Origin: Acinetobacter baumannii
GTDB taxonomy: Bacteria > Pseudomonadota > Gammaproteobacteria > Pseudomonadales > Moraxellaceae
DNA: 64,000 bases
Reading direction: 5' to 3'
Assembly: GCF_016508585.1 (NCBI RefSeq)
Contig: NZ_JADVOP010000008.1
Coordinates: 62,001-126,000, forward strand
Translations under genes and position numbers: made by a program
Part shown: positions 1-64,000 of the stretch, one piece after another
How the letters are laid out: every line of letters starts with the position of its first letter
Numbering within the stretch: the stretch's first letter is position 1
The notes under the pieces: generated by a model
The model's input: only the letters and a program-made list of their open reading frames with translations
Told to the model about the DNA's origin: nothing
The model's database searches: none

Positions 1-1676
<1,676 letters not shown>

Positions 1677-1928
1677 TTAAGCTCCAAACATACTGGCTTT
1701 GCGCCATTCTTCTTTAGTCATTGCACGAATAGTGACCGCATGTACCTCACCACTAGCAATATAACTGTTAAGTGGTGCATAAACAGCTTGTTGACGAGGA
1801 ACAGGACGTTTTCCTTCAAATTGATCATCGACAATACGGATATCAAATTTACCTGCTTGTCCACTGACAGCAACCTCAGCATCAGGAAAAGCTGCTTTTA
1901 AAATTTCAGTGAGCTGTTCACTATTCAT
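1677..1928 (-). CDS. ibaG: BolA/IbaG family protein
   Basis: Small (83-residue) BolA-fold protein. Family members partner with monothiol glutaredoxins through shared 2Fe-2S clusters and take part in iron-sulphur trafficking and acid response. The conserved C-terminal segment GEVHAVTIRAMTKEEW carries the family's cluster-ligand histidine. Its position directly before murA is the classic IbaG (YrbA) location and separates it from BolA proper. The gap to murA is 6 bp, so they are cotranscribed. The region upstream (1929-2030) contains the hpf terminator and probably this operon's own promoter. Confidence 0.9.
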   Translation of the reverse strand: MNSEQLTEILKAAFPDAEVAVSGQAGKFDIRIVDDQFEGKRPVPRQQAVYAPLNSYIASGEVHAVTIRAMTKEEWRKASMFGA

Positions 1929-2023
1929 TGCATCGACCTCTTTATAGGACTGACAGTGTAAAAACTGGCTATTTTACTATAACTCACTAAAATAATTCAT
2001 TAGCTGGTACAAAAAATATAGAT

Positions 2024-2051
2024 AAAAAAAAGAGGTATTTTCAACCTCTTT
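2024..2051 (-). terminator. intrinsic terminator of hpf
   Basis: On the minus strand the arms AAAGAGGT and ACCTCTTT pair around a short A-rich loop and are followed by a run of T. It lies 26 bp past the hpf stop and separates hpf from ibaG-murA. Confidence 0.75.
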
Positions 2052-2076
2052 CTAAAATGCTTAAAAATATTGAAGC

Positions 2077-2418
2077 TTAACTTGCTAAAATATTCATCGG
2101 CTGGTAATCCAACTGCATTTTGCGATGCTTATCTAATTGTCTTTTTAATTTATCAGTCAGCTTAGTAATGGCATTATACATATCGTCCGCAGTTGCTTGT
2201 GCAAAAAGCTCAATCCCGGGCAAACGGACAATTGCTTCCGCAATATGATTTGCACTGCCTTTTTTTGATCTTTTGTCTAATTGATGATCTTTACTTAATT
2301 TCACCTGCATACTGTTTACTTGGTCAATATGCTTTGTCATCTGTGAGAATCTATCTCGTATATTTTCTTCTATCGCAGGTGTAATGGTTAAATGATGTCC
2401 ACGAATTGTAATTTGCAT
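2077..2418 (-). CDS. hpf: ribosome hibernation promoting factor (HPF/RaiA type)
   Basis: Binds the 30S subunit at the tRNA/mRNA channel and drives ribosome dimerisation or inactivation in stationary phase. The 113-residue product begins MQITIRGHHLTITPAIEENIRDRF, the beta-alpha-beta start of the S30AE domain, and carries the basic stretch LTDKLKRQLDKHRKM near the end. It lacks the long C-terminal extension of long-form HPF, so it is the short type. A Shine-Dalgarno sequence (GGAGAGGG) precedes the ATG. It sits downstream of rpoN, as in many gammaproteobacteria, with a 180-bp gap that may hold its own promoter. Confidence 0.93.
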   Translation of the reverse strand: MQITIRGHHLTITPAIEENIRDRFSQMTKHIDQVNSMQVKLSKDHQLDKRSKKGSANHIAEAIVRLPGIELFAQATADDMYNAITKLTDKLKRQLDKHRKMQLDYQPMNILAS

Positions 2419-2598
2419 AGCTTCATCCCTCTCCTTTTATAGGAATATGAAAGTCATAACCAAAACGATCCCATGACAGAATTCACCAAGGAAAAAACTG
2501 TGCTGAATATCATGCAATCATTTAAGTTACTCCAAAAGACAAACAAGCGATTCATTATTTCGTCATAATGAATCATTAGAATAGCCACACTTTAAAAA

Positions 2599-4047
2599 CT
2601 AGATCAAGACTTTTCTGTCTGATGATGATGGAATATGTAACGATTCACGATATTTTGCGACAGTACGTCGCGCAACATCGATTCCATCCTCTTTCAACAA
2701 ATTGGCAATCGTATTATCAGACAATGGCTTACGAGGATTTTCATCTGCCACCAATTTTTTAATTTTGGCACGAATTGCCGTGGATGATGCTTCACCGCCA
2801 GAAGTAGTCCCCACATGACTTGAAAAGAAATATTTCAACTCAAACAAACCAAGTGGGGTCAACAAAAACTTATTGGTCGTGACTCGCGATACTGTTGATT
2901 CGTGCAATTCAACTTCTTCTGCAACATCTCTCAACACCAAAGGCTTCATGCCTTCTGCACCAATTTCTAGAAACTCACGCTGATGCTGAACGATACAGCT
3001 GGCAACTTTTAATAACGTTTTATGACGCTCATCTACACTTTTGATAAAGTTTTTAGCTTCCAACATTTGATTACGCAAATATTGGTTGTCATCACTTTGA
3101 TCAGCACGCTTGATCATGCCTGAATAGAAAGAGTTGATTCTCAACTTTGGCAAAACATCTGGATTCAGTTGAACATGCCAGTGATTATTCTTTTTGGAAA
3201 CCACCACATCAGGAATTTGATAATCTGATTCTTTTTGCTCAAACTCTGCCCCTGGATAAGGCTTCATGGTTTTCAGCAGTTCAATTGCTGATTTCAATGA
3301 CTCAGCATTCAAACCTGTCTGTTTAATCAATTTATTGAGATCATTGCTGACCAAAAGCTCATAATGTTTTAATAACATGAGAGCTTCTTTTCTAAATAGA
3401 GTGTGAGCAGGTAAAGCCTCGATTTGCACAAATAGACATTCTGCAAGATTACGTGCGCCAATACCTATCGGTTCAAGCCGCTGGATATACTTCAAGACCA
3501 CCAGAACCTCGTCTTCTTCAACTTCAATGTCATAGTCCATTTGCTGTAGCAAATGTTGGACAGAACTGACGATTTCATCGACATCTGCTTCCAAAAAACC
3601 TTTTTCATCAAGCGCATCGACAATACAGTAGGCGATCAGTTTATCGACTGGGGAAAAATGCAGTAAATTCACTTGCCCCAGCATATGCTCTTTTAATGAT
3701 GCATTTGAATGGCGGTTATCTTCACGATCTTCAAACTCTGGACGCTCCATTGCAGTAGATTGATGGGTATATACGTCATCCCAATCGGTATCTACAGGCA
3801 ACTCATCAGGTAAATGATTGGCATTTAAAGCATCGGAAAGCTCATACTCTTGTTGTTCTTGTTGTACGCTTTCCAAACTTTCATGTGTTTCTTCTTCAAC
3901 TTTTTCAAGCAAAGGATTACTGTCCAGTTGAATTTGAATTTCCTGTTCAAGTTCTAAACTCGATAGTTGCAGCAATCGAATGGCTTGTTGCAGTTGCGGC
4001 GTAAGCGACAACGAGTTTGCAACTTTTAATCCAACCGATAACTTCAT
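2599..4047 (-). CDS. rpoN: RNA polymerase sigma-54 factor
   Basis: Alternative sigma factor recognising -24/-12 promoters, dependent on AAA+ enhancer-binding activators. The product has 482 residues in the usual order: N-terminal glutamine-rich Region I (LTPQLQQAIRLLQLSSLELEQ), acidic Region II (about 50-110), the core-binding domain, a helix-turn-helix segment near 370-400 (LRDVAEEVELHESTVSRVT), and the C-terminal RpoN box (ARRTVAKYRESLHIP). The usual upstream lptA/lptB genes are absent; instead there is a 526-bp intergenic region and the divergent glt operon, which itself has a sigma-54-like promoter. Confidence 0.97.
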   Translation of the reverse strand: MKLSVGLKVANSLSLTPQLQQAIRLLQLSSLELEQEIQIQLDSNPLLEKVEEETHESLESVQQEQQEYELSDALNANHLPDELPVDTDWDDVYTHQSTAMERPEFEDREDNRHSNASLKEHMLGQVNLLHFSPVDKLIAYCIVDALDEKGFLEADVDEIVSSVQHLLQQMDYDIEVEEDEVLVVLKYIQRLEPIGIGARNLAECLFVQIEALPAHTLFRKEALMLLKHYELLVSNDLNKLIKQTGLNAESLKSAIELLKTMKPYPGAEFEQKESDYQIPDVVVSKKNNHWHVQLNPDVLPKLRINSFYSGMIKRADQSDDNQYLRNQMLEAKNFIKSVDERHKTLLKVASCIVQHQREFLEIGAEGMKPLVLRDVAEEVELHESTVSRVTTNKFLLTPLGLFELKYFFSSHVGTTSGGEASSTAIRAKIKKLVADENPRKPLSDNTIANLLKEDGIDVARRTVAKYRESLHIPSSSDRKVLI

Positions 4048-4374
4048 ACCTTTACTTCCTCACAGTGCTTCATTTCACTTTGTTCTGCTTCAATAAATTA
4101 AGCAAAATTCATGCCTATTCATTTTTTATACCACAGTAAAGAGGGGACGACTAGCAAAAAAAATGAATAGATTACATAAAAATATTTATTATTTATAAGC
4201 TAAAGTTAAATTTTAAAAATGTATTATTTTTATGAACAACTTACCAAATTGTCAAAGTTAGGAATTGGTGAAATAGACATCAAATATCTAAATATAGATT
4301 AAAAAACTATAAGCAAAAATAAATGAGCTTAGGGCTATTTATTTCAAAATATTTAAATAAAATAGGTTTCGCTT

Positions 4375-4390
4375 TGTGATACCAATCACA
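4375..4390. promoter_or_regulatory. CRP/Vfr-like palindrome (TGTGA-N6-TCACA)
   Basis: TGTGATACCAATCACA is a perfect 6-bp inverted repeat around 4 bp and matches the CRP consensus half-sites exactly. It lies about 110 bp upstream of the -24 element of the glt promoter, a position suitable for an activator or for modulating either divergent gene. The protein that binds is inferred, not shown. Confidence 0.5.
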
Positions 4391-4499
4391 TTTCTAGTTT
4401 TGCTAAATTTATTATTTTTATCCTTTACTTATTGGAATAGTGAGTATAAAAATAATGATATAAAGAAATATGATGGATCATTCTTTCAAGGAAAAGCAT

Positions 4500-4516
4500 T
4501 GGCACGATAACTGCTT
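4500..4516 (+). promoter_or_regulatory. sigma-54 (-24/-12) promoter of the glt operon
   Basis: TGGCACGATAACTGCTT matches the consensus TGGCAC-N5-TTGC at all but one position. The GG at -24 (4501-4502) and GC at -12 (4513-4514) are separated by exactly 10 bases, the invariant spacing. Transcription would start near 4526, about 48 bp before the gltI start. Dicarboxylic amino acid uptake in Pseudomonas is sigma-54 controlled through a two-component activator, which supports the call. Confidence 0.72.
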
Positions 4517-4573
4517 AATTTAAGGACAAGCACTATTGTAATGCCAAAATAATCATGTAATGGAGAACTCAAA

Positions 4574-5485
4574 ATGACACAATCAACTAAAGCACTATCA
4601 AAAAAGGTATTTACCACTGCACTTGGCGTACTTATGGCAGGTGGCGCTTTTTCACAAGTTCAAGCTGCTGATACTTTGGCAAAAATCAAGCAATCAGGAA
4701 AAGTCATCATTGGTTATCGCGAGTCTTCGGATCCAATTTCCTATGTTGTTGGCGGCAAGCCTATGGGCTATGCTGTTGATATTTGCAACAACTTTGCCAA
4801 TGAACTGAAAAAAACTCTCAAAATGCCTAACCTTAAAGTGGAATATAAGGCAGTTACCTCATCAACACGTATTCCAGAAATGTTGGCAGGTAATATTGAT
4901 ATGGAATGCGGTACGACAACTAACTCTGTTCAACGTCAACAACAAGTGAGCTTCTCTACCAACTACTATGCTACAGAAGTACGCATGGCAGTAAAAGCAA
5001 ATGCACCAATTAAATCAATTGCAGATTTAAATGGTAAAGCTGTCGTGACGACTCAAGGAACGACTTCTGATAAATACATCAAAATGGGTGAAAAAGGTGA
5101 AAAGGTCAACGTAAACAATGTTTACGGTAAAGATCATTCTGATTCATTTGCAATGGTGGCTTCAGGACGTGCTGCAGCATTTGTTATGGATGACAATATT
5201 CTTGCAGGTCTCATTGCTAAATCTTCAAATCCGAAAGACTTTAAAATTGTAGGTCCAGTACTTTCATCTGAACCTTACGGCATTATGCTTCCTAAAGGTG
5301 ATGCAGCATATAAGGCAATTGCGGATAAAACTGTCACCACAATGTGGAAAAACGGTCAAATGGCTGCTTTATATAAAAAGTGGTTCCAGTCTCCAATTGC
5401 ACCCAAAAATGTGAACTTAAATATGCCAATGAGTTCATCATACTTAAAACTTAAAGCCAACCCTACAGACGCTGGCATTAACTAA
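4574..5485 (+). CDS. gltI: glutamate/aspartate ABC transporter substrate-binding protein
   Basis: Periplasmic family 3 solute-binding protein, 303 residues, delivering acidic amino acids to the GltJK permease. Residues 1-31 form a signal peptide with cleavage after VQA. Mature motifs include GKVIIGYRESSDPISY, the ligand-loop segment ECGTTTNS, and SGRAAAFVMDDN. A Shine-Dalgarno sequence (GGAGAA) precedes the ATG. It is the first gene of a four-gene operon behind a sigma-54-like promoter and is followed by an intrinsic terminator, consistent with excess binding protein over permease. Glutamate/aspartate specificity is inferred from family resemblance. Confidence 0.9.
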   Translation: MTQSTKALSKKVFTTALGVLMAGGAFSQVQAADTLAKIKQSGKVIIGYRESSDPISYVVGGKPMGYAVDICNNFANELKKTLKMPNLKVEYKAVTSSTRIPEMLAGNIDMECGTTTNSVQRQQQVSFSTNYYATEVRMAVKANAPIKSIADLNGKAVVTTQGTTSDKYIKMGEKGEKVNVNNVYGKDHSDSFAMVASGRAAAFVMDDNILAGLIAKSSNPKDFKIVGPVLSSEPYGIMLPKGDAAYKAIADKTVTTMWKNGQMAALYKKWFQSPIAPKNVNLNMPMSSSYLKLKANPTDAGIN

Positions 5486-5504
5486 TCCCGTGCTCAAATC
5501 ACAG

Positions 5505-5548
5505 CTTATAGATCAGGCTTAAAGCAAAGTCTGGTCTATAAGTTTTTT
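5505..5548 (+). terminator. intercistronic terminator/attenuator between gltI and gltJ
   Basis: Arms 5505-5519 and 5528-5542 pair over 15 positions with two G-U wobbles and are followed directly by six T. It lies 20 bp after the gltI stop and 28 bp before gltJ, so partial read-through would set the binding-protein to permease ratio. Confidence 0.72.
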
Positions 5549-5576
5549 ACAAAATTAAAAATACAAAGGAGCACAC

Positions 5577-6419
5577 ATGTCAGTAGGCTCACTTAACTGG
5601 ACAGCATATTGTCTCCCCTCAAATGAATATAGTTTGGACAAGGCTGCATGGGCTGAATCCGTCTGTAAAGCTATAGGTGGTGAAAGTTACTCTCCTGTTG
5701 CTGATGCACCAACATGGTTACAACTGTTAGGTTCAGGTGTCTGGACCATGGTTTGGACTGCGGTACTTGCATTTTTTATCGCTTTCCTCCTGGGTTCGTT
5801 AATCGGAATCTTACGCACGATTCCAAACAAGCCCCTTGCATTTATTGGCACCTGTTATGTCGAACTGTTTCGAAATATTCCACTGATTGTACAACTCTTT
5901 TTCTGGGCATTCGTGTTTCCAGAACTACTTCCACTCAGCCTAAGCACAGGAAGTGGTGAAATGGTTCATGGTGGATGGTGGCAAAATATTCTCAATGACA
6001 AGCCAGCAGTAGTTGGTGTATTCGCTTTGGGTCTATACACTGCTGCCCGTATTGCAGAACAAGTTCGCTCAGGAATCAATACTGTTTCCAGAGGTCAAAA
6101 AAATGCAGCTTTTGCGATTGGTCTCACCCAAAGCCAAAGCTATCGTTATGTCATTCTTCCTGTTGCATATCGAATTGTATGGCCAACACTCACTTCCGAA
6201 GCAATGAACATTTTCAAGAACTCTGCCGTGCTGTATGCACTCAGTGTTTTAAACTTCTTTGCTTATACCAAAACGATGCGAGAAGAAACATCACAAGATA
6301 TTGTGATCCTTATTCTTTCAACACCAGTCTATTTGGTCATTACCTACACCATTAAGCTCATCATGGCGTGGATTGAAAAACGAATGGCTGTTCCTGGTCT
6401 TGGTTCAGGAGGTAAATAG
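5577..6419 (+). CDS. gltJ: glutamate/aspartate ABC transporter permease GltJ
   Basis: Inner-membrane permease of the HisM/GltJ type, 280 residues. A hydrophilic N-terminal region of about 45 residues precedes the membrane segments. The HisM/GltJ signature (VELFRNIPLIVQLFFW) and the cytoplasmic EAA loop (ARIAEQVRSGINTVSRGQ...AAFAIGLTQ), which contacts the ATPase, are present. A Shine-Dalgarno sequence (AAGGAG) lies just before the ATG. It sits 91 bp after gltI, with a terminator between, and 2 bp before gltK. Confidence 0.93.
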   Translation: MSVGSLNWTAYCLPSNEYSLDKAAWAESVCKAIGGESYSPVADAPTWLQLLGSGVWTMVWTAVLAFFIAFLLGSLIGILRTIPNKPLAFIGTCYVELFRNIPLIVQLFFWAFVFPELLPLSLSTGSGEMVHGGWWQNILNDKPAVVGVFALGLYTAARIAEQVRSGINTVSRGQKNAAFAIGLTQSQSYRYVILPVAYRIVWPTLTSEAMNIFKNSAVLYALSVLNFFAYTKTMREETSQDIVILILSTPVYLVITYTIKLIMAWIEKRMAVPGLGSGGK

Positions 6420-6421
6420 TC

Positions 6422-7099
6422 ATGGATTTTAGTATTTTACAAAATCAGGATGTGATTCAAACACTGATTGCAGGGTTTAAGTTTACCGTTACTGTGACGA
6501 TTTTATCTATTATTGGTGGAATTCTGATTGGCACACCTTTAGCCATGATGCGTTTATCCAACAATACAGTCGCCAGTAATTTTGCTAAAGCATATGTTGA
6601 CTTTTTCCGTGGCGTTCCACTGATTCAGGTCATTTTTATTTTCTATTTTTTATTGCCAAAGTTCTTTGAGTTTCAATCTGATACCTATTATGGACCACTC
6701 TTTTCAAGTGTGGTGACCTTTGCAATTTTTGAAGCTGCATTCTTTTCAGAAATTGTTCGTTCAGGTATTCAGTCTGTCTCAAAAGGTCAAGTCAATGCAG
6801 GTTATGCCTTAGGCTTCACTTATGGACAAACCATGTCCAATGTCGTACTGCCTCAAGCATTTAGAAATATGCTGCCTGTTATATTGACTCAATCTATCGT
6901 ACTTTTCCAAGATGTCTCATTGGTATATGTGATCAGTGCGCCAGACTTCCTAGGCAATGCAAATACTTTAGCAAATACTTACGGTGCTGAAACCAAAGCA
7001 ACATTCTACCTTATTGTAGCAGTTGTTTATTTCTGTATCTCCTTTGCGCTTTCTAGACTTGTGAAGCGTTTACATCAAAAAATAGCAATAATTCGTTAA
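6422..7099 (+). CDS. gltK: glutamate/aspartate ABC transporter permease GltK
   Basis: Second permease subunit, 225 residues, forming the membrane channel with GltJ. It has the hydrophobic helices of the family, the signature [18 protein letters not shown], and the EAA loop [24 protein letters not shown]. It begins 2 bp after gltJ, indicating translational coupling. The length and order match the gltIJKL operon of enterics and Pseudomonas. Confidence 0.93.
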
Positions 7100-7112
7100 T
7101 TGGAGAATCAAT

Positions 7113-7856
7113 ATGCCAATGATAGAAATACAGCATATCTCAAAATGGTATGGAGATTTTCAGGTTCTCACAGATTGCACCACATCCATTGAAAAAGGTG
7201 AGGTTGTGGTGGTTTGTGGACCATCTGGTTCTGGAAAATCTACACTGATTAAGACAGTCAATGCATTAGAACCATTTCAAGAAGGCAATATTATTGTTGA
7301 TGGAACAGCGCTCAAAGATTCAAAAACTGATCTCGCCCAGTTTCGCTCTCGCGTAGGCATGGTATTCCAACACTTTGAATTGTTCCCGCATATGACCGTT
7401 TTAGACAACTTGACCATTGGACAGGTCAAAGTACTGAAACGTTCTAAATCGGAAGCTGAGAAAAAAGCTTTACAATACTTAGATCGTGTGGGTTTAGCAG
7501 CACATAAAAACAAATTCCCCGGACAGCTGTCTGGTGGTCAGCAACAACGTGTTGCGATTGCACGTGGTTTGTGCATGGATCCAGTATGTATGCTATTTGA
7601 CGAACCGACTTCTGCACTTGATCCAGAAATGGTTGGAGAAGTTCTTGAAGTCATGAGCCAACTTGCAAAAGAAGGTATGACCATGATGTGTGTAACCCAC
7701 GAAATGGGCTTTGCACGAAAAGTCTCGTCACGAGTGATTTTCATGGATCAAGGTAAAATTTTAGAAGACTGCGCAACCGATGACTTCTTTAATAAGCCAG
7801 ATGAGCGTCATGAAAGAACCAAGTTTTTCTTAGATAAAATTTCCATGGTGCATTGA
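7113..7856 (+). CDS. gltL: glutamate/aspartate ABC transporter ATP-binding protein
   Basis: Cytoplasmic ATPase of the amino acid importer, 247 residues. Walker A (GPSGSGKST), the Q-loop ([18 protein letters not shown]), the ABC signature (LSGGQQQR), Walker B ([12 protein letters not shown]) and the H-loop (THEMGF) are all intact and in order. The gene follows gltK by 13 bp with a Shine-Dalgarno sequence (TTGGAG), and the operon ends at a strong symmetric terminator 22 bp later. Confidence 0.95.
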
Positions 7857-7878
7857 TATATTGTTCTTGTTGAAAAAT

Positions 7879-7904
7879 AAAACCCCAATTTAAATTGGGG
7901 TTTT
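7879..7904. terminator. glt operon terminator (bidirectional)
   Basis: A perfect palindrome: the arms AAAACCCCAATTT and AAATTGGGGTTTT abut, giving A and T tracts on both sides. It can act for the glt operon on the plus strand and also for minus-strand transcription from the lipoprotein operon. Confidence 0.85.
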
Positions 7905-7915
7905 AGAATCTGGAG

Positions 7916-8035
7916 ACATTTCAAAAATGGCTTGCGTTGTAGGCTGAAATTGAGCATGTCTGAATTTCGTATTGGCGTCTAGTCTCGCCTAAAAACATAC
8001 GTAGTCGCGAACATAGACGAATCATCAACAGACTC
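7916..8035. repeat. dispersed intergenic repeat, short copy
   Basis: Two blocks in this gap resemble blocks at 39069-39345. Block A contains CATTTCAAAAATGGCTTGC here and CATGTCAAAAATGACTTGC there. Block B is TCTAGTC.GCCTAAAA... ending AACATAGACGAAT in both. The blocks are separated by about 40 bp here but about 200 bp in the other copy. No reading frame runs through it. The role is unknown. Confidence 0.6.
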
Positions 8036-8059
8036 TATCAATTGCGGTCAAATAAATCG

Positions 8060-8734
8060 TTAAGGTTTTACTGTATTTTGAGTAAAGTTTGGCGATCTTG
8101 GTCCGTACAGCAAGCCTTTTTGCTGGTTTAAATTAGGTGAATACAACTGCGAACTCACCACACCGGATAAGGCGTAAGCTTTATCAGACAAGTGATTAGA
8201 AATCTGATCCACCACAGCACCTACTAAAGCCCCCAGTAAACCTGCGTTGCTATTATCATTGGATTGTTGAAGCCGTTCCCCACCTTGCCAAAGTAGCGTT
8301 CCAGATGCGAGGTCCACCAGCTTTGCTTCTACAGCAACTGTAGAAACAGATTGAATCACCTGATATTTAGAGCCATATTCGTTGACTTTAATATACAGTG
8401 CAGCATCTGCCCCAAAAATCTCTTTTAACTTCTGGGGAGCTACAGCTTGTGCATCAAACCCATTGGTGATCCCATTCTCTTTAAACATGGTATCCACCAC
8501 AGAAATCGGAAACACATAATAACCTGCCTCAGCAACTGGAAGTGTCACTGTTGACCAGTATCCATAAGTCGCACGCGTATCAGGTGAATTATTAATTGGT
8601 GGCAGTACCAAAATCGACTTGGGTTGATGCGCATGATATGCAGCCAAATCTCGATGGGCTTTTGGGGCTACAGCGCAGCCAGTAAAAAGCATTCCGAAAC
8701 AGCTTAAAGTCAGCAATTGCCTCATTTTCTTCAT
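8060..8734 (-). CDS. DUF799 (GNA1162-like) outer membrane lipoprotein
   Basis: Lipoprotein of 224 residues with a signal peptide ending in the lipobox FTGC (Cys20). The body (KSILVLPPINNSPDTRATYGYW, then FGADAALYIKVNEYG) resembles DUF799, the family of meningococcal GNA1162, whose fold is related to TolB/LpoA-like periplasmic proteins. It is the last gene of a three-lipoprotein operon; its ATG overlaps the preceding stop as ATGA. The trio CsgG-like, DUF4810 and DUF799 is a recurring unit in proteobacteria and is thought to form an envelope assembly. The actual function is not known. Confidence 0.82.
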   Translation of the reverse strand: MKKMRQLLTLSCFGMLFTGCAVAPKAHRDLAAYHAHQPKSILVLPPINNSPDTRATYGYWSTVTLPVAEAGYYVFPISVVDTMFKENGITNGFDAQAVAPQKLKEIFGADAALYIKVNEYGSKYQVIQSVSTVAVEAKLVDLASGTLLWQGGERLQQSNDNSNAGLLGALVGAVVDQISNHLSDKAYALSGVVSSQLYSPNLNQQKGLLYGPRSPNFTQNTVKP

Positions 8735-9111
8735 GGCGTTTTAACCTCAGCAGATCGAGTGGTCATTTTCTGAAGTAAACGATCCATCAATACTGTAGAC
8801 TCAGGATAAACTTGACGCTCCAATTCAAAATATTCAACTGCACGAGGCGCATTATTGATATTCAAGTTTAATAATCCCAAATGTGCATATAAACCAGGCG
8901 GTACTGCTTCGTTTCTGGCTTTTGCTTTTTCAATATCTTTTTCAAGCAGCGAAATTTGTTGCTGCGGTGATGTCTTTTCAGGAGTACTCAACATCAGGTA
9001 GGTTTGTTGAGGAAATTCTCCCCAACGGTATAAAGGCTTTGGTCCAGATGAAGCACAACCGACTAAACTGAAGGTTGCCAAACAACTGATCAAGAATAAA
9101 ACAATTTTCAT
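8731..9111 (-). CDS. DUF4810-type small lipoprotein
   Basis: Lipoprotein of 126 residues when started at the Met at 9111 (MKIVLFLISC...), which places a proper signal peptide and lipobox (LVGC) at the N-terminus. A longer frame from 9141 would overlap the preceding gene and bury the signal. The mature part begins with a GPKPLYRWGEFPQQTY motif typical of DUF4810 and continues with a TPR-like helical segment (APRAVEYFELERQVYPES). It is the middle gene of the CsgG-like/DUF4810/DUF799 operon, 14 bp after the first gene and overlapping the third by 4 bp. Confidence 0.82.
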   Translation of the reverse strand: MKIVLFLISCLATFSLVGCASSGPKPLYRWGEFPQQTYLMLSTPEKTSPQQQISLLEKDIEKAKARNEAVPPGLYAHLGLLNLNINNAPRAVEYFELERQVYPESTVLMDRLLQKMTTRSAEVKTP

Positions 9112-9125
9112 GGGTTGATTCAAAC

Positions 9126-9797
9126 CTATTGTGTTGACCACTTATTGGTTTGAATATCACTCACAAGATTATTGACCGCTTCACGAACAGCCAAATCTAA
9201 AACCTTGCCATTGAGTGTTGAGTCATATGATGCTGTTGATCCAAAACCTAAAACTTCCCGTTCACTAAGCGCATATTCACCTGCCCCCTGCACAGAATGT
9301 ACAACTTCAGCAGTTTTTACATCCACCACATTGATATTGACTTTTGCATACGCAATCTGTGTCTTGCCACGACCAAGTAAACCAAATAATTGATGATCAC
9401 CTACTTCTTTACGACCGAACTCTGAAACATCTCCAGTCAGTACGAAACGTGCACCTTTAATCGCTTGAGAAGACTGACTAAATCCAGCTTCTTGCTTTAA
9501 TTCAGAGAGATTCTCTCTATTCAATACAGAGAAGTATCCTGTTTGCTGTAAATGCGTCTCTAAAATGGTTTTTGCCTGTCCACCCAAACGGTCAACATTG
9601 TCAGAAAAAATGCCACGCATATAGCTTGAGCGATTATCAAATTTACCAATTGAAATAGGCGTTTTAACTCCAGCATATTTAATTGTTGTCGTTGCAGCAG
9701 TCACTTGTGGTGCCTGAATCGTTTTAGAGGTTTCAGTCGTCGAACAAGCAGTCAACGCTACCGCATTCAAGGCAGCAATAAGTAATATTTTTTTCAA
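9126..9797 (-). CDS. CsgG/HfaB-family lipoprotein
   Basis: Outer-membrane-directed lipoprotein of 223 residues; the signal peptide ends in LTAC (Cys18). The body has the CsgG-family pattern: ISIGKFDNRSS near 50, ILETHLQQTGYFSVLNRENL, ARFVLTGDVSEFG, and AYAKVNINVVDVKTAEVVHS. It is shorter than curli CsgG (about 277), and no curli genes are nearby, so a role as a curlin pore is unlikely. It heads the operon with DUF4810 and DUF799 lipoproteins, as in Neisseria. Function in the envelope is inferred only. Confidence 0.85.
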   Translation of the reverse strand: MKKILLIAALNAVALTACSTTETSKTIQAPQVTAATTTIKYAGVKTPISIGKFDNRSSYMRGIFSDNVDRLGGQAKTILETHLQQTGYFSVLNRENLSELKQEAGFSQSSQAIKGARFVLTGDVSEFGRKEVGDHQLFGLLGRGKTQIAYAKVNINVVDVKTAEVVHSVQGAGEYALSEREVLGFGSTASYDSTLNGKVLDLAVREAVNNLVSDIQTNKWSTQ

Positions 9798-9937
9798 GGT
9801 TACATCTCTCTACGGTCTAAGCCCTTATAATTTGCAAGCCGATTATAACAAGCAAACAGCGTTTTAAATAATTAATTTAATTCACAAAATAATCATGCTT
9901 GAGTTAAATACTTAATTTTCATGGAACAATCACTTGA

Positions 9938-10561
9938 TTATTTCAGTCCAAAAATTAACTTCAGACCCAGTACAGTCATTACACCGCCCGCCACTCGATC
10001 AAATAGTTTTTTAAATTTTAAATATACACGGCGCGGCTTTTCTGCAGACAATGCAACCGCAACTAAGGAATACCAGCCGACATCGATAAAAAAACACAAA
10101 ATGGGTAAAACAAAATAATAATAAGTTGGAATTTCTTTGGGTAAAAGTGCAGTAAAAATACTCGCCAAAATAATGGCGATTTTAGGGTTACTCAACTGTG
10201 TGATTAATCCCAGACGATAAGCGTGTTGATAACTCATACCCAATGCAGAACCACCTGCCTGTTCAATTGGGTCTTTGGCATGTTTAATAATTTTATAAGC
10301 CAGCCAAAGTAAATATAGTCCGCCACAAATTTTTAACATGATATATGCAGAGGGTACAGCCAATAAAATCGCCTGTAAGCCCATGACAGCTAGAAGACCA
10401 AACAGTGCAGCACCTGTTCCAGTTCCCAGTGCTGTAAATAACCCGTGCTTACGAGAAATCGCAATTGAATTTTTAGCGACATACACAAATGTAGGACCAG
10501 GACTGATTGCACCCAACATCAATGCTAGCGCAATAGAGCCTAAAATCAATAACGATTCCAA
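9938..10561 (-). CDS. LysE/RhtB-family amino acid exporter
   Basis: Inner-membrane protein of 207 residues with about six predicted transmembrane helices. The start MLGAISPGPTFVYVAKNSI with the SPGP motif is diagnostic of the RhtB/LysE family, and the central GLITQLSNPKIAIILASIF contains the second family signature. Members export amino acids such as threonine, homoserine or lysine; the substrate here cannot be told. It is a single-gene unit on the minus strand. Confidence 0.9.
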   Translation of the reverse strand: MESLLILGSIALALMLGAISPGPTFVYVAKNSIAISRKHGLFTALGTGTGAALFGLLAVMGLQAILLAVPSAYIMLKICGGLYLLWLAYKIIKHAKDPIEQAGGSALGMSYQHAYRLGLITQLSNPKIAIILASIFTALLPKEIPTYYYFVLPILCFFIDVGWYSLVAVALSAEKPRRVYLKFKKLFDRVAGGVMTVLGLKLIFGLK

Positions 10562-10961
10562 GTGTTACCTCGTCACAAAAAGTATTTAAAGAAAGCTTAT
10601 TTTAAGCTACAAGGGTTTTTTGAAGATACAAAAAAAATGATTATTTCATTATGAAGTTTTTCTATAGTTCAAAACGATAGCGATTTCATCTATACACTTC
10701 TATACAGTTGTGAATTATTCTCAAATACAATAGCTTCGACTAAATTTAGAGCAAAAACTCAATAAAAAATTATTTTTCAATAACTTGAATCATATCAAAA
10801 AATTAATAGATCGTATTGAGACATCCTGAAAAACCATAAGACTGAAGATTTTAATCACAAAAAATAACTTCCCTTTTCACTCTTTTTTAAGATATAAAAA
10901 CCCATAATAAAACTATGGTTTTAATTTATACATCATCAAAATTTCACATTCAGGGGTAAAA
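10562..10961. other. intergenic region upstream of oleate hydratase
   Basis: A 400-bp AT-rich gap between divergent genes. I see no gene. A weak inverted repeat (ACCCATA...TATGGTTT) lies about 45 bp before the oleate hydratase start; I cannot assign it to a regulator. Confidence 0.5.
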
Positions 10962-12581
10962 ATGAACAACTATAAACCTAATCATTTAGATGCTAAACAA
11001 GCACATCTTTGGATTGTTGGCGGTGGAATCGCAGGTATGGCTGCTGCTGCATTTGCGATCCGCGATGCCAAGGTTCCTGCTGAAAATATTCATATTCTGG
11101 AAGAACTGGATGTATCTGGTGGATCTATGGATGGTGCCCACACCCCCAATACCTCTCAAGCATGGGTCACGCGTGGTGGACGTATGCTGACTGATGAAAC
11201 CTATTTGTGTTTATGGGATTTGTTTTCCAGTATTCCCGCTTTAGAAAATCCTGATATTTCTGTTCGTGAAGAGTGTCGTGAATTTAATGAACAGGTTAAA
11301 ACTCATGCCCAAGCGCGGTTGATCAATGCACAACATGTGATATCCGATGCATCCAAACTGGGTTTAAATACATTACATCGTGCACAAATGTTACGTTTAT
11401 TGGCATCAAAAGAAGAAAAAATTGGAAGTCGTCGTATAGATGAATTTTTTGATGAAACATTCTTTGAAACAAATTTCTGGCGTATGTGGCGTACTACATT
11501 CGCTTTCCAAAAATGGCATAGTGCAGCAGAACTGCGCCGCTATTTTTTACGCTTTATTCAAGAACTCCCTCGTATTCACACACTTGCAGGGGTAAAAAGA
11601 ACCAAATACAACCAATATGACTCAATGATTTTACCGTTACAGCGCTGGTTGGTAGAGCAAGGTGTCGATGTTCGCTTTGGGCATTATGTGACTGAGGCTG
11701 ATTTCCAAACAGATGATAACACCTCAGAACGACGAGCAACGCGCCTATATGTCAACCTTCCGGAAGGTACCGAGCAAATTGATCTCAAAGACCATGATCT
11801 GGCGATATTTACTTTAGGTTCGATTACAGCAGACTCCCGTTATGGTGGCAATGATGATGTACCGGCACTCATTCGCGATCGTCAAGATCATGGCTGGACG
11901 TTGTGGGAAACTTTGGCAAAAAAAGCGCCTGATTTTGGTCGCCCAATGACCTTTTATGGCAACATCGACGAGCATAAATGGGAATCTTTCACGCTGACTA
12001 TGCATGATGATGTACTGTTAAATCGCATTATTGAATATACCGGTAATCAACCAGGCACTGGTGCATTGATGACTTGGTTTGAGTCTGGTTGGCATTTATC
12101 TATTGTTGTACCAGCCCAACCTCATTTTGCTGATTTACCTGAAGGCACATTTACACTTTGGGGTTATGGTTTTCAAATTGATCAAAATGGAGATTACATC
12201 AAAAAACCAATGTCCCAAGCCACAGGCAATGAAATCCTCACTGAATTGATCCAACAACTTGGCTTTAACGATATTCTCGAACATGTATTGGCTCATACCA
12301 CAGTGACAACAGCAATGATGCCTTATGCATCGGCCTTATTTGCTTGTCGTAAGCCTGGAGATCGCCCTCAAGTGATTCCTCACGGCGCTAAAAACTTTGC
12401 ATTCCTAGGGCAATTCGTTGAAATTGAGGATGATGTTGTATTCACTGTTGAATATTCAGTTCGTGGCGCCATGATTGCAATTTATGAGTTTTTTGGTGTA
12501 GAACGTGAAATCCCTGATATCTATAATGGTCTACTTGATCCAAAAGTCGGCTTAAAGGCATTAGAAACCGTCTTTCATTAA
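10962..12581 (+). CDS. ohyA: oleate hydratase
   Basis: FAD-dependent fatty acid hydratase (10-linoleic acid hydratase / MCRA family) that adds water to the cis-9 double bond of oleate or linoleate, a detoxification of free unsaturated fatty acids. The product has 539 residues. The Rossmann motif WIVGGGIAGMAAAAFAIRDA is at 17-36, followed by HILEELDVSGGSMDGA, the family's FAD and catalytic Glu region. Other segments (TTFAFQKWHSAAELRRYF, MITWFESGW-like) are typical. A Shine-Dalgarno sequence (AGGGG) precedes the ATG. It is a single gene with a strong terminator behind it. Confidence 0.92.
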   Translation: MNNYKPNHLDAKQAHLWIVGGGIAGMAAAAFAIRDAKVPAENIHILEELDVSGGSMDGAHTPNTSQAWVTRGGRMLTDETYLCLWDLFSSIPALENPDISVREECREFNEQVKTHAQARLINAQHVISDASKLGLNTLHRAQMLRLLASKEEKIGSRRIDEFFDETFFETNFWRMWRTTFAFQKWHSAAELRRYFLRFIQELPRIHTLAGVKRTKYNQYDSMILPLQRWLVEQGVDVRFGHYVTEADFQTDDNTSERRATRLYVNLPEGTEQIDLKDHDLAIFTLGSITADSRYGGNDDVPALIRDRQDHGWTLWETLAKKAPDFGRPMTFYGNIDEHKWESFTLTMHDDVLLNRIIEYTGNQPGTGALMTWFESGWHLSIVVPAQPHFADLPEGTFTLWGYGFQIDQNGDYIKKPMSQATGNEILTELIQQLGFNDILEHVLAHTTVTTAMMPYASALFACRKPGDRPQVIPHGAKNFAFLGQFVEIEDDVVFTVEYSVRGAMIAIYEFFGVEREIPDIYNGLLDPKVGLKALETVFH

Positions 12582-12591
12582 GCCGGTTTAA

Positions 12592-12627
12592 TTCAGCCCG
12601 TATATCAACTTTGGTATACGGGCTGAA
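12592..12627. terminator. terminator between oleate hydratase and the 59-residue lipoprotein gene
   Basis: A 13-bp perfect stem (TTCAGCCCGTATA with TATACGGGCTGAA) around a 10-bp loop lies 10 bp past the hydratase stop and 17 bp past the end of the converging small gene. The T tract is poor, but the position between converging genes fits a shared terminator. Confidence 0.65.
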
Positions 12628-12644
12628 AATTCTTGCATCAAAAC

Positions 12645-12824
12645 TTATGGTTGTAGTTCACTGGATGTATCACGAGCAGTTAAACGGTAATCTTTTTCAT
12701 ATACAGGCATTCCTGCAATATGAATGGAACGAACTTCAGTCTTGGTCGGTGTGGGAGGCTTTTTTTCGCATCCAACTAAAAACGCCACCAATATTACACT
12801 CAAACCCACGGATAGCTTTTTCAT
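12645..12824 (-). CDS. small lipoprotein, 59 residues
   Basis: The frame encodes a signal peptide (MKKLSVGLSVILVAFLVGC) with lipobox LVGC and Cys19, then a short Lys/Pro-rich linker and a 35-residue tail (EVRSIHIAGMPVYEKDY...). A strong Shine-Dalgarno sequence (GAGGAG) lies 7 bp before the ATG. It is too short for most ORF thresholds. I do not recognise the tail. It converges on the oleate hydratase terminator. Coding status is well supported by the lipobox and ribosome site; function is unknown. Confidence 0.8.
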   Translation of the reverse strand: MKKLSVGLSVILVAFLVGCEKKPPTPTKTEVRSIHIAGMPVYEKDYRLTARDTSSELQP

Positions 12825-12928
12825 AGCATCTCCTCTACTTTTTGTTTTATTTATCTTTTGAGCATAACAGTTCTGTCTAAAAAAACAGCTTTTTTTTATT
12901 TCAAATGTTTTCTAATGCTTTAAGCACT

Positions 12929-13537
12929 TTATTCTTTACAAGGTTGATTCAGATAGGCACTTATATCTTCAGCATTTTTATTGGAATAACGATAATTAAA
13001 CCGCCCTCTTTCATCAAATTTCATATCACTAAAGTACTGCGAAGCATCCACCCATACAGATTCGGCTTGCGGATATTCATTTGGTTTTAGTTGTATTTTA
13101 CTATGGGTTTTCGAGCCAAACATTTTCTGAAAAACTATTGCAGGCGTATCTCTAAATTCAAAGCGGGCGATACACCCCGTCTTTTTATCTACCGCAACAA
13201 CATCATCCAAGGCTTGAACCAGACCATCTTTTGAAATAAACAGGCTATGATGAAGATTAAAAGTATAGCCATAACTTAAATGCAAAAAATCGCTGGTCTG
13301 ATGTTCAAGATTCAAACCTCGCTCCCAATCCACCACCAAAGGTAGTCTGTAACGGTCACCTTCATATAGCACAAAATCACAATGCTTATTCGTATCCTCA
13401 TCGCATGTTTCCTGAACAACAGAAAACTGCCCAATGTTTGCCACAGTATGATGGATTGGTTCAGCATCGCTATTCACTGTAAAAAGCATCAGGATCAATA
13501 TCATGACAAAAGATCGATTGGTTGTTATTTTTAACAT
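12929..13537 (-). CDS. secreted protein of unknown function, paralogue A
   Basis: A 202-residue protein with a signal peptide probably cleaved after NSDA (about residue 25). Mature motifs include FSVVQETCDEDTNKHCDFVLYEGDRYRL and a C-terminal FDERGRFNYRYSN...LNQPC. Both segments align by eye with the protein at 14409-15047, including paired cysteines and the D-x-G-x-F-x-[FY]-x-Y pattern, so the two are diverged paralogues. It lies 10 bp after the methyltransferase gene, hence in the same operon. The four cysteines suggest periplasmic disulphides. Function unknown. Confidence 0.7.
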   Translation of the reverse strand: MLKITTNRSFVMILILMLFTVNSDAEPIHHTVANIGQFSVVQETCDEDTNKHCDFVLYEGDRYRLPLVVDWERGLNLEHQTSDFLHLSYGYTFNLHHSLFISKDGLVQALDDVVAVDKKTGCIARFEFRDTPAIVFQKMFGSKTHSKIQLKPNEYPQAESVWVDASQYFSDMKFDERGRFNYRYSNKNAEDISAYLNQPCKE

Positions 13538-13547
13538 GATTTATTCA

Positions 13548-14309
13548 TCAAATTTTACTCAATACCAAATATACCGTTTCACTGGTGAATGTGCCATCTT
13601 CCTGAATTTGATAATATGAGCGTACTTGATCGGATATTTTGGATTGCAAATAACGGATCGTATGGATGCCCTCTTCAGGTGTTTGCATCCGCTCTACCCA
13701 ACTCTGAAAATTTAACACTAAACTTTGTTTCTCAATGATTTCGATTTTAAAGCCTGCCTGTTCAACAAAAGCCATCCATTCTGACAAATTATAGTTTCGA
13801 ACATGGCTGGGATCACGGATCGTTTCAATGGTTTGAATAAAGGTATCTAAAATAGGATTGGCGTTACCAATAATATCAAACATGATCACTTTGCCATTCA
13901 CACGCAATACCCGGTAAATTTCATGGAGTGCCTGCGTGATATTTTGCCAATGATGTGCAGAATAACGACTGATCACACAATCGAAATGCTCAGCAGGAAA
14001 ATCCAATTGCTCTGCTGCACCCACCTGCCCTATGACATGATCAAATCCCTTTTGTTGAGATTGCGTGGTCACAAGATTGACCATTTCAGGCGTAATATCA
14101 TAGGCAATCACTTGCTCAGTGAATGCTGCAATCTGATAAGTGACATGCCCACCACCACAGCCTAGGTCCAAAACTTGCTTGAATTGATGCTGTTGGATTA
14201 AATTTTGCATTTTTTTAAACTCAATGCCTTGAGCATGTACTTTACTATTTAAGTATGCTTCTGATTTATTTTGATATTGTGTCTGATTAACTTGCTGTTG
14301 AGTGGTCAT
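13548..14309 (-). CDS. class I SAM-dependent methyltransferase (UbiE/Methyltransf_11 type)
   Basis: Cytosolic methyltransferase, 253 residues from the Met at 14309. That start has a Shine-Dalgarno sequence (AAGGAC) at the right distance; the longer frame to 14348 does not. Motif I (VLDLGCGGGHVTYQIA) and motif II (DCVISRYSAHHWQNITQALHEIYRVLRVNGKVIMFD) are clear. The HHWQN segment resembles the UbiE/COQ5 and YcgJ subgroup, but the substrate cannot be told. It lies between two paralogous secreted protein genes. Confidence 0.88.
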   Translation of the reverse strand: MTTQQQVNQTQYQNKSEAYLNSKVHAQGIEFKKMQNLIQQHQFKQVLDLGCGGGHVTYQIAAFTEQVIAYDITPEMVNLVTTQSQQKGFDHVIGQVGAAEQLDFPAEHFDCVISRYSAHHWQNITQALHEIYRVLRVNGKVIMFDIIGNANPILDTFIQTIETIRDPSHVRNYNLSEWMAFVEQAGFKIEIIEKQSLVLNFQSWVERMQTPEEGIHTIRYLQSKISDQVRSYYQIQEDGTFTSETVYLVLSKI

Positions 14310-14408
14310 TGCAGTGTCCTTCTTGTTGAATAGAACTACAATAGACAACTCAATTAAAAAATAAAAATGATGTATTTTGATTAAATAAATAACTTTATTT
14401 TATCAATA

Positions 14409-15047
14409 TTAACTCATGATAACCCGATAATCAGACTGACAAGGGCTTTGAATGATAACATCCTGTACTCCCATCTCGTTTCCGATCTTAATATTATAGT
14501 TAAATGAGAAATCACCGTTATCATTAAAATTTGCAGTACTCGGATAGCTGAACTGTTTGAATTGAGGCACTTTATTATTGAGCACTAAACGAACTCGAAA
14601 ATCAGGAACACTATAAAAAACCAATGAATTTGGCATATTCTTTAAATTTGATTCATAGGTGACGAAACAGCTCTGTGAACCATTCATGGCAAGAAAACTG
14701 CCATAATCTTTTTGCTGGTTTTTATCATTTACCACCATGAGATTATGGTCACCCCCTGTAGCCCCCATCAGAAAACCCATCAAGTATGGATTGAACTGAT
14801 AAACATGTGCAGTTTTACTCCATTGTTCAAGCAATACCTGACGCTTCCCTTTCGCGTCATACAGTACATAATCACAGGTATAACGATTCTTAGCACATGA
14901 TTCTACTTTAATTTTTACCTTTCCTGCATGTCCCAATATCTGATCCTGTTCAGTATCCACTTCGACAGCGGCATTACTCTGTGCAAAAATCGAACCACTG
15001 GTTAAAATACTGATTACAAACAAACTCTTCTTTATTTTTTTCAACAT
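14409..15047 (-). CDS. secreted protein of unknown function, paralogue B
   Basis: A 212-residue protein starting at the Met at 15047 (MLKKIKKSLFVISILTSG), which gives a good signal peptide cleaved after IFA; the frame from 15071 adds eight unlikely residues. Motifs VKIKVESCAKNRYTCDYVLYDAKG and FNDNGDFSFNYNIKIG...IIQSPC match the paralogue at 12929-13537. There is a 99-bp gap to the methyltransferase gene downstream and 70 bp to the M15 lipoprotein upstream. The pair looks like an old duplication into which the methyltransferase was placed, or which flanked it. Function unknown. Confidence 0.7.
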   Translation of the reverse strand: MLKKIKKSLFVISILTSGSIFAQSNAAVEVDTEQDQILGHAGKVKIKVESCAKNRYTCDYVLYDAKGKRQVLLEQWSKTAHVYQFNPYLMGFLMGATGGDHNLMVVNDKNQQKDYGSFLAMNGSQSCFVTYESNLKNMPNSLVFYSVPDFRVRLVLNNKVPQFKQFSYPSTANFNDNGDFSFNYNIKIGNEMGVQDVIIQSPCQSDYRVIMS

Positions 15048-15117
15048 AAAAATTTTCCGGCATCTAAGCATTTTTCAAAATATAACCCGTTGATCATGCT
15101 TGATTTTTAAAATCCGA

Positions 15118-15789
15118 TCACTCACTTTTTAAACATGGTGAACTTTTCGACTTGTGGTCTTTCCCCCAGGTTCGAAAGCCTTGGGTATCAATATGGTAAC
15201 GGTTATTCCCATATACCCCTAATCCCATTTTATAGTTTTTGCCTTCCACTTTCCAAAAATGGCACATTTTTTTAACCAACATTTCGCGATCACTTTCAAT
15301 TGTTTCTTTAGGAGACAAGATGTGAAAATCTACAGCATAATTATTTAAATGCTTGCTTTTCCCAGCACCACCGACACAGTGATTTAGTTCAGGTGCACGA
15401 TAGATCGCTGAGATTGTATAGGTTTTAAAATATCCATTGCGATTTAACTTTTCCACCAGTTGCAAACTACTCACCACGTTTTTCCAATAAGCTTTAGGAG
15501 GAATGGCAAAACGTTTGGAATAGCAGCGTTCAGGCATATAATTTCGAGTCGTGGTGAGTTCCATTAAGCTCGGCGGATGTTTTAAATACTGAGACATAAA
15601 TTGATAGTAATCCGCTAGTAAACGGGGGTCTTGTTGAGCCTTCCACAGCTTGAACTGCTGTTCGATTTGTTGCTCTGATGCTTTTTTTGAAGATGATGAA
15701 TGTTCTGCATTTTTTTCAGATGGTACACAGCCATTCAAAGCCGCGAAACTGATACAGCCCATGATGAATATTAATTTAGAATTTTTCAC
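15118..15789 (-). CDS. M15-type zinc peptidase lipoprotein
   Basis: A 223-residue lipoprotein: signal peptide with lipobox LNGC (Cys21), an Asn/Ser/Lys-rich linker, then a peptidase M15_3-like domain. The segment SAIYRAPELNHCVGGAGKSKHLNNYAVDF carries the expected metal ligands His147 and Asp154, and RYHIDTQGFRTWG gives the third, His199. Family members are D,D- or L,D-peptidases acting on peptidoglycan, so an envelope-located murein peptidase is inferred. Its activity is untested. It is the first gene of the minus-strand cluster at 12.9-15.8 kb. Confidence 0.78.
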   Translation of the reverse strand: MKNSKLIFIMGCISFAALNGCVPSEKNAEHSSSSKKASEQQIEQQFKLWKAQQDPRLLADYYQFMSQYLKHPPSLMELTTTRNYMPERCYSKRFAIPPKAYWKNVVSSLQLVEKLNRNGYFKTYTISAIYRAPELNHCVGGAGKSKHLNNYAVDFHILSPKETIESDREMLVKKMCHFWKVEGKNYKMGLGVYGNNRYHIDTQGFRTWGKDHKSKSSPCLKSE

Positions 15790-15940
15790 AATGACAGCAC
15801 ACGTATTGTTTTATTTTATAAACTGAATAAATCAAAAACTGGATTTAGGATATTTATGATTTCTATCACAAAGATATTCTAACCAATCCCATCTTTGATA
15901 ACCGCTCACTTTACAAAAAATCACACAGATAATGATTTAC

Positions 15941-15960
15941 AACGGACAAAAATGTCCGTT
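15941..15960. promoter_or_regulatory. palindromic operator upstream of tetR
   Basis: The arms AACGGACA and TGTCCGTT form a perfect 8-bp inverted repeat around four A. It lies 35 bp before the preferred start of the TetR-family gene, typical of an autorepressor site. The frame that starts at 15932 would run through it. Confidence 0.65.
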
Positions 15961-15994
15961 AAATATCACTATAAAATTAACACCCTCTCAAGCT

Positions 15995-16543
15995 ATGCGA
16001 AAACGCCAACAACTGGCAGCACAAAATCGTGAAGATTTACTCGATGCCGCCCTTACTATTTTCCGTAAACAAGGGATTCGTGCGCCTTTACAACTCGTGA
16101 TTGATCAGGCAGGAGTAGGCAGAGCCACTTTTTATCGTAATTTTCAAGATCGTCGAGAATTGGTGATTGCGTTAATGGAACAAGCTTTGACTCGTTTAGA
16201 TGAACGGGCAAAAAGTTTTTCCCAATACCCCGATGGTTTGATTCGCCTGATTCGAAATCATGTTGAAAATTTGCCCTATCTGACTGCATTAATGGAATAT
16301 TGGCGTGTGATAGATCGTAACGACCCTGTCATGGTGGATATCTACCAACGGCGAGATGCGATTTTACAACCGTTGATTGACCAAGCCATTACACATCAAA
16401 TTTGCCGCCCAGATCTCACCCCCAAAGACTATGCACTGATTACCGGAATTTTGCGTGCTTCATTTCAAGGTCTGACGGATGAAGAACAAGTTCAACTTGC
16501 CACAAGAGCTGTAGATTTGCTGATTGATGGTATCAAGGCGTAA
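15995..16543 (+). CDS. TetR-family transcriptional regulator
   Basis: DNA-binding repressor of 182 residues. The N-terminal helix-turn-helix (ALTIFRKQGIRAPLQLVIDQAGVGRATFYRNFQDRRELV, split here by family features) lies at about 20-60. I prefer the start at 15995 (MRKRQQLAAQNRE) because the longer frame from 15932 would code through a palindromic operator and add an unlikely N-terminus. No strong ribosome site precedes either start. It lies 11 bp before an efflux pump gene and 2 genes before its adaptor, so it probably represses tetR-emrB-emrA in response to a pump substrate. Confidence 0.85.
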   Translation: MRKRQQLAAQNREDLLDAALTIFRKQGIRAPLQLVIDQAGVGRATFYRNFQDRRELVIALMEQALTRLDERAKSFSQYPDGLIRLIRNHVENLPYLTALMEYWRVIDRNDPVMVDIYQRRDAILQPLIDQAITHQICRPDLTPKDYALITGILRASFQGLTDEEQVQLATRAVDLLIDGIKA

Positions 16544-16554
16544 TTGGGACAGTT

Positions 16555-18207
16555 ATGGATAAATCACCACGTATACTTGAACCGGCACCCGATTGGACGC
16601 CTGAAGAACGTCCAACCTTGCCTGGATCTCCTGCAGTTATTGCACATCCAACTTATAAGAAACTGATTTACTTTTTTATTGGGTTATTTGTGGCAATTTC
16701 AGGAAGTTTAAGTAATGGATTTATTACTGCAAACCTCCCCTTGATCCAAGGTGAATATTCACTCACGCCATCTGAAGCTGCATGGATTCCTGCTGCTTAT
16801 GTGATGGCAAACATCAGCTCCAACATGATTTTATTTAAAGCAAGACAACAATATGGTCTTCGGCTTTTTTCAGAAATCGGGTTGATTTTGTTCATCTGTG
16901 TTTTGGTTTTACACATTTTTGTTCATACTTTTGAAATGGCACTGTTTGTCCGTGTCATCAGTGGTCTCGTTGCAGCACCGCTCAGTTCACTGGGTATGTA
17001 CTACATTATGCAAGCCTTTCGACGAGAAAATTTTGGTCGTGGAATTTATCTTGCGCTGGGCTTCCAACAGTTGGGAATTCCGCTGGCTTGGATCATTTCT
17101 CCTTCACTGGTCGATGTGAATGACTGGGTGGTGTTATATACCTTTGAACTGGGTTTAGCGATCTGTTGTTTGGCAATGGTGGTGTCTTTAAAGTTACCCC
17201 GCAGTTTAAGAATTGAAGTATTTGAAAAGCAAGATTTCTTGACCTTTGCCTTATTAGCTCCGGGATTTGCCTTACTCTGTATCGTACTTAGCCAAGGTCC
17301 TATTCTTTGGTGGTTTGAAGTCAAGTGGTTGGGATATGCCCTCATTGCAGGATTTAGCTTAATCATGATTGGCTTGACCTATGAACATTACCGGGTTAAT
17401 CCATTGATTATTACCCGTTGGCTGGGTTCAGCGAGCACACTAAAATTCGTGTTTGGTGCTTTGGCAATTCGTTTGCTGATGTCAGAGCAAAGTTATGCAG
17501 CGGTAAATTTCTTAAAGACCATGGGCATGGGTCCAGATCAGTTCGTTACACTTTATAGTGTGATTTTTTTAGGCATTGCGTCGGGTACAGTTTTTAGCGC
17601 ACTGACCTTTAAACGTGAGCGAATTTCATGGCATCTGGTTGGTGCAGTGATTTTGGTTCTGATCGCTTGTGCTTTGGATTATCACCTCACCAGTGATGTA
17701 CGTCCAGAAAACTTCTATCGCAGTCAGTTTATTGTGGGTTTTGCCAGCGGTATGTTTATTGGTCCTTTATTATTGACGGGTTTTATCAGTGTCTTACAAA
17801 AAGGTCCAACGCATATGGTTACTTTTGTGGTGCTGTTCTCGGCTACACAAAGTTTTGGCGGTTTAATTGGAAATTCATTTTTTTCAACCTATCAACAATT
17901 GCGTACCCAAAATTACCGAGCAGAAATAGTCAGCGATTTATCTCCAACAGACCCGCTTGTTGTACAGCGCCTCGCCTTATATCAACAAGCAGCCAATAAA
18001 TATACAATTGATAATACTTTGGAACAGAATCAAGCTTATCGTAATCTTAATCAGATTGTGACACGTGAAGCTCAGGTACGCGCATACAACGATGTGATTG
18101 CATTAAATGGAATATTCGCCATTTTACTGCTGATTTGGAGTAGTTTAAATATTACATGGTCACGTTACCAACTCAAAAAACAGCAACTGGCCCTCAATAG
18201 CAGCTAG
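16555..18207 (+). CDS. DHA2-family MFS efflux transporter (EmrB-like)
   Basis: Inner-membrane drug/proton antiporter, 550 residues, with about 14 hydrophobic helices. The first periplasmic/helix segment (SNGFITANLPLIQGEYSLTPSEAAWIPAAYVMA) is the DHA2 start motif. The long, soluble C-terminal stretch between the last helices (about 455-510) is typical of EmrB types. It is paired with a HlyD-type adaptor 74 bp downstream and regulated by the TetR protein upstream. No outer-membrane channel gene follows, so it would share a TolC-like channel made elsewhere. Substrates unknown. Confidence 0.87.
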   Translation: MDKSPRILEPAPDWTPEERPTLPGSPAVIAHPTYKKLIYFFIGLFVAISGSLSNGFITANLPLIQGEYSLTPSEAAWIPAAYVMANISSNMILFKARQQYGLRLFSEIGLILFICVLVLHIFVHTFEMALFVRVISGLVAAPLSSLGMYYIMQAFRRENFGRGIYLALGFQQLGIPLAWIISPSLVDVNDWVVLYTFELGLAICCLAMVVSLKLPRSLRIEVFEKQDFLTFALLAPGFALLCIVLSQGPILWWFEVKWLGYALIAGFSLIMIGLTYEHYRVNPLIITRWLGSASTLKFVFGALAIRLLMSEQSYAAVNFLKTMGMGPDQFVTLYSVIFLGIASGTVFSALTFKRERISWHLVGAVILVLIACALDYHLTSDVRPENFYRSQFIVGFASGMFIGPLLLTGFISVLQKGPTHMVTFVVLFSATQSFGGLIGNSFFSTYQQLRTQNYRAEIVSDLSPTDPLVVQRLALYQQAANKYTIDNTLEQNQAYRNLNQIVTREAQVRAYNDVIALNGIFAILLLIWSSLNITWSRYQLKKQQLALNSS

Positions 18208-18281
18208 ACAACGCTCATGATTTTTTATCGATTAAATACCCATGACGTCATTCTATGCATTAAAAATATTTGAGAATTCTT

Positions 18282-19421
18282 ATGTCACAAGATCAAAAAC
18301 CAACTGAAACGGCAACGCCTGCACCTGCACCTGCACCTGCACAGCAGACATCAGGAGCAACTGTAACGCCACCGCCATCAAGTAAATTAATTCCTACAGC
18401 CAAAAGAACATTGTTGATTATGTTTTTGGTATTGCTGGTGGGGATTGCGGTGATTATGCGTGCTTGGAAAATTGGTCCGTTTGACAGTGCAGTAGAGTCA
18501 ACCGACAACAGCTATATCAAAGGTAAAACCACTGTTCTATCTTCGCAAATTAATGGTTATATCAAAGATGTCCTAGTCACCGATTTTGATCATGTCAAAA
18601 AAGGTCAGCCGTTAATGCATATTGATACCACCACCTATGATCAGAAAGTTACTCAGGCTGAAGCGGGTGTTGACCAGGCCAACACGACTTTAGCCAATCA
18701 AAGCCAAGCCATTGAACAGCGCAAAGCGGATATCGTCGCAGCACAGGCCAAAGTTGAACAAGCCAGAGCAAGCTATGAGTTATCTACAGCACAACTTCGT
18801 CGTTATCAACAACTGGGCAACAGTGGTGCGACCTCTAAAACCGAACAAGACAAAGCCGCAGCAGATGTAAAAAATAATTTGGCATTATTAAAGCAGGCTG
18901 AGGCAAACGTTTTAGTCGCTCAAGAGGCCTTGAAAACAGCACAAGTTGCTGAATCTGGACTTAAAGCACAAGTCACCAATGCCAAAGCACAATTTGACCA
19001 GGCAGTGACCACTAAAGACTACAGTATTATTTCAGCACCGATGGATGGACAACTTGGAGAAGTAACACCGCGTGTTGGACAATATGTTTCAGCAGGAACA
19101 CAGTTGATGTATCTGATTCCACAACAGACCTGGGTGATTGCCAACTTTAAAGAAACTCAAATCGCGGATATGCGTATTGGACAGAAAGCAAGCTTTACTG
19201 TGGATGCAATGAAGCATCAAAAATTTACTGGACACGTTGAACAAATTTCACCGGCTGCCGGTGCTGAATTTAGCGTATTGAAACCAGACAACACTACAGG
19301 AAACTTCACCAAAGTTGTGCAGCGCATTTCAGTGCGGATTGCAATTGATCCAAATCAAAAAGGTTTAGAGTTCTTACGACCAGGAATGTCTGTAGTGACT
19401 TCTGTCGATACACAATCCTAG
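18282..19421 (+). CDS. HlyD/EmrA-family membrane fusion protein
   Basis: Periplasmic adaptor of a tripartite efflux pump, 379 residues from the ATG at 18282; an upstream in-frame TTG at 18270 is less likely. A Pro/Ala-rich cytoplasmic tail (residues about 8-38, PAPAPAPAQQ) precedes one transmembrane helix (about 48-66). The biotinyl-lipoyl half motifs (ISSQINGYIKDVLVTDFDHVKKGQPL and SAPMDGQLGEVTPRVGQYVSAGTQL-like) flank a long coiled-coil of Ala/Gln-rich helices. It completes the tetR-pump-adaptor operon. Confidence 0.9.
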   Translation: MSQDQKPTETATPAPAPAPAQQTSGATVTPPPSSKLIPTAKRTLLIMFLVLLVGIAVIMRAWKIGPFDSAVESTDNSYIKGKTTVLSSQINGYIKDVLVTDFDHVKKGQPLMHIDTTTYDQKVTQAEAGVDQANTTLANQSQAIEQRKADIVAAQAKVEQARASYELSTAQLRRYQQLGNSGATSKTEQDKAAADVKNNLALLKQAEANVLVAQEALKTAQVAESGLKAQVTNAKAQFDQAVTTKDYSIISAPMDGQLGEVTPRVGQYVSAGTQLMYLIPQQTWVIANFKETQIADMRIGQKASFTVDAMKHQKFTGHVEQISPAAGAEFSVLKPDNTTGNFTKVVQRISVRIAIDPNQKGLEFLRPGMSVVTSVDTQS

Positions 19422-19539
19422 TTGATGCTGGCGACCGAATGGCGTTTCGCAGAGTATGTTTACTCAAATCTTTATTCCTTGACAGATTTGAGTAAACTAA
19501 CCTGTAAATACATTTCCCTTTACGAAAGATTTGCTCAAG

Positions 19540-20436
19540 ATGACGATGTTTGATCCCATTGCCCAAACAATTTCTGATCAGCACTTAGATTTAGATTATT
19601 CTGTGCAACTCACGGTTAGGCGTCTTGACCAAATTCATCCAAACATTTCAGGCAATAAATTTTTTAAACTTAAATATAATTTTATAGAAGCTCAGCGTCT
19701 TGGCTTTAAAAAAATTCTGACTTTTGGTGGCGCATATTCCAATCATATTGCTGCAACAGCGTATGCAGCACAATTCTTCGGCTTTGAAAGCATGGGAATT
19801 ATTCGTGGAGAGGAATTAGCCAATAAAACGTATAACCCCACCCTCAAGCTTGCCCAACAAATGGGCATGGATTTAAAATTTGTTTCACGTGAAAATTATA
19901 AGCTAAAGCAAGATCCTGAGTTTAATCAGCAACTCCAAGTAGAGTATCCCGATAGTTATATAATTCCTGAAGGCGGTACGAATGGCTTGGCGATACAAGG
20001 CTGTCAAGAAATTTTAAATCCTCATGATTATACTCAGTATGATGTAATCTGTTGTGCTGTAGGGACAGGTGGAACAATTGCAGGCATTATTGAAAGCAGC
20101 GCGCCTAAACAACATATTCTTGGCTTCTCGGCACTAAAAGGTGATTTCCTTAAACAGGATATTCAGCAGTGGACACAGCGGACCAATTGGTCACTCACAG
20201 ATGCCTACTGTTGCGGTGGTTATGCCAAGACAACACCTGAATTACTGTGCTTTATTGAAAATATTGAGCAACAATTTCAATTGCCGCTGGAACATATTTA
20301 TACAGGCAAAATGTTCTACGGCGTTTTTGATCTGATCTCTAAACATTATTTTGCTGAAAATACTCGCATACTCCTGATCCACAGTGGGGGCTTACAAGGT
20401 CGATTACAAAAAATCTCGATCAATCAAAAAAAGTGA
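19540..20436 (+). CDS. PLP-dependent ACC deaminase/D-cysteine desulfhydrase family enzyme
   Basis: Pyridoxal-phosphate enzyme of the tryptophan synthase beta fold, 298 residues. The PLP lysine lies in HPNISGNKFFKLKYNF, the family signature; FGGAYSNHIAATAYAAQFFG forms the substrate-carboxylate loop, and CCAVGTGGTIAGI binds the phosphate. The C-terminal LIHSGGLQGR is typical of D-cysteine desulfhydrase/ACC deaminase. Which substrate is used cannot be told. The start may be this ATG, one two codons on, or the TTG at 19531; none has a clear ribosome site. Confidence 0.85.
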   Translation: MTMFDPIAQTISDQHLDLDYSVQLTVRRLDQIHPNISGNKFFKLKYNFIEAQRLGFKKILTFGGAYSNHIAATAYAAQFFGFESMGIIRGEELANKTYNPTLKLAQQMGMDLKFVSRENYKLKQDPEFNQQLQVEYPDSYIIPEGGTNGLAIQGCQEILNPHDYTQYDVICCAVGTGGTIAGIIESSAPKQHILGFSALKGDFLKQDIQQWTQRTNWSLTDAYCCGGYAKTTPELLCFIENIEQQFQLPLEHIYTGKMFYGVFDLISKHYFAENTRILLIHSGGLQGRLQKISINQKK

Positions 20437-20612
20437 TGTGTCATCATTATATTGATAATTTCAGTGGCTTTGACAGAAGCGAGAAACAGAACTGTTGGAT
20501 AATGTCTCGCATATAACCAGATAAAATAACTCTCATTCTTACTGAATAATTGTTCTGAAAATTCATCTAAATTTGTCTATAATCCCCTGCTGATCATTAT
20601 CATGAGTGTGTT

Positions 20613-21812
20613 ATGTCTTCGAGCCAATACGATGTTGTAGTCCTTGGTGCAGGTGCTTCAGGTTTAATGCTTGCAGCCAAAGCTGCTGCACGTGGACGTA
20701 AAGTTTTGGTCGTTGAGAAAGCCAACAAAGTGGGTAAGAAAATTCTCATGTCCGGTGGTGGAAAGTGTAATTTCACCAACCTCTATGTTGAGCCTGATCA
20801 TTTTATTTCACATAATCCTCATTTTGTTATCTCAGCCCTTACACGTTATACCAATTGGGATTTTATTGGTATGGTTTGTGAATACGGTATCGACTATGAA
20901 GAACGTAAACATGGGCAGCTGTTTACCCTGAATGGTGCCAAAGAAATTTTAGCCATGCTGCTCAATGAATGTGAAAAAACCCATCTGGTCGACATCAAAA
21001 CCAGTTGCGAAGTCAAAGGCATTACATGTAGCGCAGAGGATCATTTTCAGGTTGCAACGAGTCTCGGCTATTTTCAAGCGCAATCCGTTGTGGTTGCTTC
21101 GGGTGGTTTATCCATACCCACTTTAGGTGGGTCAGGGATTGGCTATGAAATTGCCAAACAGTTTGGTCACCACATCTTCCCAACACGAGCAGGCTTGGTT
21201 CCTTTTACTTTCTCCGATCAATTTAAAGAAGTGACAACACGCCTAAGTGGTAACGCAGTCGAAGCAACACTATCCAACGATCTCAACAGTTTTACTGAAG
21301 CCCTGCTGTTTACCCACCGTGGTTTAAGTGGTCCAAGTTCGTTACAACTGTCCAATTACTGGAATGCAGGACAAACCTTTAATATCGATTTTCTACCGAG
21401 TCTCGAATTATTTGATTTTTTCAAGGCAAAAAAACAAACTCAAGCTAAAGTTTTGCTGAGAACTTTATTGACTGAACATTTACCTAAAAGTGTAGTGCTT
21501 GAATTACAAAATCTGATTTGGTCAACATGGGCAGAAACAGCAATTGGACAATTAAGCGATGAAAAGCTTGAACATATCGCCAAGCAATTACATCAATTCG
21601 AAGTTAAACCTTCCGGTACAGAGGGCTATCGAACAGCTGAGGTCACTTTAGGTGGAGTGGATACTACTGAGGTTTCTTCCAAAACCATGGAAAGTAAAAA
21701 GCAAAAAGGTTTGTTTTTTATTGGTGAAATTCTGGATGTCACTGGGCATCTCGGTGGATTTAATTTTCAATGGGCATGGGCTTCAGCACATGCCGCATCT
21801 GAATATGTTTAA
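20613..21812 (+). CDS. BaiN/HI0933-family flavoprotein (YhiN-like)
   Basis: NAD(P)/FAD-dependent oxidoreductase of 399 residues. The dinucleotide motif VVVLGAGASGLMLAAKAAARG is at the N-terminus, followed by MSGGGKCNFTN, the hallmark of the HI0933 family. Later segments TRAGLVPFTF, THRGLSGPSSLQLS and the C-terminal GEILDVTGHLGGFNFQWAWASAHAA complete it. Physiological substrate is unknown in most bacteria. A near-consensus -10 (TATAAT) lies about 30 bp before the ATG. The downstream neighbour converges on it. Confidence 0.9.
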   Translation: MSSSQYDVVVLGAGASGLMLAAKAAARGRKVLVVEKANKVGKKILMSGGGKCNFTNLYVEPDHFISHNPHFVISALTRYTNWDFIGMVCEYGIDYEERKHGQLFTLNGAKEILAMLLNECEKTHLVDIKTSCEVKGITCSAEDHFQVATSLGYFQAQSVVVASGGLSIPTLGGSGIGYEIAKQFGHHIFPTRAGLVPFTFSDQFKEVTTRLSGNAVEATLSNDLNSFTEALLFTHRGLSGPSSLQLSNYWNAGQTFNIDFLPSLELFDFFKAKKQTQAKVLLRTLLTEHLPKSVVLELQNLIWSTWAETAIGQLSDEKLEHIAKQLHQFEVKPSGTEGYRTAEVTLGGVDTTEVSSKTMESKKQKGLFFIGEILDVTGHLGGFNFQWAWASAHAASEYV

Positions 21813-21838
21813 ACCCTCTACACTTGGAGTTTATCCAT

Positions 21839-21991
21839 TTACTCCAAATAGTCTGTTTGAAATAAAATAAGTTGGTTTTGGATTTGCTGTTTTTGGGTAA
21901 CGCGTTGAATCGCCAAATCCATACGATTCTGTCGGTCTTTTCTAGCAAATAAAGACTGATGAATTTTTTGAACAAAATGGATTAATTTCAT
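21839..21991 (-). CDS. small protein of 50 residues, unknown function
   Basis: The frame begins MKLIHFVQKIHQSLFARKDR and is rich in Gln (about 9 of 50), predicted to be mostly helical and amphipathic, with no signal peptide or membrane helix. A good Shine-Dalgarno sequence (AAAGGAAA) sits 6 bp before the ATG. The frame ends 26 bp from the end of the flavoprotein gene. I do not recognise it. It is likely real because of the ribosome site and orderly codons, but this rests on sequence reading only. Confidence 0.6.
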   Translation of the reverse strand: MKLIHFVQKIHQSLFARKDRQNRMDLAIQRVTQKQQIQNQLILFQTDYLE

Positions 21992-22142
21992 TTCTATTTC
22001 CTTTAAAAATGACTTTTATTCAGCTCGATTGATGTTTTACTTCTTACATATGAATGACTTGAATTTAGACAATAAATCAGTCGATGTCTATCTTTTTTCA
22101 AGAAAAAACATCATATAAAGCACTTCACTTATACCGAATCAA

Positions 22143-22307
22143 TCACGGTTGGGATTTATTTTGAGATTCGTCTTGTTTTTCAACAAAATCCGCTTGCTGC
22201 TTCTTGGGCTTTGAAAAAACAAATTTATATGCACTTGCCAAAAAACCAACCGTAATACCGGCGATCACAATTGGAGCAATAAAATTATTTGGCTTTTTCT
22301 TTGACAT
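22143..22307 (-). CDS. small membrane protein of 54 residues
   Basis: The product starts MSKKKPNNFIAPIVIAGITV: a short basic N-terminus, one transmembrane helix (about 9-30), then a Lys/Gln-rich tail. A strong Shine-Dalgarno sequence (GGGAGATTGAG) precedes the ATG. It lies 29 bp downstream of the mechanosensitive channel terminator and points the same way. No family is recognised. Single-helix topology suggests a membrane-bound accessory protein, but this is a guess. Confidence 0.7.
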   Translation of the reverse strand: MSKKKPNNFIAPIVIAGITVGFLASAYKFVFSKPKKQQADFVEKQDESQNKSQP

Positions 22308-22335
22308 CTCAATCTCCCTTATTTTTTGACCTTAA

Positions 22336-22370
22336 AATAAAAAATCGATCAAGCTTTCATCCTGATCGAT
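22336..22370 (-). terminator. terminator downstream of the mechanosensitive channel gene
   Basis: On the minus strand the arms ATCGATCA and TGATCGAT pair across an 11-bp loop and are followed by a T-rich run. It lies 20 bp past the channel gene stop. Confidence 0.75.
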
Positions 22371-22389
22371 CTTTGTCAGGATTTACATG

Positions 22390-24012
22390 TTAATTCGGGT
22401 CATCTTTATCCTCTTTAAAAGAATCGGTTAAAGATTTATATTCATTTTCGATCGCAGGTGTATCTGCTGTAACTTGGCTCGAATCTGCTACAGGAGTGAC
22501 AGCTGAATCTGTATTCTTCTGATTTAAAGGATTTGGTTGAGTTGCCTGTTGTTTTGCTTTGTCAATCAAATCTGTTAAAACACGTTCAGCAGGTTGACGA
22601 CCACCCAGACCAAACGCCAAGGCAAATGCCACTGCAACAGAACCCAAGGTTAGACCAAATGCAAGGTTAACAATTGAATCTGCAATACCCATGGCTTTTA
22701 AGCCCATTGCAATCACCAACCCCATGATCAATACACGAACGAGATTTCCCAACCATCTAGAACTGTTATATTCTCCACGTTGTACAACATTTGCCACGAT
22801 ATTGGCCAGCCAGAAACCAATAACCAGTATGACGGCACCCAAGAGAATATTCGCACCAAAGTGGATGAACATCGAGATCAGCCCACTGACCTGCTCAAAA
22901 CCGAGTCGATTCGCAGCTTCTGAAACTGCAAATAACATGGTAAAGAACACAATTAAATATCCAATGATGCAAGAAACTTTAGTTTCACCTAAAAAGCGTT
23001 GTACATCTAATTTAGCAGGAATTGAATCTACGCCTGTTTCTGCAACAACTTCCGCAACCAAACGTCCTACAAAACGGGACACCACATATGCAACAATTAA
23101 AATTAATCCTGCTGCAATAATATGTGGAATCGCATACATAATTTCACCCAACATCATTGTTGCAGGTTGTGAAATTGCCTGTATACCCAAAGCTTCAAAT
23201 GCCACGATTAAAGCAGTAATCATGACCACAGCAAAAACAAATGAACCTAAAAACTTAGACAATCCCTGATCTGAATTTTTAAATAACCCCACTTTTTCAG
23301 CTTGGCTTTGTAAATTTAAACTACTGATTAAGCCCTCAACAATCCCACGAACAATTTTCGCCAAGATATAACCAACAAAAATGATCACACCCGCAATAAA
23401 AATATTAGGTAAATAAGAAATGGCTTCATTCAACATCGATTGAACAGGAACCAATAATCCCTGCAATCCTAAGATTGACAGAACAATTGGCAGGAACAAC
23501 AATAAAATCAGCCAGTAAACAATATCGGCGATATTGTGGCTAATTGGACTGACACCGACATCTGCACTTAGCTTTTCATCCAGTTGAGTACGATCCAAAG
23601 CTTTTTTTAGCCCGACTTTAACGAGATTTGCTACAATCCATCCAATAAATCCTATCGCTACAGCAGCCAGCAATTGCGGGATAAACAACAAGAATTGTTG
23701 AATCATCAAACTAAATGGACTACTCACACTGTTCAGGTTCAATACATTGAGCGCACCAATTACAGCAATGACCATAACCACCCAGAAAATAATTCTGGAA
23801 AGTATACTCTCGATGTTTGAACGATGCCCTGTAGCAGAAGATAATTTCGAATTCGTTCCCAGTTTCTCTAGGATCTTTCTAAAACCTGCTGCGACAATCA
23901 ATGCAATAATCCATCCAACAATGAGGATAGCTACAGCGGCTAAAATAGGGTGAAATTGATTCCAATAATACATGGCATCAAAATTCCCCTGAGTGTGTAA
24001 AATTTCATTCAT
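22390..24012 (-). CDS. mechanosensitive ion channel-like protein with conserved TM-helix repeats
   Basis: Large inner-membrane protein, 540 residues, with about ten hydrophobic helices. It contains repeated units of the conserved TM_helix type (VAIGFIGWIVANLVKVGLKKALDRT, IIFVGYILAKIVRGIVEGLI, LIVAYVVSRFVGRLVAEVV, VIGFWLANIVANVVQRG), followed by a C-terminal FGLTLGSVAVAFALAFGLGGR resembling the MscS pore helix. The tail (about 490-540) is hydrophilic and acidic. A role in osmotic protection is inferred from the family; gating has rarely been tested for this architecture. Confidence 0.82.
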   Translation of the reverse strand: MNEILHTQGNFDAMYYWNQFHPILAAVAILIVGWIIALIVAAGFRKILEKLGTNSKLSSATGHRSNIESILSRIIFWVVMVIAVIGALNVLNLNSVSSPFSLMIQQFLLFIPQLLAAVAIGFIGWIVANLVKVGLKKALDRTQLDEKLSADVGVSPISHNIADIVYWLILLLFLPIVLSILGLQGLLVPVQSMLNEAISYLPNIFIAGVIIFVGYILAKIVRGIVEGLISSLNLQSQAEKVGLFKNSDQGLSKFLGSFVFAVVMITALIVAFEALGIQAISQPATMMLGEIMYAIPHIIAAGLILIVAYVVSRFVGRLVAEVVAETGVDSIPAKLDVQRFLGETKVSCIIGYLIVFFTMLFAVSEAANRLGFEQVSGLISMFIHFGANILLGAVILVIGFWLANIVANVVQRGEYNSSRWLGNLVRVLIMGLVIAMGLKAMGIADSIVNLAFGLTLGSVAVAFALAFGLGGRQPAERVLTDLIDKAKQQATQPNPLNQKNTDSAVTPVADSSQVTADTPAIENEYKSLTDSFKEDKDDPN

Positions 24013-24194
24013 TTTTATTCCCTCAAGTTATACATTTATAACAATTTGAGTGTGCTCAAATGACTTCAAGCATCATTCTTATTTTCAACAGAAAGCGTGA
24101 TGAACTACTCTTTTACTTTATAATTTGCTTATATAACGATCAATTTTTACTGCATAAATACAACAAAACAAAGCATAAATGCTAAGCAGAATCA

Positions 24195-24224
24195 AAAAAC
24201 CCCAGCTTACTGGCTAGGGTTTTT
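24195..24224. terminator. bidirectional terminator near the small membrane protein gene
   Basis: The stem AAAAACCCcAGC with GCTaGGGTTTTT (one mismatch) around a 6-bp loop has A and T tracts on both sides. It lies 37 bp past the stop of the 47-residue minus-strand gene and before the channel gene, and should separate them. Confidence 0.75.
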
Positions 24225-24261
24225 GCTTAAGTTATCATTTAAATTATTGATAAATTTGAAA

Positions 24262-24405
24262 TTAGAGCCAATCGGCTATCATGTAAACAAGCAATGATAA
24301 AAGAAATAACCCCACAAGAATAAGCATATAAATTGGTAAGCGATTCTTATGTGTGATCTCTTCATTACTGGTTACATAAGATGGTTTATTGAAATCGTGT
24401 CTCAT
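24262..24405 (-). CDS. small single-helix membrane protein, 47 residues
   Basis: The frame encodes MRHDFNKPSYVTSNEEITHK, then a C-terminal transmembrane helix (about 24-42, YMLILVGLFLLSLLVYMIA). A very strong Shine-Dalgarno sequence (GGAGGTGG) lies just before the ATG, and an intrinsic terminator follows, so it looks like a complete one-gene unit. It is below most annotation cut-offs. I recognise no family. Topology is predicted N-in. Confidence 0.75.
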   Translation of the reverse strand: MRHDFNKPSYVTSNEEITHKNRLPIYMLILVGLFLLSLLVYMIADWL

Positions 24406-24564
24406 GATATCCACCTCCATCAATTTGATGTATTTTTATACTACCAGTCTATTCATCAACTTTGTGTAAAATATTTTAAGTAAAAGTAAATTTTAATCTA
24501 ACGCAGTACGAGACAGATAAATGGGCTATAATATGTACCCCCATTTTTGTTGACTATTGTATAT

Positions 24565-24987
24565 ATGGCATATCAACGACAAAGTGTCGCACTCGATCTA
24601 GACACCGATGTCACTCATCAATGCTTCTTACATACATCTAGAGATGATCATTTAATCGGAATCATTGAGTTTAGTAAGCCTAGCTATATTTTAAAGTGGG
24701 GAGATCTCGAATATTTCCGTAGACGTACTGATGAATTTTCAGTAATGCCTTTCCCTGAATGTGTCAATGCGATGATTATTGATATTCGTAATGTCAGTTC
24801 ATTTTTAGACAATGATGTTCCCATTATTCCCTGGCGTTTACTTGAGGAAGATTGCCCAATACGACTCGTCGTTCCTCAAGATCGCTTGGAACATTATGCG
24901 GGAATTTTTGAGCCCACTTGGCTCACCTCTGATATTGAAGTCGCAATTCATGAGTTACGAGAGTTTATGGATATGTTTGTCCACTAA
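24565..24987 (+). CDS. hypothetical protein with STAS-like pattern
   Basis: A 140-residue soluble protein (MAYQRQSVALDLD...) without signal peptide or membrane helix. The order of hydrophobic strand and helix resembles a STAS/SpoIIAA fold: NAMIIDIRNVSSFLDNDVPI (strand then helix), CPIRLVVPQDRLEHYAGIFE, and DIEVAIHELREFM at the end. This resemblance is by eye and no catalytic Ser is in the usual place, so a phosphorylatable anti-anti-sigma role is doubtful. A -10 like TATAAT is at 24531. A longer start at TTG 24547 is possible. Confidence 0.65.
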   Translation: MAYQRQSVALDLDTDVTHQCFLHTSRDDHLIGIIEFSKPSYILKWGDLEYFRRRTDEFSVMPFPECVNAMIIDIRNVSSFLDNDVPIIPWRLLEEDCPIRLVVPQDRLEHYAGIFEPTWLTSDIEVAIHELREFMDMFVH

Positions 24988-25017
24988 TCGATCAGCAAAT
25001 ATGACTGATGCTGGATT

Positions 25018-25467
25018 CTATTCTGCAAACATTTTTGCCGCCATCCGTTTTGCCTGCTTTCCATAAAACCAATGGGTAATTAAATAAAGAGGAATGGCAA
25101 GCAGGAGCAGCATAATGGTCATTGTGCTCAAAAATCGAATATTTTGCATATAGGCAAGGAATGTTTGCCAAATTTCAGGGTCGTTGCGGGAAAAAAACCA
25201 AACGCCTGCAAAAACACCCAATAAATTATAACTCCAGAAAATGAGCGTGAAACCTAAGGTTAAACTTCTACGTTCTTTATCAGTAGGTGCCCGACGTTGT
25301 TGTTTGAGAAAACGATGCAATACAATAATCATGGCAAGTAAATAAGGTATTGCTGTTAATACACCAGCAATCTCATTGGGTAAAATTGCTGCCAATACAC
25401 CAGCAATCATCGTTAACACTAAACAGAGTAGAAAAAACCAGAAAAAATATTTGTTTAAAGAAACCAT
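25018..25467 (-). CDS. small inner-membrane protein, ABZJ_00895-like
   Basis: A 149-residue protein with four predicted helices: about 7-29, 33-51, 70-93 and 112-134. A cytoplasmic loop between helices 2 and 3 is basic (HRFLKQQRRAPTDKERRS). It resembles, from memory, the Acinetobacter-restricted family named ABZJ_00895; I could not check this. It converges on the 140-residue plus-strand gene. The next plus-strand element is the RNA candidate. Function unknown. Confidence 0.75.
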   Translation of the reverse strand: MVSLNKYFFWFFLLCLVLTMIAGVLAAILPNEIAGVLTAIPYLLAMIIVLHRFLKQQRRAPTDKERRSLTLGFTLIFWSYNLLGVFAGVWFFSRNDPEIWQTFLAYMQNIRFLSTMTIMLLLLAIPLYLITHWFYGKQAKRMAAKMFAE

Positions 25468-25561
25468 AGTGTCGACTTAAATTGCAATCAGAACCGCATT
25501 ATAAAATTTTTTAAATTTTTTTTCATTTTCTTGTCAACCAATCTGAAACTGTTGTCGTTAT

Positions 25562-25751
25562 ATAAGTATAAGGTCTGCAGCAACCAAGTTTATTGCACGG
25601 CATCCGCAGTTAAATTTGGAGACCTTAACTCCCCCAGAGAGACTAAAAACTTATGCTTCTTCAAGATTTAGAATAGCAGCCTGAATCTTTACACATGAAG
25701 TATTTTGGCCGACGATTTACTCATCACTCGAATCGTCGGCTTTTGTTTTTT
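25562..25751 (+). ncRNA. candidate structured non-coding RNA with intrinsic terminator
   Basis: The region between two minus-strand genes has no reading frame but several nested pairings: ATAAGT (25562-25567) with ACTTAT (25649-25654), and inside it AAGGTCT (25570-25576) with AGACCTT (25620-25626). It ends with a 10-bp stem and T run at 25708-25751. No plus-strand gene follows, so a riboswitch is unlikely. I saw no good promoter, so the 5' end is approximate. It could be a known RNA such as 6S in diverged form, but I could not match its motifs. Confidence 0.45.
25708..25751 (+). terminator. intrinsic terminator of the candidate RNA
   Basis: GCCGACGATT pairs perfectly with AATCGTCGGC across a 13-bp loop, followed by TTTTGTTTTTT. 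It is the strongest terminator in this part of the window and has no plus-strand gene in front of it. Confidence 0.85.
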
Positions 25752-25985
25752 TGATCTTTGGTATTTTTCAATGCCTCATTTCTGAATAAGCGTAATATTC
25801 TGATCAGTCGAACCAAGCATTGTTCTTTTATTGAATGCTGATCAATGGGTTAATTTACTTGATATAGTCCAACCAACTCAATCTTCATACTTCGTGCCTC
25901 GTATCGACTCAAAAACACAGCGAGTTGCAAACGTCAAAAGACGCTATATTTGCTCTATGATTTTTCAACGGATTGACTATAAAGA

Positions 25986-27191
25986 CTACTTCAGTCTAAG
26001 TTGTTGTGATACTTTTAAAATGGCTAAAAATCCCGCTACAGTAAAAGCCAACATCAATATTCCCATATTGAACAAATGATTCCAAACCAGAAAGTTCAGT
26101 ACGACTCCCCCCAGAAGACCACAGGCGAATTGCATACTGCCCATAATCGCACTCGCTGTACCAGCTCTAGAACCTTGTTCAGACATTGCTAATGCCATTG
26201 CATTGGGTCCTGTAAAACCAATTCCTGAAACGGTGAGGAATAAACCCAGCATTACAACGACCAAAGGCGCTTGAAGCATTAAACCCGCTCCCACGATAAT
26301 CAGTGCACCTGTGACCTGAATCAATCCTCCTAACGTTAAACGGTGGATCACTGAAAAGCGATTGGCTAAGCGTTTGTTGATTGAAGACAGTAAAATAATA
26401 CCAAAAGCATTAAAACCAAAAGCAATTGCGAACTGTTGCTGTGTTAAATGATAGCCATCCATCAGTACCGCTGCCGCAGAACTGATATAACAAAAAAGGG
26501 CAGCACCAGTAAAACAACCTGCCATCATGGGAAAGCGAAAACTTCGATCTTTAAAAATAGCAGCATATAAAATAAAAACCTGACTAAAATTCAATTGAAG
26601 TCTACGTGAAGGTGCCAAGGTTTCTTTAAATAAGAAATGAACGCAGGCTAGACAGATCAAGCCAATGATAAATAAAGCAACAAATACCGCTTGCCAGTGA
26701 AAGAAATTCAGAATTGCAGCACCTATTGACGGCGCGAGAATCGGCGCTATCCCCATCACAATCATCATGCTGGCAAAAGCTTGAGCCGAGCCTTGCACAT
26801 CGAGACGATCACGAATGGCGGCACGTGCCATGACCACACCAACGCAACCGCCCAGCGCCTGTAAAATTCGTGCAGCAATCAATGACCAATGATCAGGAGC
26901 TAACACGCACAATAAGCTGGCAAAAGCGAACAGGGTCATACCAAAGTAAAGTGGTTTTTTACGACCGATGCGGTCGCTGATTGGGCCATAGATCAATTGC
27001 CCCACAGCCAAACCAAAGAAATATGCAGGTAAAGTATTGGCAACTTGCTGGGTGGAGACATTAAAATCTTGCGCCATTTGTGGGAGTGCTGGCAAATACA
27101 TATCGATAGATAAAGGACCTAACGAGGTAAATAGCGCCAAAAGCATAATCCAACCTGTTGAATACTGTTGACCAGCGTTTTTTTCAGACAT
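25986..27191 (-). CDS. Bcr/CflA-family MFS drug efflux transporter
   Basis: Inner-membrane antiporter of 401 residues with 12 predicted helices. The start GPLSIDMYLPALPQMAQDFN is the Bcr/CflA signature in helix 1; GQLIYGPISDRIGRKKPLYFG is MFS motif A and GGCVGVVMARAAIRD lies in helix 4. Members export bicyclomycin, chloramphenicol or other compounds; this one's substrate is not known. It is divergent from the FUSC gene, about 146 bp away. Confidence 0.92.
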   Translation of the reverse strand: MSEKNAGQQYSTGWIMLLALFTSLGPLSIDMYLPALPQMAQDFNVSTQQVANTLPAYFFGLAVGQLIYGPISDRIGRKKPLYFGMTLFAFASLLCVLAPDHWSLIAARILQALGGCVGVVMARAAIRDRLDVQGSAQAFASMMIVMGIAPILAPSIGAAILNFFHWQAVFVALFIIGLICLACVHFLFKETLAPSRRLQLNFSQVFILYAAIFKDRSFRFPMMAGCFTGAALFCYISSAAAVLMDGYHLTQQQFAIAFGFNAFGIILLSSINKRLANRFSVIHRLTLGGLIQVTGALIIVGAGLMLQAPLVVVMLGLFLTVSGIGFTGPNAMALAMSEQGSRAGTASAIMGSMQFACGLLGGVVLNFLVWNHLFNMGILMLAFTVAGFLAILKVSQQLRLK

Positions 27192-27337
27192 AGATCGTTT
27201 ATAATTTCATACTAAATATTGCAATCAAGTTTACACTGTCCGTTGTAAGATGTGTCACAAAGATCAGTGAAAAATCAGCTCAGCAATAAAACAATCACCC
27301 CAGCAATAACACCGTATCGATTGAATAAGGACTTTCT

Positions 27338-29512
27338 TTGAACACATGGCTGTTAAAACTACGAAAAGCTACCTATAACACAAGTTTCATGTATAACTTG
27401 AGGATGATCATCGCCTTTACGGGCACTGCTTTTGTTCCTTATTTATTGGATCAACAGTTGATGACCATTCCATTGACCTTGGGTGTAGTTGCAGCCGGTT
27501 TGAGTGATATTGATGACCGCTTTTCAGTGCGGATCATGAATTTGATTTATACCTATATCGGATTTTTTATCACCGCTGCCTCAGTCAGTCTGCTGTTCCC
27601 CTATCCCGTGCTTTTTGCATTAGGTTTAATTGTTTCTTGTATTGGATGGATTTTACTGGGTTCCTTGGGAAGACGCTATGCCACCATTTCTTACGGTTGC
27701 TTAGTCGTTTCAGTTTATTCCATGCTTGGAGTTCATCTATTTGAGCAATGGTATATCCAACCCAGCTTATTGGTTATTGGGGCAATTTGGTATGGTCTCA
27801 TTTCTACCATCAGTTTTTTGCTCTTTCCAGTGCGCCAGGTTCAAGACAAACTGTCACAATGTTTTTCGTCGTTGGGCAATTTTCTTTTTTCTAAATCCAA
27901 CTTGTTTGATGTCGATATGACACCGACCAGCTATCAAGACAGCATGATTAGCCTGTCCATGGAAAATGGTCAACTGATTAGCATTTTTAATGATATGCGT
28001 ACGGCATTGCTCACCCGTCTAAAAGGTGACCGAGGGCAACGTGATACACGACGTAGTTTACAATACTACTTTGTAGCACAAGATATTCATGAACGCGCGG
28101 ATTCAGCGCATATTGATTATCAAAAACTGGCAAAAATGTTTGAACATAGTGATGTTTTATTTCGCTTTCAACGTATTTTGGCTTTACAGGGTAAAGCGTG
28201 CAAGGATTTAAGCGACAGCATTTTACATCGAACCACTTATCAACATAATGCCCGCTTTGAACATGCCTTTAAAAATTTAAAACAGTCGCTAAACAAACTT
28301 AAAAAAGAAGAACATTATGATCTCATCTGGATCAATTCATTATTCGCACTCTATCAAAATTTGAAATCGATTGATGCTCAATTGCAGAACCTAGAAACTG
28401 AACGTCACATTATAAATGATCAAAATAAAAACGTTGAACAACAACTGAAAGATGATGATTTAAAAGGCTGGGATGATATTGTCATCCGCATCAAACAAAA
28501 TTTAACACCTGAATCAGTCTTATTCAGACATGCAATTCGGGTTTCTGTGGTTTTATTTATCGGTTACGTTTTTGTGCAATTAACCAATATTCAATATGGT
28601 TATTGGATCTTATTAACAGCACTCTTTGTCAGCCAACCAAACTTTAATGCCACCAAACGCCGCTTAAGATTACGCATCGTGGGAACTCTCGGTGGAATTA
28701 TATTAGGTTATGCGATCTTATTCTTTGTCCCTTCCATTGAAGGACAGCTCTTGTTGCTCGTGATAAGTGGCGTGCTATTTTTCGACCTCCGCAGTAAACA
28801 ATACGCCCAAGCAACAGCCTTCATTACCATCATGGCACTGATCAACTTTAACTTAGATGGGCTGGGCTTTGAAGCAGCTCTACCGCGTATGATCGATACG
28901 GTAATTGGATGTGCCTTAGCCTGGTTTGGGGTGAGCTTTATTTTTCCAGATTGGAGATTCCGTCGTTTGCCTAGAACCATTCAACGTTCTTTGGAAGCAC
29001 AATGTAATTATCTGGCTGATGTGGTTACCCAATATCATCAGGGGCGTAACAACAGTCTGAACTACCGTATTGTACGTCGAGCAGCTCACAACACAGATGC
29101 GGATGTTGCATCATTGATTTCAACTTTGGCAACAGAACCGGATTTTGATCAAAGTCAGAAAACATTGGCTTTTGAGTTTTTATGTTTGAATCATACCTTC
29201 CTCAGCTATATCGCGGCATTGGGTGCACACCGTGAAAAAATCCAGGATCAGCAGGTTTTAAATCTACTGGATCAAGCTTTGGATGATATTCGTGGTGCCT
29301 TGTTACGGGATGAAATGCCTGATTTAACAGCACATAATATGCTACAAGCGATTCGCACTCGCTTAGGTCAATCGGAAGCAGATGACTCTAAATCATTGAT
29401 TATTCTTCAACAACTTTCATTAATGTTTAGTATTCTCAAACAACTGAGTACTCTCAAACAAAATTTAAGTCATGCCCGTGACGATCAATCTACGGAATTA
29501 GCTTCTTTATAA
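27338..29512 (+). CDS. YccS/YhfK-type inner-membrane protein (FUSC family)
   Basis: Membrane protein of 724 residues of the FUSC/aromatic acid exporter group. It has an N-terminal block of helices (about 20-165), a long cytoplasmic helical region (about 180-395), a second helix block (about 400-545), and a cytoplasmic C-terminus. The start is TTG at 27338, supported by AAGGA 6 bp upstream; the first ATG in frame would cut into the first domain. The family often exports hydroxycinnamates or is linked to envelope stress, but its substrate is unassigned. Confidence 0.85.
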   Translation: MNTWLLKLRKATYNTSFMYNLRMIIAFTGTAFVPYLLDQQLMTIPLTLGVVAAGLSDIDDRFSVRIMNLIYTYIGFFITAASVSLLFPYPVLFALGLIVSCIGWILLGSLGRRYATISYGCLVVSVYSMLGVHLFEQWYIQPSLLVIGAIWYGLISTISFLLFPVRQVQDKLSQCFSSLGNFLFSKSNLFDVDMTPTSYQDSMISLSMENGQLISIFNDMRTALLTRLKGDRGQRDTRRSLQYYFVAQDIHERADSAHIDYQKLAKMFEHSDVLFRFQRILALQGKACKDLSDSILHRTTYQHNARFEHAFKNLKQSLNKLKKEEHYDLIWINSLFALYQNLKSIDAQLQNLETERHIINDQNKNVEQQLKDDDLKGWDDIVIRIKQNLTPESVLFRHAIRVSVVLFIGYVFVQLTNIQYGYWILLTALFVSQPNFNATKRRLRLRIVGTLGGIILGYAILFFVPSIEGQLLLLVISGVLFFDLRSKQYAQATAFITIMALINFNLDGLGFEAALPRMIDTVIGCALAWFGVSFIFPDWRFRRLPRTIQRSLEAQCNYLADVVTQYHQGRNNSLNYRIVRRAAHNTDADVASLISTLATEPDFDQSQKTLAFEFLCLNHTFLSYIAALGAHREKIQDQQVLNLLDQALDDIRGALLRDEMPDLTAHNMLQAIRTRLGQSEADDSKSLIILQQLSLMFSILKQLSTLKQNLSHARDDQSTELASL

Positions 29513-29551
29513 AAGAGCATAAAATTTGCCTAGATATTTGGTACAATAGGC

Positions 29552-29575
29552 GCACTAAATCTTGGGATTTAGTGC
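29552..29575 (+). promoter_or_regulatory. perfect 10-bp hairpin in the leader of the YcxB-like gene
   Basis: GCACTAAATC and GATTTAGTGC pair around TTGG, 36 bp before the ATG at 29612, just downstream of a possible -10 (TACAAT, 29542-29547). No T run follows, so it is not a plain terminator; it may stabilise the mRNA or bind a protein. Confidence 0.45.
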
Positions 29576-29611
29576 TAAACTCTGACTAGATTTACATACA
29601 TTACTGACACT

Positions 29612-30172
29612 ATGACTGCCAAGAACATTTACGCTTATACCTTACAACCAGTTCCATACGAAGTATCGGAAGCCGAACAACGTAGTGCTCAACTTGCGAT
29701 TTGGCGCAGTACCAATAAAATTGGGACTAAAGCTTGGGCAATCATGGGTGTCGCTGTTGTCCTTTCCATTCTGGGTATTGCCTTAATTAAAAACTACTCC
29801 ACCATTATTTTTTGGGTCATTCTTGCCTGTGTGGCGATTTATCTTTTAGTACGAAAATTTGGGCTTGAATGGTATGTAAAACGTAAGATGAATGAGTTTC
29901 CAGTTCAAGAAATTAAAGGTGTCAAATTAGGTGTACAGCCAAGTGGTATCGTGATGCGCCAGCAAATGGGCGTACAAGAAGGGGTGGGTACAATTGGCTG
30001 GAAAGATGTTTATGAATGGTATAACACACCAGAATTTTTACTTGTGAATTTTAAAGTAAAAGGTCAGCAAGGTGCCTATATCTTACCTAAGCGTATGGAC
30101 AGCAAAAATTTCCCATTCGAGACTTTGCGTAAACATCTTAAAGAAACAGTTGGCGAAGCAAAAACACTGTAA
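29612..30172 (+). CDS. YcxB-like membrane protein
   Basis: A 186-residue protein with two adjacent transmembrane helices (about 40-60 and 64-81) and a cytoplasmic C-terminal domain. The part IGWKDVYEWYNTPEFLLVNFKVKG...AYILPKR resembles the YcxB-like C-terminal domain of unknown function. The gene stands alone between the FUSC gene and an iron-regulated reductase and has its own terminator. No enzymatic motif is visible. Confidence 0.75.
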   Translation: MTAKNIYAYTLQPVPYEVSEAEQRSAQLAIWRSTNKIGTKAWAIMGVAVVLSILGIALIKNYSTIIFWVILACVAIYLLVRKFGLEWYVKRKMNEFPVQEIKGVKLGVQPSGIVMRQQMGVQEGVGTIGWKDVYEWYNTPEFLLVNFKVKGQQGAYILPKRMDSKNFPFETLRKHLKETVGEAKTL

Positions 30173-30190
30173 ACGTTAAAGACTTCATAA

Positions 30191-30215
30191 AACCTCCATT
30201 GTTGGAGGTTTTTTT
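30191..30215 (+). terminator. terminator of the YcxB-like gene
   Basis: AACCTCCA and TGGAGGTT form an 8-bp stem with a 4-base loop, followed by a T run. It lies 18 bp past the stop. Confidence 0.85.
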
Positions 30216-30240
30216 ACATTTATGACGACTATTTTAATAA

Positions 30241-30266
30241 AAATGATAATGAGAATAAATATTATC
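30241..30266. promoter_or_regulatory. Fur-box-like site
   Basis: The segment contains GATAAT, GAGAAT and ATTATC hexamers in the arrangement expected for overlapping Fur hexamers. It lies about 75-100 bp before the PepSY/flavoreductase gene, which suits iron repression. It is not a perfect match. Confidence 0.6.
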
Positions 30267-30338
30267 TGCAAAATTCATTATCTCTCCTAGATATTCAGCT
30301 ATAATCTACAATCAAACAATTCTTCCCTTTCCATCACC

Positions 30339-32951
30339 ATGTTTAAAAAGACTTTTTTCCAAATACACTGGTTTTTAGGCATTACAGCGGGCTTGATCCT
30401 TTCGATTATGGGGGTTACAGGTGCGATCTACTCTTATGAACAACCGATTCAGAGATGGTTAAATCCAGACAGTTATACTGTAAAAGTTGAAAATCATGCG
30501 AAATTAACCCCTGCTGAAATTTATCAACACTTTCAAGTTCAAAATCCTGAAATGAAGATCAACAGTATTACTGTTGCCAAAGTGCCTGAAGAAGCGTCAA
30601 ATATCAATATTGTTAAAGAAGGTGCACGTAGAGGGTATACCATGATGGTCAATCCCTATACGGCAGAAATCCTGCCTGAAGTTAGAGGCAAAGATTTTTT
30701 TCAATTTATACAACAACTGCACCGCAATCTTACAGTAGGTGAAGTCGGTAAACAGATTACTGGTGCAAGTACCTTGATGCTTATCTTCTTTGTACTCAGC
30801 GGTTTGTATCTTCGTTGGCCAAAAAAACATTCTTTTAAACAGTGGTTTGCATTAAAGCCTAAACTCAAAGGTCGCAATTTCCTTTGGGATTTACATGCAG
30901 TGGTCGGAACTTGGGTGGTTATTTTCTATTTGCTTTTAGCATGTACAGGACTGTATTGGTCATATGACTGGTGGCGTGATGGCATGTTTAAGGTGATGGG
31001 TGTTGAAAGACCTCAACCCGAAATGCAAGGACCTCGCATGGGTGAAGGCAAAGAGCGTCAAGGCAATGCCACACAATTGCAACAAGGACGTGATCAGCAT
31101 CTACGTAATGGACCACGACAAGCAAAAGAAGGTCTAAAACCTGAACAGATCCAAAAAGTTCTGACACAGACATGGAATGGCTTTAATTCACAAATCAAAC
31201 GGGATTACTCGACGCTGACGATTTCGATTCCGAAAAAAGCCGATGGTAAAGTCGAACTCACATTTGTTGATGCAATTCCGCAGCATGAGCGTGCACGAAA
31301 CAAAGCGATTTATGATTATCAAAATGCTCAAATTGAAAAAATTGATTTATATGAAGTTAAACCGTTGAATGAAAAAATCATGAGCAGTATGTTACCTGTT
31401 CATCGCGGTAGCTTTTTTGGTCCAGTATTCCAATTTATTATTATGCTTGCCGCTTTGGCAATGCCATTGTTCTTTATTACAGGATGGATGCTCTATTTAA
31501 AACGTCGCAAACAAAAGAAATTAACCCTTGCAGCGAAACAGTCTGGCTCAGCAATTCAAATTGATCCCAATGCAACACCATGGTTAATTGCTTATGCTTC
31601 ACAGACAGGTGTATCTGAACAATTGGCATGGCGCACTTCTATCAGCCTGCAAGAAGCACATCAACCCACTACTGTAAAATCTGTCCAACAGCTTTCTGAA
31701 GAAGATTTAAAACAAGCGAAGCAAGTTTTATGGATTGCCAGTACTTATGGGACTGGTGAAGCACCTGATCTAGCATCGCATTTTGAGAAGAAGTTAATGA
31801 GCAAATCATTAGACCTGTCTCATCTCAAATATGCAGTTTTAGCCTTAGGCTCACAAGACTATCCAGAAACTTACTGTAGCTTTGGTCATCGTATTGACCA
31901 GTGGTTACAACAATCTGGAGCACAGCAATTATTTAGGACCATTGAAGTCAATAATGGCAGCAATAGCGACATTCAACAATGGAATAAGGCTTTGACACAA
32001 GCCACCAAACTTGACCTGCAAACCATGTCGATTGATAAAGTTTTTGATCAGTGGCATTTGAGCAAACGAGAATTACTCAATCCAGACAGTTTAGGTGCAC
32101 CTGCATTCAATATTGAACTCCATGCCTGTCATGAAACAGTATGGCAAGCAGGTGATATCGCAGAAGTTCAAACGGGAAACAGCCCAGAACGTATTCAAAA
32201 ATTTTTGGATAAATATCAAATTGATCCCGATACACCAGTCGATTCACACGAACAACAGCCGATTAAAAATATTCTTTGGGATCGAGATTTAACTGTTGAA
32301 GTTGAACCTTTTGCCAACATGGAACATTTACTTGAACAGTTAGCAACTTTGCCTACTCGGGAATACTCGATTGCCAGTATTCCAAGTCAACAAGTATTAC
32401 GCTTGGTGGTTCGTCAACAGCGTGATGCTCAGGATGAACTTGGTTTAGGCTCAGGCTGGTTGACCTCACACTTAAAATTGCGTGACAAAGTTGCGTTAAG
32501 AATTCGCAATAATGATTCATTCCATTTAATCACGGATAATCGCCCGATTATCTGTATTGGGAATGGGACAGGGATTGCTGGTTTAATGAGTTTAATCCAT
32601 GCCCGTGTTCGTCTGGACTATACGGAAAACTGGTTAATTTTTGGTGAACGCCAGCAAGCACATGATTTCTTCTTTAAGGACACCATTCAAGCTTGGCAAA
32701 ATACAGCAATGTTACAACGGATCGACTTGGCTTTTTCCCGTGATCAAGCAGAAAAAGTCTATGTTCACCATAAACTACGTGATCATGCTGATGAAGTTCG
32801 AAAATGGATTGCAAATGATGCTGTGATCTATGTCTGTGGAAGCATTGACGGAATGGCAAGTGATGTTGATCAAGCTTTGATTGATATTCTAGGGCAAGAT
32901 ACAGTTGAACAATTACGCTTAGATGGGCGTTATCGACGTGATGTTTACTAA
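30339..32951 (+). CDS. PepSY/flavodoxin/flavoreductase membrane fusion protein
   Basis: An 870-residue inner-membrane protein joining a PepSY-type heme-b-like transmembrane part (about 1-395, with helices near 15-35, 145-165, 185-205 and 365-385) to a CysJ-like cytoplasmic reductase. The flavodoxin domain starts at PWLIAYASQTGVSEQ (about 414), a shortened FAD domain follows (about 575-735, EYSIASIPSQ), and the NADPH domain begins at PIICIGNGTGIAG (about 736). Electrons would pass from NADPH to a periplasmic acceptor; ferric siderophore reduction is inferred from the Fur-like box upstream. A terminator follows. Confidence 0.87.
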   Translation: MFKKTFFQIHWFLGITAGLILSIMGVTGAIYSYEQPIQRWLNPDSYTVKVENHAKLTPAEIYQHFQVQNPEMKINSITVAKVPEEASNINIVKEGARRGYTMMVNPYTAEILPEVRGKDFFQFIQQLHRNLTVGEVGKQITGASTLMLIFFVLSGLYLRWPKKHSFKQWFALKPKLKGRNFLWDLHAVVGTWVVIFYLLLACTGLYWSYDWWRDGMFKVMGVERPQPEMQGPRMGEGKERQGNATQLQQGRDQHLRNGPRQAKEGLKPEQIQKVLTQTWNGFNSQIKRDYSTLTISIPKKADGKVELTFVDAIPQHERARNKAIYDYQNAQIEKIDLYEVKPLNEKIMSSMLPVHRGSFFGPVFQFIIMLAALAMPLFFITGWMLYLKRRKQKKLTLAAKQSGSAIQIDPNATPWLIAYASQTGVSEQLAWRTSISLQEAHQPTTVKSVQQLSEEDLKQAKQVLWIASTYGTGEAPDLASHFEKKLMSKSLDLSHLKYAVLALGSQDYPETYCSFGHRIDQWLQQSGAQQLFRTIEVNNGSNSDIQQWNKALTQATKLDLQTMSIDKVFDQWHLSKRELLNPDSLGAPAFNIELHACHETVWQAGDIAEVQTGNSPERIQKFLDKYQIDPDTPVDSHEQQPIKNILWDRDLTVEVEPFANMEHLLEQLATLPTREYSIASIPSQQVLRLVVRQQRDAQDELGLGSGWLTSHLKLRDKVALRIRNNDSFHLITDNRPIICIGNGTGIAGLMSLIHARVRLDYTENWLIFGERQQAHDFFFKDTIQAWQNTAMLQRIDLAFSRDQAEKVYVHHKLRDHADEVRKWIANDAVIYVCGSIDGMASDVDQALIDILGQDTVEQLRLDGRYRRDVY

Positions 32952-32989
32952 GCCGGACATAAGGTCTAAACCATCCTAAATAAGCCTAT

Positions 32990-33018
32990 AAAACCGAGCA
33001 GAATTGCTCGGTTTTATT
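32990..33018 (+). terminator. terminator of the flavoreductase gene
   Basis: AAAACCGAGCA and TGCTCGGTTTT pair around GAAT and run into ATTTT. It lies 39 bp past the stop. Confidence 0.85.
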
Positions 33019-33084
33019 TTCACTACCCCTCATTGCCTGAGATCGTTTACAATCAATGTTGGATGACATTACTTCTCATAGACC

Positions 33085-33870
33085 ATGAACAAAAATAAAT
33101 TATTGCGTTTGAGCCTATTCATTAGTGGTGGGTTATTATTTCTTGATGGCTTTATTTTGCTACTGTATAAAAAGATTCATTTAGGCACACTCCTTCCCTT
33201 ATTGATTGGTTTGGTCTTTATCTGTACCAGTATCTGGGGAAAAGCAATTCAACACCGCCTGGCACAACATTCCAAACTTAAAAAACTCTGGCGTCTCGGT
33301 TGGTCTCTGTTTGGGATTTGGCTGATCAGTCTCATTGGCTTTTTTACTTATATCCAATTTAACACTCAGCACAATCATATAGAAAATGGTTTAGATGCAA
33401 TCATCGTTTTAGGCAGTGGAATAATACAAGGTAAGGCGTCTCCCACACTTGCCAAGCGCTTGGATCGAGCAGGCAATATTGCAGAACTGCAACCACAGGC
33501 ATGGGTTATTGTCAGTGGAGGAAAAGATTTTGGTGAGATTAAAACTGAAGCTGAAATCATGTCAAAGTATTTGGAAGAGAATTATAAGATTCAACCCAAT
33601 AGAATTCTTCAAGAAAATGAAAGTACCAGTACAGATTTAAACCTCAAGAACAGCCAAGCCATTTTGCAACAGCATGATGTATCTTTAAGTTCAAAAATTG
33701 CAATCGTCACCAGTGATTTCCATACCTTACGTGCAGCAGCAATCGCAAAAAAACAAGGTTATCGCAACTTTATGACCATCGGTGCTGAAACACCCCTGAG
33801 CACCCGATATAACGCATGGTTAAGAGAATATTTTGCATATATCAGCGGTTGGGTACTGGGAGAATATTAA
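33085..33870 (+). CDS. YdcF-family (DUF218) membrane protein
   Basis: A 261-residue protein with three N-terminal helices (about 7-26, 31-50 and 69-91) and a periplasmic DUF218 domain. The motifs DAIIVLGSGIIQGKASPTLAKRLDRA, VIVSGGKDFGE...TEAEIMSKYL, ENESTSTDLNLKNS and VTSDFHTLRAAAIAKKQG are in family order. ElyC, the E. coli homologue, is involved in peptidoglycan assembly; here the function is inferred only. It converges on the DUF2750 gene. Confidence 0.88.
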   Translation: MNKNKLLRLSLFISGGLLFLDGFILLLYKKIHLGTLLPLLIGLVFICTSIWGKAIQHRLAQHSKLKKLWRLGWSLFGIWLISLIGFFTYIQFNTQHNHIENGLDAIIVLGSGIIQGKASPTLAKRLDRAGNIAELQPQAWVIVSGGKDFGEIKTEAEIMSKYLEENYKIQPNRILQENESTSTDLNLKNSQAILQQHDVSLSSKIAIVTSDFHTLRAAAIAKKQGYRNFMTIGAETPLSTRYNAWLREYFAYISGWVLGEY

Positions 33871-33899
33871 ACTGAATACAGCTCCATTCATCCTCTCCC

Positions 33900-34367
33900 T
33901 CAAGGATGTATCCGAATCTTGCGTGGTAAAGGGAGACGGGTTTGATCTTGAAAAAGCTCAGGTTGAGCTGTATAAAGCTGATATAAATAGCTTTTTATGT
34001 CCAGTAAGAACTTACGTCCTGAAATCAAAATATTCTGCCCTTCAGGGGTTAAATTGATTGACAGTAAAGTATCATTCTGTTGAATGAAAGGAATCATTTG
34101 CTCGATAAAAGAAATAAAATTGATTTCCTGAACATTGAAACGACTCCAGTTGTCTTTGACCAATAACTGCGCCAAACTTCTACTTTGCCATACCGCTACA
34201 GCTTGTTGTCCTGTAGGGGTTGCACATAAAGCCCAACCGTCATCATAAAGTGCAAAAACTTTAGCTTCAGACACTATTTTTTCGAGAAATGCTTTGTATT
34301 GATCTGTAGCTTGAGCAGTATTTTTCTGTACTGAAGACGCAGCCTTGCGTTGATATGGATTTCGCAT
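33900..34367 (-). CDS. DUF2750 domain protein
   Basis: A 155-residue soluble protein. The segment SEAKVFALYDDGWALCATPTGQQAVAVWQSRSLAQLLV is the DUF2750 core, with the rest helical (NFISFIEQMIPFIQQND). No catalytic motif can be seen. It is a monocistronic minus-strand gene between ydcF and the tRNA array, whose 3' end lies 78 bp upstream of it. Confidence 0.8.
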   Translation of the reverse strand: MRNPYQRKAASSVQKNTAQATDQYKAFLEKIVSEAKVFALYDDGWALCATPTGQQAVAVWQSRSLAQLLVKDNWSRFNVQEINFISFIEQMIPFIQQNDTLLSINLTPEGQNILISGRKFLLDIKSYLYQLYTAQPELFQDQTRLPLPRKIRIHP

Positions 34368-34444
34368 AAGATACTTATTTTTAAAATAATTATATAGTTA
34401 TTCTACACAAAATTTTAAAATAAATAAATAGAAGAAAGGAAATT

Positions 34445-34520
34445 TGGTGGGCGCTGACGGGATCGAACCGCCGACATTCTGCTTGTAAGGCAGACGCTCT
34501 ACCAACTGAGCTAAGCGCCC
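34445..34520 (-). tRNA. tRNA-Val (UAC), copy 1
   Basis: The minus strand reads GGGCGCTTAGCTCAGTTGG at the 5' end, with anticodon loop CTTACAA and an encoded CCA end; 76 bases. It is the last gene of the transcribed array and is identical to the other Val copies. Confidence 0.96.
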
Positions 34521-34620
34521 TGATGAGAATAAACAATATTGCATTGCTTAAACTGAATGAGATGTAAAAAGAACAATCATTTTACATTTACATATCTTAA
34601 TCTCAGGATATCAAGATAAA

Positions 34621-34697
34621 TGGCGCAGCGGACGGGACTCGAACCCGCGACCCTCGGCGTGACAGGCCGATATTCTAACCAACTGAACTACCGCTGC
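34621..34697 (-). tRNA. tRNA-Asp (GUC), copy 1
   Basis: Minus strand GCAGCGGTAGTTCAGTTGG with anticodon GTC in loop CTGTCAC and encoded CCA; 77 bases. It lies 8 bp after Val copy 2 in the transcript and 100 bp before Val copy 1. Confidence 0.96.
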
Positions 34698-34705
34698 ACT
34701 GTATA

Positions 34706-34781
34706 TGGTGGGCGCTGACGGGATCGAACCGCCGACATTCTGCTTGTAAGGCAGACGCTCTACCAACTGAGCTAAGCGCCC
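34706..34781 (-). tRNA. tRNA-Val (UAC), copy 2
   Basis: Identical to Val copy 1, with anticodon TAC and encoded CCA. It forms a tight pair (8 bp) with Asp copy 1. Confidence 0.96.
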
Positions 34782-34896
34782 TGAGTGAGGATTAACAGAG
34801 ATCACCCTGTTTAAACTTCAATAATGATGAATTGAACAAACGAAAGCGTTATATCTAAACATCTCCATTCATCTTCATCTCAGGAATCAAGATAAA

Positions 34897-34973
34897 TGGC
34901 GCAGCGGACGGGACTCGAACCCGCGACCCTCGGCGTGACAGGCCGATATTCTAACCAACTGAACTACCGCTGC
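34897..34973 (-). tRNA. tRNA-Asp (GUC), copy 2
   Basis: Identical to Asp copy 1. It follows Val copy 3 by 8 bp; the 115-bp spacer to Val copy 2 starts with the same sequence (ATCTCAGGA...ATCAAGATAAA, on the plus strand) seen before Asp copy 1. Confidence 0.96.
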
Positions 34974-34981
34974 GTTTTATA

Positions 34982-35057
34982 TGGTGGGCGCTGACGGGAT
35001 CGAACCGCCGACATTCTGCTTGTAAGGCAGACGCTCTACCAACTGAGCTAAGCGCCC
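34982..35057 (-). tRNA. tRNA-Val (UAC), copy 3
   Basis: Identical to the other Val copies. It forms an 8-bp-spaced pair with Asp copy 2. Confidence 0.96.
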
Positions 35058-35133
35058 TAAACGAGTCAATAAACAAAAAACTTATTTAAACTCTGATTAG
35101 GTTATTACACCTGTTCACAATTTTTCTGTAAAG

Positions 35134-35210
35134 TGGCGCAGCGGACGGGACTCGAACCCGCGACCCTCGGCGTGACAGGCCGATATTCTAACCAACTGAA
35201 CTACCGCTGC
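35134..35210 (-). tRNA. tRNA-Asp (GUC), copy 3
   Basis: Identical to the other Asp copies. It lies 42 bp after Asp copy 4 and 76 bp before Val copy 3. Confidence 0.96.
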
Positions 35211-35252
35211 ACTTTAACATATTATTGCTATACAAACGATTTTTGAATTTAA

Positions 35253-35329
35253 TGGCGCAGCGGACGGGACTCGAACCCGCGACCCTCGGCGTGACAGGCC
35301 GATATTCTAACCAACTGAACTACCGCTGC
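35253..35329 (-). tRNA. tRNA-Asp (GUC), copy 4
   Basis: Identical to the other Asp copies; 21 bp after Val copy 4. Confidence 0.96.
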
Positions 35330-35350
35330 ACTAAATTCAACGTTAAAGCT

Positions 35351-35426
35351 TGGTGGGCGCTGACGGGATCGAACCGCCGACATTCTGCTTGTAAGGCAGA
35401 CGCTCTACCAACTGAGCTAAGCGCCC
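35351..35426 (-). tRNA. tRNA-Val (UAC), copy 4
   Basis: First gene of the array in transcript order, 26 bp from the -10 of the promoter. Identical to the other Val copies. Confidence 0.96.
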
Positions 35427-35452
35427 TAACGACTTCATCGTTTGTGAGGTGC

Positions 35453-35480
35453 ATTATAGAGAATCTTTACTGTGTGTCAA
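35453..35480 (-). promoter_or_regulatory. strong sigma-70 promoter of the tRNA array
   Basis: On the minus strand a perfect TTGACA (35475-35480) and a perfect TATAAT (35453-35458) are 16 bp apart, about 26 bp before Val copy 4. It probably drives all eight tRNA genes. Confidence 0.88.
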
Positions 35481-35710
35481 ACGCTTTTCTCTATGTTTTA
35501 AGTATTTTAGGTGTGAGTGATTAAAAAATAGATCATTTTAATTTAATTTATTCTTTTTTGTTTATTATTTATCTATTTATCAAATATCCATTCCACTGCT
35601 TTTATGCTCTTTCATTCGTAAGTTAAGTCATATTTCTGCTATTGCAGCTTGCTTATATCGCGGCTTAAAAACTCTTTGCAGATGATTGAACATATTTAAA
35701 ATCTGTCCAA

Positions 35711-36124
35711 TCACGACTGATCCTGTTGTCTACCCGTTGCCACAGAACGGGGTTCTGGACGCAACCACAACCAGACTGCAACAATAAACATGGTGAGATC
35801 AGTGAAAATTTTGACGGCCAAAGGTGCATTGGTAAAGAGCATAATAATACCACTGATCAGCATCATGATACTGGCAATCCATTTTGCTTTACGGGGTACA
35901 GTACCATTTTCTCGCCATGCTCGAAGGGTTACGCCATATTTAGGATGATTCATTAACCACGCATCAACCTGAGGCCAACCTTTTGAGGCTGCCCATGCAG
36001 CTAAAATAAGAAAAACTGTGGTTGGCATTCCAGGTAATAATGCGCCTATAAATCCAAGCACAATAAACAGCACCACCAATGTTCGCCAAAACAAAATTTT
36101 CATAGCTTCACTCAACCTACGCAC
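35711..36124 (-). CDS. YbaN-family (DUF454) inner-membrane protein
   Basis: A 137-residue protein. Three or four helices are present (about 8-36, 79-95, 99-124). The motifs LGFIGALLPGMPTTVFLILAAWAASKGWP and NHPKYGVTLRAWRENGTVPRKAK are the DUF454 signatures. The function of the family is not known. It is a single gene upstream of the tRNA array on the same strand, with no obvious terminator between. Confidence 0.88.
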   Translation of the reverse strand: MRRLSEAMKILFWRTLVVLFIVLGFIGALLPGMPTTVFLILAAWAASKGWPQVDAWLMNHPKYGVTLRAWRENGTVPRKAKWIASIMMLISGIIMLFTNAPLAVKIFTDLTMFIVAVWLWLRPEPRSVATGRQQDQS

Positions 36125-36317
36125 AGCCCAGTATACCGTTCAATTGATATACGCTGTATATTTTCAAACGATACTGCTCATTTTATTTTAGAATCATGTT
36201 GTTCATTATTTTCGATACCCAGCAAATTAAACTTGCATCTTGATCATCTTGTTTGCTTGAATTACCGCTTTATCCCTTCTTTCTTTATTCCTGAGTTTCA
36301 AGCTGAGATGTAATGCA

Positions 36318-37163
36318 ATGACAGATTATTTTGAGCCTTGGTTAAAATATCACCACCCAATTGTCCGCCAATTGGCTTTTTGCATTGCCAGTCCAAATAT
36401 TATTCAAACGCTCCCTGATGAATTGCAGATTCACCATCATTTTGAATTACATAACACTGCGTTTTGGCAACAACAATTCTTCGCCTATAAATCCCGCCTA
36501 GACGACTTGGATCAAAATCCAACCGCATTAATTGAATTTGTACAACAACTCAAAAGTACGCGTTTAGGTTTACGTTTTGAATATTTATTCTGGTTTTGGC
36601 TACAGGATGAAGCCAATCCACATTACCAGTTGATTCAACACAGTATTCAAATCATTGAAGGAAAACACACCAAAGGAGAAATTGATTTTTTAGTATTGAA
36701 TCGTATAACCCAACAAACTGAACATTGGGAAGTTGCTTTAAAATACTATTTAGGTGAAGGAGATTTACATTTAGCACGTTGGTATGGCTTAAATCGTAGT
36801 GATACTTTATTCCGCAAACTAAATCATTTCTCTGAAAAACAATTTCAATTTAGCCAGGTTTTAGACCGAAACATCGAAAAAAAATGGGCTGTGCTCAAAG
36901 GACAATTGTATATTCCGTGTTTTAGAGATCCTGCCCCGCTTCCCATATGGATGAATCAACAACGTAGATTGGGGCAATGGGGATACCACTTAAAAAAAGA
37001 TTTATATCGCTTACAGCGCCACGAATGGATTTGTCCAGATTTGAAGCAAAGTTCAACAACCGCAAAATGGTGGTGTAATGGCTTATACCATGATCGTCAG
37101 ACCCAGCAATTCTATATGTATCGTCAAGCACCTTTATTATTTTCTCTTGACATTAATGTTTAA
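36318..37163 (+). CDS. DUF1853 family protein
   Basis: A 281-residue soluble protein. The motif STRLGLRFEYLFWFWL and the core KGEIDFLVLNRITQQTEHWEVALKYYLG are typical of DUF1853. The D-FLV...WEVALK pattern resembles the PD-(D/E)XK nuclease fold, to which I believe the family has been linked, but no biochemistry is known to me. It stands alone, followed by an entericidin gene. Confidence 0.82.
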   Translation: MTDYFEPWLKYHHPIVRQLAFCIASPNIIQTLPDELQIHHHFELHNTAFWQQQFFAYKSRLDDLDQNPTALIEFVQQLKSTRLGLRFEYLFWFWLQDEANPHYQLIQHSIQIIEGKHTKGEIDFLVLNRITQQTEHWEVALKYYLGEGDLHLARWYGLNRSDTLFRKLNHFSEKQFQFSQVLDRNIEKKWAVLKGQLYIPCFRDPAPLPIWMNQQRRLGQWGYHLKKDLYRLQRHEWICPDLKQSSTTAKWWCNGLYHDRQTQQFYMYRQAPLLFSLDINV

Positions 37164-37278
37164 TTATTCACGTTTTCTATACAGTGTTTTACGAATACAC
37201 TCATAAAAGCATAACGATATATTTCAAATAATTTCGTATAGTATAAATGTAATTAACGCGTGAAACACGGAGATAGTA

Positions 37279-37419
37279 ATGAAAAAAATTTTAGCAGTTT
37301 CAATGTTATTCGCTTTTGTTTTGTCTGGCTGTAACACTTTTAAAGGTGTTGGTAAGGATGTGTCTAAAGCGGGGGATGCGGTTACGAATTCTGCAGAAAA
37401 AGTTGAAAATAAGATGTAA
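37279..37419 (+). CDS. entericidin A/B-family small lipoprotein
   Basis: A 46-residue lipoprotein: signal peptide MKKILAVSMLFAFVLSGC with lipobox LSGC, then NTFKGVGKDVSKAGDAVTNS and an EKVENK tail, the hallmark of the entericidin (EcnA/B) family. Members are stress-linked membrane lipoproteins of uncertain role, EcnB once being described as a bacteriolytic toxin. A Shine-Dalgarno sequence (CGGAGA) precedes the ATG, and a terminator follows. Confidence 0.87.
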   Translation: MKKILAVSMLFAFVLSGCNTFKGVGKDVSKAGDAVTNSAEKVENKM

Positions 37420-37450
37420 TTCAACACCATCAAAATTTGATTTTTGGAAA

Positions 37451-37478
37451 GCCTTATCTGCCACAGATAAGGCTTTTT
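37451..37478 (+). terminator. entericidin gene terminator
   Basis: GCCTTATCTG and CAGATAAGGC pair around CCA and are followed by TTTTT; 31 bp past the stop. Confidence 0.87.
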
Positions 37479-37574
37479 CATGCATATTTAAAAGCTTTTG
37501 GACTTTCTCCACTTTTAGGTTTTCATTCAGTTTTATCTTCCTCTATTATATTGTTCAATTTTCTTACTTGATCA

Positions 37575-38714
37575 ATGTCCATGAATCGCTCGGATACCTT
37601 AGAACTCAGTTTACAACTTCTTCGTCAGCCCTCAGTGACACCTGTCGATCATAATTGCCAAAACATCATGGCTGATCGCTTATCTGCAATTGGATTTAAT
37701 ATTGAAAATATGCGTTTTGAAGATGTAGACAATCTTTGGGCAAGACGTGGAACCAGTTCACCTGTTTTCTGCTTTGCAGGTCATACAGATGTTGTACCCA
37801 CTGGTCATTTGGATGCCTGGCAATCAGATCCATTCTTACCGGAAATCCGTGACGGCAAGCTTTATGGTCGCGGTAGTGCTGACATGAAAACAGCTTTGGC
37901 AGCCATGGTGGTGGCCTCTGAACGTTTTGTTAAAAATCACCCTGACCATAAAGGATCTATTGCATTTTTGATTACCTCTGATGAAGAAGGTCCATCGATC
38001 AATGGTACAGTCAAAGTCGTTGAAACATTAGAAGCCCGTAATGAAAAAATGACCTGGTGTCTGGTCGGTGAACCTTCAAGCACCTCCAGCCTTGGTGATA
38101 TCGTTAAAAATGGACGTCGTGGTTCATTGAATGCGGTCTTGACGGTAAAAGGCAAACAAGGTCATGTTGCCTATCCCCATTTGGCAGTTAATCCGATTCA
38201 TACCGCATCTAAAGCTCTAGCAGAACTTTGCGATACTGTTTGGGACAACGGCAATGAATACTTCCCTGCAACTTCTTTCCAAGTGTCTAATATTCAAGCA
38301 GGCACAGGCGCAACCAATGTTGTTCCAGGCACCATGACGGTGACCTTTAATTTCCGCTATTCTACAGAAGTAACAGCGGATCAACTCAAAACCCGCGTCT
38401 TGGAGATACTCGATCGCCATCAAGTGAACTATGATATTGAATGGACACTCTCAGGCTTGCCATTTTTGACTCCTGTAGGTGAATTGGTGAATGCTGCGCG
38501 TACTGCAATTAAAAACGTCACAGGTACCGATACCGAACTTTCAACCAGTGGAGGTACATCTGATGGACGTTTTATCGCTCCTACCGGTGCACAAGTGCTT
38601 GAATTGGGCGTGCTCAATGCAACCATCCACCAAATTAATGAGCACGTAAATATTGATGAACTCGAGCCTTTGGCTGAGATTTATGAACAAATCCTGGTTG
38701 AATTGCTGGCTTAA
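37575..38714 (+). CDS. dapE: succinyl-diaminopimelate desuccinylase
   Basis: Zinc enzyme of lysine and diaminopimelate synthesis that removes succinate from N-succinyl-LL-DAP. The 379-residue protein carries the M20-family metal motifs: [25 protein letters not shown] (bridging Asp), [13 protein letters not shown] (Glu-Glu), and near the C-terminus [18 protein letters not shown] second ATG two codons on is an alternative start. It stands alone after the entericidin gene. Confidence 0.95.
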
Positions 38715-38999
38715 TGCCTTCACACTTTTTGATCAAGATTTTAAACCGTTTCAGCCTGTAATAGGATGGTGCACGCAGATCACAGGATCATTCCTTGGAC
38801 ATGATTGGTGACGTTTGATGATTTGATTCATGTATCGATCATCATTGATACCCTGAAAAAAAGCATCGAGGCTAAAGCAGGAGTCATAATGTTGATCAAA
38901 ACAGAATAACTCGAGATTGCTGATATGGCAGACCTTCAATCCATAAGGTAACAGACAGAATTAAAACGACAACAGCGCCATAAAATCCAGTCAAAAGAA

Positions 39000-39026
39000 C
39001 GCCCAATCAACTTGATTGGGCGTTTA
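39000..39026. terminator. palindromic terminator downstream of dapE
   Basis: CGCCCAATCAA and TTGATTGGGCG pair almost without a loop, followed by TTTA. It lies 286 bp past dapE, so which transcript it ends is not clear. Confidence 0.6.
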
Positions 39027-39068
39027 TATCAATATCTGTCAACCTATATAAGCAACAAGCTCAGCGTC

Positions 39069-39345
39069 TGTAGACATGTCAAAAATGACTTGCATCATAG
39101 ATTGACCAGCCATAAAGAATATACACTGTAAGGAAACTTGAAAATAGCGAGACTATTTTCAAGTTTCATGACTTAGTCCGAGATAGTTCTAGCCCCAAGC
39201 AACAACAAAGCATGGCTTTGTTGACAAACCAAGGCAAAATGGAGGGACTCGTGTGTTTTTTGCCCTTTGGGTTAGCTTTAGAAACAGTATTTCGCTTCTT
39301 TCTAGTCCTGCCTAAAACACACATAGTCGTAAACATAGACGAATT
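39069..39345. repeat. dispersed intergenic repeat, long copy
   Basis: Two blocks similar to the gap at 7916-8035: CATGTCAAAAATGACTTGC at the start and TCTAGTCCTGCCTAAAA...AACATAGACGAAT at the end. About 200 bp lie between them here, including an inverted pair (AACTTGAAAATAG...CTATTTTCAAGTT). It contains no coding frame of note and lies just past the prc stop. Confidence 0.6.
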
Positions 39346-39361
39346 TCAACGTCCCCCATCA

Positions 39362-41545
39362 TTATTTACTTTTTAAATGTGACATATCAAGCAACACCTG
39401 AGCAGCCTCATTCACAAAAGTCTCTTCCTCTGGCAACGCTGGACGTTGATTTGCTTTCATTTTTGCTCTGGACTCTGCTAACGCATCCAAACTGGCTTGA
39501 TAACTTTCCCAATTCGAATAAGGTTTCAAGCCTGTAGCAGCACGACGTTTGTTTTCGGCAGCTAAAGTTTTCATCTCAAGCGCAATCAATTCTGCTTTAC
39601 GTTTATCAATATCCAAAGAAATGCGTTTTTGATCTTTAGTTTCCTGAGCAATTGCCTTACGTGTTTCTAGATATTGGAATTGAGGATCCTGGCTTACACG
39701 CGCCTTGGATTTTTGATCTAGTTGTGCAACATAAGGTTGAATTGAACCTTCACGCTTAAATGGTGCAGTTGGAATGGTATCCCATTTTAAAGCATTCTTT
39801 GCTTTACGCTCACCAAACTCTTCATCGTAGATATCAACCAGCTTAATGTCAGGAATTACACCTTTATTCTGCGTACTTCCCCCCGTCACACGGTAGAACT
39901 TGCGTTGCGTCAATGTTGCTTGACCATAAGCCAAACTATCCAACTGAACTTGTGCTGTTCCTTTACCTGTTGTGGTACTTCCCAGAATAACGGCGCGATC
40001 ATAATCCTGAAGTGCAGCAGAATAAATTTCACTTGCAGATGCAGACGCGAGATTAACAAGTACAGCCAAAGGTCCTGCATAGGTTTGCGCACCACCATCA
40101 GTGTCTTCAAACACGCTGACATTGCCGTTGCCATCACGAATTTGTACGACAGGTCCTTCTTTAATCACCTGTCCAATCATTTTGGCAACCTCTTCTAGAG
40201 AACCGCCTGGATTATTACGCAAATCAATGATTATACCTTCAACATTTTGTGCAGCGAGTGCTTTTAATGCTTTGTTGGTATCTTCGGATACAGAACGATA
40301 TTCTGTACCTGCACGACGAGCACGGTAGTTCAAATAGAATGATGGAATTTCCAATACGCCGAACTTGTGCTTTTGCCCATCACGACTGATTTCAACTGTT
40401 CGTGAACGTACCCCTGCATCTTCTTCCTGGATGACATCGCGAGTAATGGTGACAACACGTGCTTGACTCATAGAGGCGCCAGCACCAAGTAACTTCACTG
40501 AAACTTTGGTTCCACGTTTGCCACGGATCAATCCCACGATTTCAGAGCTTGGCCAACCAATAACATCGACCATTTTTTCACCGTCTTGGGCAACACCAAT
40601 AATTCGGTCTCCCGACTTCACTTGCCCTGTTTTACTTGCAGGCCCACCATCTACGATAGTTTCAATCTTCGTGTAGTCCTCATTACCACGCTCCGGACGG
40701 ATCGATACACCAATCCCCTCCAGTTGCAAGGTGGTTTGGCGATTCAACTCCATCGCATCAACAGGTGGGAAATAATTACTATGTGGGTCATAGGTCAATG
40801 TCATTGCATTGAGGATACGTTCAAGAACATCATCGCTTTTGGTTCGACTGATTCGTTCCAATTGACGTGTATAACGTTTCGTTAAAGTCTGAACAGGTGT
40901 TAGATCTTCAGATGCAGCTAAATCTTGCCCATTGGCAAGCGTTGGATCGTCTTTCAATGCTTTCTGTTTGGCTTGATCTTCTTGCTTGGCAATCGTGAGA
41001 TTAATCAACTGCGAAACCAGCATTTTGCGCCAATAATTCTGTAATTCAGCTTTGCTACCAAAAAATGCAGCTTTTTCACGATCTGTATCGATAAATTCAT
41101 TCGGCTGATTTAAGTTTTGTGGTTTTTTAAGCTCAGCCAATTCAAATTCATAAAATTCTTTTAAACGTGTTCGATAATGCGCATGAATTGCAAACGGTCC
41201 AGACAAATCGCCCGCTTTGAGCTTCGCACCAAGCGTTGCACCATATTGTTTTTTATATTGCTCAATTTCTGAAGCTAAAAATAACGTGTGTTCAGGATCA
41301 AGGCTGTCAATATACATATCTAGAATACGATTGGATGTATTGGCATCTAAGCGCATATTTAAATAATGCTGACGATCAATTAATGTTGCCAGTTGACGAG
41401 TCACAAGTGCTTGTTCTTGTGAAGGATGGATCGATTGAGCAACGTTTGTAGCATTGGTTTCCGCCATTGCTTGATTGATGGTATGTGTGAAGAACAAACC
41501 ACCTGTTGCAAGTGCGATAGCGCAAGCGAGAGTTTGAATTTTCAT
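39362..41545 (-). CDS. prc: tail-specific (C-terminal processing) protease
   Basis: Periplasmic serine protease of 727 residues that trims or degrades envelope proteins and, in relatives, lipoproteins and the hydrolase-control protein MepS. A signal peptide (about 1-28) is followed by a helical domain, a PDZ domain (about 250-340, ASKTGQVKSGDRIIGVAQ), and the S41 catalytic core with SASASEIYSAALQDYDRA near 500 and the lysine in TTTGKGTAQ near 529. A long C-terminal domain (DUF3340) is typical of Prc and separates it from short CtpA types. Confidence 0.93.
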   Translation of the reverse strand: MKIQTLACAIALATGGLFFTHTINQAMAETNATNVAQSIHPSQEQALVTRQLATLIDRQHYLNMRLDANTSNRILDMYIDSLDPEHTLFLASEIEQYKKQYGATLGAKLKAGDLSGPFAIHAHYRTRLKEFYEFELAELKKPQNLNQPNEFIDTDREKAAFFGSKAELQNYWRKMLVSQLINLTIAKQEDQAKQKALKDDPTLANGQDLAASEDLTPVQTLTKRYTRQLERISRTKSDDVLERILNAMTLTYDPHSNYFPPVDAMELNRQTTLQLEGIGVSIRPERGNEDYTKIETIVDGGPASKTGQVKSGDRIIGVAQDGEKMVDVIGWPSSEIVGLIRGKRGTKVSVKLLGAGASMSQARVVTITRDVIQEEDAGVRSRTVEISRDGQKHKFGVLEIPSFYLNYRARRAGTEYRSVSEDTNKALKALAAQNVEGIIIDLRNNPGGSLEEVAKMIGQVIKEGPVVQIRDGNGNVSVFEDTDGGAQTYAGPLAVLVNLASASASEIYSAALQDYDRAVILGSTTTGKGTAQVQLDSLAYGQATLTQRKFYRVTGGSTQNKGVIPDIKLVDIYDEEFGERKAKNALKWDTIPTAPFKREGSIQPYVAQLDQKSKARVSQDPQFQYLETRKAIAQETKDQKRISLDIDKRKAELIALEMKTLAAENKRRAATGLKPYSNWESYQASLDALAESRAKMKANQRPALPEEETFVNEAAQVLLDMSHLKSK

Positions 41546-41741
41546 AAATTCTTAATATTTCCTTGGGTTTTCCAATTTCTCTATCGTTTTTCAATCTGAA
41601 CTCAACAGTTTCAACATCTTAAACGACTTTATCTGTGTATGTTGTGTAGTTTTATCATAATCTGTACTGAGTAAATGTAGCAAATCATTGCAGAAATCGG
41701 GTATTGTTTCCAAGTTTATATAAATACAACCGTGGATTCCT

Positions 41742-42761
41742 ATGATCGGCGCATTGATGCTTGATATTGCAGGCACAGAACTTACTCAAGAAGATATTGA
41801 ACTATTACAGGCTCCGCAAGTCGGTGGCATGATTTTATTTTCAAGGAACATACAATCTCCTGCTCAAGTTCGTGCCCTCACTGACCACATGCGCACAATT
41901 CGACCAGACATCTTGATTGCTGTCGATCAGGAAGGCGGTCGTGTACAACGCTTAAAAAATGGCTTTACTTTACTTCCAGCAATGGGGCATTTTGGTCAAC
42001 TTTACTTAAGCCAACCTGAAAAAGCCATAGCATTGGCTGAGCAATGTGGCTGGCTGATGGCGATAGAAGTGCTTGCTGTCGGGATTGACTTTAGTTTCGC
42101 ACCAGTCTTGGATATCAATGACATCAGTGATGTGATCGGTGATCGTGCTTTTGCAGAAAATGTGCAAGATATTGTTCCGTTGGCAAGTGCATTTATGAAA
42201 GGAATGCAGCGTGCTGGTATGGCAACCACTGGCAAACACTTCCCCGGGCATGGTTCAGTCAAAGCAGATTCACATGTGGCTGCTGCAATTGATCAACGAG
42301 ATTACCAAGAGATTTTTGACAACGACATGCAGAGTTTTATCCAACTCCAGGGACAATTGGATGCACTTATGCCGGCTCATGTGATTTATGAAAAAGTTGA
42401 TCCAAACCCAGCTGGATTCTCTGCATATTGGATTCAAAAAGTATTACGTCAAACTTTAAAATTTGATGGGGTACTATTTTCCGATGACTTGAGTATGCAA
42501 GCTGCCTGTGTGGCAGGAGGTGCAGATGCCCGTATTCGTGCCGCCCTCGAAGCCGGTTGTGATATGGGACTCGTTTGCAACAATCGTGAATCCGCATGTA
42601 TTGCTTTGGCAGGTATTGAAAATTTACCTTTCCCGAACCAAATACGTTTATCACGTATGCGTGGCAAAATTCCCAATCTCACCATCGGTGAATCTTTTGA
42701 TTTAGGTGATGAATGGAAAACTGTCAAAAAAGTCATTGAAGAATTTAGAAATTCTCTTTAA
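41742..42761 (+). CDS. nagZ: beta-N-acetylhexosaminidase (peptidoglycan recycling)
   Basis: Cytosolic GH3 glycosidase, 339 residues. It removes GlcNAc from GlcNAc-anhydroMurNAc-peptides during murein recycling; its product controls AmpC induction in some species. The GH3 motif TTGKHFPGHGSVKADSH contains the His/Asp catalytic dyad loop, and LFSDDLSMQ carries the nucleophilic Asp. It diverges from prc (gap about 196 bp). No terminator is seen after the gene. Confidence 0.94.
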   Translation: MIGALMLDIAGTELTQEDIELLQAPQVGGMILFSRNIQSPAQVRALTDHMRTIRPDILIAVDQEGGRVQRLKNGFTLLPAMGHFGQLYLSQPEKAIALAEQCGWLMAIEVLAVGIDFSFAPVLDINDISDVIGDRAFAENVQDIVPLASAFMKGMQRAGMATTGKHFPGHGSVKADSHVAAAIDQRDYQEIFDNDMQSFIQLQGQLDALMPAHVIYEKVDPNPAGFSAYWIQKVLRQTLKFDGVLFSDDLSMQAACVAGGADARIRAALEAGCDMGLVCNNRESACIALAGIENLPFPNQIRLSRMRGKIPNLTIGESFDLGDEWKTVKKVIEEFRNSL

Positions 42762-43009
42762 AAAGATAGATAGGACGTCCCTGCAATGTACAACATATTG
42801 TAGGGAGAGCAACTTAGGTTTGTTCAACTTGCTTTGTACCCTTTAAGATAACACCATGAATGCTGTGTAAATATTTCTCACTGTTCAGGCTGCTTAAAAG
42901 GTACGCTATGGCATGGAATCAGGAAGAACAAATAAGAGAACCATCAAATTCAGTATTTGTGTTTTCGTATTTGATGACCCAATTAAAAAAACAATAGTTA
43001 AGGAAAACT

Positions 43010-43852
43010 ATGTCAGACCAACAACTTTCTAAGCATCGGCATATTTCATTTACCGCACATTATACAGGTTATATCTGGTATAAAATGGGTATTTCCCACC
43101 CTTTGCTTGCTACATCTAAAGGCAAAAGACTGGCGATGATTGCTCATCCCATCGAAAGTTGGGGAGAAAGATTTGTTGGTGGCAGTATGCGGACCACTTT
43201 AACACAACGTCACACCATCCTAGATGATCGTTTACATCAACTGATTGCACAATTTCCTGATTTACAAGTCCTTGAAATCGCTGCGGGGTTGTCTCCGCGT
43301 GGATGGTGGTTTAGACAACAATACGCTCAAATCGATTATCGTGAATTAGATTTGCCTGAGATGGCGAAAACCAAACAAGCTGCACTAAAACAGATAGATC
43401 CGAATAGCCCTGAAGTTTTATCAGTCGATTTATTTACCCATGACTTTCAAAATGCATTCAAAGTCTTTGATCCTCAAAAACCTCTCGTTGTGATCAGTGA
43501 AGGTTTAATCAATTACTTCAATAAAAATCTTTTAAAGCAGTTGATTCAATCCATAGCAGATTATGGGAAAAATTTTAAAGCTTTACACTATCTCACGGAC
43601 ATATATCCTGAACCTGTCAAAAACAAATTTGCTACCGTCATCTGGAACAGCAGTAAATTACTGAAATTGATGTCCAGAAGCGCCTTCACTTTTCATTTTA
43701 CCTCTCCCGAACACGCCAGACATTTTATATCTGAAACTGGTTTTAAAAAAATTGAAGTGATTCAGCCTAGTCTGTATTTCAACCAGAATAGTAAACAAGA
43801 TCCTGAACAGCATCTAGGTGATTTAGTCTGGGTCATTGATGCACAATTATAA
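43010..43852 (+). CDS. leucine carboxyl methyltransferase-like SAM methyltransferase
   Basis: A 280-residue soluble protein of the LCM/PPM1 (Tcmp-like) group. Family marks include SHPLLATSKGKRL, VLEIAAGLSPRGWWFRQQY (SAM motif I), YRELDLPEM (acidic loop), and VISEGLINYFNKNLLKQLI. Bacterial members methylate small-molecule carboxyls or hydroxyls, with substrate usually unknown. A Shine-Dalgarno sequence (AAGGAAAA) precedes the ATG. It is the plus-strand partner converging on the hydrolase gene. Confidence 0.82.
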   Translation: MSDQQLSKHRHISFTAHYTGYIWYKMGISHPLLATSKGKRLAMIAHPIESWGERFVGGSMRTTLTQRHTILDDRLHQLIAQFPDLQVLEIAAGLSPRGWWFRQQYAQIDYRELDLPEMAKTKQAALKQIDPNSPEVLSVDLFTHDFQNAFKVFDPQKPLVVISEGLINYFNKNLLKQLIQSIADYGKNFKALHYLTDIYPEPVKNKFATVIWNSSKLLKLMSRSAFTFHFTSPEHARHFISETGFKKIEVIQPSLYFNQNSKQDPEQHLGDLVWVIDAQL

Positions 43853-44015
43853 ATGATAGAAACATGAGATAGTGTTAAACCGTCTCATTATCCCTACAAG
43901 TTTGTGGACATAGATCAATCATATTCAATGAACTTTATGCTTGTTCCGAACATTCATTTTATTGGTCAACAGAAATGATGTTTTACGATGAGTTTTTCAA
44001 CAGATTGACTGCATG

Positions 44016-44045
44016 AAAAACCAGTTCAATTTGAACTGGTTTTTT
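44016..44045 (-). terminator. terminator of the hydrolase/PilZ-like gene
   Basis: AAAAACCAGTTCAA and TTGAACTGGTTTTT pair nearly perfectly with T tracts at both sides. It lies 11 bp past the minus-strand stop and can also act for plus-strand transcription from the methyltransferase gene. Confidence 0.85.
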
Positions 44046-44055
44046 GTTGCCTCAA

Positions 44056-45402
44056 TTAAGCTAGAGCTGTATCTTCTTCTACACGACAAACAGGCGTGAG
44101 TGTTTGACGGGTAATAAAGCGCAATAAACGGTCTGCATTTTCAAAACTGCCATGTTTAAATAAGGCACGAACACGATGCTCAGAAGTTTCAAAAATCAGA
44201 CACTCAATTGCAAATTCACCTTCATCATCACTGAGATTCAATGCCAAGTCACGAGTATGTTCATTAACAAAGCTTAAATCACCGATATGATCGAGATTCA
44301 TGAACAGTCCGAAATAATTCAAATCGACAACGTGAACGGGAATTACTTTATTGGAATGACGATGCGTCAATTGACGTTGGGGATCAAGCACATGAATCCG
44401 AGCCTCTCCGCGACGTTCAATTTTGTGCATTTGCTCGCGTGTTAAATTGATAATCCCATCCAATCCCTGAATAGACTTACCCTGCAAGTAGGTAGTAAAT
44501 AGATTCATGGTTTCTTTACGGCGTTGCAATTGTGGCACATGATCCGCATTGGCAATCATGGCAAACTGCATATCTGGACACTGCAAAGCAAAATGAGCAT
44601 TTTCATGCGGTAATGTGAAACTGTCATACTGACCACAGGCGACAAGCGTATTTACACGTGGAACGGGAACATGGCTCAAACGCAGTAAACGATTGCAGTT
44701 GATTTCATAACGTTCTTGTTCAGTATTTGAAAACTCTGCCATTTGTTTGAAGAACAATCTTTTCGCTGTAGGTGACATCCGCGTTTTATCGAGTTTGGCA
44801 TGGTTGACCAAATAAAGAATAACGGCTTGACCAAACTCATCCATCCGCTGCTCTTTCATCAACATCAAAGACTCTTCCAATAACATGCGCCAGCTCTTGC
44901 GCGTTTCCTGCATGACTCCCATTAAAATCATCTTTTCAACCAGTTCCGGACGTTGATCAACAAAAAAGGATGCGATCACTGACCCGAGTGAAATACCGAC
45001 AACTGCAACTTTCTGAATATTCACGATATCTAGCCACTGACCCAACATTCGTGAAAGATCAGGAAGCTCCAATGTACCTGCAGATAGACCAGAATCAATA
45101 TTGGTAATTTGCTGATTCGCTCCCATGGAAGGTAGATCAATGAGAATGACTGGACCACTTTCAAAGAATTGCTCAACACAATATTTATAGGAGTTAAAAT
45201 TTTGAAATGCGCCGCCCACAATCACAATCGGTGTATTGTGAATAGTTCGCGCATCAGCAATCGCCATATACTCAACTTTCCAACCATCAATCCAAGTTGT
45301 CCTGGGTTCCTGTTTGAAACTATTTTTGTGGTATATGTCGAAAAAACCAAAGCTTGATAAAGATTGGTGTGATTCTGTGTCCATTTGGATAATGGAATTC
45401 AT
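44056..45402 (-). CDS. alpha/beta hydrolase with C-terminal PilZ-like domain
   Basis: A 448-residue cytosolic protein. I start at the Met at 45402, because a very strong ribosome site (GGAGGAAGG) precedes it; the frame from 45456 adds 18 residues. The hydrolase domain (about 40-310) has the nucleophile elbow VVGISLGSV (Ser138), then Asp260 (CGQYD) and His288 (ANADH). The C-terminal 115 residues begin with RRGEAR (RxxxR at 331-335), and DLNYFG (360-365) resembles the DxSxxG PilZ signature with Asn for Ser. PilZ domains bind c-di-GMP; regulation of the hydrolase by it is inferred. Confidence 0.8.
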   Translation of the reverse strand: MNSIIQMDTESHQSLSSFGFFDIYHKNSFKQEPRTTWIDGWKVEYMAIADARTIHNTPIVIVGGAFQNFNSYKYCVEQFFESGPVILIDLPSMGANQQITNIDSGLSAGTLELPDLSRMLGQWLDIVNIQKVAVVGISLGSVIASFFVDQRPELVEKMILMGVMQETRKSWRMLLEESLMLMKEQRMDEFGQAVILYLVNHAKLDKTRMSPTAKRLFFKQMAEFSNTEQERYEINCNRLLRLSHVPVPRVNTLVACGQYDSFTLPHENAHFALQCPDMQFAMIANADHVPQLQRRKETMNLFTTYLQGKSIQGLDGIINLTREQMHKIERRGEARIHVLDPQRQLTHRHSNKVIPVHVVDLNYFGLFMNLDHIGDLSFVNEHTRDLALNLSDDEGEFAIECLIFETSEHRVRALFKHGSFENADRLLRFITRQTLTPVCRVEEDTALA

Positions 45403-45706
45403 ATCCTTCCTCCATCCTTGCTTTATTCTTTTAATATGCAAGATTTCGACCCGCATTATTCTTTCAAATTTGTGATACGTATATGTTCTGTATCACATCA
45501 ATGTCCTTATTGTTTCATTCTTACAGATGTGTGATTTATACGCAATCGCTAAATTGACCGTCTGTCCAGTTTAAATGGCAAAAAGATTGCAAGATATTTA
45601 GCGACCCTGCACAGGATAGATAAGTTTATTTCAATGAAATACTTCCTTGCTTTTGCTTAGACTGCTACTATCAAAGGGAAATTTTTAAACGATCAAATAA
45701 ACTGCT

Positions 45707-46972
45707 ATGCAAGATTCAATTGAACAGTATATGCAAACTGTAGGAATTCAAGCTCGTCAAGCCGCTAGTGCTTTGGCAGGTGCGACTACACTTGTAAAAA
45801 ATAATGCCTTATCTGCGATTTATACTGCTTTGGAAAATAGTGAACCGCAAATCTTGGCTGCTAACCAAATTGACATGACCAAAGGTCGTGACAACCATTT
45901 AGATAGCGCTTTACTTGATCGTTTAGAACTCAACCCCACACGCTTCAAAGGCATGTTACAAGGCTTAAAAGATGTAATCGGACTGGTAGATCCTATTGGC
46001 GAAATTACCGATTTGGCTTTCCGTCCAACCGGAATTCAAATCGGTAAAATGCGAGTACCCTTGGGTGTCGTGGGTATGATCTATGAATCACGCCCAAATG
46101 TAACCCTTGAAGCAGCATCACTGGCGCTAAAATCTGGCAATGCCATCATTCTACGCGGCGGTTCTGAAGCGCTTAACTCGAATCAGGCAATTGCTCAAGC
46201 CATCCAACATGGTTTAAAAGCGGCCGGATTGCCTGAAACGTGTGTACAGGTCATCAACACCCCTGATCGTGCAGCAGTTGGTCAGTTGATTACAATGTCT
46301 GAATATGTCGATGTGATTGTCCCTCGTGGCGGGAAAGGTTTGATTGAACGTATCAGCAATGAAGCAACAATTCCCGTGATTAAACACCTGGATGGTAACT
46401 GTCACGTATTTGTTGAAGCTCAAGCAGACTTACATAAAGCGCTACCGATCGCATTAAATGCCAAAACGCATCGTTATGGTGTGTGTAATGCCATGGAAAC
46501 TTTATTGGTAGATGAAAGCATTGCTGAAGAATTTTTACCCCGTATTGCTGAACTCTATGCGGAGAAACAGGTTGAATTACGGGGATGTATCAAGGTTCAG
46601 AAGATCTTAGGCAATACCGTGAAACCGGCAAGCGAAGAAGATTGGTATGAAGAATATCTTGGTCCAATTTTGGCAGTGAAAATTGTGACAGGGATTGAAG
46701 AGGCCATCCACCATATTAATAAATATGGCTCACATCATACGGATGCAATCATTACTGAAAACTTTAGTTTGGCACGCCAATTCTTGACACGAGTCGACTC
46801 CAGTTCAGTGATGGTCAATGCTTCTACCCGTTTTGCAGACGGTTTTGAATATGGTTTAGGCGCTGAAATCGGTATTTCAACCGATAAGATCCATGCACGT
46901 GGTCCAGTAGGACTTGAAGGTTTAACTTCGCAAAAATGGATTGTATTGGGTGACGGTCAAATTCGTCATTAA
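45707..46972 (+). CDS. proA: glutamate-5-semialdehyde dehydrogenase (gamma-glutamyl phosphate reductase)
   Basis: Second enzyme of proline synthesis, NADPH-dependent reduction of gamma-glutamyl phosphate. Its 421 residues are the usual length. The catalytic Cys is in [16 protein letters not shown] (about residue 261); the segments [23 protein letters not shown] and [14 protein letters not shown] form the cofactor and substrate parts. proB is not adjacent, as is normal in Acinetobacter. The gene stands alone after a divergent gap. Confidence 0.95.
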
Positions 46973-47578
46973 TCACATTTTAAAAAATTTGCAAACTCAG
47001 CATTGTCCTACGTCTTACAATGCTGAGTGTTACAACTGCTTGCCCCTATTCGCCACAAAGCTCACTCAACCCCACAACAAGTAAAATACCTTGCATAAAC
47101 AACACATTATAAACAATACCCTATTTTAAACCATTGCCAATGATGTTTTTGAGTATCCTGTTTCATCAGCTGGTTTACTGGGTAAAATTTTCATAAATGA
47201 TCAAGTTGAACCATTAAAAAACCATAACCCATCTTATTTTCTCAAGAGTTTGAATCATCAAAAATTATTGAAAACTAAAACAGCTATATCCTCGGACCGA
47301 TTGATTGTCATAAACTCATATAAGTTTGTTTACAAGAAACTGCACAATGCAGATAGATTAAAATAAAGATGAATGATAGTTTTTATTAATCAACTGATAA
47401 ATATTAAATATTAATCAATATCAGGTCGATAGTCCGAAAGTCTAATCACCTAAAGTCTATCTAGGACAAAAAAACTACACATGGTACAACATCACTACTG
47501 ATCTAATTTGCCCTATAAATAAAGCGTAATCAGATCAATCAGGATGACTTTTTCAAATTACAATTTGGGTATTAAAAC
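46973..47578. other. intergenic region between proA and ackA
   Basis: A 606-bp AT-rich gap. A 12-bp perfect stem (ACTCAGCATTGT with ACAATGCTGAGT, 46995-47028) lies just after proA but lacks a T run. A 78-codon frame at 47130-47363 is open but lacks an ATG; no motif is recognised. The promoter region of ackA must lie in the last part. Confidence 0.55.
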
Positions 47579-48796
47579 GTGTCTACATCAGTATTAGTAA
47601 TTAACTGCGGATCTTCATCAATCAAATATGCGCTTGTTTCTGAACGTCGTGAAGATCGGATCTTTGGTTTAGCGGAAAACCTTGGTTCTGCTGATGCACG
47701 TATTAAGGGGATCACGGCGGGCAATCAGCCACTCGAACTCTCCATCCCGCATGCAGACCATGAAAAAGCTTTAGAAACCATTTTAAGTCGTTTATCACAA
47801 TACCAACCGAAAGCCATTGGTCATCGTGTTGTCCATGGCGGCACATTGACTAAAGCAGAATTACTCACACCTGAAATTGTAGAAAAAATTCGTGAAGCGA
47901 CTCCATTAGCTCCGCTGCATAACCCTGCTCACCTGGTCGGTATTGATGCAACAATGCGTCTATTCCCTGAACTGCCGCAGGTTGCCGTATTTGATACGGC
48001 ATTCCATCAAACCATGCCTGCCCATGCCTATCGTTATGCATTGCCGAAATTTCTTTATACACAGCACAATGTCCGTCGCTATGGTTTCCACGGCACTAGC
48101 CATGCCTATGTTTCTGAACGCGGCTCTGAACTTGCAGGCAGCTATAAACATGGTGGTTGGTTAACAGCACACTTGGGTAATGGTAGCTCAACTTGCGCAA
48201 TTTGGAATGGTCAAAGTGTAGATACCTCAATGGGGCTTACGCCACTTGAAGGCGTAGTGATGGGTACACGTAGTGGTGATGTAGACCCAAGTATTCATAG
48301 TTTCCTTGCTTCTAACTTGGGCTGGGATATTTATAAAATTGATAAAATGCTGAATAGCCAATCAGGTCTACTTGGCTTATCTGATCTTTCCAATGATATG
48401 CGTACATTGATTGAAGCTTCGGAGCAAGGCAATGAAGATGCTACTTTAGCAATTGAAGTATTCTGTTACCGTTTAGCAAAATCACTCGCGGCACTGAGCT
48501 GTGGCTTACCTCGTATAGATGGTTTATTCTTCACGGGTGGGATTGGAGAAAATTCTGCATATATTCGTGAAAAAACAGTGTCGTATTTACCACACTTCGG
48601 TTTCAACCTAAGCAAAGAACAGAATGATGGTTTAAAACGTGGCACTGAAGGTCGTATCGACGCAGGAACAGGTCCGCAAATTTGGGTTGTTCCAACAGAT
48701 GAAGAAGGTCGTATTGCCAAAGAAACTGTACATGTTGTTGAACATGAGGTACAACAGGCTGCAAAAAAGCCTGAATCAGATGTTGCGGCAGTTTAA
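47579..48796 (+). CDS. ackA: acetate kinase
   Basis: Interconverts acetate plus ATP and acetyl phosphate. 405 residues, starting with GTG at 47579, the natural N-terminus [19 protein letters not shown]. Visible motifs: [11 protein letters not shown] (Asn and Ser of the phosphate site), [24 protein letters not shown], and GTRSGDVDP. The ribosome site is weak, which fits a GTG start. It forms the Pta-AckA acetate pathway with the following pta gene, 271 bp away, which probably has its own promoter. Confidence 0.95.
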
Positions 48797-48828
48797 ACTG
48801 TCGTTGCGATGATCTGAGCCAAGATAAT

Positions 48829-48866
48829 CCATTGTGAATCATGTCGTTCTAAAAACATGATTCACA
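48829..48866. terminator. hairpin between ackA and pta
   Basis: TTGTGAATCATGT and ACATGATTCACAA form a 13-bp stem around a 10-base loop, 33 bp past ackA. The T tract is missing, so it may act as an mRNA-stabilising or processing hairpin rather than a terminator. Confidence 0.5.
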
Positions 48867-49067
48867 ACAGAGCATAGAATTACACCGCTTAGAGTTTCTG
48901 CGATCCTTGAATAAAGGTCATACAAGCATGGACCTGATCATAGAAATTCTTAATATTTGACTCGAATGTATTGATAAATAAAGAACTTGTGTCAAATAGT
49001 GTACTCTGCTTTGTTGGCTTCTCTGTATATACAAATTTCAATCTTTTTATTTATTAAAGAATAGTCT

Positions 49068-51209
49068 ATGAAAACGATTCTGTTGGTGCCAACTGGGGAA
49101 GGTGTCGGACTAACCTCCGCATGCCTAGGTTTAGTCTATGCTTTGGAATGCCAAGGTGTTAAAGCAGGCTTCGTCAAGCCATTTTCACAAGAGTTACAAG
49201 CAGAACCAGATCGCACAACGGCTCTGTATCGCCACATTTCAAAACTGGATACTGTCGAACCTATTGCGTATACCAAAATTACCCAACAGTTGAATGACGG
49301 TGAAACTGATGAGCTTTTAGAAGAAGCGGTAAGTTTACAGCGTCAAGTGGCTAAATCACATGACATAATTATTGTAGAAGGGTTAGTCCCAACAGCTCGT
49401 GATGCTTTTGCCAGTGATCTAAATGCTTCTTTGGCGCAAGCGCTAGATGCAAAAGTTATCTTTGTCAGCAATGCAGACATTAATCGACCTGAATACACAG
49501 CCGAAAAAGTCGAAGCACAGTTACGTAACTTCGGAGGTGCTTCATCCACCCGTAATGCGGGTGTATTGTTTATGCGTACGCGCGGCTTACCGGCCGAATC
49601 TGCTCAAATCCCTGTGACCATTGATCCTAGTTTACGTTTGATTTCAGACACAGAACAATTCAAAAAAGAAATTCAAAAAACCCATGCTCACATCGGTTCT
49701 ACAAATTTCCCGATCATCGGTTTGGTGCCTTTCAGTGATACTTTAAGTGTGCCTCGTGTTTCTGATCTTGCAAAACAAATTCAGGCAACATGGATTAATC
49801 AAGGTAAAGCCTCTACACGCCGTGTATTACATAGCAGCTTGATCGCTTCAAACATTGAACATGAATTACAAAAATTTGTGGCTGGGGAATTAATTATCAG
49901 TGCATCTGATCGTATTGATGTACTGTTGGCAAGTAGTTTAGCGACCAGCAATGGTATTCCGCTTGCAGGATTAGTTCTTACTGAACATCATGAACCTAAT
50001 CCTTTGGTTTTGGAATTCTGCCAAACTGCAATCAAAAATGGTTTACCGATTTTACATACGCCACTCAGCACCTTTGAAACAGCCCAGCAACTGGCGAATC
50101 TAGGCAATGAGATTCCTGTAGACGATACCGAGCGAGCAGATCAAGTCACCCGTTTTGTATCCAGTCATATCGACCAAGACTGGTTACTTCAAATCCTCAA
50201 TGGTGACTATAAACCCCGTCTATCTCCATCTGCCTTCCGTCATGAATTGGTGCAAAAATCAATTGCAGCCAAAAAACGGATTGTACTTCCCGAAGGCGAT
50301 GAACCACGTACCATTCAAGCAGCAGTCATCTGTCAGTCCCGTGGAATTGCGCAATGCGTATTGTTAGCAAAACCTGAAGCTGTTCTTGATGTCGCCAAAG
50401 CTCGCAACATCGAATTACCTGCTGATTTGGAAATTATTGATCCAGATCTGATTCGTGAAAATTATGTCGCACAAATGGTTGAACTGCGTAAAGGCAAACT
50501 CAATGAATTGCAGGCGCGTGAACAACTTCAAGACACAGTAGTATTAGGGACCATGATGCTGGCGCTGGATCAAGTGGATGGCTTGGTATCAGGTGCAGTA
50601 CATACCACAGCCAATACTGTTCGCCCCGCTTTCCAGCTGATTAAAACAGCACCGGAATACTCTTTAGTATCCTCAATCTTCTTTATGCTCTTGCCTGATG
50701 AAGTTTATGTGTACGGAGACTGTGCGATTAATCCTGATCCTGATGCTGAACAGTTGGCAGAGATTGCGATTCAATCTGCAGATTCAGCAAAAGCCTTTGG
50801 TATTGACCCACGTATTGCCATGATTTCCTATTCGACAGGGACTTCAGGCGCTGGTGCAGAAGTAGAGAAAGTCGCTAAAGCGACCGAAATTGCAAAACAA
50901 CGTCGTCCTGATTTACTGATTGATGGACCATTGCAATATGATGCTGCATCTGTTGAAAGTGTCGGGCGCTCTAAAGCACCAGACTCTCAAGTTGCCGGTC
51001 GTGCCAATGTCTTTATTTTCCCTGATCTGAATACAGGAAATACCACCTATAAAGCAGTGCAGCGTTCTGCAAATGTGGTGAGTGTTGGTCCAATGCTGCA
51101 GGGTTTAAACAAACCTGTAAATGATTTATCGCGTGGAGCATTGGTGGATGACATTGTCTTTACTATTGCACTGACGGCGATTCAGTCAGAACAGCAAGCA
51201 GCACAATAA
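49068..51209 (+). CDS. pta: phosphate acetyltransferase (long form)
   Basis: Converts acetyl-CoA and acetyl phosphate. The 713-residue protein is the long form: an N-terminal P-loop-like domain (ILLVPTGEGVGLTSACLGL), a DRTGG domain in the middle (about 215-330), and the catalytic PTA_PTB domain (about 385-705) with RIVLPEGDEPRTIQAA, SSIFFMLLPDEVYVYGDCAI and SYSTGTSGAG. It follows ackA and ends in a strong terminator. Confidence 0.95.
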   Translation: MKTILLVPTGEGVGLTSACLGLVYALECQGVKAGFVKPFSQELQAEPDRTTALYRHISKLDTVEPIAYTKITQQLNDGETDELLEEAVSLQRQVAKSHDIIIVEGLVPTARDAFASDLNASLAQALDAKVIFVSNADINRPEYTAEKVEAQLRNFGGASSTRNAGVLFMRTRGLPAESAQIPVTIDPSLRLISDTEQFKKEIQKTHAHIGSTNFPIIGLVPFSDTLSVPRVSDLAKQIQATWINQGKASTRRVLHSSLIASNIEHELQKFVAGELIISASDRIDVLLASSLATSNGIPLAGLVLTEHHEPNPLVLEFCQTAIKNGLPILHTPLSTFETAQQLANLGNEIPVDDTERADQVTRFVSSHIDQDWLLQILNGDYKPRLSPSAFRHELVQKSIAAKKRIVLPEGDEPRTIQAAVICQSRGIAQCVLLAKPEAVLDVAKARNIELPADLEIIDPDLIRENYVAQMVELRKGKLNELQAREQLQDTVVLGTMMLALDQVDGLVSGAVHTTANTVRPAFQLIKTAPEYSLVSSIFFMLLPDEVYVYGDCAINPDPDAEQLAEIAIQSADSAKAFGIDPRIAMISYSTGTSGAGAEVEKVAKATEIAKQRRPDLLIDGPLQYDAASVESVGRSKAPDSQVAGRANVFIFPDLNTGNTTYKAVQRSANVVSVGPMLQGLNKPVNDLSRGALVDDIVFTIALTAIQSEQQAAQ

Positions 51210-51223
51210 GCTTTTACATAAAT

Positions 51224-51259
51224 AAAAAAACCACTCAGATGATTTGAGTGGTTTTTTTA
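51224..51259 (+). terminator. pta terminator (bidirectional)
   Basis: AAAAAACCACTCA and TGAGTGGTTTTTT pair around a 7-base loop. It lies 15 bp past pta and can also stop minus-strand transcripts of the TonB receptor gene. Confidence 0.88.
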
Positions 51260-51329
51260 TTTTGTTGTTCTTATAGTTTATTGATCAACATACCGCATGA
51301 TTCAAATAAATATGAGTACACAGCAGCAC

Positions 51330-53519
51330 TTAAAAGTAATAATTCACACGGAATAGATAGTTTCTTGGTGTACCAGGCATCGCGTTTGAACGCCAATATT
51401 CTTTGTCGGTAAGATTGTTTACCGCAAATGTTGCCCCCCATCTATCATCCTTATAACCCACTGCTGCATCAACACGAGTCCAGTCTGGCATTTTTGTGGT
51501 GTTTTCATCAGAGGTATAATAAGACCCCATGTAAGTTGCACCGACTTCTCCATAAAACTTTTCTGTAGGAAGGTAGCGTACAAACAAATTACCCGTATGT
51601 TTTGAAACGTTTCTTAAATCATTATCCACCAATTCAGGTTTTAAATCATTTTTAGCGATTTTGGAATCTGTATAACCATAACCACCACGAATATAAAGGT
51701 TATTGAGTGCTTGACCAATAAAGCTAAATTCAGCCCCAGTAGATTCATGTTTACCAACAACTACATAAGGTGAATTATTGTCATCAGGGTCCTTACGAGC
51801 ACGAATATTATTTTTATTGATATTGAATACAGAAAATTGTGTATTTAACTTAGAATCAAGCCATTCGCTTTTTATACCAATTTCATACTGATCAAGATAC
51901 TGAGGCTCGTAATTGTATGCATTTAGATCATCTGTTGCATTAACAACATTGACGCCCATGTTTCCACCAAAAGGTGAAAAACTACGACTATAAGATGCAT
52001 ATAAGCTTTGTTCAGGTACAGGTTGCCATACAAAGCCTACATTCGGACTAAATGTTTCATCCTGAACAGTTCTTGATTGTCGATAAGAAGTCGAACTCTC
52101 TAATTTATTTGTAGTTTTTGCTTCATAATAATCATATCTTCCGCCCAACATTATTTTAAATTGGTCATTAATACTCATTAAATCTTGAAGAAAAAGTGCA
52201 TAATTCGTCCCTTCATTATAATTATGAGAGGTCATGATATGCCCTGTGCCACGATTACTAAAACGATCCCCAGTCAATGGATTTACAAACCCATAAATCA
52301 ATGACCCATCCGAGTTTTTATTAGATAATAACGGCTCTCGTTGTTCATAAGACCAATCTGTACCAACCAAGATATTGTGTTTGATTGCCCCAGTCTTAAA
52401 TTCTCCTGTTATATCCCAAGTATTGGCAGTAGTTTTATTGGTCGTTTGTTGCCAGTAATAGATTTGATTGATATAGCCTTTGTAACAGCCTTTATTTGTA
52501 TTCGTTGGCTTCACGTCAGCTGTACACATAGATCCTAAATAAAAATGATCAAAATTCTGTTCCGATTCACGATGACTTAAACTCCAATGAAATTTCCAAT
52601 TTGGTGCAAATTCATATTTAACATCTGTACGCATTGTTTGAAGAACATCTTCTACATAGTCACCGGGTTGAGAAAACCCCATCTTGATTGATGTTCCTAA
52701 AGGCAAGTTATCATAGGAAGGTCCACGATCAGGTACGCGTTCTAAATTGTCATATGTAAATTCTGTGGTCCAAATCAGTTTCTCATCATCACTGCGATAG
52801 GTCACGCTTGGAGAGATCATTTCTTCTTTCGAACCGATCCCTGAACGAAAACTATTGGTATCTGACTTTTCTCCAACCAAACGCACAGCCCAGTTATCAT
52901 TAAGTACTTTATTTAGATCAATAGTTCCACCAACATTGCCATAAGACCCAGCGTAAGCACCAATTGAACTTGGTGAGTCAAAATTTGCGTATTTGGTGAC
53001 CATATTAATCACACCACCACCACCACTACGACCGTAGAGTACAGATGCTGGTCCTTTTAAAATCTCAATACGTTCAACATTGGCAGTACTACGACGAATC
53101 TGTCCACTTTCACGCACACCATCACGGTAAATATCACCTGAATCAGCACTGAACCCACGCAGCATAATGCCATCACCACGCATGTCATAGCTGGTTGAGA
53201 CACCTGGTGTTCCCTGTAACATCACACTTAAATCATTTGCGCCGTACAACTTATATTTGGACACATCAATTGTATCTACAGTTTGTGGGATATCTTTTTT
53301 ATCTAAACCATTTCGCGTGACATTGGCTTGTTTATAGTCCACATACGTTTTAATGGGGTCACCATCAGCCATTGCTTCAATCGCAATGGTCGGAAGTGTG
53401 GCCGTATTGGCTCTTTGCTCTTCCTTGGCAATATCAGAATTAGAAAATACCATAGGAGATACAAACAGGCATCCCGTTGATAGCATCATGAGTGTTAAAC
53501 TTTTTTTGACAAAACGCAT
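51330..53519 (-). CDS. TonB-dependent siderophore receptor
   Basis: Outer-membrane receptor of 729 residues from the Met at 53519 (MRFVKKSLTLMML...), which has a signal peptide and a GGGGGA ribosome site. The longer frame from 53567 would run through the Fur box. The TonB box region (TLPTIAIEAM) is followed by a plug (SVMLQGTPGVSTSYDMRGDG, VERIEILKGPASVLYGRSGGGGVINM) and a beta barrel ending YYF. Siderophore type cannot be told. It is a single gene controlled by a perfect Fur palindrome. Confidence 0.92.
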   Translation of the reverse strand: MRFVKKSLTLMMLSTGCLFVSPMVFSNSDIAKEEQRANTATLPTIAIEAMADGDPIKTYVDYKQANVTRNGLDKKDIPQTVDTIDVSKYKLYGANDLSVMLQGTPGVSTSYDMRGDGIMLRGFSADSGDIYRDGVRESGQIRRSTANVERIEILKGPASVLYGRSGGGGVINMVTKYANFDSPSSIGAYAGSYGNVGGTIDLNKVLNDNWAVRLVGEKSDTNSFRSGIGSKEEMISPSVTYRSDDEKLIWTTEFTYDNLERVPDRGPSYDNLPLGTSIKMGFSQPGDYVEDVLQTMRTDVKYEFAPNWKFHWSLSHRESEQNFDHFYLGSMCTADVKPTNTNKGCYKGYINQIYYWQQTTNKTTANTWDITGEFKTGAIKHNILVGTDWSYEQREPLLSNKNSDGSLIYGFVNPLTGDRFSNRGTGHIMTSHNYNEGTNYALFLQDLMSINDQFKIMLGGRYDYYEAKTTNKLESSTSYRQSRTVQDETFSPNVGFVWQPVPEQSLYASYSRSFSPFGGNMGVNVVNATDDLNAYNYEPQYLDQYEIGIKSEWLDSKLNTQFSVFNINKNNIRARKDPDDNNSPYVVVGKHESTGAEFSFIGQALNNLYIRGGYGYTDSKIAKNDLKPELVDNDLRNVSKHTGNLFVRYLPTEKFYGEVGATYMGSYYTSDENTTKMPDWTRVDAAVGYKDDRWGATFAVNNLTDKEYWRSNAMPGTPRNYLFRVNYYF

Positions 53520-53539
53520 TCCATCCCCCAAAAAATCGT

Positions 53540-53558
53540 AATGATAATAATTATCATT
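53540..53558. promoter_or_regulatory. perfect Fur box
   Basis: The 19-bp palindrome AATGATAATAATTATCATT is a near-exact match to the Fur consensus and lies 20 bp before the receptor start codon. Confidence 0.88.
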
Positions 53559-53806
53559 ATAATACAATTTTTCATAAAAATTTACACAAGTATGCCAATT
53601 CCTTCACACAATGGTCTATATTGCCTTCGTTCAAAAGTATTTTTATTGAAAATAATCTAATCACTCTCTTAAATAAAAACTAAATAATTAAAAAAAACAT
53701 CATTAAAATTCAAAAAAATAATTAAAATGCCATATATGGTTCATGAAGTATTATTCACTTGAATATTTTTTTAATTATTTGATTCAATTGATTAAATTAA
53801 CAGCAA

Positions 53807-54436
53807 TTAATTTTTTTGAGCCAACCAAACGGTATGACCTGTACAGTTAGGATCTTCGGCTATCATTATGATAACTTTAAAACCAAAGCGATTAAGCAAT
53901 TGGGTATATTGTTCTGAGGACAAACTGGCATGGTATAGAGGTTCTCCGAATAAATCGCCAATCTGCTCTCCATATGCTGGACCACTAGTAAACATTAAAA
54001 CGGTATCCTGCATTGAAAAATGATCAAATTGCTGAAACATGGCACTTTGATGTTCCGGTGATAAATGAAAAAAGCTGTCCCAAATTAAAATTCCCTGAAA
54101 CTTTTCAATCAGTTTAACTGTACGCATATCCCCTTGAATCCAATTACATTCTGGAAACAAGTGTTCTGGAAAATTCTGCCGAGCCATCTCCAACATTGCT
54201 TTTGAACTATCTACACCCGTAACACGATGCCCTTGCTCAATCATATAAGCCGCTATGGGTTTTGCGGAACCACAACCTAAGTCCAGTATATTTGAGTGTT
54301 GTGGAAGTAATGCCGAAAACCGATCCAACCATACTTTTTCATATAGGTACGTCCCTCTTAACCCAACCCATGCATGAGCTTTCTTTTCATAAATTTCAAT
54401 AATATTTTCAGCCAGATGAGTATGGTCTTTCATCAT
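53807..54436 (-). CDS. class I SAM-dependent methyltransferase
   Basis: A 209-residue cytosolic protein. I start at 54436 because AAGGGA lies 10 bp upstream; the frame from 54469 adds 11 residues. Motif I is ILDLGCGSAKPIAAYMIEQGHRVTGVDSSKAML; WIQGDMRTV and GILIWDSFFHLSPEHQ are motifs II and III. The substrate is unknown. It is divergent from the fumarase gene. Confidence 0.85.
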   Translation of the reverse strand: MMKDHTHLAENIIEIYEKKAHAWVGLRGTYLYEKVWLDRFSALLPQHSNILDLGCGSAKPIAAYMIEQGHRVTGVDSSKAMLEMARQNFPEHLFPECNWIQGDMRTVKLIEKFQGILIWDSFFHLSPEHQSAMFQQFDHFSMQDTVLMFTSGPAYGEQIGDLFGEPLYHASLSSEQYTQLLNRFGFKVIIMIAEDPNCTGHTVWLAQKN

Positions 54437-54602
54437 GTAGCAAATCCCTTTCAAAGATTTCATTGTCAAATAAGTATAGATTTTTTAGCTTGAATAAAAT
54501 CATAAAACTTTAGCCTAAAAATCCATCAAAGCCACCACAAAACAGGCAATATCACGTATAATTCTGCCCGCTAGCTAACAGCCCGCTCAAGAGATTTTTG
54601 AT

Positions 54603-56126
54603 ATGACAACTATTATCAAGCAAGATGACTTGATCACATCGGTCAAGGACGCGCTCCAGTTCATTTCGTACTATCATCCACAAGACTTTATCCAAGCGAT
54701 GAGCCGTGCTTATGATCGTGAAGAGAACAAAGCTGCAAAGGATGCAATCGCACAAATTTTAATTAACTCACGTATGTGTGCAGAAGGTCATCGTCCAATC
54801 TGTCAAGATACTGGTATTGTTAACGTATTTGTTGATGTGGGCTTAGACGTTAAATTTGATTTAACCATGAGTTTAGACGATGCAATCAACGAAGGTGTAC
54901 GTCAAGGTTATTTAGAAAATACCAACGTACTTCGTGCATCCGTCCTTGCAGACCCTGCTTTCGGTCGTAAAAATACTAAAGATAATACCCCTGCTGTGAT
55001 TCACTATAAGCTTGTTCCAGGGAATAAAGTGGATATCACTGTTGCTGCCAAGGGTGGCGGTTCCGAAAATAAATCTAAACTTGCGATGTTAAACCCATCC
55101 GACTCTATCGTAGACTGGGTACTTAAAACTGTACCGACCATGGGCGCAGGTTGGTGTCCTCCTGGTATGCTGGGTATTGGTATCGGTGGTACTGCTGAAA
55201 AAGCCATGATGCTTGCAAAAGAATCGCTCATGGAAGAAATCAATATGGATGAATTACTTCGTCGTGGTCCACAAAACCAGATTGAAGAACTTCGTATTGA
55301 AATCTTTGAAAAAGTAAACGCTTTGGGTATTGGCGCACAAGGTCTGGGCGGTTTAACCACAGTGCTTGATATCAAGATCAAGGACTACCCTTGCCATGCG
55401 GCAGGTAAACCAGTGGGAATGATTCCAAACTGTGCTGCAACACGTCATGCGCATTTCCAATTAGATGGTTCAGGTGTTGCACATATCCAAGCCCCGAAAC
55501 TTTCAGACTATCCTGAAGTGACTTGGGATTCTTCTACCTCTAAACGTGTAGATCTTGATACTATCACTCAAGAAGAAATGAATGCTTGGCAACCGGGTGA
55601 TACCTTGTTGCTCAATGGTACAATCTATACAGGTCGTGATGCTGCCCATAAACGCATGGTTGACATGCTCAATAAAGGCGAACAGCTTCCTGTAGATTTA
55701 AAAGGCAAGTTCATTTATTACGTTGGTCCTGTTGATCCTGTTGGTGATGAAGTGGTCGGCCCTGCAGGTCCAACGACTGCAACACGTATGGATAAATTCA
55801 CCCGCCAAGTACTCGAAGCAACGGGGCTATTTGGTATGATTGGTAAAGCTGATCGTGGTCCAGCAGCGATTGAAGCCATCAAAGACAATAAAGCCACTTA
55901 CCTTATGGCTGTAGGGGGTGCTGCCTACCTTGTGTCTAAAGCAATCCGTGAAGCTGAAGTTGTCGCATTTGCTGACTTGGGTATGGAAGCAATTTACAAA
56001 TTCAAAGTACAAGATATGCCTGTATCGGTAGCTGTGGATGTAAATGGTACTTCTGTTCATGCGACAGCACCAAAAATTTGGCAAGCCAAAATTGGAAAAA
56101 TTCCAGTCGTTGATGCTGCACAATAA
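54603..56126 (+). CDS. fumA: fumarate hydratase class I (iron-sulphur)
   Basis: Oxygen-sensitive 4Fe-4S fumarase, 507 residues, the fused form of the alpha and beta domains. Cysteines in HRPICQDTGIVNVF and PNCAATRHAHF serve the cluster, and GGSENKSKLAMLNPSD and PTMGAGWCPPGMLGIGIGGTAE are family marks. The C-terminal domain (about 320-505, GPTTATRMDKFT) is the swivelling beta part. It may also act on mesaconate or tartrate, as some relatives do. It is followed by a terminator and the DUF2059 trio. Confidence 0.93.
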   Translation: MTTIIKQDDLITSVKDALQFISYYHPQDFIQAMSRAYDREENKAAKDAIAQILINSRMCAEGHRPICQDTGIVNVFVDVGLDVKFDLTMSLDDAINEGVRQGYLENTNVLRASVLADPAFGRKNTKDNTPAVIHYKLVPGNKVDITVAAKGGGSENKSKLAMLNPSDSIVDWVLKTVPTMGAGWCPPGMLGIGIGGTAEKAMMLAKESLMEEINMDELLRRGPQNQIEELRIEIFEKVNALGIGAQGLGGLTTVLDIKIKDYPCHAAGKPVGMIPNCAATRHAHFQLDGSGVAHIQAPKLSDYPEVTWDSSTSKRVDLDTITQEEMNAWQPGDTLLLNGTIYTGRDAAHKRMVDMLNKGEQLPVDLKGKFIYYVGPVDPVGDEVVGPAGPTTATRMDKFTRQVLEATGLFGMIGKADRGPAAIEAIKDNKATYLMAVGGAAYLVSKAIREAEVVAFADLGMEAIYKFKVQDMPVSVAVDVNGTSVHATAPKIWQAKIGKIPVVDAAQ

Positions 56127-56164
56127 TATCCCATAAAGCTTAGATTAAGCTTGAGGATCACTGG

Positions 56165-56196
56165 AAAAGCACTCTATGATTAGAGTGCTTTTTTAT
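56165..56196 (+). terminator. fumarase terminator
   Basis: AAAAGCACTCTA and TAGAGTGCTTTT pair around TGAT, followed by further T. It lies 38 bp past the fumarase stop. Confidence 0.87.
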
Positions 56197-56209
56197 TTTG
56201 AGCCAGATC

Positions 56210-56758
56210 ATGAACTTTATAAAATATATTATTTTTTCTGTGCTGTTTTCATCTTCGATCTCTATTCAAAGTTTTGCATCAACAACTGAGAGTCAAGCAC
56301 TTGACCAACTCGCGCAAGGTATCATTGTCAATCAAATATGGCGTCTACAATACAGTGAAAGCGTAAATGAGATTTATCAGCATCAAGCAGAAAATCTAAT
56401 CAAAAATGGCTTAGGTACGATAGAACTCACAGATCAAGAAAAACAACTCATCCCACAAATTGTAGAAATCTATCAGGCAATGCCCGAAAAAATTCTACGG
56501 GATCCACAATTTATCGCCCAAACCAAACAAATTCTTTTAGAATCGTTAAATCCTCAAGAGATTGAAATCTTATATGATAGTGCTACGACTCCAAGCCAGG
56601 AGTTATATACAAAACTGGCAAATGCTGACACGAAAATATTCCTAGAAAGCAATGCTGCGATTTCTAAAGCAGTCAACGATCCTCATTTTATCCAACCATA
56701 TCGCAACAAAATTGGACAAATTATTCAACACCTGCCTCAGTTAGATGAAAATAAATAA
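56210..56758 (+). CDS. DUF2059-like periplasmic protein 1 (diverged)
   Basis: A 182-residue secreted protein. The signal peptide is cleaved after SFA (about residue 23, counting from the ATG at 56210; an upstream TTG at 56198 is less likely). The rest is helical, with LNPQEIEILYDSATTPSQELYTKL in the place of the FYsTplGqsi motif of DUF2059, so it is a diverged member. It is the first of three adjacent paralogues; the next starts 10 bp after its stop. No function is known for the family. Confidence 0.7.
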   Translation: MNFIKYIIFSVLFSSSISIQSFASTTESQALDQLAQGIIVNQIWRLQYSESVNEIYQHQAENLIKNGLGTIELTDQEKQLIPQIVEIYQAMPEKILRDPQFIAQTKQILLESLNPQEIEILYDSATTPSQELYTKLANADTKIFLESNAAISKAVNDPHFIQPYRNKIGQIIQHLPQLDENK

Positions 56759-56768
56759 AGGAAAATCC

Positions 56769-57302
56769 ATGAAAATTAAGCAGTTCATTTTTACTTTAAG
56801 TTTATGCTGCATCACAGTGTCAAGCTTTGCATCTCCAGCAACAGATAAAAGCGTCGACAAATTGATGCAACTTTCCAATATCACTGAAATATTCAGACAA
56901 AGTACTCGTGATATGCAACCCTATTTTGATGAGCAAGCTGAAGATCTTGTTCGCCAAGTGACTGGGGCTCAGACTCTCAATATTGATCAGCAAAATGCTG
57001 CACTGCAAATTAGTGCCCTCTATAGCGATGTTCAACAGAAACTGATTACAGATCCTGAATATCTTGATCTATTCAAATCACTTTTTAAAAAAACCTTTAC
57101 TGAAGAAGAAATCCAAGCCAATATTGCGTTTCTCAGTACACCTTTAGGTCAATCAATTAATCAGAAGATGAACCTATTAATGACTGAAGTCATGCAAGAA
57201 ACCACTCAGTTTTCACAGAAACAAATGCTCAAAGCAGAAAATCAAAAAGTGATTAAGGATAAAATGGAAGCCATTTTAAAACCGATACTGCAAGCTCAAT
57301 AG
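56769..57302 (+). CDS. DUF2059 periplasmic protein 2
   Basis: A 177-residue secreted protein from the ATG at 56769, which has AAAGGAAAA in front. The signal peptide ends SSFA. The DUF2059 core TEEEIQANIAFLSTPLGQSINQKMNLLMTEVMQE is well kept. It is 10 bp after paralogue 1 and 70 bp before paralogue 3. Function unknown; the helix-rich fold may bind peptides or murein partners. Confidence 0.83.
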   Translation: MKIKQFIFTLSLCCITVSSFASPATDKSVDKLMQLSNITEIFRQSTRDMQPYFDEQAEDLVRQVTGAQTLNIDQQNAALQISALYSDVQQKLITDPEYLDLFKSLFKKTFTEEEIQANIAFLSTPLGQSINQKMNLLMTEVMQETTQFSQKQMLKAENQKVIKDKMEAILKPILQAQ

Positions 57303-57372
57303 AGCTTTATATTGTTTTCAGTGTGAGTCCCCCCTTGTCGTATAAATAACCACGTTATCCTATAGGTATATT

Positions 57373-57906
57373 ATGAAATTATTACAATATTTAGTGCTTC
57401 TTGGTTCATGTATATCCGCCAATTTTGCTTTTGCAGCACAAGCATCAGATCAGCAAGTACAGCAGTTGCTAAAAGTGATGAATATTGATCAACTTTTACA
57501 AGAAACCATGCAGCAGATTCGCCCTCAATTAGACCAACAGGCATATCAGATCATTCAAATGACCGTAAAAAAGGAACAGTTGAGTCCACAAGAACAAATC
57601 GTTGCCAATGAACTGGCAGATAAAATGTATGCCCAAAGTCAAAAAACAGTATCTTGGGAACAGATCAAACCGCTTTATCTAAAAATTTATAAAGATGTTT
57701 TCAATGCCGATGAAGTACAAGCACAAATCGACTTTTATTCAAGTGCTATAGGTCAGTCCATACTGAAAAAATCGCCTCAGGTTGCTCAAGAAACCATGAA
57801 GATTATGAATGCTCAACTCAGCAGAACGCTTCAAAATACTGAACAGGATTTTAAAGACATCAATAGAAAACTCGCTGAGTTGAAAAAAGCAGCGAATACA
57901 CCGTAA
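57373..57906 (+). CDS. DUF2059 periplasmic protein 3
   Basis: A 177-residue secreted protein. Signal peptide ending FAFAA (about residue 22), then MNIDQLLQETMQQIRPQLDQQ and the DUF2059 motif NADEVQAQIDFYSSAIGQSILKKSPQVAQETMK. It aligns by eye with paralogue 2 over its length. It ends the trio at a strong terminator. Confidence 0.85.
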   Translation: MKLLQYLVLLGSCISANFAFAAQASDQQVQQLLKVMNIDQLLQETMQQIRPQLDQQAYQIIQMTVKKEQLSPQEQIVANELADKMYAQSQKTVSWEQIKPLYLKIYKDVFNADEVQAQIDFYSSAIGQSILKKSPQVAQETMKIMNAQLSRTLQNTEQDFKDINRKLAELKKAANTP

Positions 57907-57911
57907 GCATT

Positions 57912-57938
57912 AAAAAAGAGAGCTAGGCTCTCTTTTTT
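57912..57938. terminator. DUF2059 cluster terminator (bidirectional)
   Basis: AAAAAAGAGAGC and GCTCTCTTTTTT pair around TAG, with A and T tracts on both sides; it lies between converging genes. Confidence 0.88.
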
Positions 57939-57963
57939 ACATCTGGATGTTTGTTAAAAAAGC

Positions 57964-58713
57964 TTACCAAGTCGTTGGATTCCAGAGCTTAAAAGGTTGC
58001 CCTAAATGTACATCATCACTTACCTTATATGGTGCACCTTTAATTTTCTCTTGCGGTTTAATTACCCGCCCATCCGCAGTCACCTCAGCAACAAAATTCA
58101 ATCCAGGTGTTTTAAGTTGCGTCATGGCAATTTCTTTTAAACCCTGTCGTGTTGGCATTTGCATCAATGGTCCAACTCGTAATAGCCCAGCCTCACCGTT
58201 TGGCCCACCACGGAATTTCTCTTCCTCGTATTTAACAAAATATTGCCCGCCTGCTTCTACAGAAAAATAGGCAACTTTAGGCTTCTGAAAATGAAAAACT
58301 GTTAATGGCCGACTTAGACTTAATTTATAATCACCTTCAGCAAGCTCAATCCAATAGTAGTGATTGCTGATTAAACTGGGAATACGCTTACCATTTAAAA
58401 AGAAATTGGTGGGAATGATTTCCTGTCTGTTCCAGCGACTGTCTGGACGATAGAAATAAATCACAGCAGCTTGAGGATTCTGTGGTTTCACCAAATGAAA
58501 GTATTGACCGGGTTTTTGATTGACCCAAGAACCGGCGGAAAAAGATTTCACTTTATATTGATCCAGCTTTTCATGAACCAATGATTGTTCTTTTTTAAAA
58601 TCAATAGGATCTAAAGTTGAAACAACTTTGGTTGATTGCTGTTCAACAGATTGATGACTTTGACAAGCTGCTAATCCACAACTCATCAAAACGAATAAAC
58701 TGATGTAACGCAT
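57964..58713 (-). CDS. DUF2846 domain lipoprotein
   Basis: A 249-residue lipoprotein with lipobox LAAC (Cys17). The core AAVIYFYRPDSRWNRQEIIPTNFFLNGKRIPSL, followed by YYWIELAEGDYKLSL, matches DUF2846; a C-terminal part (about 180-249) is extra. The function is not known, though members occur with envelope stress genes. It converges on the DUF2059 cluster. Confidence 0.82.
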   Translation of the reverse strand: MRYISLFVLMSCGLAACQSHQSVEQQSTKVVSTLDPIDFKKEQSLVHEKLDQYKVKSFSAGSWVNQKPGQYFHLVKPQNPQAAVIYFYRPDSRWNRQEIIPTNFFLNGKRIPSLISNHYYWIELAEGDYKLSLSRPLTVFHFQKPKVAYFSVEAGGQYFVKYEEEKFRGGPNGEAGLLRVGPLMQMPTRQGLKEIAMTQLKTPGLNFVAEVTADGRVIKPQEKIKGAPYKVSDDVHLGQPFKLWNPTTW

Positions 58714-58805
58714 GATTTTCCCTCACCGCGTATTTTTTATTTTCATTCTTAATAAACAATATTCTGCACAGTGAGCTTAACATTACAATGACAATTTAAA
58801 AATAA

Positions 58806-58841
58806 AAAAACGTGTAAATAGTCAAACTACTTACACGTTTC
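58806..58841 (-). terminator. clpX terminator
   Basis: On the minus strand AAACGTGTAA and TTACACGTTT are joined by an imperfect inner stem and followed by TTTTATTTTT. It lies 40 bp past clpX. Confidence 0.8.
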
Positions 58842-58880
58842 AGATAAGATGCAAAAGTGATGCTGAGTAAAATCCAACAT

Positions 58881-60191
58881 TTAAGCCGATTTACTGTCTA
58901 AAACCTTTAGATCTACTTTTTCAACTTCATTGCTTTCTTGCTTGGGCTGTCGTTCAGGTTTGAACTGAGGTACAGCTTTGTCATTAATCACAGCTTCGTT
59001 GATGATGACTGTACCAATATCAGAGCGACTTGGTAAATCATACATCGTCTCTAGCAGAACGTTTTCCAGAATAGAACGCAGACCACGCGCACCTGTATTG
59101 CGCTCTAAAGCCTTTTTCGCAATCGCACGTAATGCAGAATCCTCAAACAGAAGATCAACATTTTCCATTTCAAATAAATATTGATATTGGCGTGTTAAGG
59201 CGTTTTTAGGCTCAGTCAGAATCTGCATTAGTGCTTCTTCATCAAGCTCTTCCAAGGTTGCAATCACAGGTAAACGACCAATAAACTCTGGAATTAAGCC
59301 AAATTTTACCAAGTCGGCTGCTTCAACCTGTCGGAACAATTCAGAGACTTTTTTAGTATCATCCTTATTCTTCACATCTGCATTAAAGCCGATTCCACCT
59401 TTCTCTTGACGTTGCTGCACCACTTTCTCAAGACCTGAGAATGCACCACCACAGATAAACAAGATATTGGCTGTATCCACTTGAATAAATTCTTGCTGTG
59501 GATGCTTACGCCCACCTTGAGGAGGAATGGATGCAACTGTACCCTCAATCATTTTCAACAATGCTTGTTGTACACCTTCACCAGAGACATCACGTGTAAT
59601 TGACGGATTTTCAGATTTACGGGTAATCTTATCAATTTCGTCAATATAGATAATGCCTTTCTGGGCTTTCTCTACATCGTAATCGGCTTTTTGCAACAGT
59701 TTTTGAATAATGTTTTCAACATCTTCACCAACATATCCTGCTTCAGTCAATGTTGTTGCATCTGCCATTGCAAAAGGTACATCCAGTAGACGCGCCAGCG
59801 TTTGCGCAAGTAATGTTTTCCCCGAACCTGTTGGTCCAATCAGCAAAATATTACTTTTCGCAATTTCAACCGCATCTTTAGGCTTATGTCCAGTTTGAGC
59901 AACTTTCAAACGTTTGTAATGGTTATATACTGCCACTGAAAGCGTTTTCTTCGCAGTATCCTGACCAATCACATATTGGTCCAAAGCCGCACGGATTTCA
60001 TGGGGCTTAGGCAATGGACGTGATGCCCAATCGCCAGTTTCCACTTGCTGACTCGTTTGCACTAAGTCTAGACATACATCCACACATTCATTACAAATAT
60101 ATGCGTCCTCGCCTGCAATCAGCTTACCGACTTCAGACTGCGTTTTACCGCAAAATGAACAATGCTTTTGTCCTTGAGGAAGATCGGACAT
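58881..60191 (-). CDS. clpX: ATP-dependent Clp protease ATP-binding subunit ClpX
   Basis: AAA+ unfoldase that feeds substrates to ClpP. 436 residues from the ATG at 60191 (MSDLPQGQ). The N-terminal zinc finger is HCSFCGKTQ...[10 protein letters not shown]; Walker A is GPTGSGKT, Walker [11 protein letters not shown], and the IGF loop that docks on ClpP corresponds to GGIGFNADV (IGF). Arg sensor segments are in [20 protein letters not shown]. It is 36 bp after clpP and ends at a terminator. Confidence 0.97.
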
Positions 60192-60227
60192 TTTCACTCC
60201 AAATTCTTAAATCGTATCTATAAATGC

Positions 60228-60839
60228 TTAGTTTTGTGGTCGTTTACTTAATACCTGATCCACTAAACCATATTCTTTTGCTTGCTGTGCGGTCATGAAA
60301 TTATCACGATCTGTATCTTTAGCAACAGTTTCGTAATCCTGACCACTATGTTCAGCCATTAAACGGTTTAAACGTTCTTTGATGAATAGAATTTCGCGCG
60401 CATGGATTTCAATATCCGATGCCTGACCACGGAAACCGCCTAATGGTTGGTGAATCATCACACGGGCATTTTCCAGGCAATAACGTTTACCTTTCGCACC
60501 TGCATTCAATAAGAATGCACCCATTGATGCTGCCTGCCCCATACAATATGTCACAACATCAGGCTTGATAAACTGCATGGTATCGTAAATTGCCATCCCT
60601 GCAGTCACAGATCCACCCGGCGAATTGATATATAAATGGATATCCTTGTCTGGATTTTCAGCTTCTAGAAACAACATCTGCGCAACGATAAGATTCGCCA
60701 TGTTATCTTCAACTTCACCCGTTAAGAAAATCACACGTTCACGTAAAAGACGCGAAAAAATATCGAAAGAACGCTCACCGCGTGAAGATTGTTCTACGAC
60801 TACTGGCACTAAAGCGCTTTCAATTGATGGAACATACAT
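60228..60839 (-). CDS. clpP: ATP-dependent Clp protease proteolytic subunit
   Basis: Barrel-forming serine protease, 203 residues. The catalytic triad is Ser105 ([11 protein letters not shown]), His130 ([10 protein letters not shown]) and Asp179 (TDRDNFMT). The N-terminal processing region is short. Clear operon with clpX (36-bp gap). The tig gene lies upstream with a terminator between, so clpPX likely has its own promoter in 60840-60990. Confidence 0.97.
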
Positions 60840-60991
60840 ACGTTATTTATTCCTGAATTTTTGTTACGTCACTCATGTTCACAATATGAGGGATAATTGC
60901 TGAAAATGCAAAATATTCCCAACTAAATATCCGATATTTTTTGCATAAGTATTGTGAACAGATTGACTAAGCCAATGTTTAAACTCATAAA

Positions 60992-61015
60992 AAAAAGGCG
61001 CCAAAGCGCCTTTTT
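60992..61015. terminator. tig terminator
   Basis: AAAAAGGCGC and GCGCCTTTTT pair around CAAA; 14 bp past the tig stop on the minus strand. Confidence 0.88.
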
Positions 61016-61029
61016 CAACATCAAACAGC

Positions 61030-62361
61030 TTAGCCTTGTTGACGTGCTTGTTGCTCTTTTAACAAATCTTGGTAGCTTACAGCTTCATCAGTCACTTTAG
61101 CGCTAGCCAAGATGTGATCAACCACTTGATCTTCTAACACAACGCCTTCAATTTGAGCACGTTGTTGCTTGTCATTTTTGAAATATTCAATCACTTCAGC
61201 TGGATCTTCATAAGAAGAAGCCATATCTTCGATATAAGCATCAACACGAGCTTGATCTACTTCAAGTTTAGCATCAGCCAATACTTTACTCACAAGTACG
61301 CCAAGCTTCACTGCTTTTTCTGCTTGCTCTTTGAACAATTCATCTGGAAGCATGCTGCTGTCAAATGCTTTTGCACCTTGAGCACCAAACTGCTGAGTAA
61401 ATTGTTGGATCATTTGTTGACGTTGACGGTCAATTTCTTGAGCCAACATAGACTCAGGAACTTCAACTTCGTTTGCCGCAACCAGTGCATCAAAAGTTGC
61501 ACCTTTCACTTGGTTACGCAAACCATTTTTCACTTCACGTTCCATGTTTTTGCGAACGTCAGCTTTTAATTTTTCAACGCCTTCTTCTTCAGTTAAACCA
61601 AAGATTTTTAAGAATTCAGCATCAATTTCAGGAAGTTTTTGTTTTTCAACAAGTTTAACTGTGATTTTGAATTGAGCAGCTTTACCAGCCAAGTTTTCAG
61701 CTTGGTAGTCTTCAGGGAAAGTAACATCAATCACTTTCTCTTCACCTTTCTTCATACCAACGATACCGTCTTCGAAGCCAGGGATCATACGACCAGAACC
61801 TAAAACAAGTTTAAAGTCTTCAGCAGCACCGCCTTCAAACTTTTCACCATCAACAGTCCCTTCAAAGTCGAAAGTCACTTGCATGTCTTTCTTCGCCATG
61901 CCTTTAGTTTCAGTCCACTCAGCGCGCTGCTTTTGAAGGTTTTCAAGCATTACCTCAACATCTTTGTCTGTCACTTCAGATGATTTACGAGAGACTTCAA
62001 GACCATCAAATTTAACTTCAACTTCAGGGTAAACTTCAACAGTTGCTTGATAAACTAATGCATCATCTTTATTTTCAACTTTGTCGATATTTGGCATACC
62101 AACAGCATTGATTTTTTCTTGTTGAATCGCTTCGAATACTGTGTCACGAATAATATCATTGACAACTTCTTGATAAATACCCGCGCCGTACTCACGACGT
62201 ACAACATTTACTGGCACTTTACCTTGACGGAAGCCGTTAATCTTCACAGTTTTAGCAGTGCGTTTCAAGCGAGCTTCAAACTGCTCGTTAATACGGCTCG
62301 TCGGTACAGATACATTTAAACGACGGGCAACGCCCGAAACCGCTTCAGAAGTTACTTGCAT
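61030..62361 (-). CDS. tig: trigger factor chaperone
   Basis: Ribosome-associated folding chaperone with prolyl isomerase activity, 443 residues. The N-terminal ribosome-binding domain has the signature [17 protein letters not shown] near 44; the FKBP-like domain is at about 150-245 ([19 protein letters not shown] and [18 protein letters not shown]); the C-terminal chaperone arms follow. tig-clpP-clpX is the standard bacterial order. Confidence 0.96.
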
Positions 62362-62794
62362 GGCTTCCTCGATAGAATTTAATAATTACAGTTTTTAAAA
62401 AAGTGCCACATTATATGACAACATTTAAATATATACAAAATACCTGTGTAAATCATTTTATTTCGATGATTGTTATTGCCTTTATGCTCATATTTTAAAC
62501 AACAAAAAAACAAATCAATTGATTTCTTATGCTCGATTACATTTTGATGAATTTACCTAAGTCTAAAGTCCTATTCACAATCACTTCATTTTTTTTACAT
62601 CTTGAAATATTGAGGAGATATTATTAAATTTATTTTTTTCATATGATTAGGCTAAAATTTCCAATAAGACTAATTTATTTTTACTTAAAAACTCTTTAAC
62701 TCAATCGACAAATACAATAACAAATAGATGCATAAAAAAATAAGAATCATTATTATTCGCATACAAATTTGCACTACTCTTTGTGAGTTAAAGT
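62362..62794. other. intergenic region between tig and the second TonB receptor
   Basis: A 433-bp very AT-rich gap between divergent genes. No credible gene; a Fur-like box lies at its right end. The tig promoter should lie within the first 100 bp. Confidence 0.6.
62739..62760. promoter_or_regulatory. Fur-box-like site
   Basis: AATAAGAATCATTATTATTC contains overlapping hexamers of the Fur type around GAATCATTATT. It lies 35 bp before the receptor start codon, a fitting position for iron repression. Confidence 0.65.
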
Positions 62795-64000
62795 ATGTCA
62801 TTTATCAAATCACGCAAAAAAATTGTTTCTACAGCAATTGCTTCATCACTTTCTGTTATTGCTACGTCAGCCATTGCTCAGGACGAAATTGCAAAACTGC
62901 CAACAATTAAAGCGCAAGCAACTGCAGAACAAAGTTTAAAAGTAGATGAATCTGCCAATAAAAAATTCGTTGCTCCACTTCTCGACACTCCTAAGTCGGT
63001 ATCAGTTATTTCAAAAAAACTCATTGAAGATACGCAAGTCACCACACTTGCCGATGCACTTCGTACTGTGCCAGGAATTACTTTGGGAGCTGGTGAAGGT
63101 GGCAATCCAAATGGTGATCGTCCATTTATCCGCGGATATAATTCTGAAAGTTCAATGTATGTAGATGGGGTTCGTAATTCGACCTCACAAAACCGTGAAA
63201 TGTTTGCTGTAGAACAAGTTGAAGTAACTAAAGGTTCTGCATCATCATTCGGGGGTGCTGGCTCTGTCGGTGGTAGCGTCAACATGATTTCTAAAGTCGC
63301 AAAAAAAGGTGACTTTCTAGAAGGTTCCGTGGCTGGTGGTACAGACAATTACCAACGTATTACTCTAGATGGCAATAAAGATTTTGGTAATGGCATTGCT
63401 GCACGTGTTGCAATCATGGGGCATCAAAATGAAAAAGCTGGTCAACATGATGGTGCGGAATATAAACGTGCGGGGATTGCACCCAGTATTACTTTTGGTT
63501 TAGACACGCCAACTCGTGCAACATTGAGTTATTATTATTTAAAATCAGATGATACACCTGATTCAGGTGTACCATATAACTATGATGCTTCCAAGAAAGC
63601 AACTTTTGGAAAACCTGTAGATGTTAAACAAGGCATTTACTATGGATTACATGATCGTGATTTCCAAAAACAAGAAAATCAAATTGGTACGATTAAATTA
63701 GAACATGATTTAAACGAGAATTTAACGATTACCAATACTGCTGTATATAATAAATCAACAAACGATTATCTTTGGACTCAACCCGATGATTCAAAAGGTA
63801 ATGTATTAAATGATAAAGTTTGGCGCCGCATCAATTCACGTATTACTGATACGGATATTTTCACAGATCAGCTGGCATTGACAGGTAAGTTTAATACTGG
63901 AGAAATCAAGCATAAATTTAATGTGGGTGCTGAGTACAGTGATCAAAAATCAGACAAAGGCAGTTACACAATCACCTATCCCGGTTATACAGGTACCACG
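62795..64000 (+). CDS. TonB-dependent catecholate-type siderophore receptor, 3' end beyond window
   Basis: The first 402 codons are present and open to the last base. A signal peptide (about 1-28, ATSAIAQDE) is followed by a plug domain: LDTPKSVSVISKKLIED, LADALRTVPGITLGAGEGGNPNGDRPFIRGYNS, VEQVEVTKGSASSFGGAGSVGGSVNM, then barrel strands (SYYYLKSDDTPDSGVPYNY). The order and plug resemble Fiu/PiuA-type catecholate receptors, but I could not test that. A Fur-like box precedes it. No strong ribosome site was seen; ATG is the first in frame. Confidence 0.88.
   Translation, partial: MSFIKSRKKIVSTAIASSLSVIATSAIAQDEIAKLPTIKAQATAEQSLKVDESANKKFVAPLLDTPKSVSVISKKLIEDTQVTTLADALRTVPGITLGAGEGGNPNGDRPFIRGYNSESSMYVDGVRNSTSQNREMFAVEQVEVTKGSASSFGGAGSVGGSVNMISKVAKKGDFLEGSVAGGTDNYQRITLDGNKDFGNGIAARVAIMGHQNEKAGQHDGAEYKRAGIAPSITFGLDTPTRATLSYYYLKSDDTPDSGVPYNYDASKKATFGKPVDVKQGIYYGLHDRDFQKQENQIGTIKLEHDLNENLTITNTAVYNKSTNDYLWTQPDDSKGNVLNDKVWRRINSRITDTDIFTDQLALTGKFNTGEIKHKFNVGAEYSDQKSDKGSYTITYPGYTGTT

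Follow-up and report, generated by a model that had tools for sequence, protein, structure and literature searches.

This locus raises the question of how a glutamate/aspartate transporter is controlled when its genes stand back to back with rpoN, the gene for sigma-54. The window (the whole stretch of 64,000 nucleotides that was analysed) comes from an Acinetobacter-type genome of 4.34 Mb in 111 contigs, the nearest named relative of which, judged by GltI, is A. guillouiae CIP 63.46 (98% identical). rpoN runs leftward from 4047 and the transporter genes rightward from 4574, forming the divergent pair described in an earlier note on this DNA, and the identity of rpoN is secured by a profile match above its cut-off. 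The amino acid ABC operon spans 4574–7856; the top match of its binding protein is PRK10797 (glutamate/aspartate), at a score under the model's curated cut-off (252.6 versus 375).

2599–4047, − strand: rpoN (sigma-54); NCBIfam NF004595, 665.1 bits against a cut-off of 513; also TIGR02395
4574–5485, + strand: gltI-type glutamate/aspartate binding protein; open reading frame and profile matches
5577–6419 and 6422–7099, + strand: two permeases of the same ABC transporter as gltI
7113–7856, + strand: ATPase of the same ABC transporter
4562–4565, + strand: Shine–Dalgarno GGAG inside AATGGAG; possible second CsrA contact (ANGGA)

The earlier note had picked out a sigma-54-type motif before gltI and a perfect palindrome 110 bp upstream of it, and both are present as described.

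4500–4515, + strand: predicted sigma-54 promoter P2, TGGCACGATAACTGCT; GG at 4501–4502, GC at 4513–4514, spacer N10; predicted start ~4526
4375–4390, no strand: CRP/Vfr-type palindrome TGTGA-N6-TCACA, TGTGATACCAATCACA; assigned by pattern, spacing to the P1 −10 (see below) and conservation

P2 agrees with TGGCACGNNNNTTGCW at 11 specified positions out of 12, with C for T before TGC, and is the sole exact match to TGGCACN6TGCW in the window; with up to one mismatch, nine matches occur where 9.23 are expected. TGTGAN6TCACA with up to one mismatch occurs three times (3.36 expected), the sole exact match being that at 4375–4390. A single sequence alone proves nothing for either motif, and it is conservation that decides. 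Since neither exceeds chance in the window, we compared relatives.

The comparison drew on the best 80 of 122 confirmed gltI-like loci. A first comparison took 16 named Acinetobacter loci with rpoN divergent from gltI and 27 others at no less than 73% identity; rpoN adjacency was judged within the retrieved flank, and the contigs of L026 and L043 end 225–300 bp upstream of gltI. The 24 rpoN-adjacent loci counted below are the window, L123–L143, L022 and L023; L012–L021, L024, L046, L049 and L050 were left out as duplicates, their contigs being, by length, those of L123, L125–L132, L134, L139 and L141–L143. The 20 other gltI loci are 17 orthologues and 3 paralogues, hand-chosen from the best 80 of 122. 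CRP, sigma-54 and NtrC sites were scored with simple weights of our own, not with published matrices.

A GG-N10-GC element lies 59–103 bp before the assigned start in 27 of 27 gltI loci without rpoN found alongside (from the best 80 of 122), positions relative to the ATG being approximate and the gltI starts of L051, L052 and L134 poorly assigned. A sigma-54 score of at least 18.5 out of 21 is reached by 19 of the 20 other gltI loci and by 12 of the 24 rpoN-adjacent ones, against 0.017 and 0.007 expected; these and later expectations come from shuffled 5′ regions, and the species are related, hence the loci are not independent trials. Among the degraded sites, L136, L138 and L022 carry a remnant with GA replacing GC; the GG-N10-GC of L127 and L130, situated in the hairpin region described below, is poor (16.5 of 21). 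On this comparison of relatives, P2 is very probably a real sigma-54 promoter of the transporter. The promoter looks old and independent of the place of rpoN, and the clade that has gltI beside rpoN seems to have lost it in part. The earlier note had attached a functional meaning to the rpoN neighbourhood, which finds no backing: the site is present in every gltI locus without rpoN found nearby and low-scoring in 12 of the 24 beside it, and the neighbourhood is very probably incidental to the gltI sigma-54 promoter. A functional adjacency was rejected, and the exact motif GA-N-GGATC of the hairpin is found in 0 of 19 rpoN upstream regions without gltI.

Where gltI lies elsewhere, rpoN of L144, L148, L151–L156 and L162 has a terminator on its divergent side and, beyond it, what we take to be 5S rRNA, so the place where gltIJKL and rpoN became neighbours may have been next to an rRNA operon. 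The gltI frame of L143/L049 (G086:C30:2487-3377) has three stops in about 35 codons near its start, from either gltI decay or sequencing error; despite these the promoter region is intact, hairpin and sigma-54 site both being there. A sigma-54 site, TGGCATTTGTTTTGCT, is found in the 5′ region of a gltI paralogue (58–61% identical; L055, L058 and L060), and in the brisouii-type gltI 5′ regions (L026, L027 and L033) a different, GGGA-loop hairpin overlaps the sigma-54 −12. Genome-wide, there are 26 exact sigma-54 matches, 14 of them in front of genes, and one precedes a protein read as an AmtB-type ammonium transporter. The genome-wide scan with one mismatch gave 571 matches against 143 in a backward-read control, too unspecific for single promoters.

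The window genome has 11 Pfam Sigma54_activat matches, of which five, all above 170 bits, are clear sigma-54 activators; six weaker ones (22.7–28.8 bits) were set aside. NtrC and RtcR are named by curated NCBIfam cut-offs, and we take a third to be PilR-like and the orphan L002 to be SfnR-like. The earlier note had looked to aauRS-like genes for the activator; no AauR-type protein was recognised among the five, with the Sigma54_activat profile as query, and of eight AauR-type sites in the window (TTCGG-N4-CCGAA, up to two mismatches) none falls within 4048–4573. An NtrC orthologue (at least 83%) is encoded in 26 of 26 hand-picked gltI genomes, the G094 copy with stops in frame; a PilR-like relative is also common among them (matches of ~32%). 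At E ≤ 1e-80, two proteins were rejected as general gltI activators: the PAS-type L004, found in 0 of 25 other genomes, with one 50% relative, and the SfnR-like L002, present at 88% or more in only 2 others of the 26. The best NtrC-type site before gltI in the window scores 7 of 12 and is not convincing. In the window group the best sites score 6–9, the 9 (L123) overlapping its CRP site, and in other gltI loci 7–10; a pattern scan of the window's own genome lacked the specificity to be of use. By elimination, NtrC is the best general candidate for activating P2, without a good site in the window.

The paralogue L060 has a near-perfect NtrC-type site, TGCACCAATATATTGCA (11 of 12), and those of L055 and L058 are degenerate (9 and 10 of 12). 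On contig 19, the PAS-type activator (L004/L180) lies between an apparent iron-type alcohol dehydrogenase and an aldehyde dehydrogenase, and an exact sigma-54 site stands 52 bp before the former.

Between the palindrome and P2 lies a further, predicted promoter, absent from the earlier reading. An alignment of nine adjacent loci reveals CTTTAC-N15–16-TATAAA at this place.

4423–4450, + strand: P1, sigma-70 type; CTTTAC 4423–4428, 16-bp spacer, TATAAA 4445–4450; predicted start ~4457

By the patterns used, P1 is found in 18 of the 24 rpoN-adjacent loci and is missing from six. A CRP score of at least 15 of 18 is reached in 11 of these 24 loci (0.41 expected from shuffled 5′ regions) and in 2 of the 20 other gltI loci (0.40 expected). 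In the 11, the palindrome centre stands 60.5–62.5 bp from the first base of the P1 −10 in nine and 70.5 bp in L127 and L130, placing the CRP-like site in fixed helical phase to the sigma-70-type promoter; weaker CRP half-sites in L136 and L138 are 61.5 and 62.5 bp away. The distance from palindrome centre to sigma-54 site is 104.5–105.5 bp in two loci and 113.5–117.5 bp in seven, and 100.5 bp to the poor sigma-54-like site of L127 and L130. With an assumed start 10–12 bp after the first −10 base, the palindrome centre falls at about −72 to −75 (−80 to −83 in L127 and L130), near class I CRP positions. The genome encodes a CRP/Vfr orthologue (L117, with cNMP-binding and Crp domains), and the accessible part of PMC11410210 reports that A. 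baumannii Vfr works with cAMP.

Downstream of the P1 −10, a hairpin region reads GAAATATGA-TGGA-TCATTCTTTC, with relatives in other loci.

4465–4487, + strand: GGA-loop hairpin GAAATAT-GATGGATC-ATTCTTTC, CsrA/RsmA-type; core ATGATGGATCAT at 4470–4481

GGA-loop hairpins occur in 20 of the 24 rpoN-adjacent loci against 3.95 expected, with score, region and thresholds fixed after the hairpins had been seen. Three of them (L124, L127 and L130) are at other places, and a stricter count gives 17 of 24. On the opposite strand there are 2 in 24 against 1.28 expected, a result that a plain DNA palindrome does not explain. When all 64 trinucleotides are ranked by their occurrence in strong loops, GGA comes first (13 loci), followed by AGG (12), AAG (11) and GAT (11), all of which overlap GGA. 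L136, L138, L140 and L022 bear GGA in the loops of unrelated stems; in L123 (A. guillouiae) the GGA is replaced by GAA, and a GGA hairpin is missing from L139. In other gltI loci, GGA-loop hairpins are found at other places in 7 of 20 (2.82 expected).

We aligned 19 hairpins, 17 of them distinct, over a 10-bp stem, leaving out five loci (L022, L136, L138, L139 and L140). Paired cells make up 78.2% of this stem versus 68.6% in shuffles, and the covariation score is 0.293 versus 0.145 ± 0.025 (0 of 500 shuffles as high; slid controls 0.078–0.141). Seven of the ten stem pairs are changed on both sides, that is, by compensatory changes. With a 7-bp stem the score holds (0 of 500 shuffles), and two of the five measures become less exceptional, namely the double-changed pairs (69 of 500 shuffles) and the types of pair (16 of 500). 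RNAalifold predicted no structure for the alignment. In the window's own sequence the hairpin folds poorly: the minimum-energy fold of the first 45 nt (−3.3 kcal/mol) pairs the GGA, and the 4-bp core is not formed. An Rfam search gave only a chance match, and a search for hairpin plus sigma-54 pattern hit 22 of 149 genus genomes, with many matches apparently unrelated.

The genome encodes csrA (L116), and the loop agrees with the ANGGAN hexaloop of RsmE sites and with the SELEX rule that places GGA in a short hairpin, as given in the accessible part of PMC7652899. The hairpin is most likely a candidate docking site for CsrA/RsmA. ANGGA also lies within the last 22 bases 5′ of the assigned ATG in 18 of the 24 rpoN-adjacent loci; CsrA might equally repress through this Shine–Dalgarno region or activate. 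A csrA deletion mutant of A. baumannii is unable to use many carbon sources, amino acids included, according to the part of PMC8567240 available to us, a phenotype that could reflect activation, as at flhDC, or indirect effects. For relatives of A. baumannii, the hairpin is a concrete candidate RNA site.

On the other side of the intergenic region, rpoN carries a sigma-54-type site of its own, and rpoN autoregulation is known in other bacteria.

4102–4115, − strand: sigma-54-type −24/−12 element of rpoN, GGCATGAATTTTGC; GG-N10-GC
4125–4133, − strand: extended −10 of rpoN, TGGTATAAA; its TATAAA starts 15 bp before the element's GG

Of 43 Acinetobacter rpoN upstream regions, 24 from loci with gltI alongside and 19 from loci without it, all 43 have GGCAY-N5-TTGCW on the rpoN strand, no more than 90 bp from the start of the gene (42 of 42 of those with an assigned start); a similar pattern is expected in 0.08 loci from shuffles. 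In 41 of the 43, a TGN-TATA-type extended −10 precedes the GG by 13–16 bp, which puts the beginning of the sigma-54 element near the expected sigma-70 start. In family loci outside the genus, GGC-N7-TTGC lies within 150 bp of the assigned Met in 10 of 21 with a recognised rpoN N-terminus (L210–L214, L219, L222, L224, L231 and L232; the Met is internal in several). L220 has GGA for GGC, six loci have no GG-N10-GC upstream of rpoN, and the site is missing from L225, L227, L229 and L230, where the sequence before it looks like the end of lptB; the N-terminus was not found in L226 and L228, and these are outside the 21. In a sister genus (L210–L213), the site lies ~36 bp upstream of a TGGTTATAAT −10, not just downstream. 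The sigma-54 holoenzyme has been proposed to act as a repressor at such sites in E. coli (PMC8743547, accessible part). Given that proposal and a conserved site at the sigma-70 start, self-repression of rpoN through 4102–4115 is probable. Sigma-54 self-control in Acinetobacter thereby becomes testable at one defined, constant site.

Two other readings concern which promoters these elements serve. The earlier note saw the palindrome possibly as an upstream activating site, an enhancer, for the sigma-54 promoter; in another form of this reading CRP acts from there on P2. Some 110 bp separate the palindrome from the −24, as is usual for enhancers, and it is compatible with a NifA-type site, which TGT-N10-ACA fits. 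In loci with both elements, the distances from palindrome to sigma-54 site cluster around 105 and 115 bp, also about a turn apart; the spacing test is therefore not clean, and we weighted the enhancer reading up and the main explanation down for it. We nevertheless hold it to be unlikely, as the spacing to the P1 −10 is tighter, the palindrome persists in L127 and L130 despite their poor GG-N10-GC and is seldom seen among the loci that generally have the sigma-54 site (2 of 20, versus 11 of 24 beside rpoN), and no NifA was recognised among the five clear activators of the window genome. P1 is the more likely partner of the palindrome, a preference and not proof, because of that tighter spacing and the palindrome's presence in loci without a good sigma-54 site. 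The case shows how, from one sequence alone, a CRP site may be assigned to a promoter other than its own. The control by two inputs that the earlier note proposed is partly supported, with a sigma-54 promoter and a CRP-like site both in place and a CRP/Vfr orthologue encoded; its observation stands, and its interpretation was half right. At 4500 and at 4102 alike, the sigma-54 site follows a sigma-70-type promoter, and with 'repressive' RpoN promoters proposed in E. coli (in what is accessible of PMC8743547) the two sites could serve gltI and rpoN mainly as roadblocks to sigma-70 transcription. We consider this unlikely: the gltI site is retained even by genomes whose upstream region differs, and Pseudomonas aatJ induction is rpoN-dependent in the accessible part of PMC7962211.

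The hairpin invites two further explanations. An inverted repeat just downstream of a −10 is in the usual place for an operator, operators are palindromic too, and by eye some other Acinetobacter gltI 5′ regions have other inverted repeats there, without GGA; 4465–4487 might then be the DNA operator of a dimeric P1 repressor, and not an RNA hairpin. This is unlikely, in view of an asymmetric, strand-constant centre (sense-strand GGA in 20 of 24 forward versus 2 of 24 reverse), of arms that differ widely yet pair, G–U pairs included (L137, 12-bp stem), and of the unrelated stems that also bear the GGA loop. The proximity of the hairpin to the predicted P1 start would suit a 5′ stabilising stem-loop, or one working with Hfq or another RNA-binding protein, the GGA being incidental; Hfq is important for A. 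baumannii growth (PMC12802169, the part available). We find this less likely still, the GGA being among the most constant parts while the stems vary, and keep the candidate CsrA/RsmA site as the preferred reading.

Taken together, we favour, with moderate confidence, an arrangement deduced from sequence comparison: two promoters in tandem, P1 of the CRP/sigma-70 kind and P2 of the sigma-54 kind, with a CsrA-type hairpin carried by the P1 transcript alone, and an adjoining, self-controlled rpoN. P1 would be activated by CRP/Vfr–cAMP from 4375–4390, where the anatomy is conserved. The P1 transcript would begin with the hairpin, exposing GGA in its loop, and CsrA, if bound there, would repress or protect the P1 mRNA. 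The predicted P2 start lies downstream of the hairpin, so the P2 transcript would lack it, if that start is right. P2 would require an enhancer-binding protein, most likely NtrC by elimination, and sigma-54 RNA polymerase at 4102–4115 would hold down the sigma-70 promoter of rpoN. It is conceivable, though rather doubtful, that promoter choice sets CsrA control, the P1 transcript carrying the hairpin and the P2 transcript escaping or forgoing it, while sigma-54 limits its own gene through 4102–4115. If true, nitrogen-type induction of gltIJKL would bypass carbon-storage control.

The components are of known kinds, and their combination is a variant not found in the literature searched. No paper on gltI/rpoN regulation in Acinetobacter was found among titles and abstract openings, with few subscription journals covered; in the accessible texts, 'aspartate' is absent from PMC8567240 and 'gltI' from PMC12802169 and PMC11410210.

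Transcription of E. coli glnA from tandem promoters, glnAp1 (sigma-70, CRP) and glnAp2 (sigma-54, NtrC), is a close parallel: a CRP/sigma-70 promoter upstream and a sigma-54 promoter downstream serve one nitrogen gene. Here, however, there is no convincing NtrC site, and a GGA-loop hairpin lies between the two predicted starts. The aatJ-aatQMP genes of P. aeruginosa and P. putida (AauSR, RpoN) encode the same transporter type behind a −24/−12 promoter and are also expressed independently of RpoN (PMC7962211, accessible part). By contrast, no AauR was recognised here and no AauR-type site with up to two mismatches lies between rpoN and gltI; a CRP-type site, a sigma-70-type promoter and a GGA hairpin are found instead. 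Like the two CsrA sites near the flhDC 5′ end, the hairpin presents GGA in its loop (SELEX consensus RUACARGGAUGU, ANGGAN hexaloop; PMC7652899, in part). It differs in its closing pair, G–C and not C–G, in belonging to one of two predicted transcripts, and in that CsrA is here a putative ligand. Finally, as at the repressive RpoN promoters proposed in E. coli (PMC8743547, accessible part), a sigma-54 holoenzyme site adjoins a sigma-70 promoter, but here it does so at rpoN itself, in 43 of 43 Acinetobacter loci.
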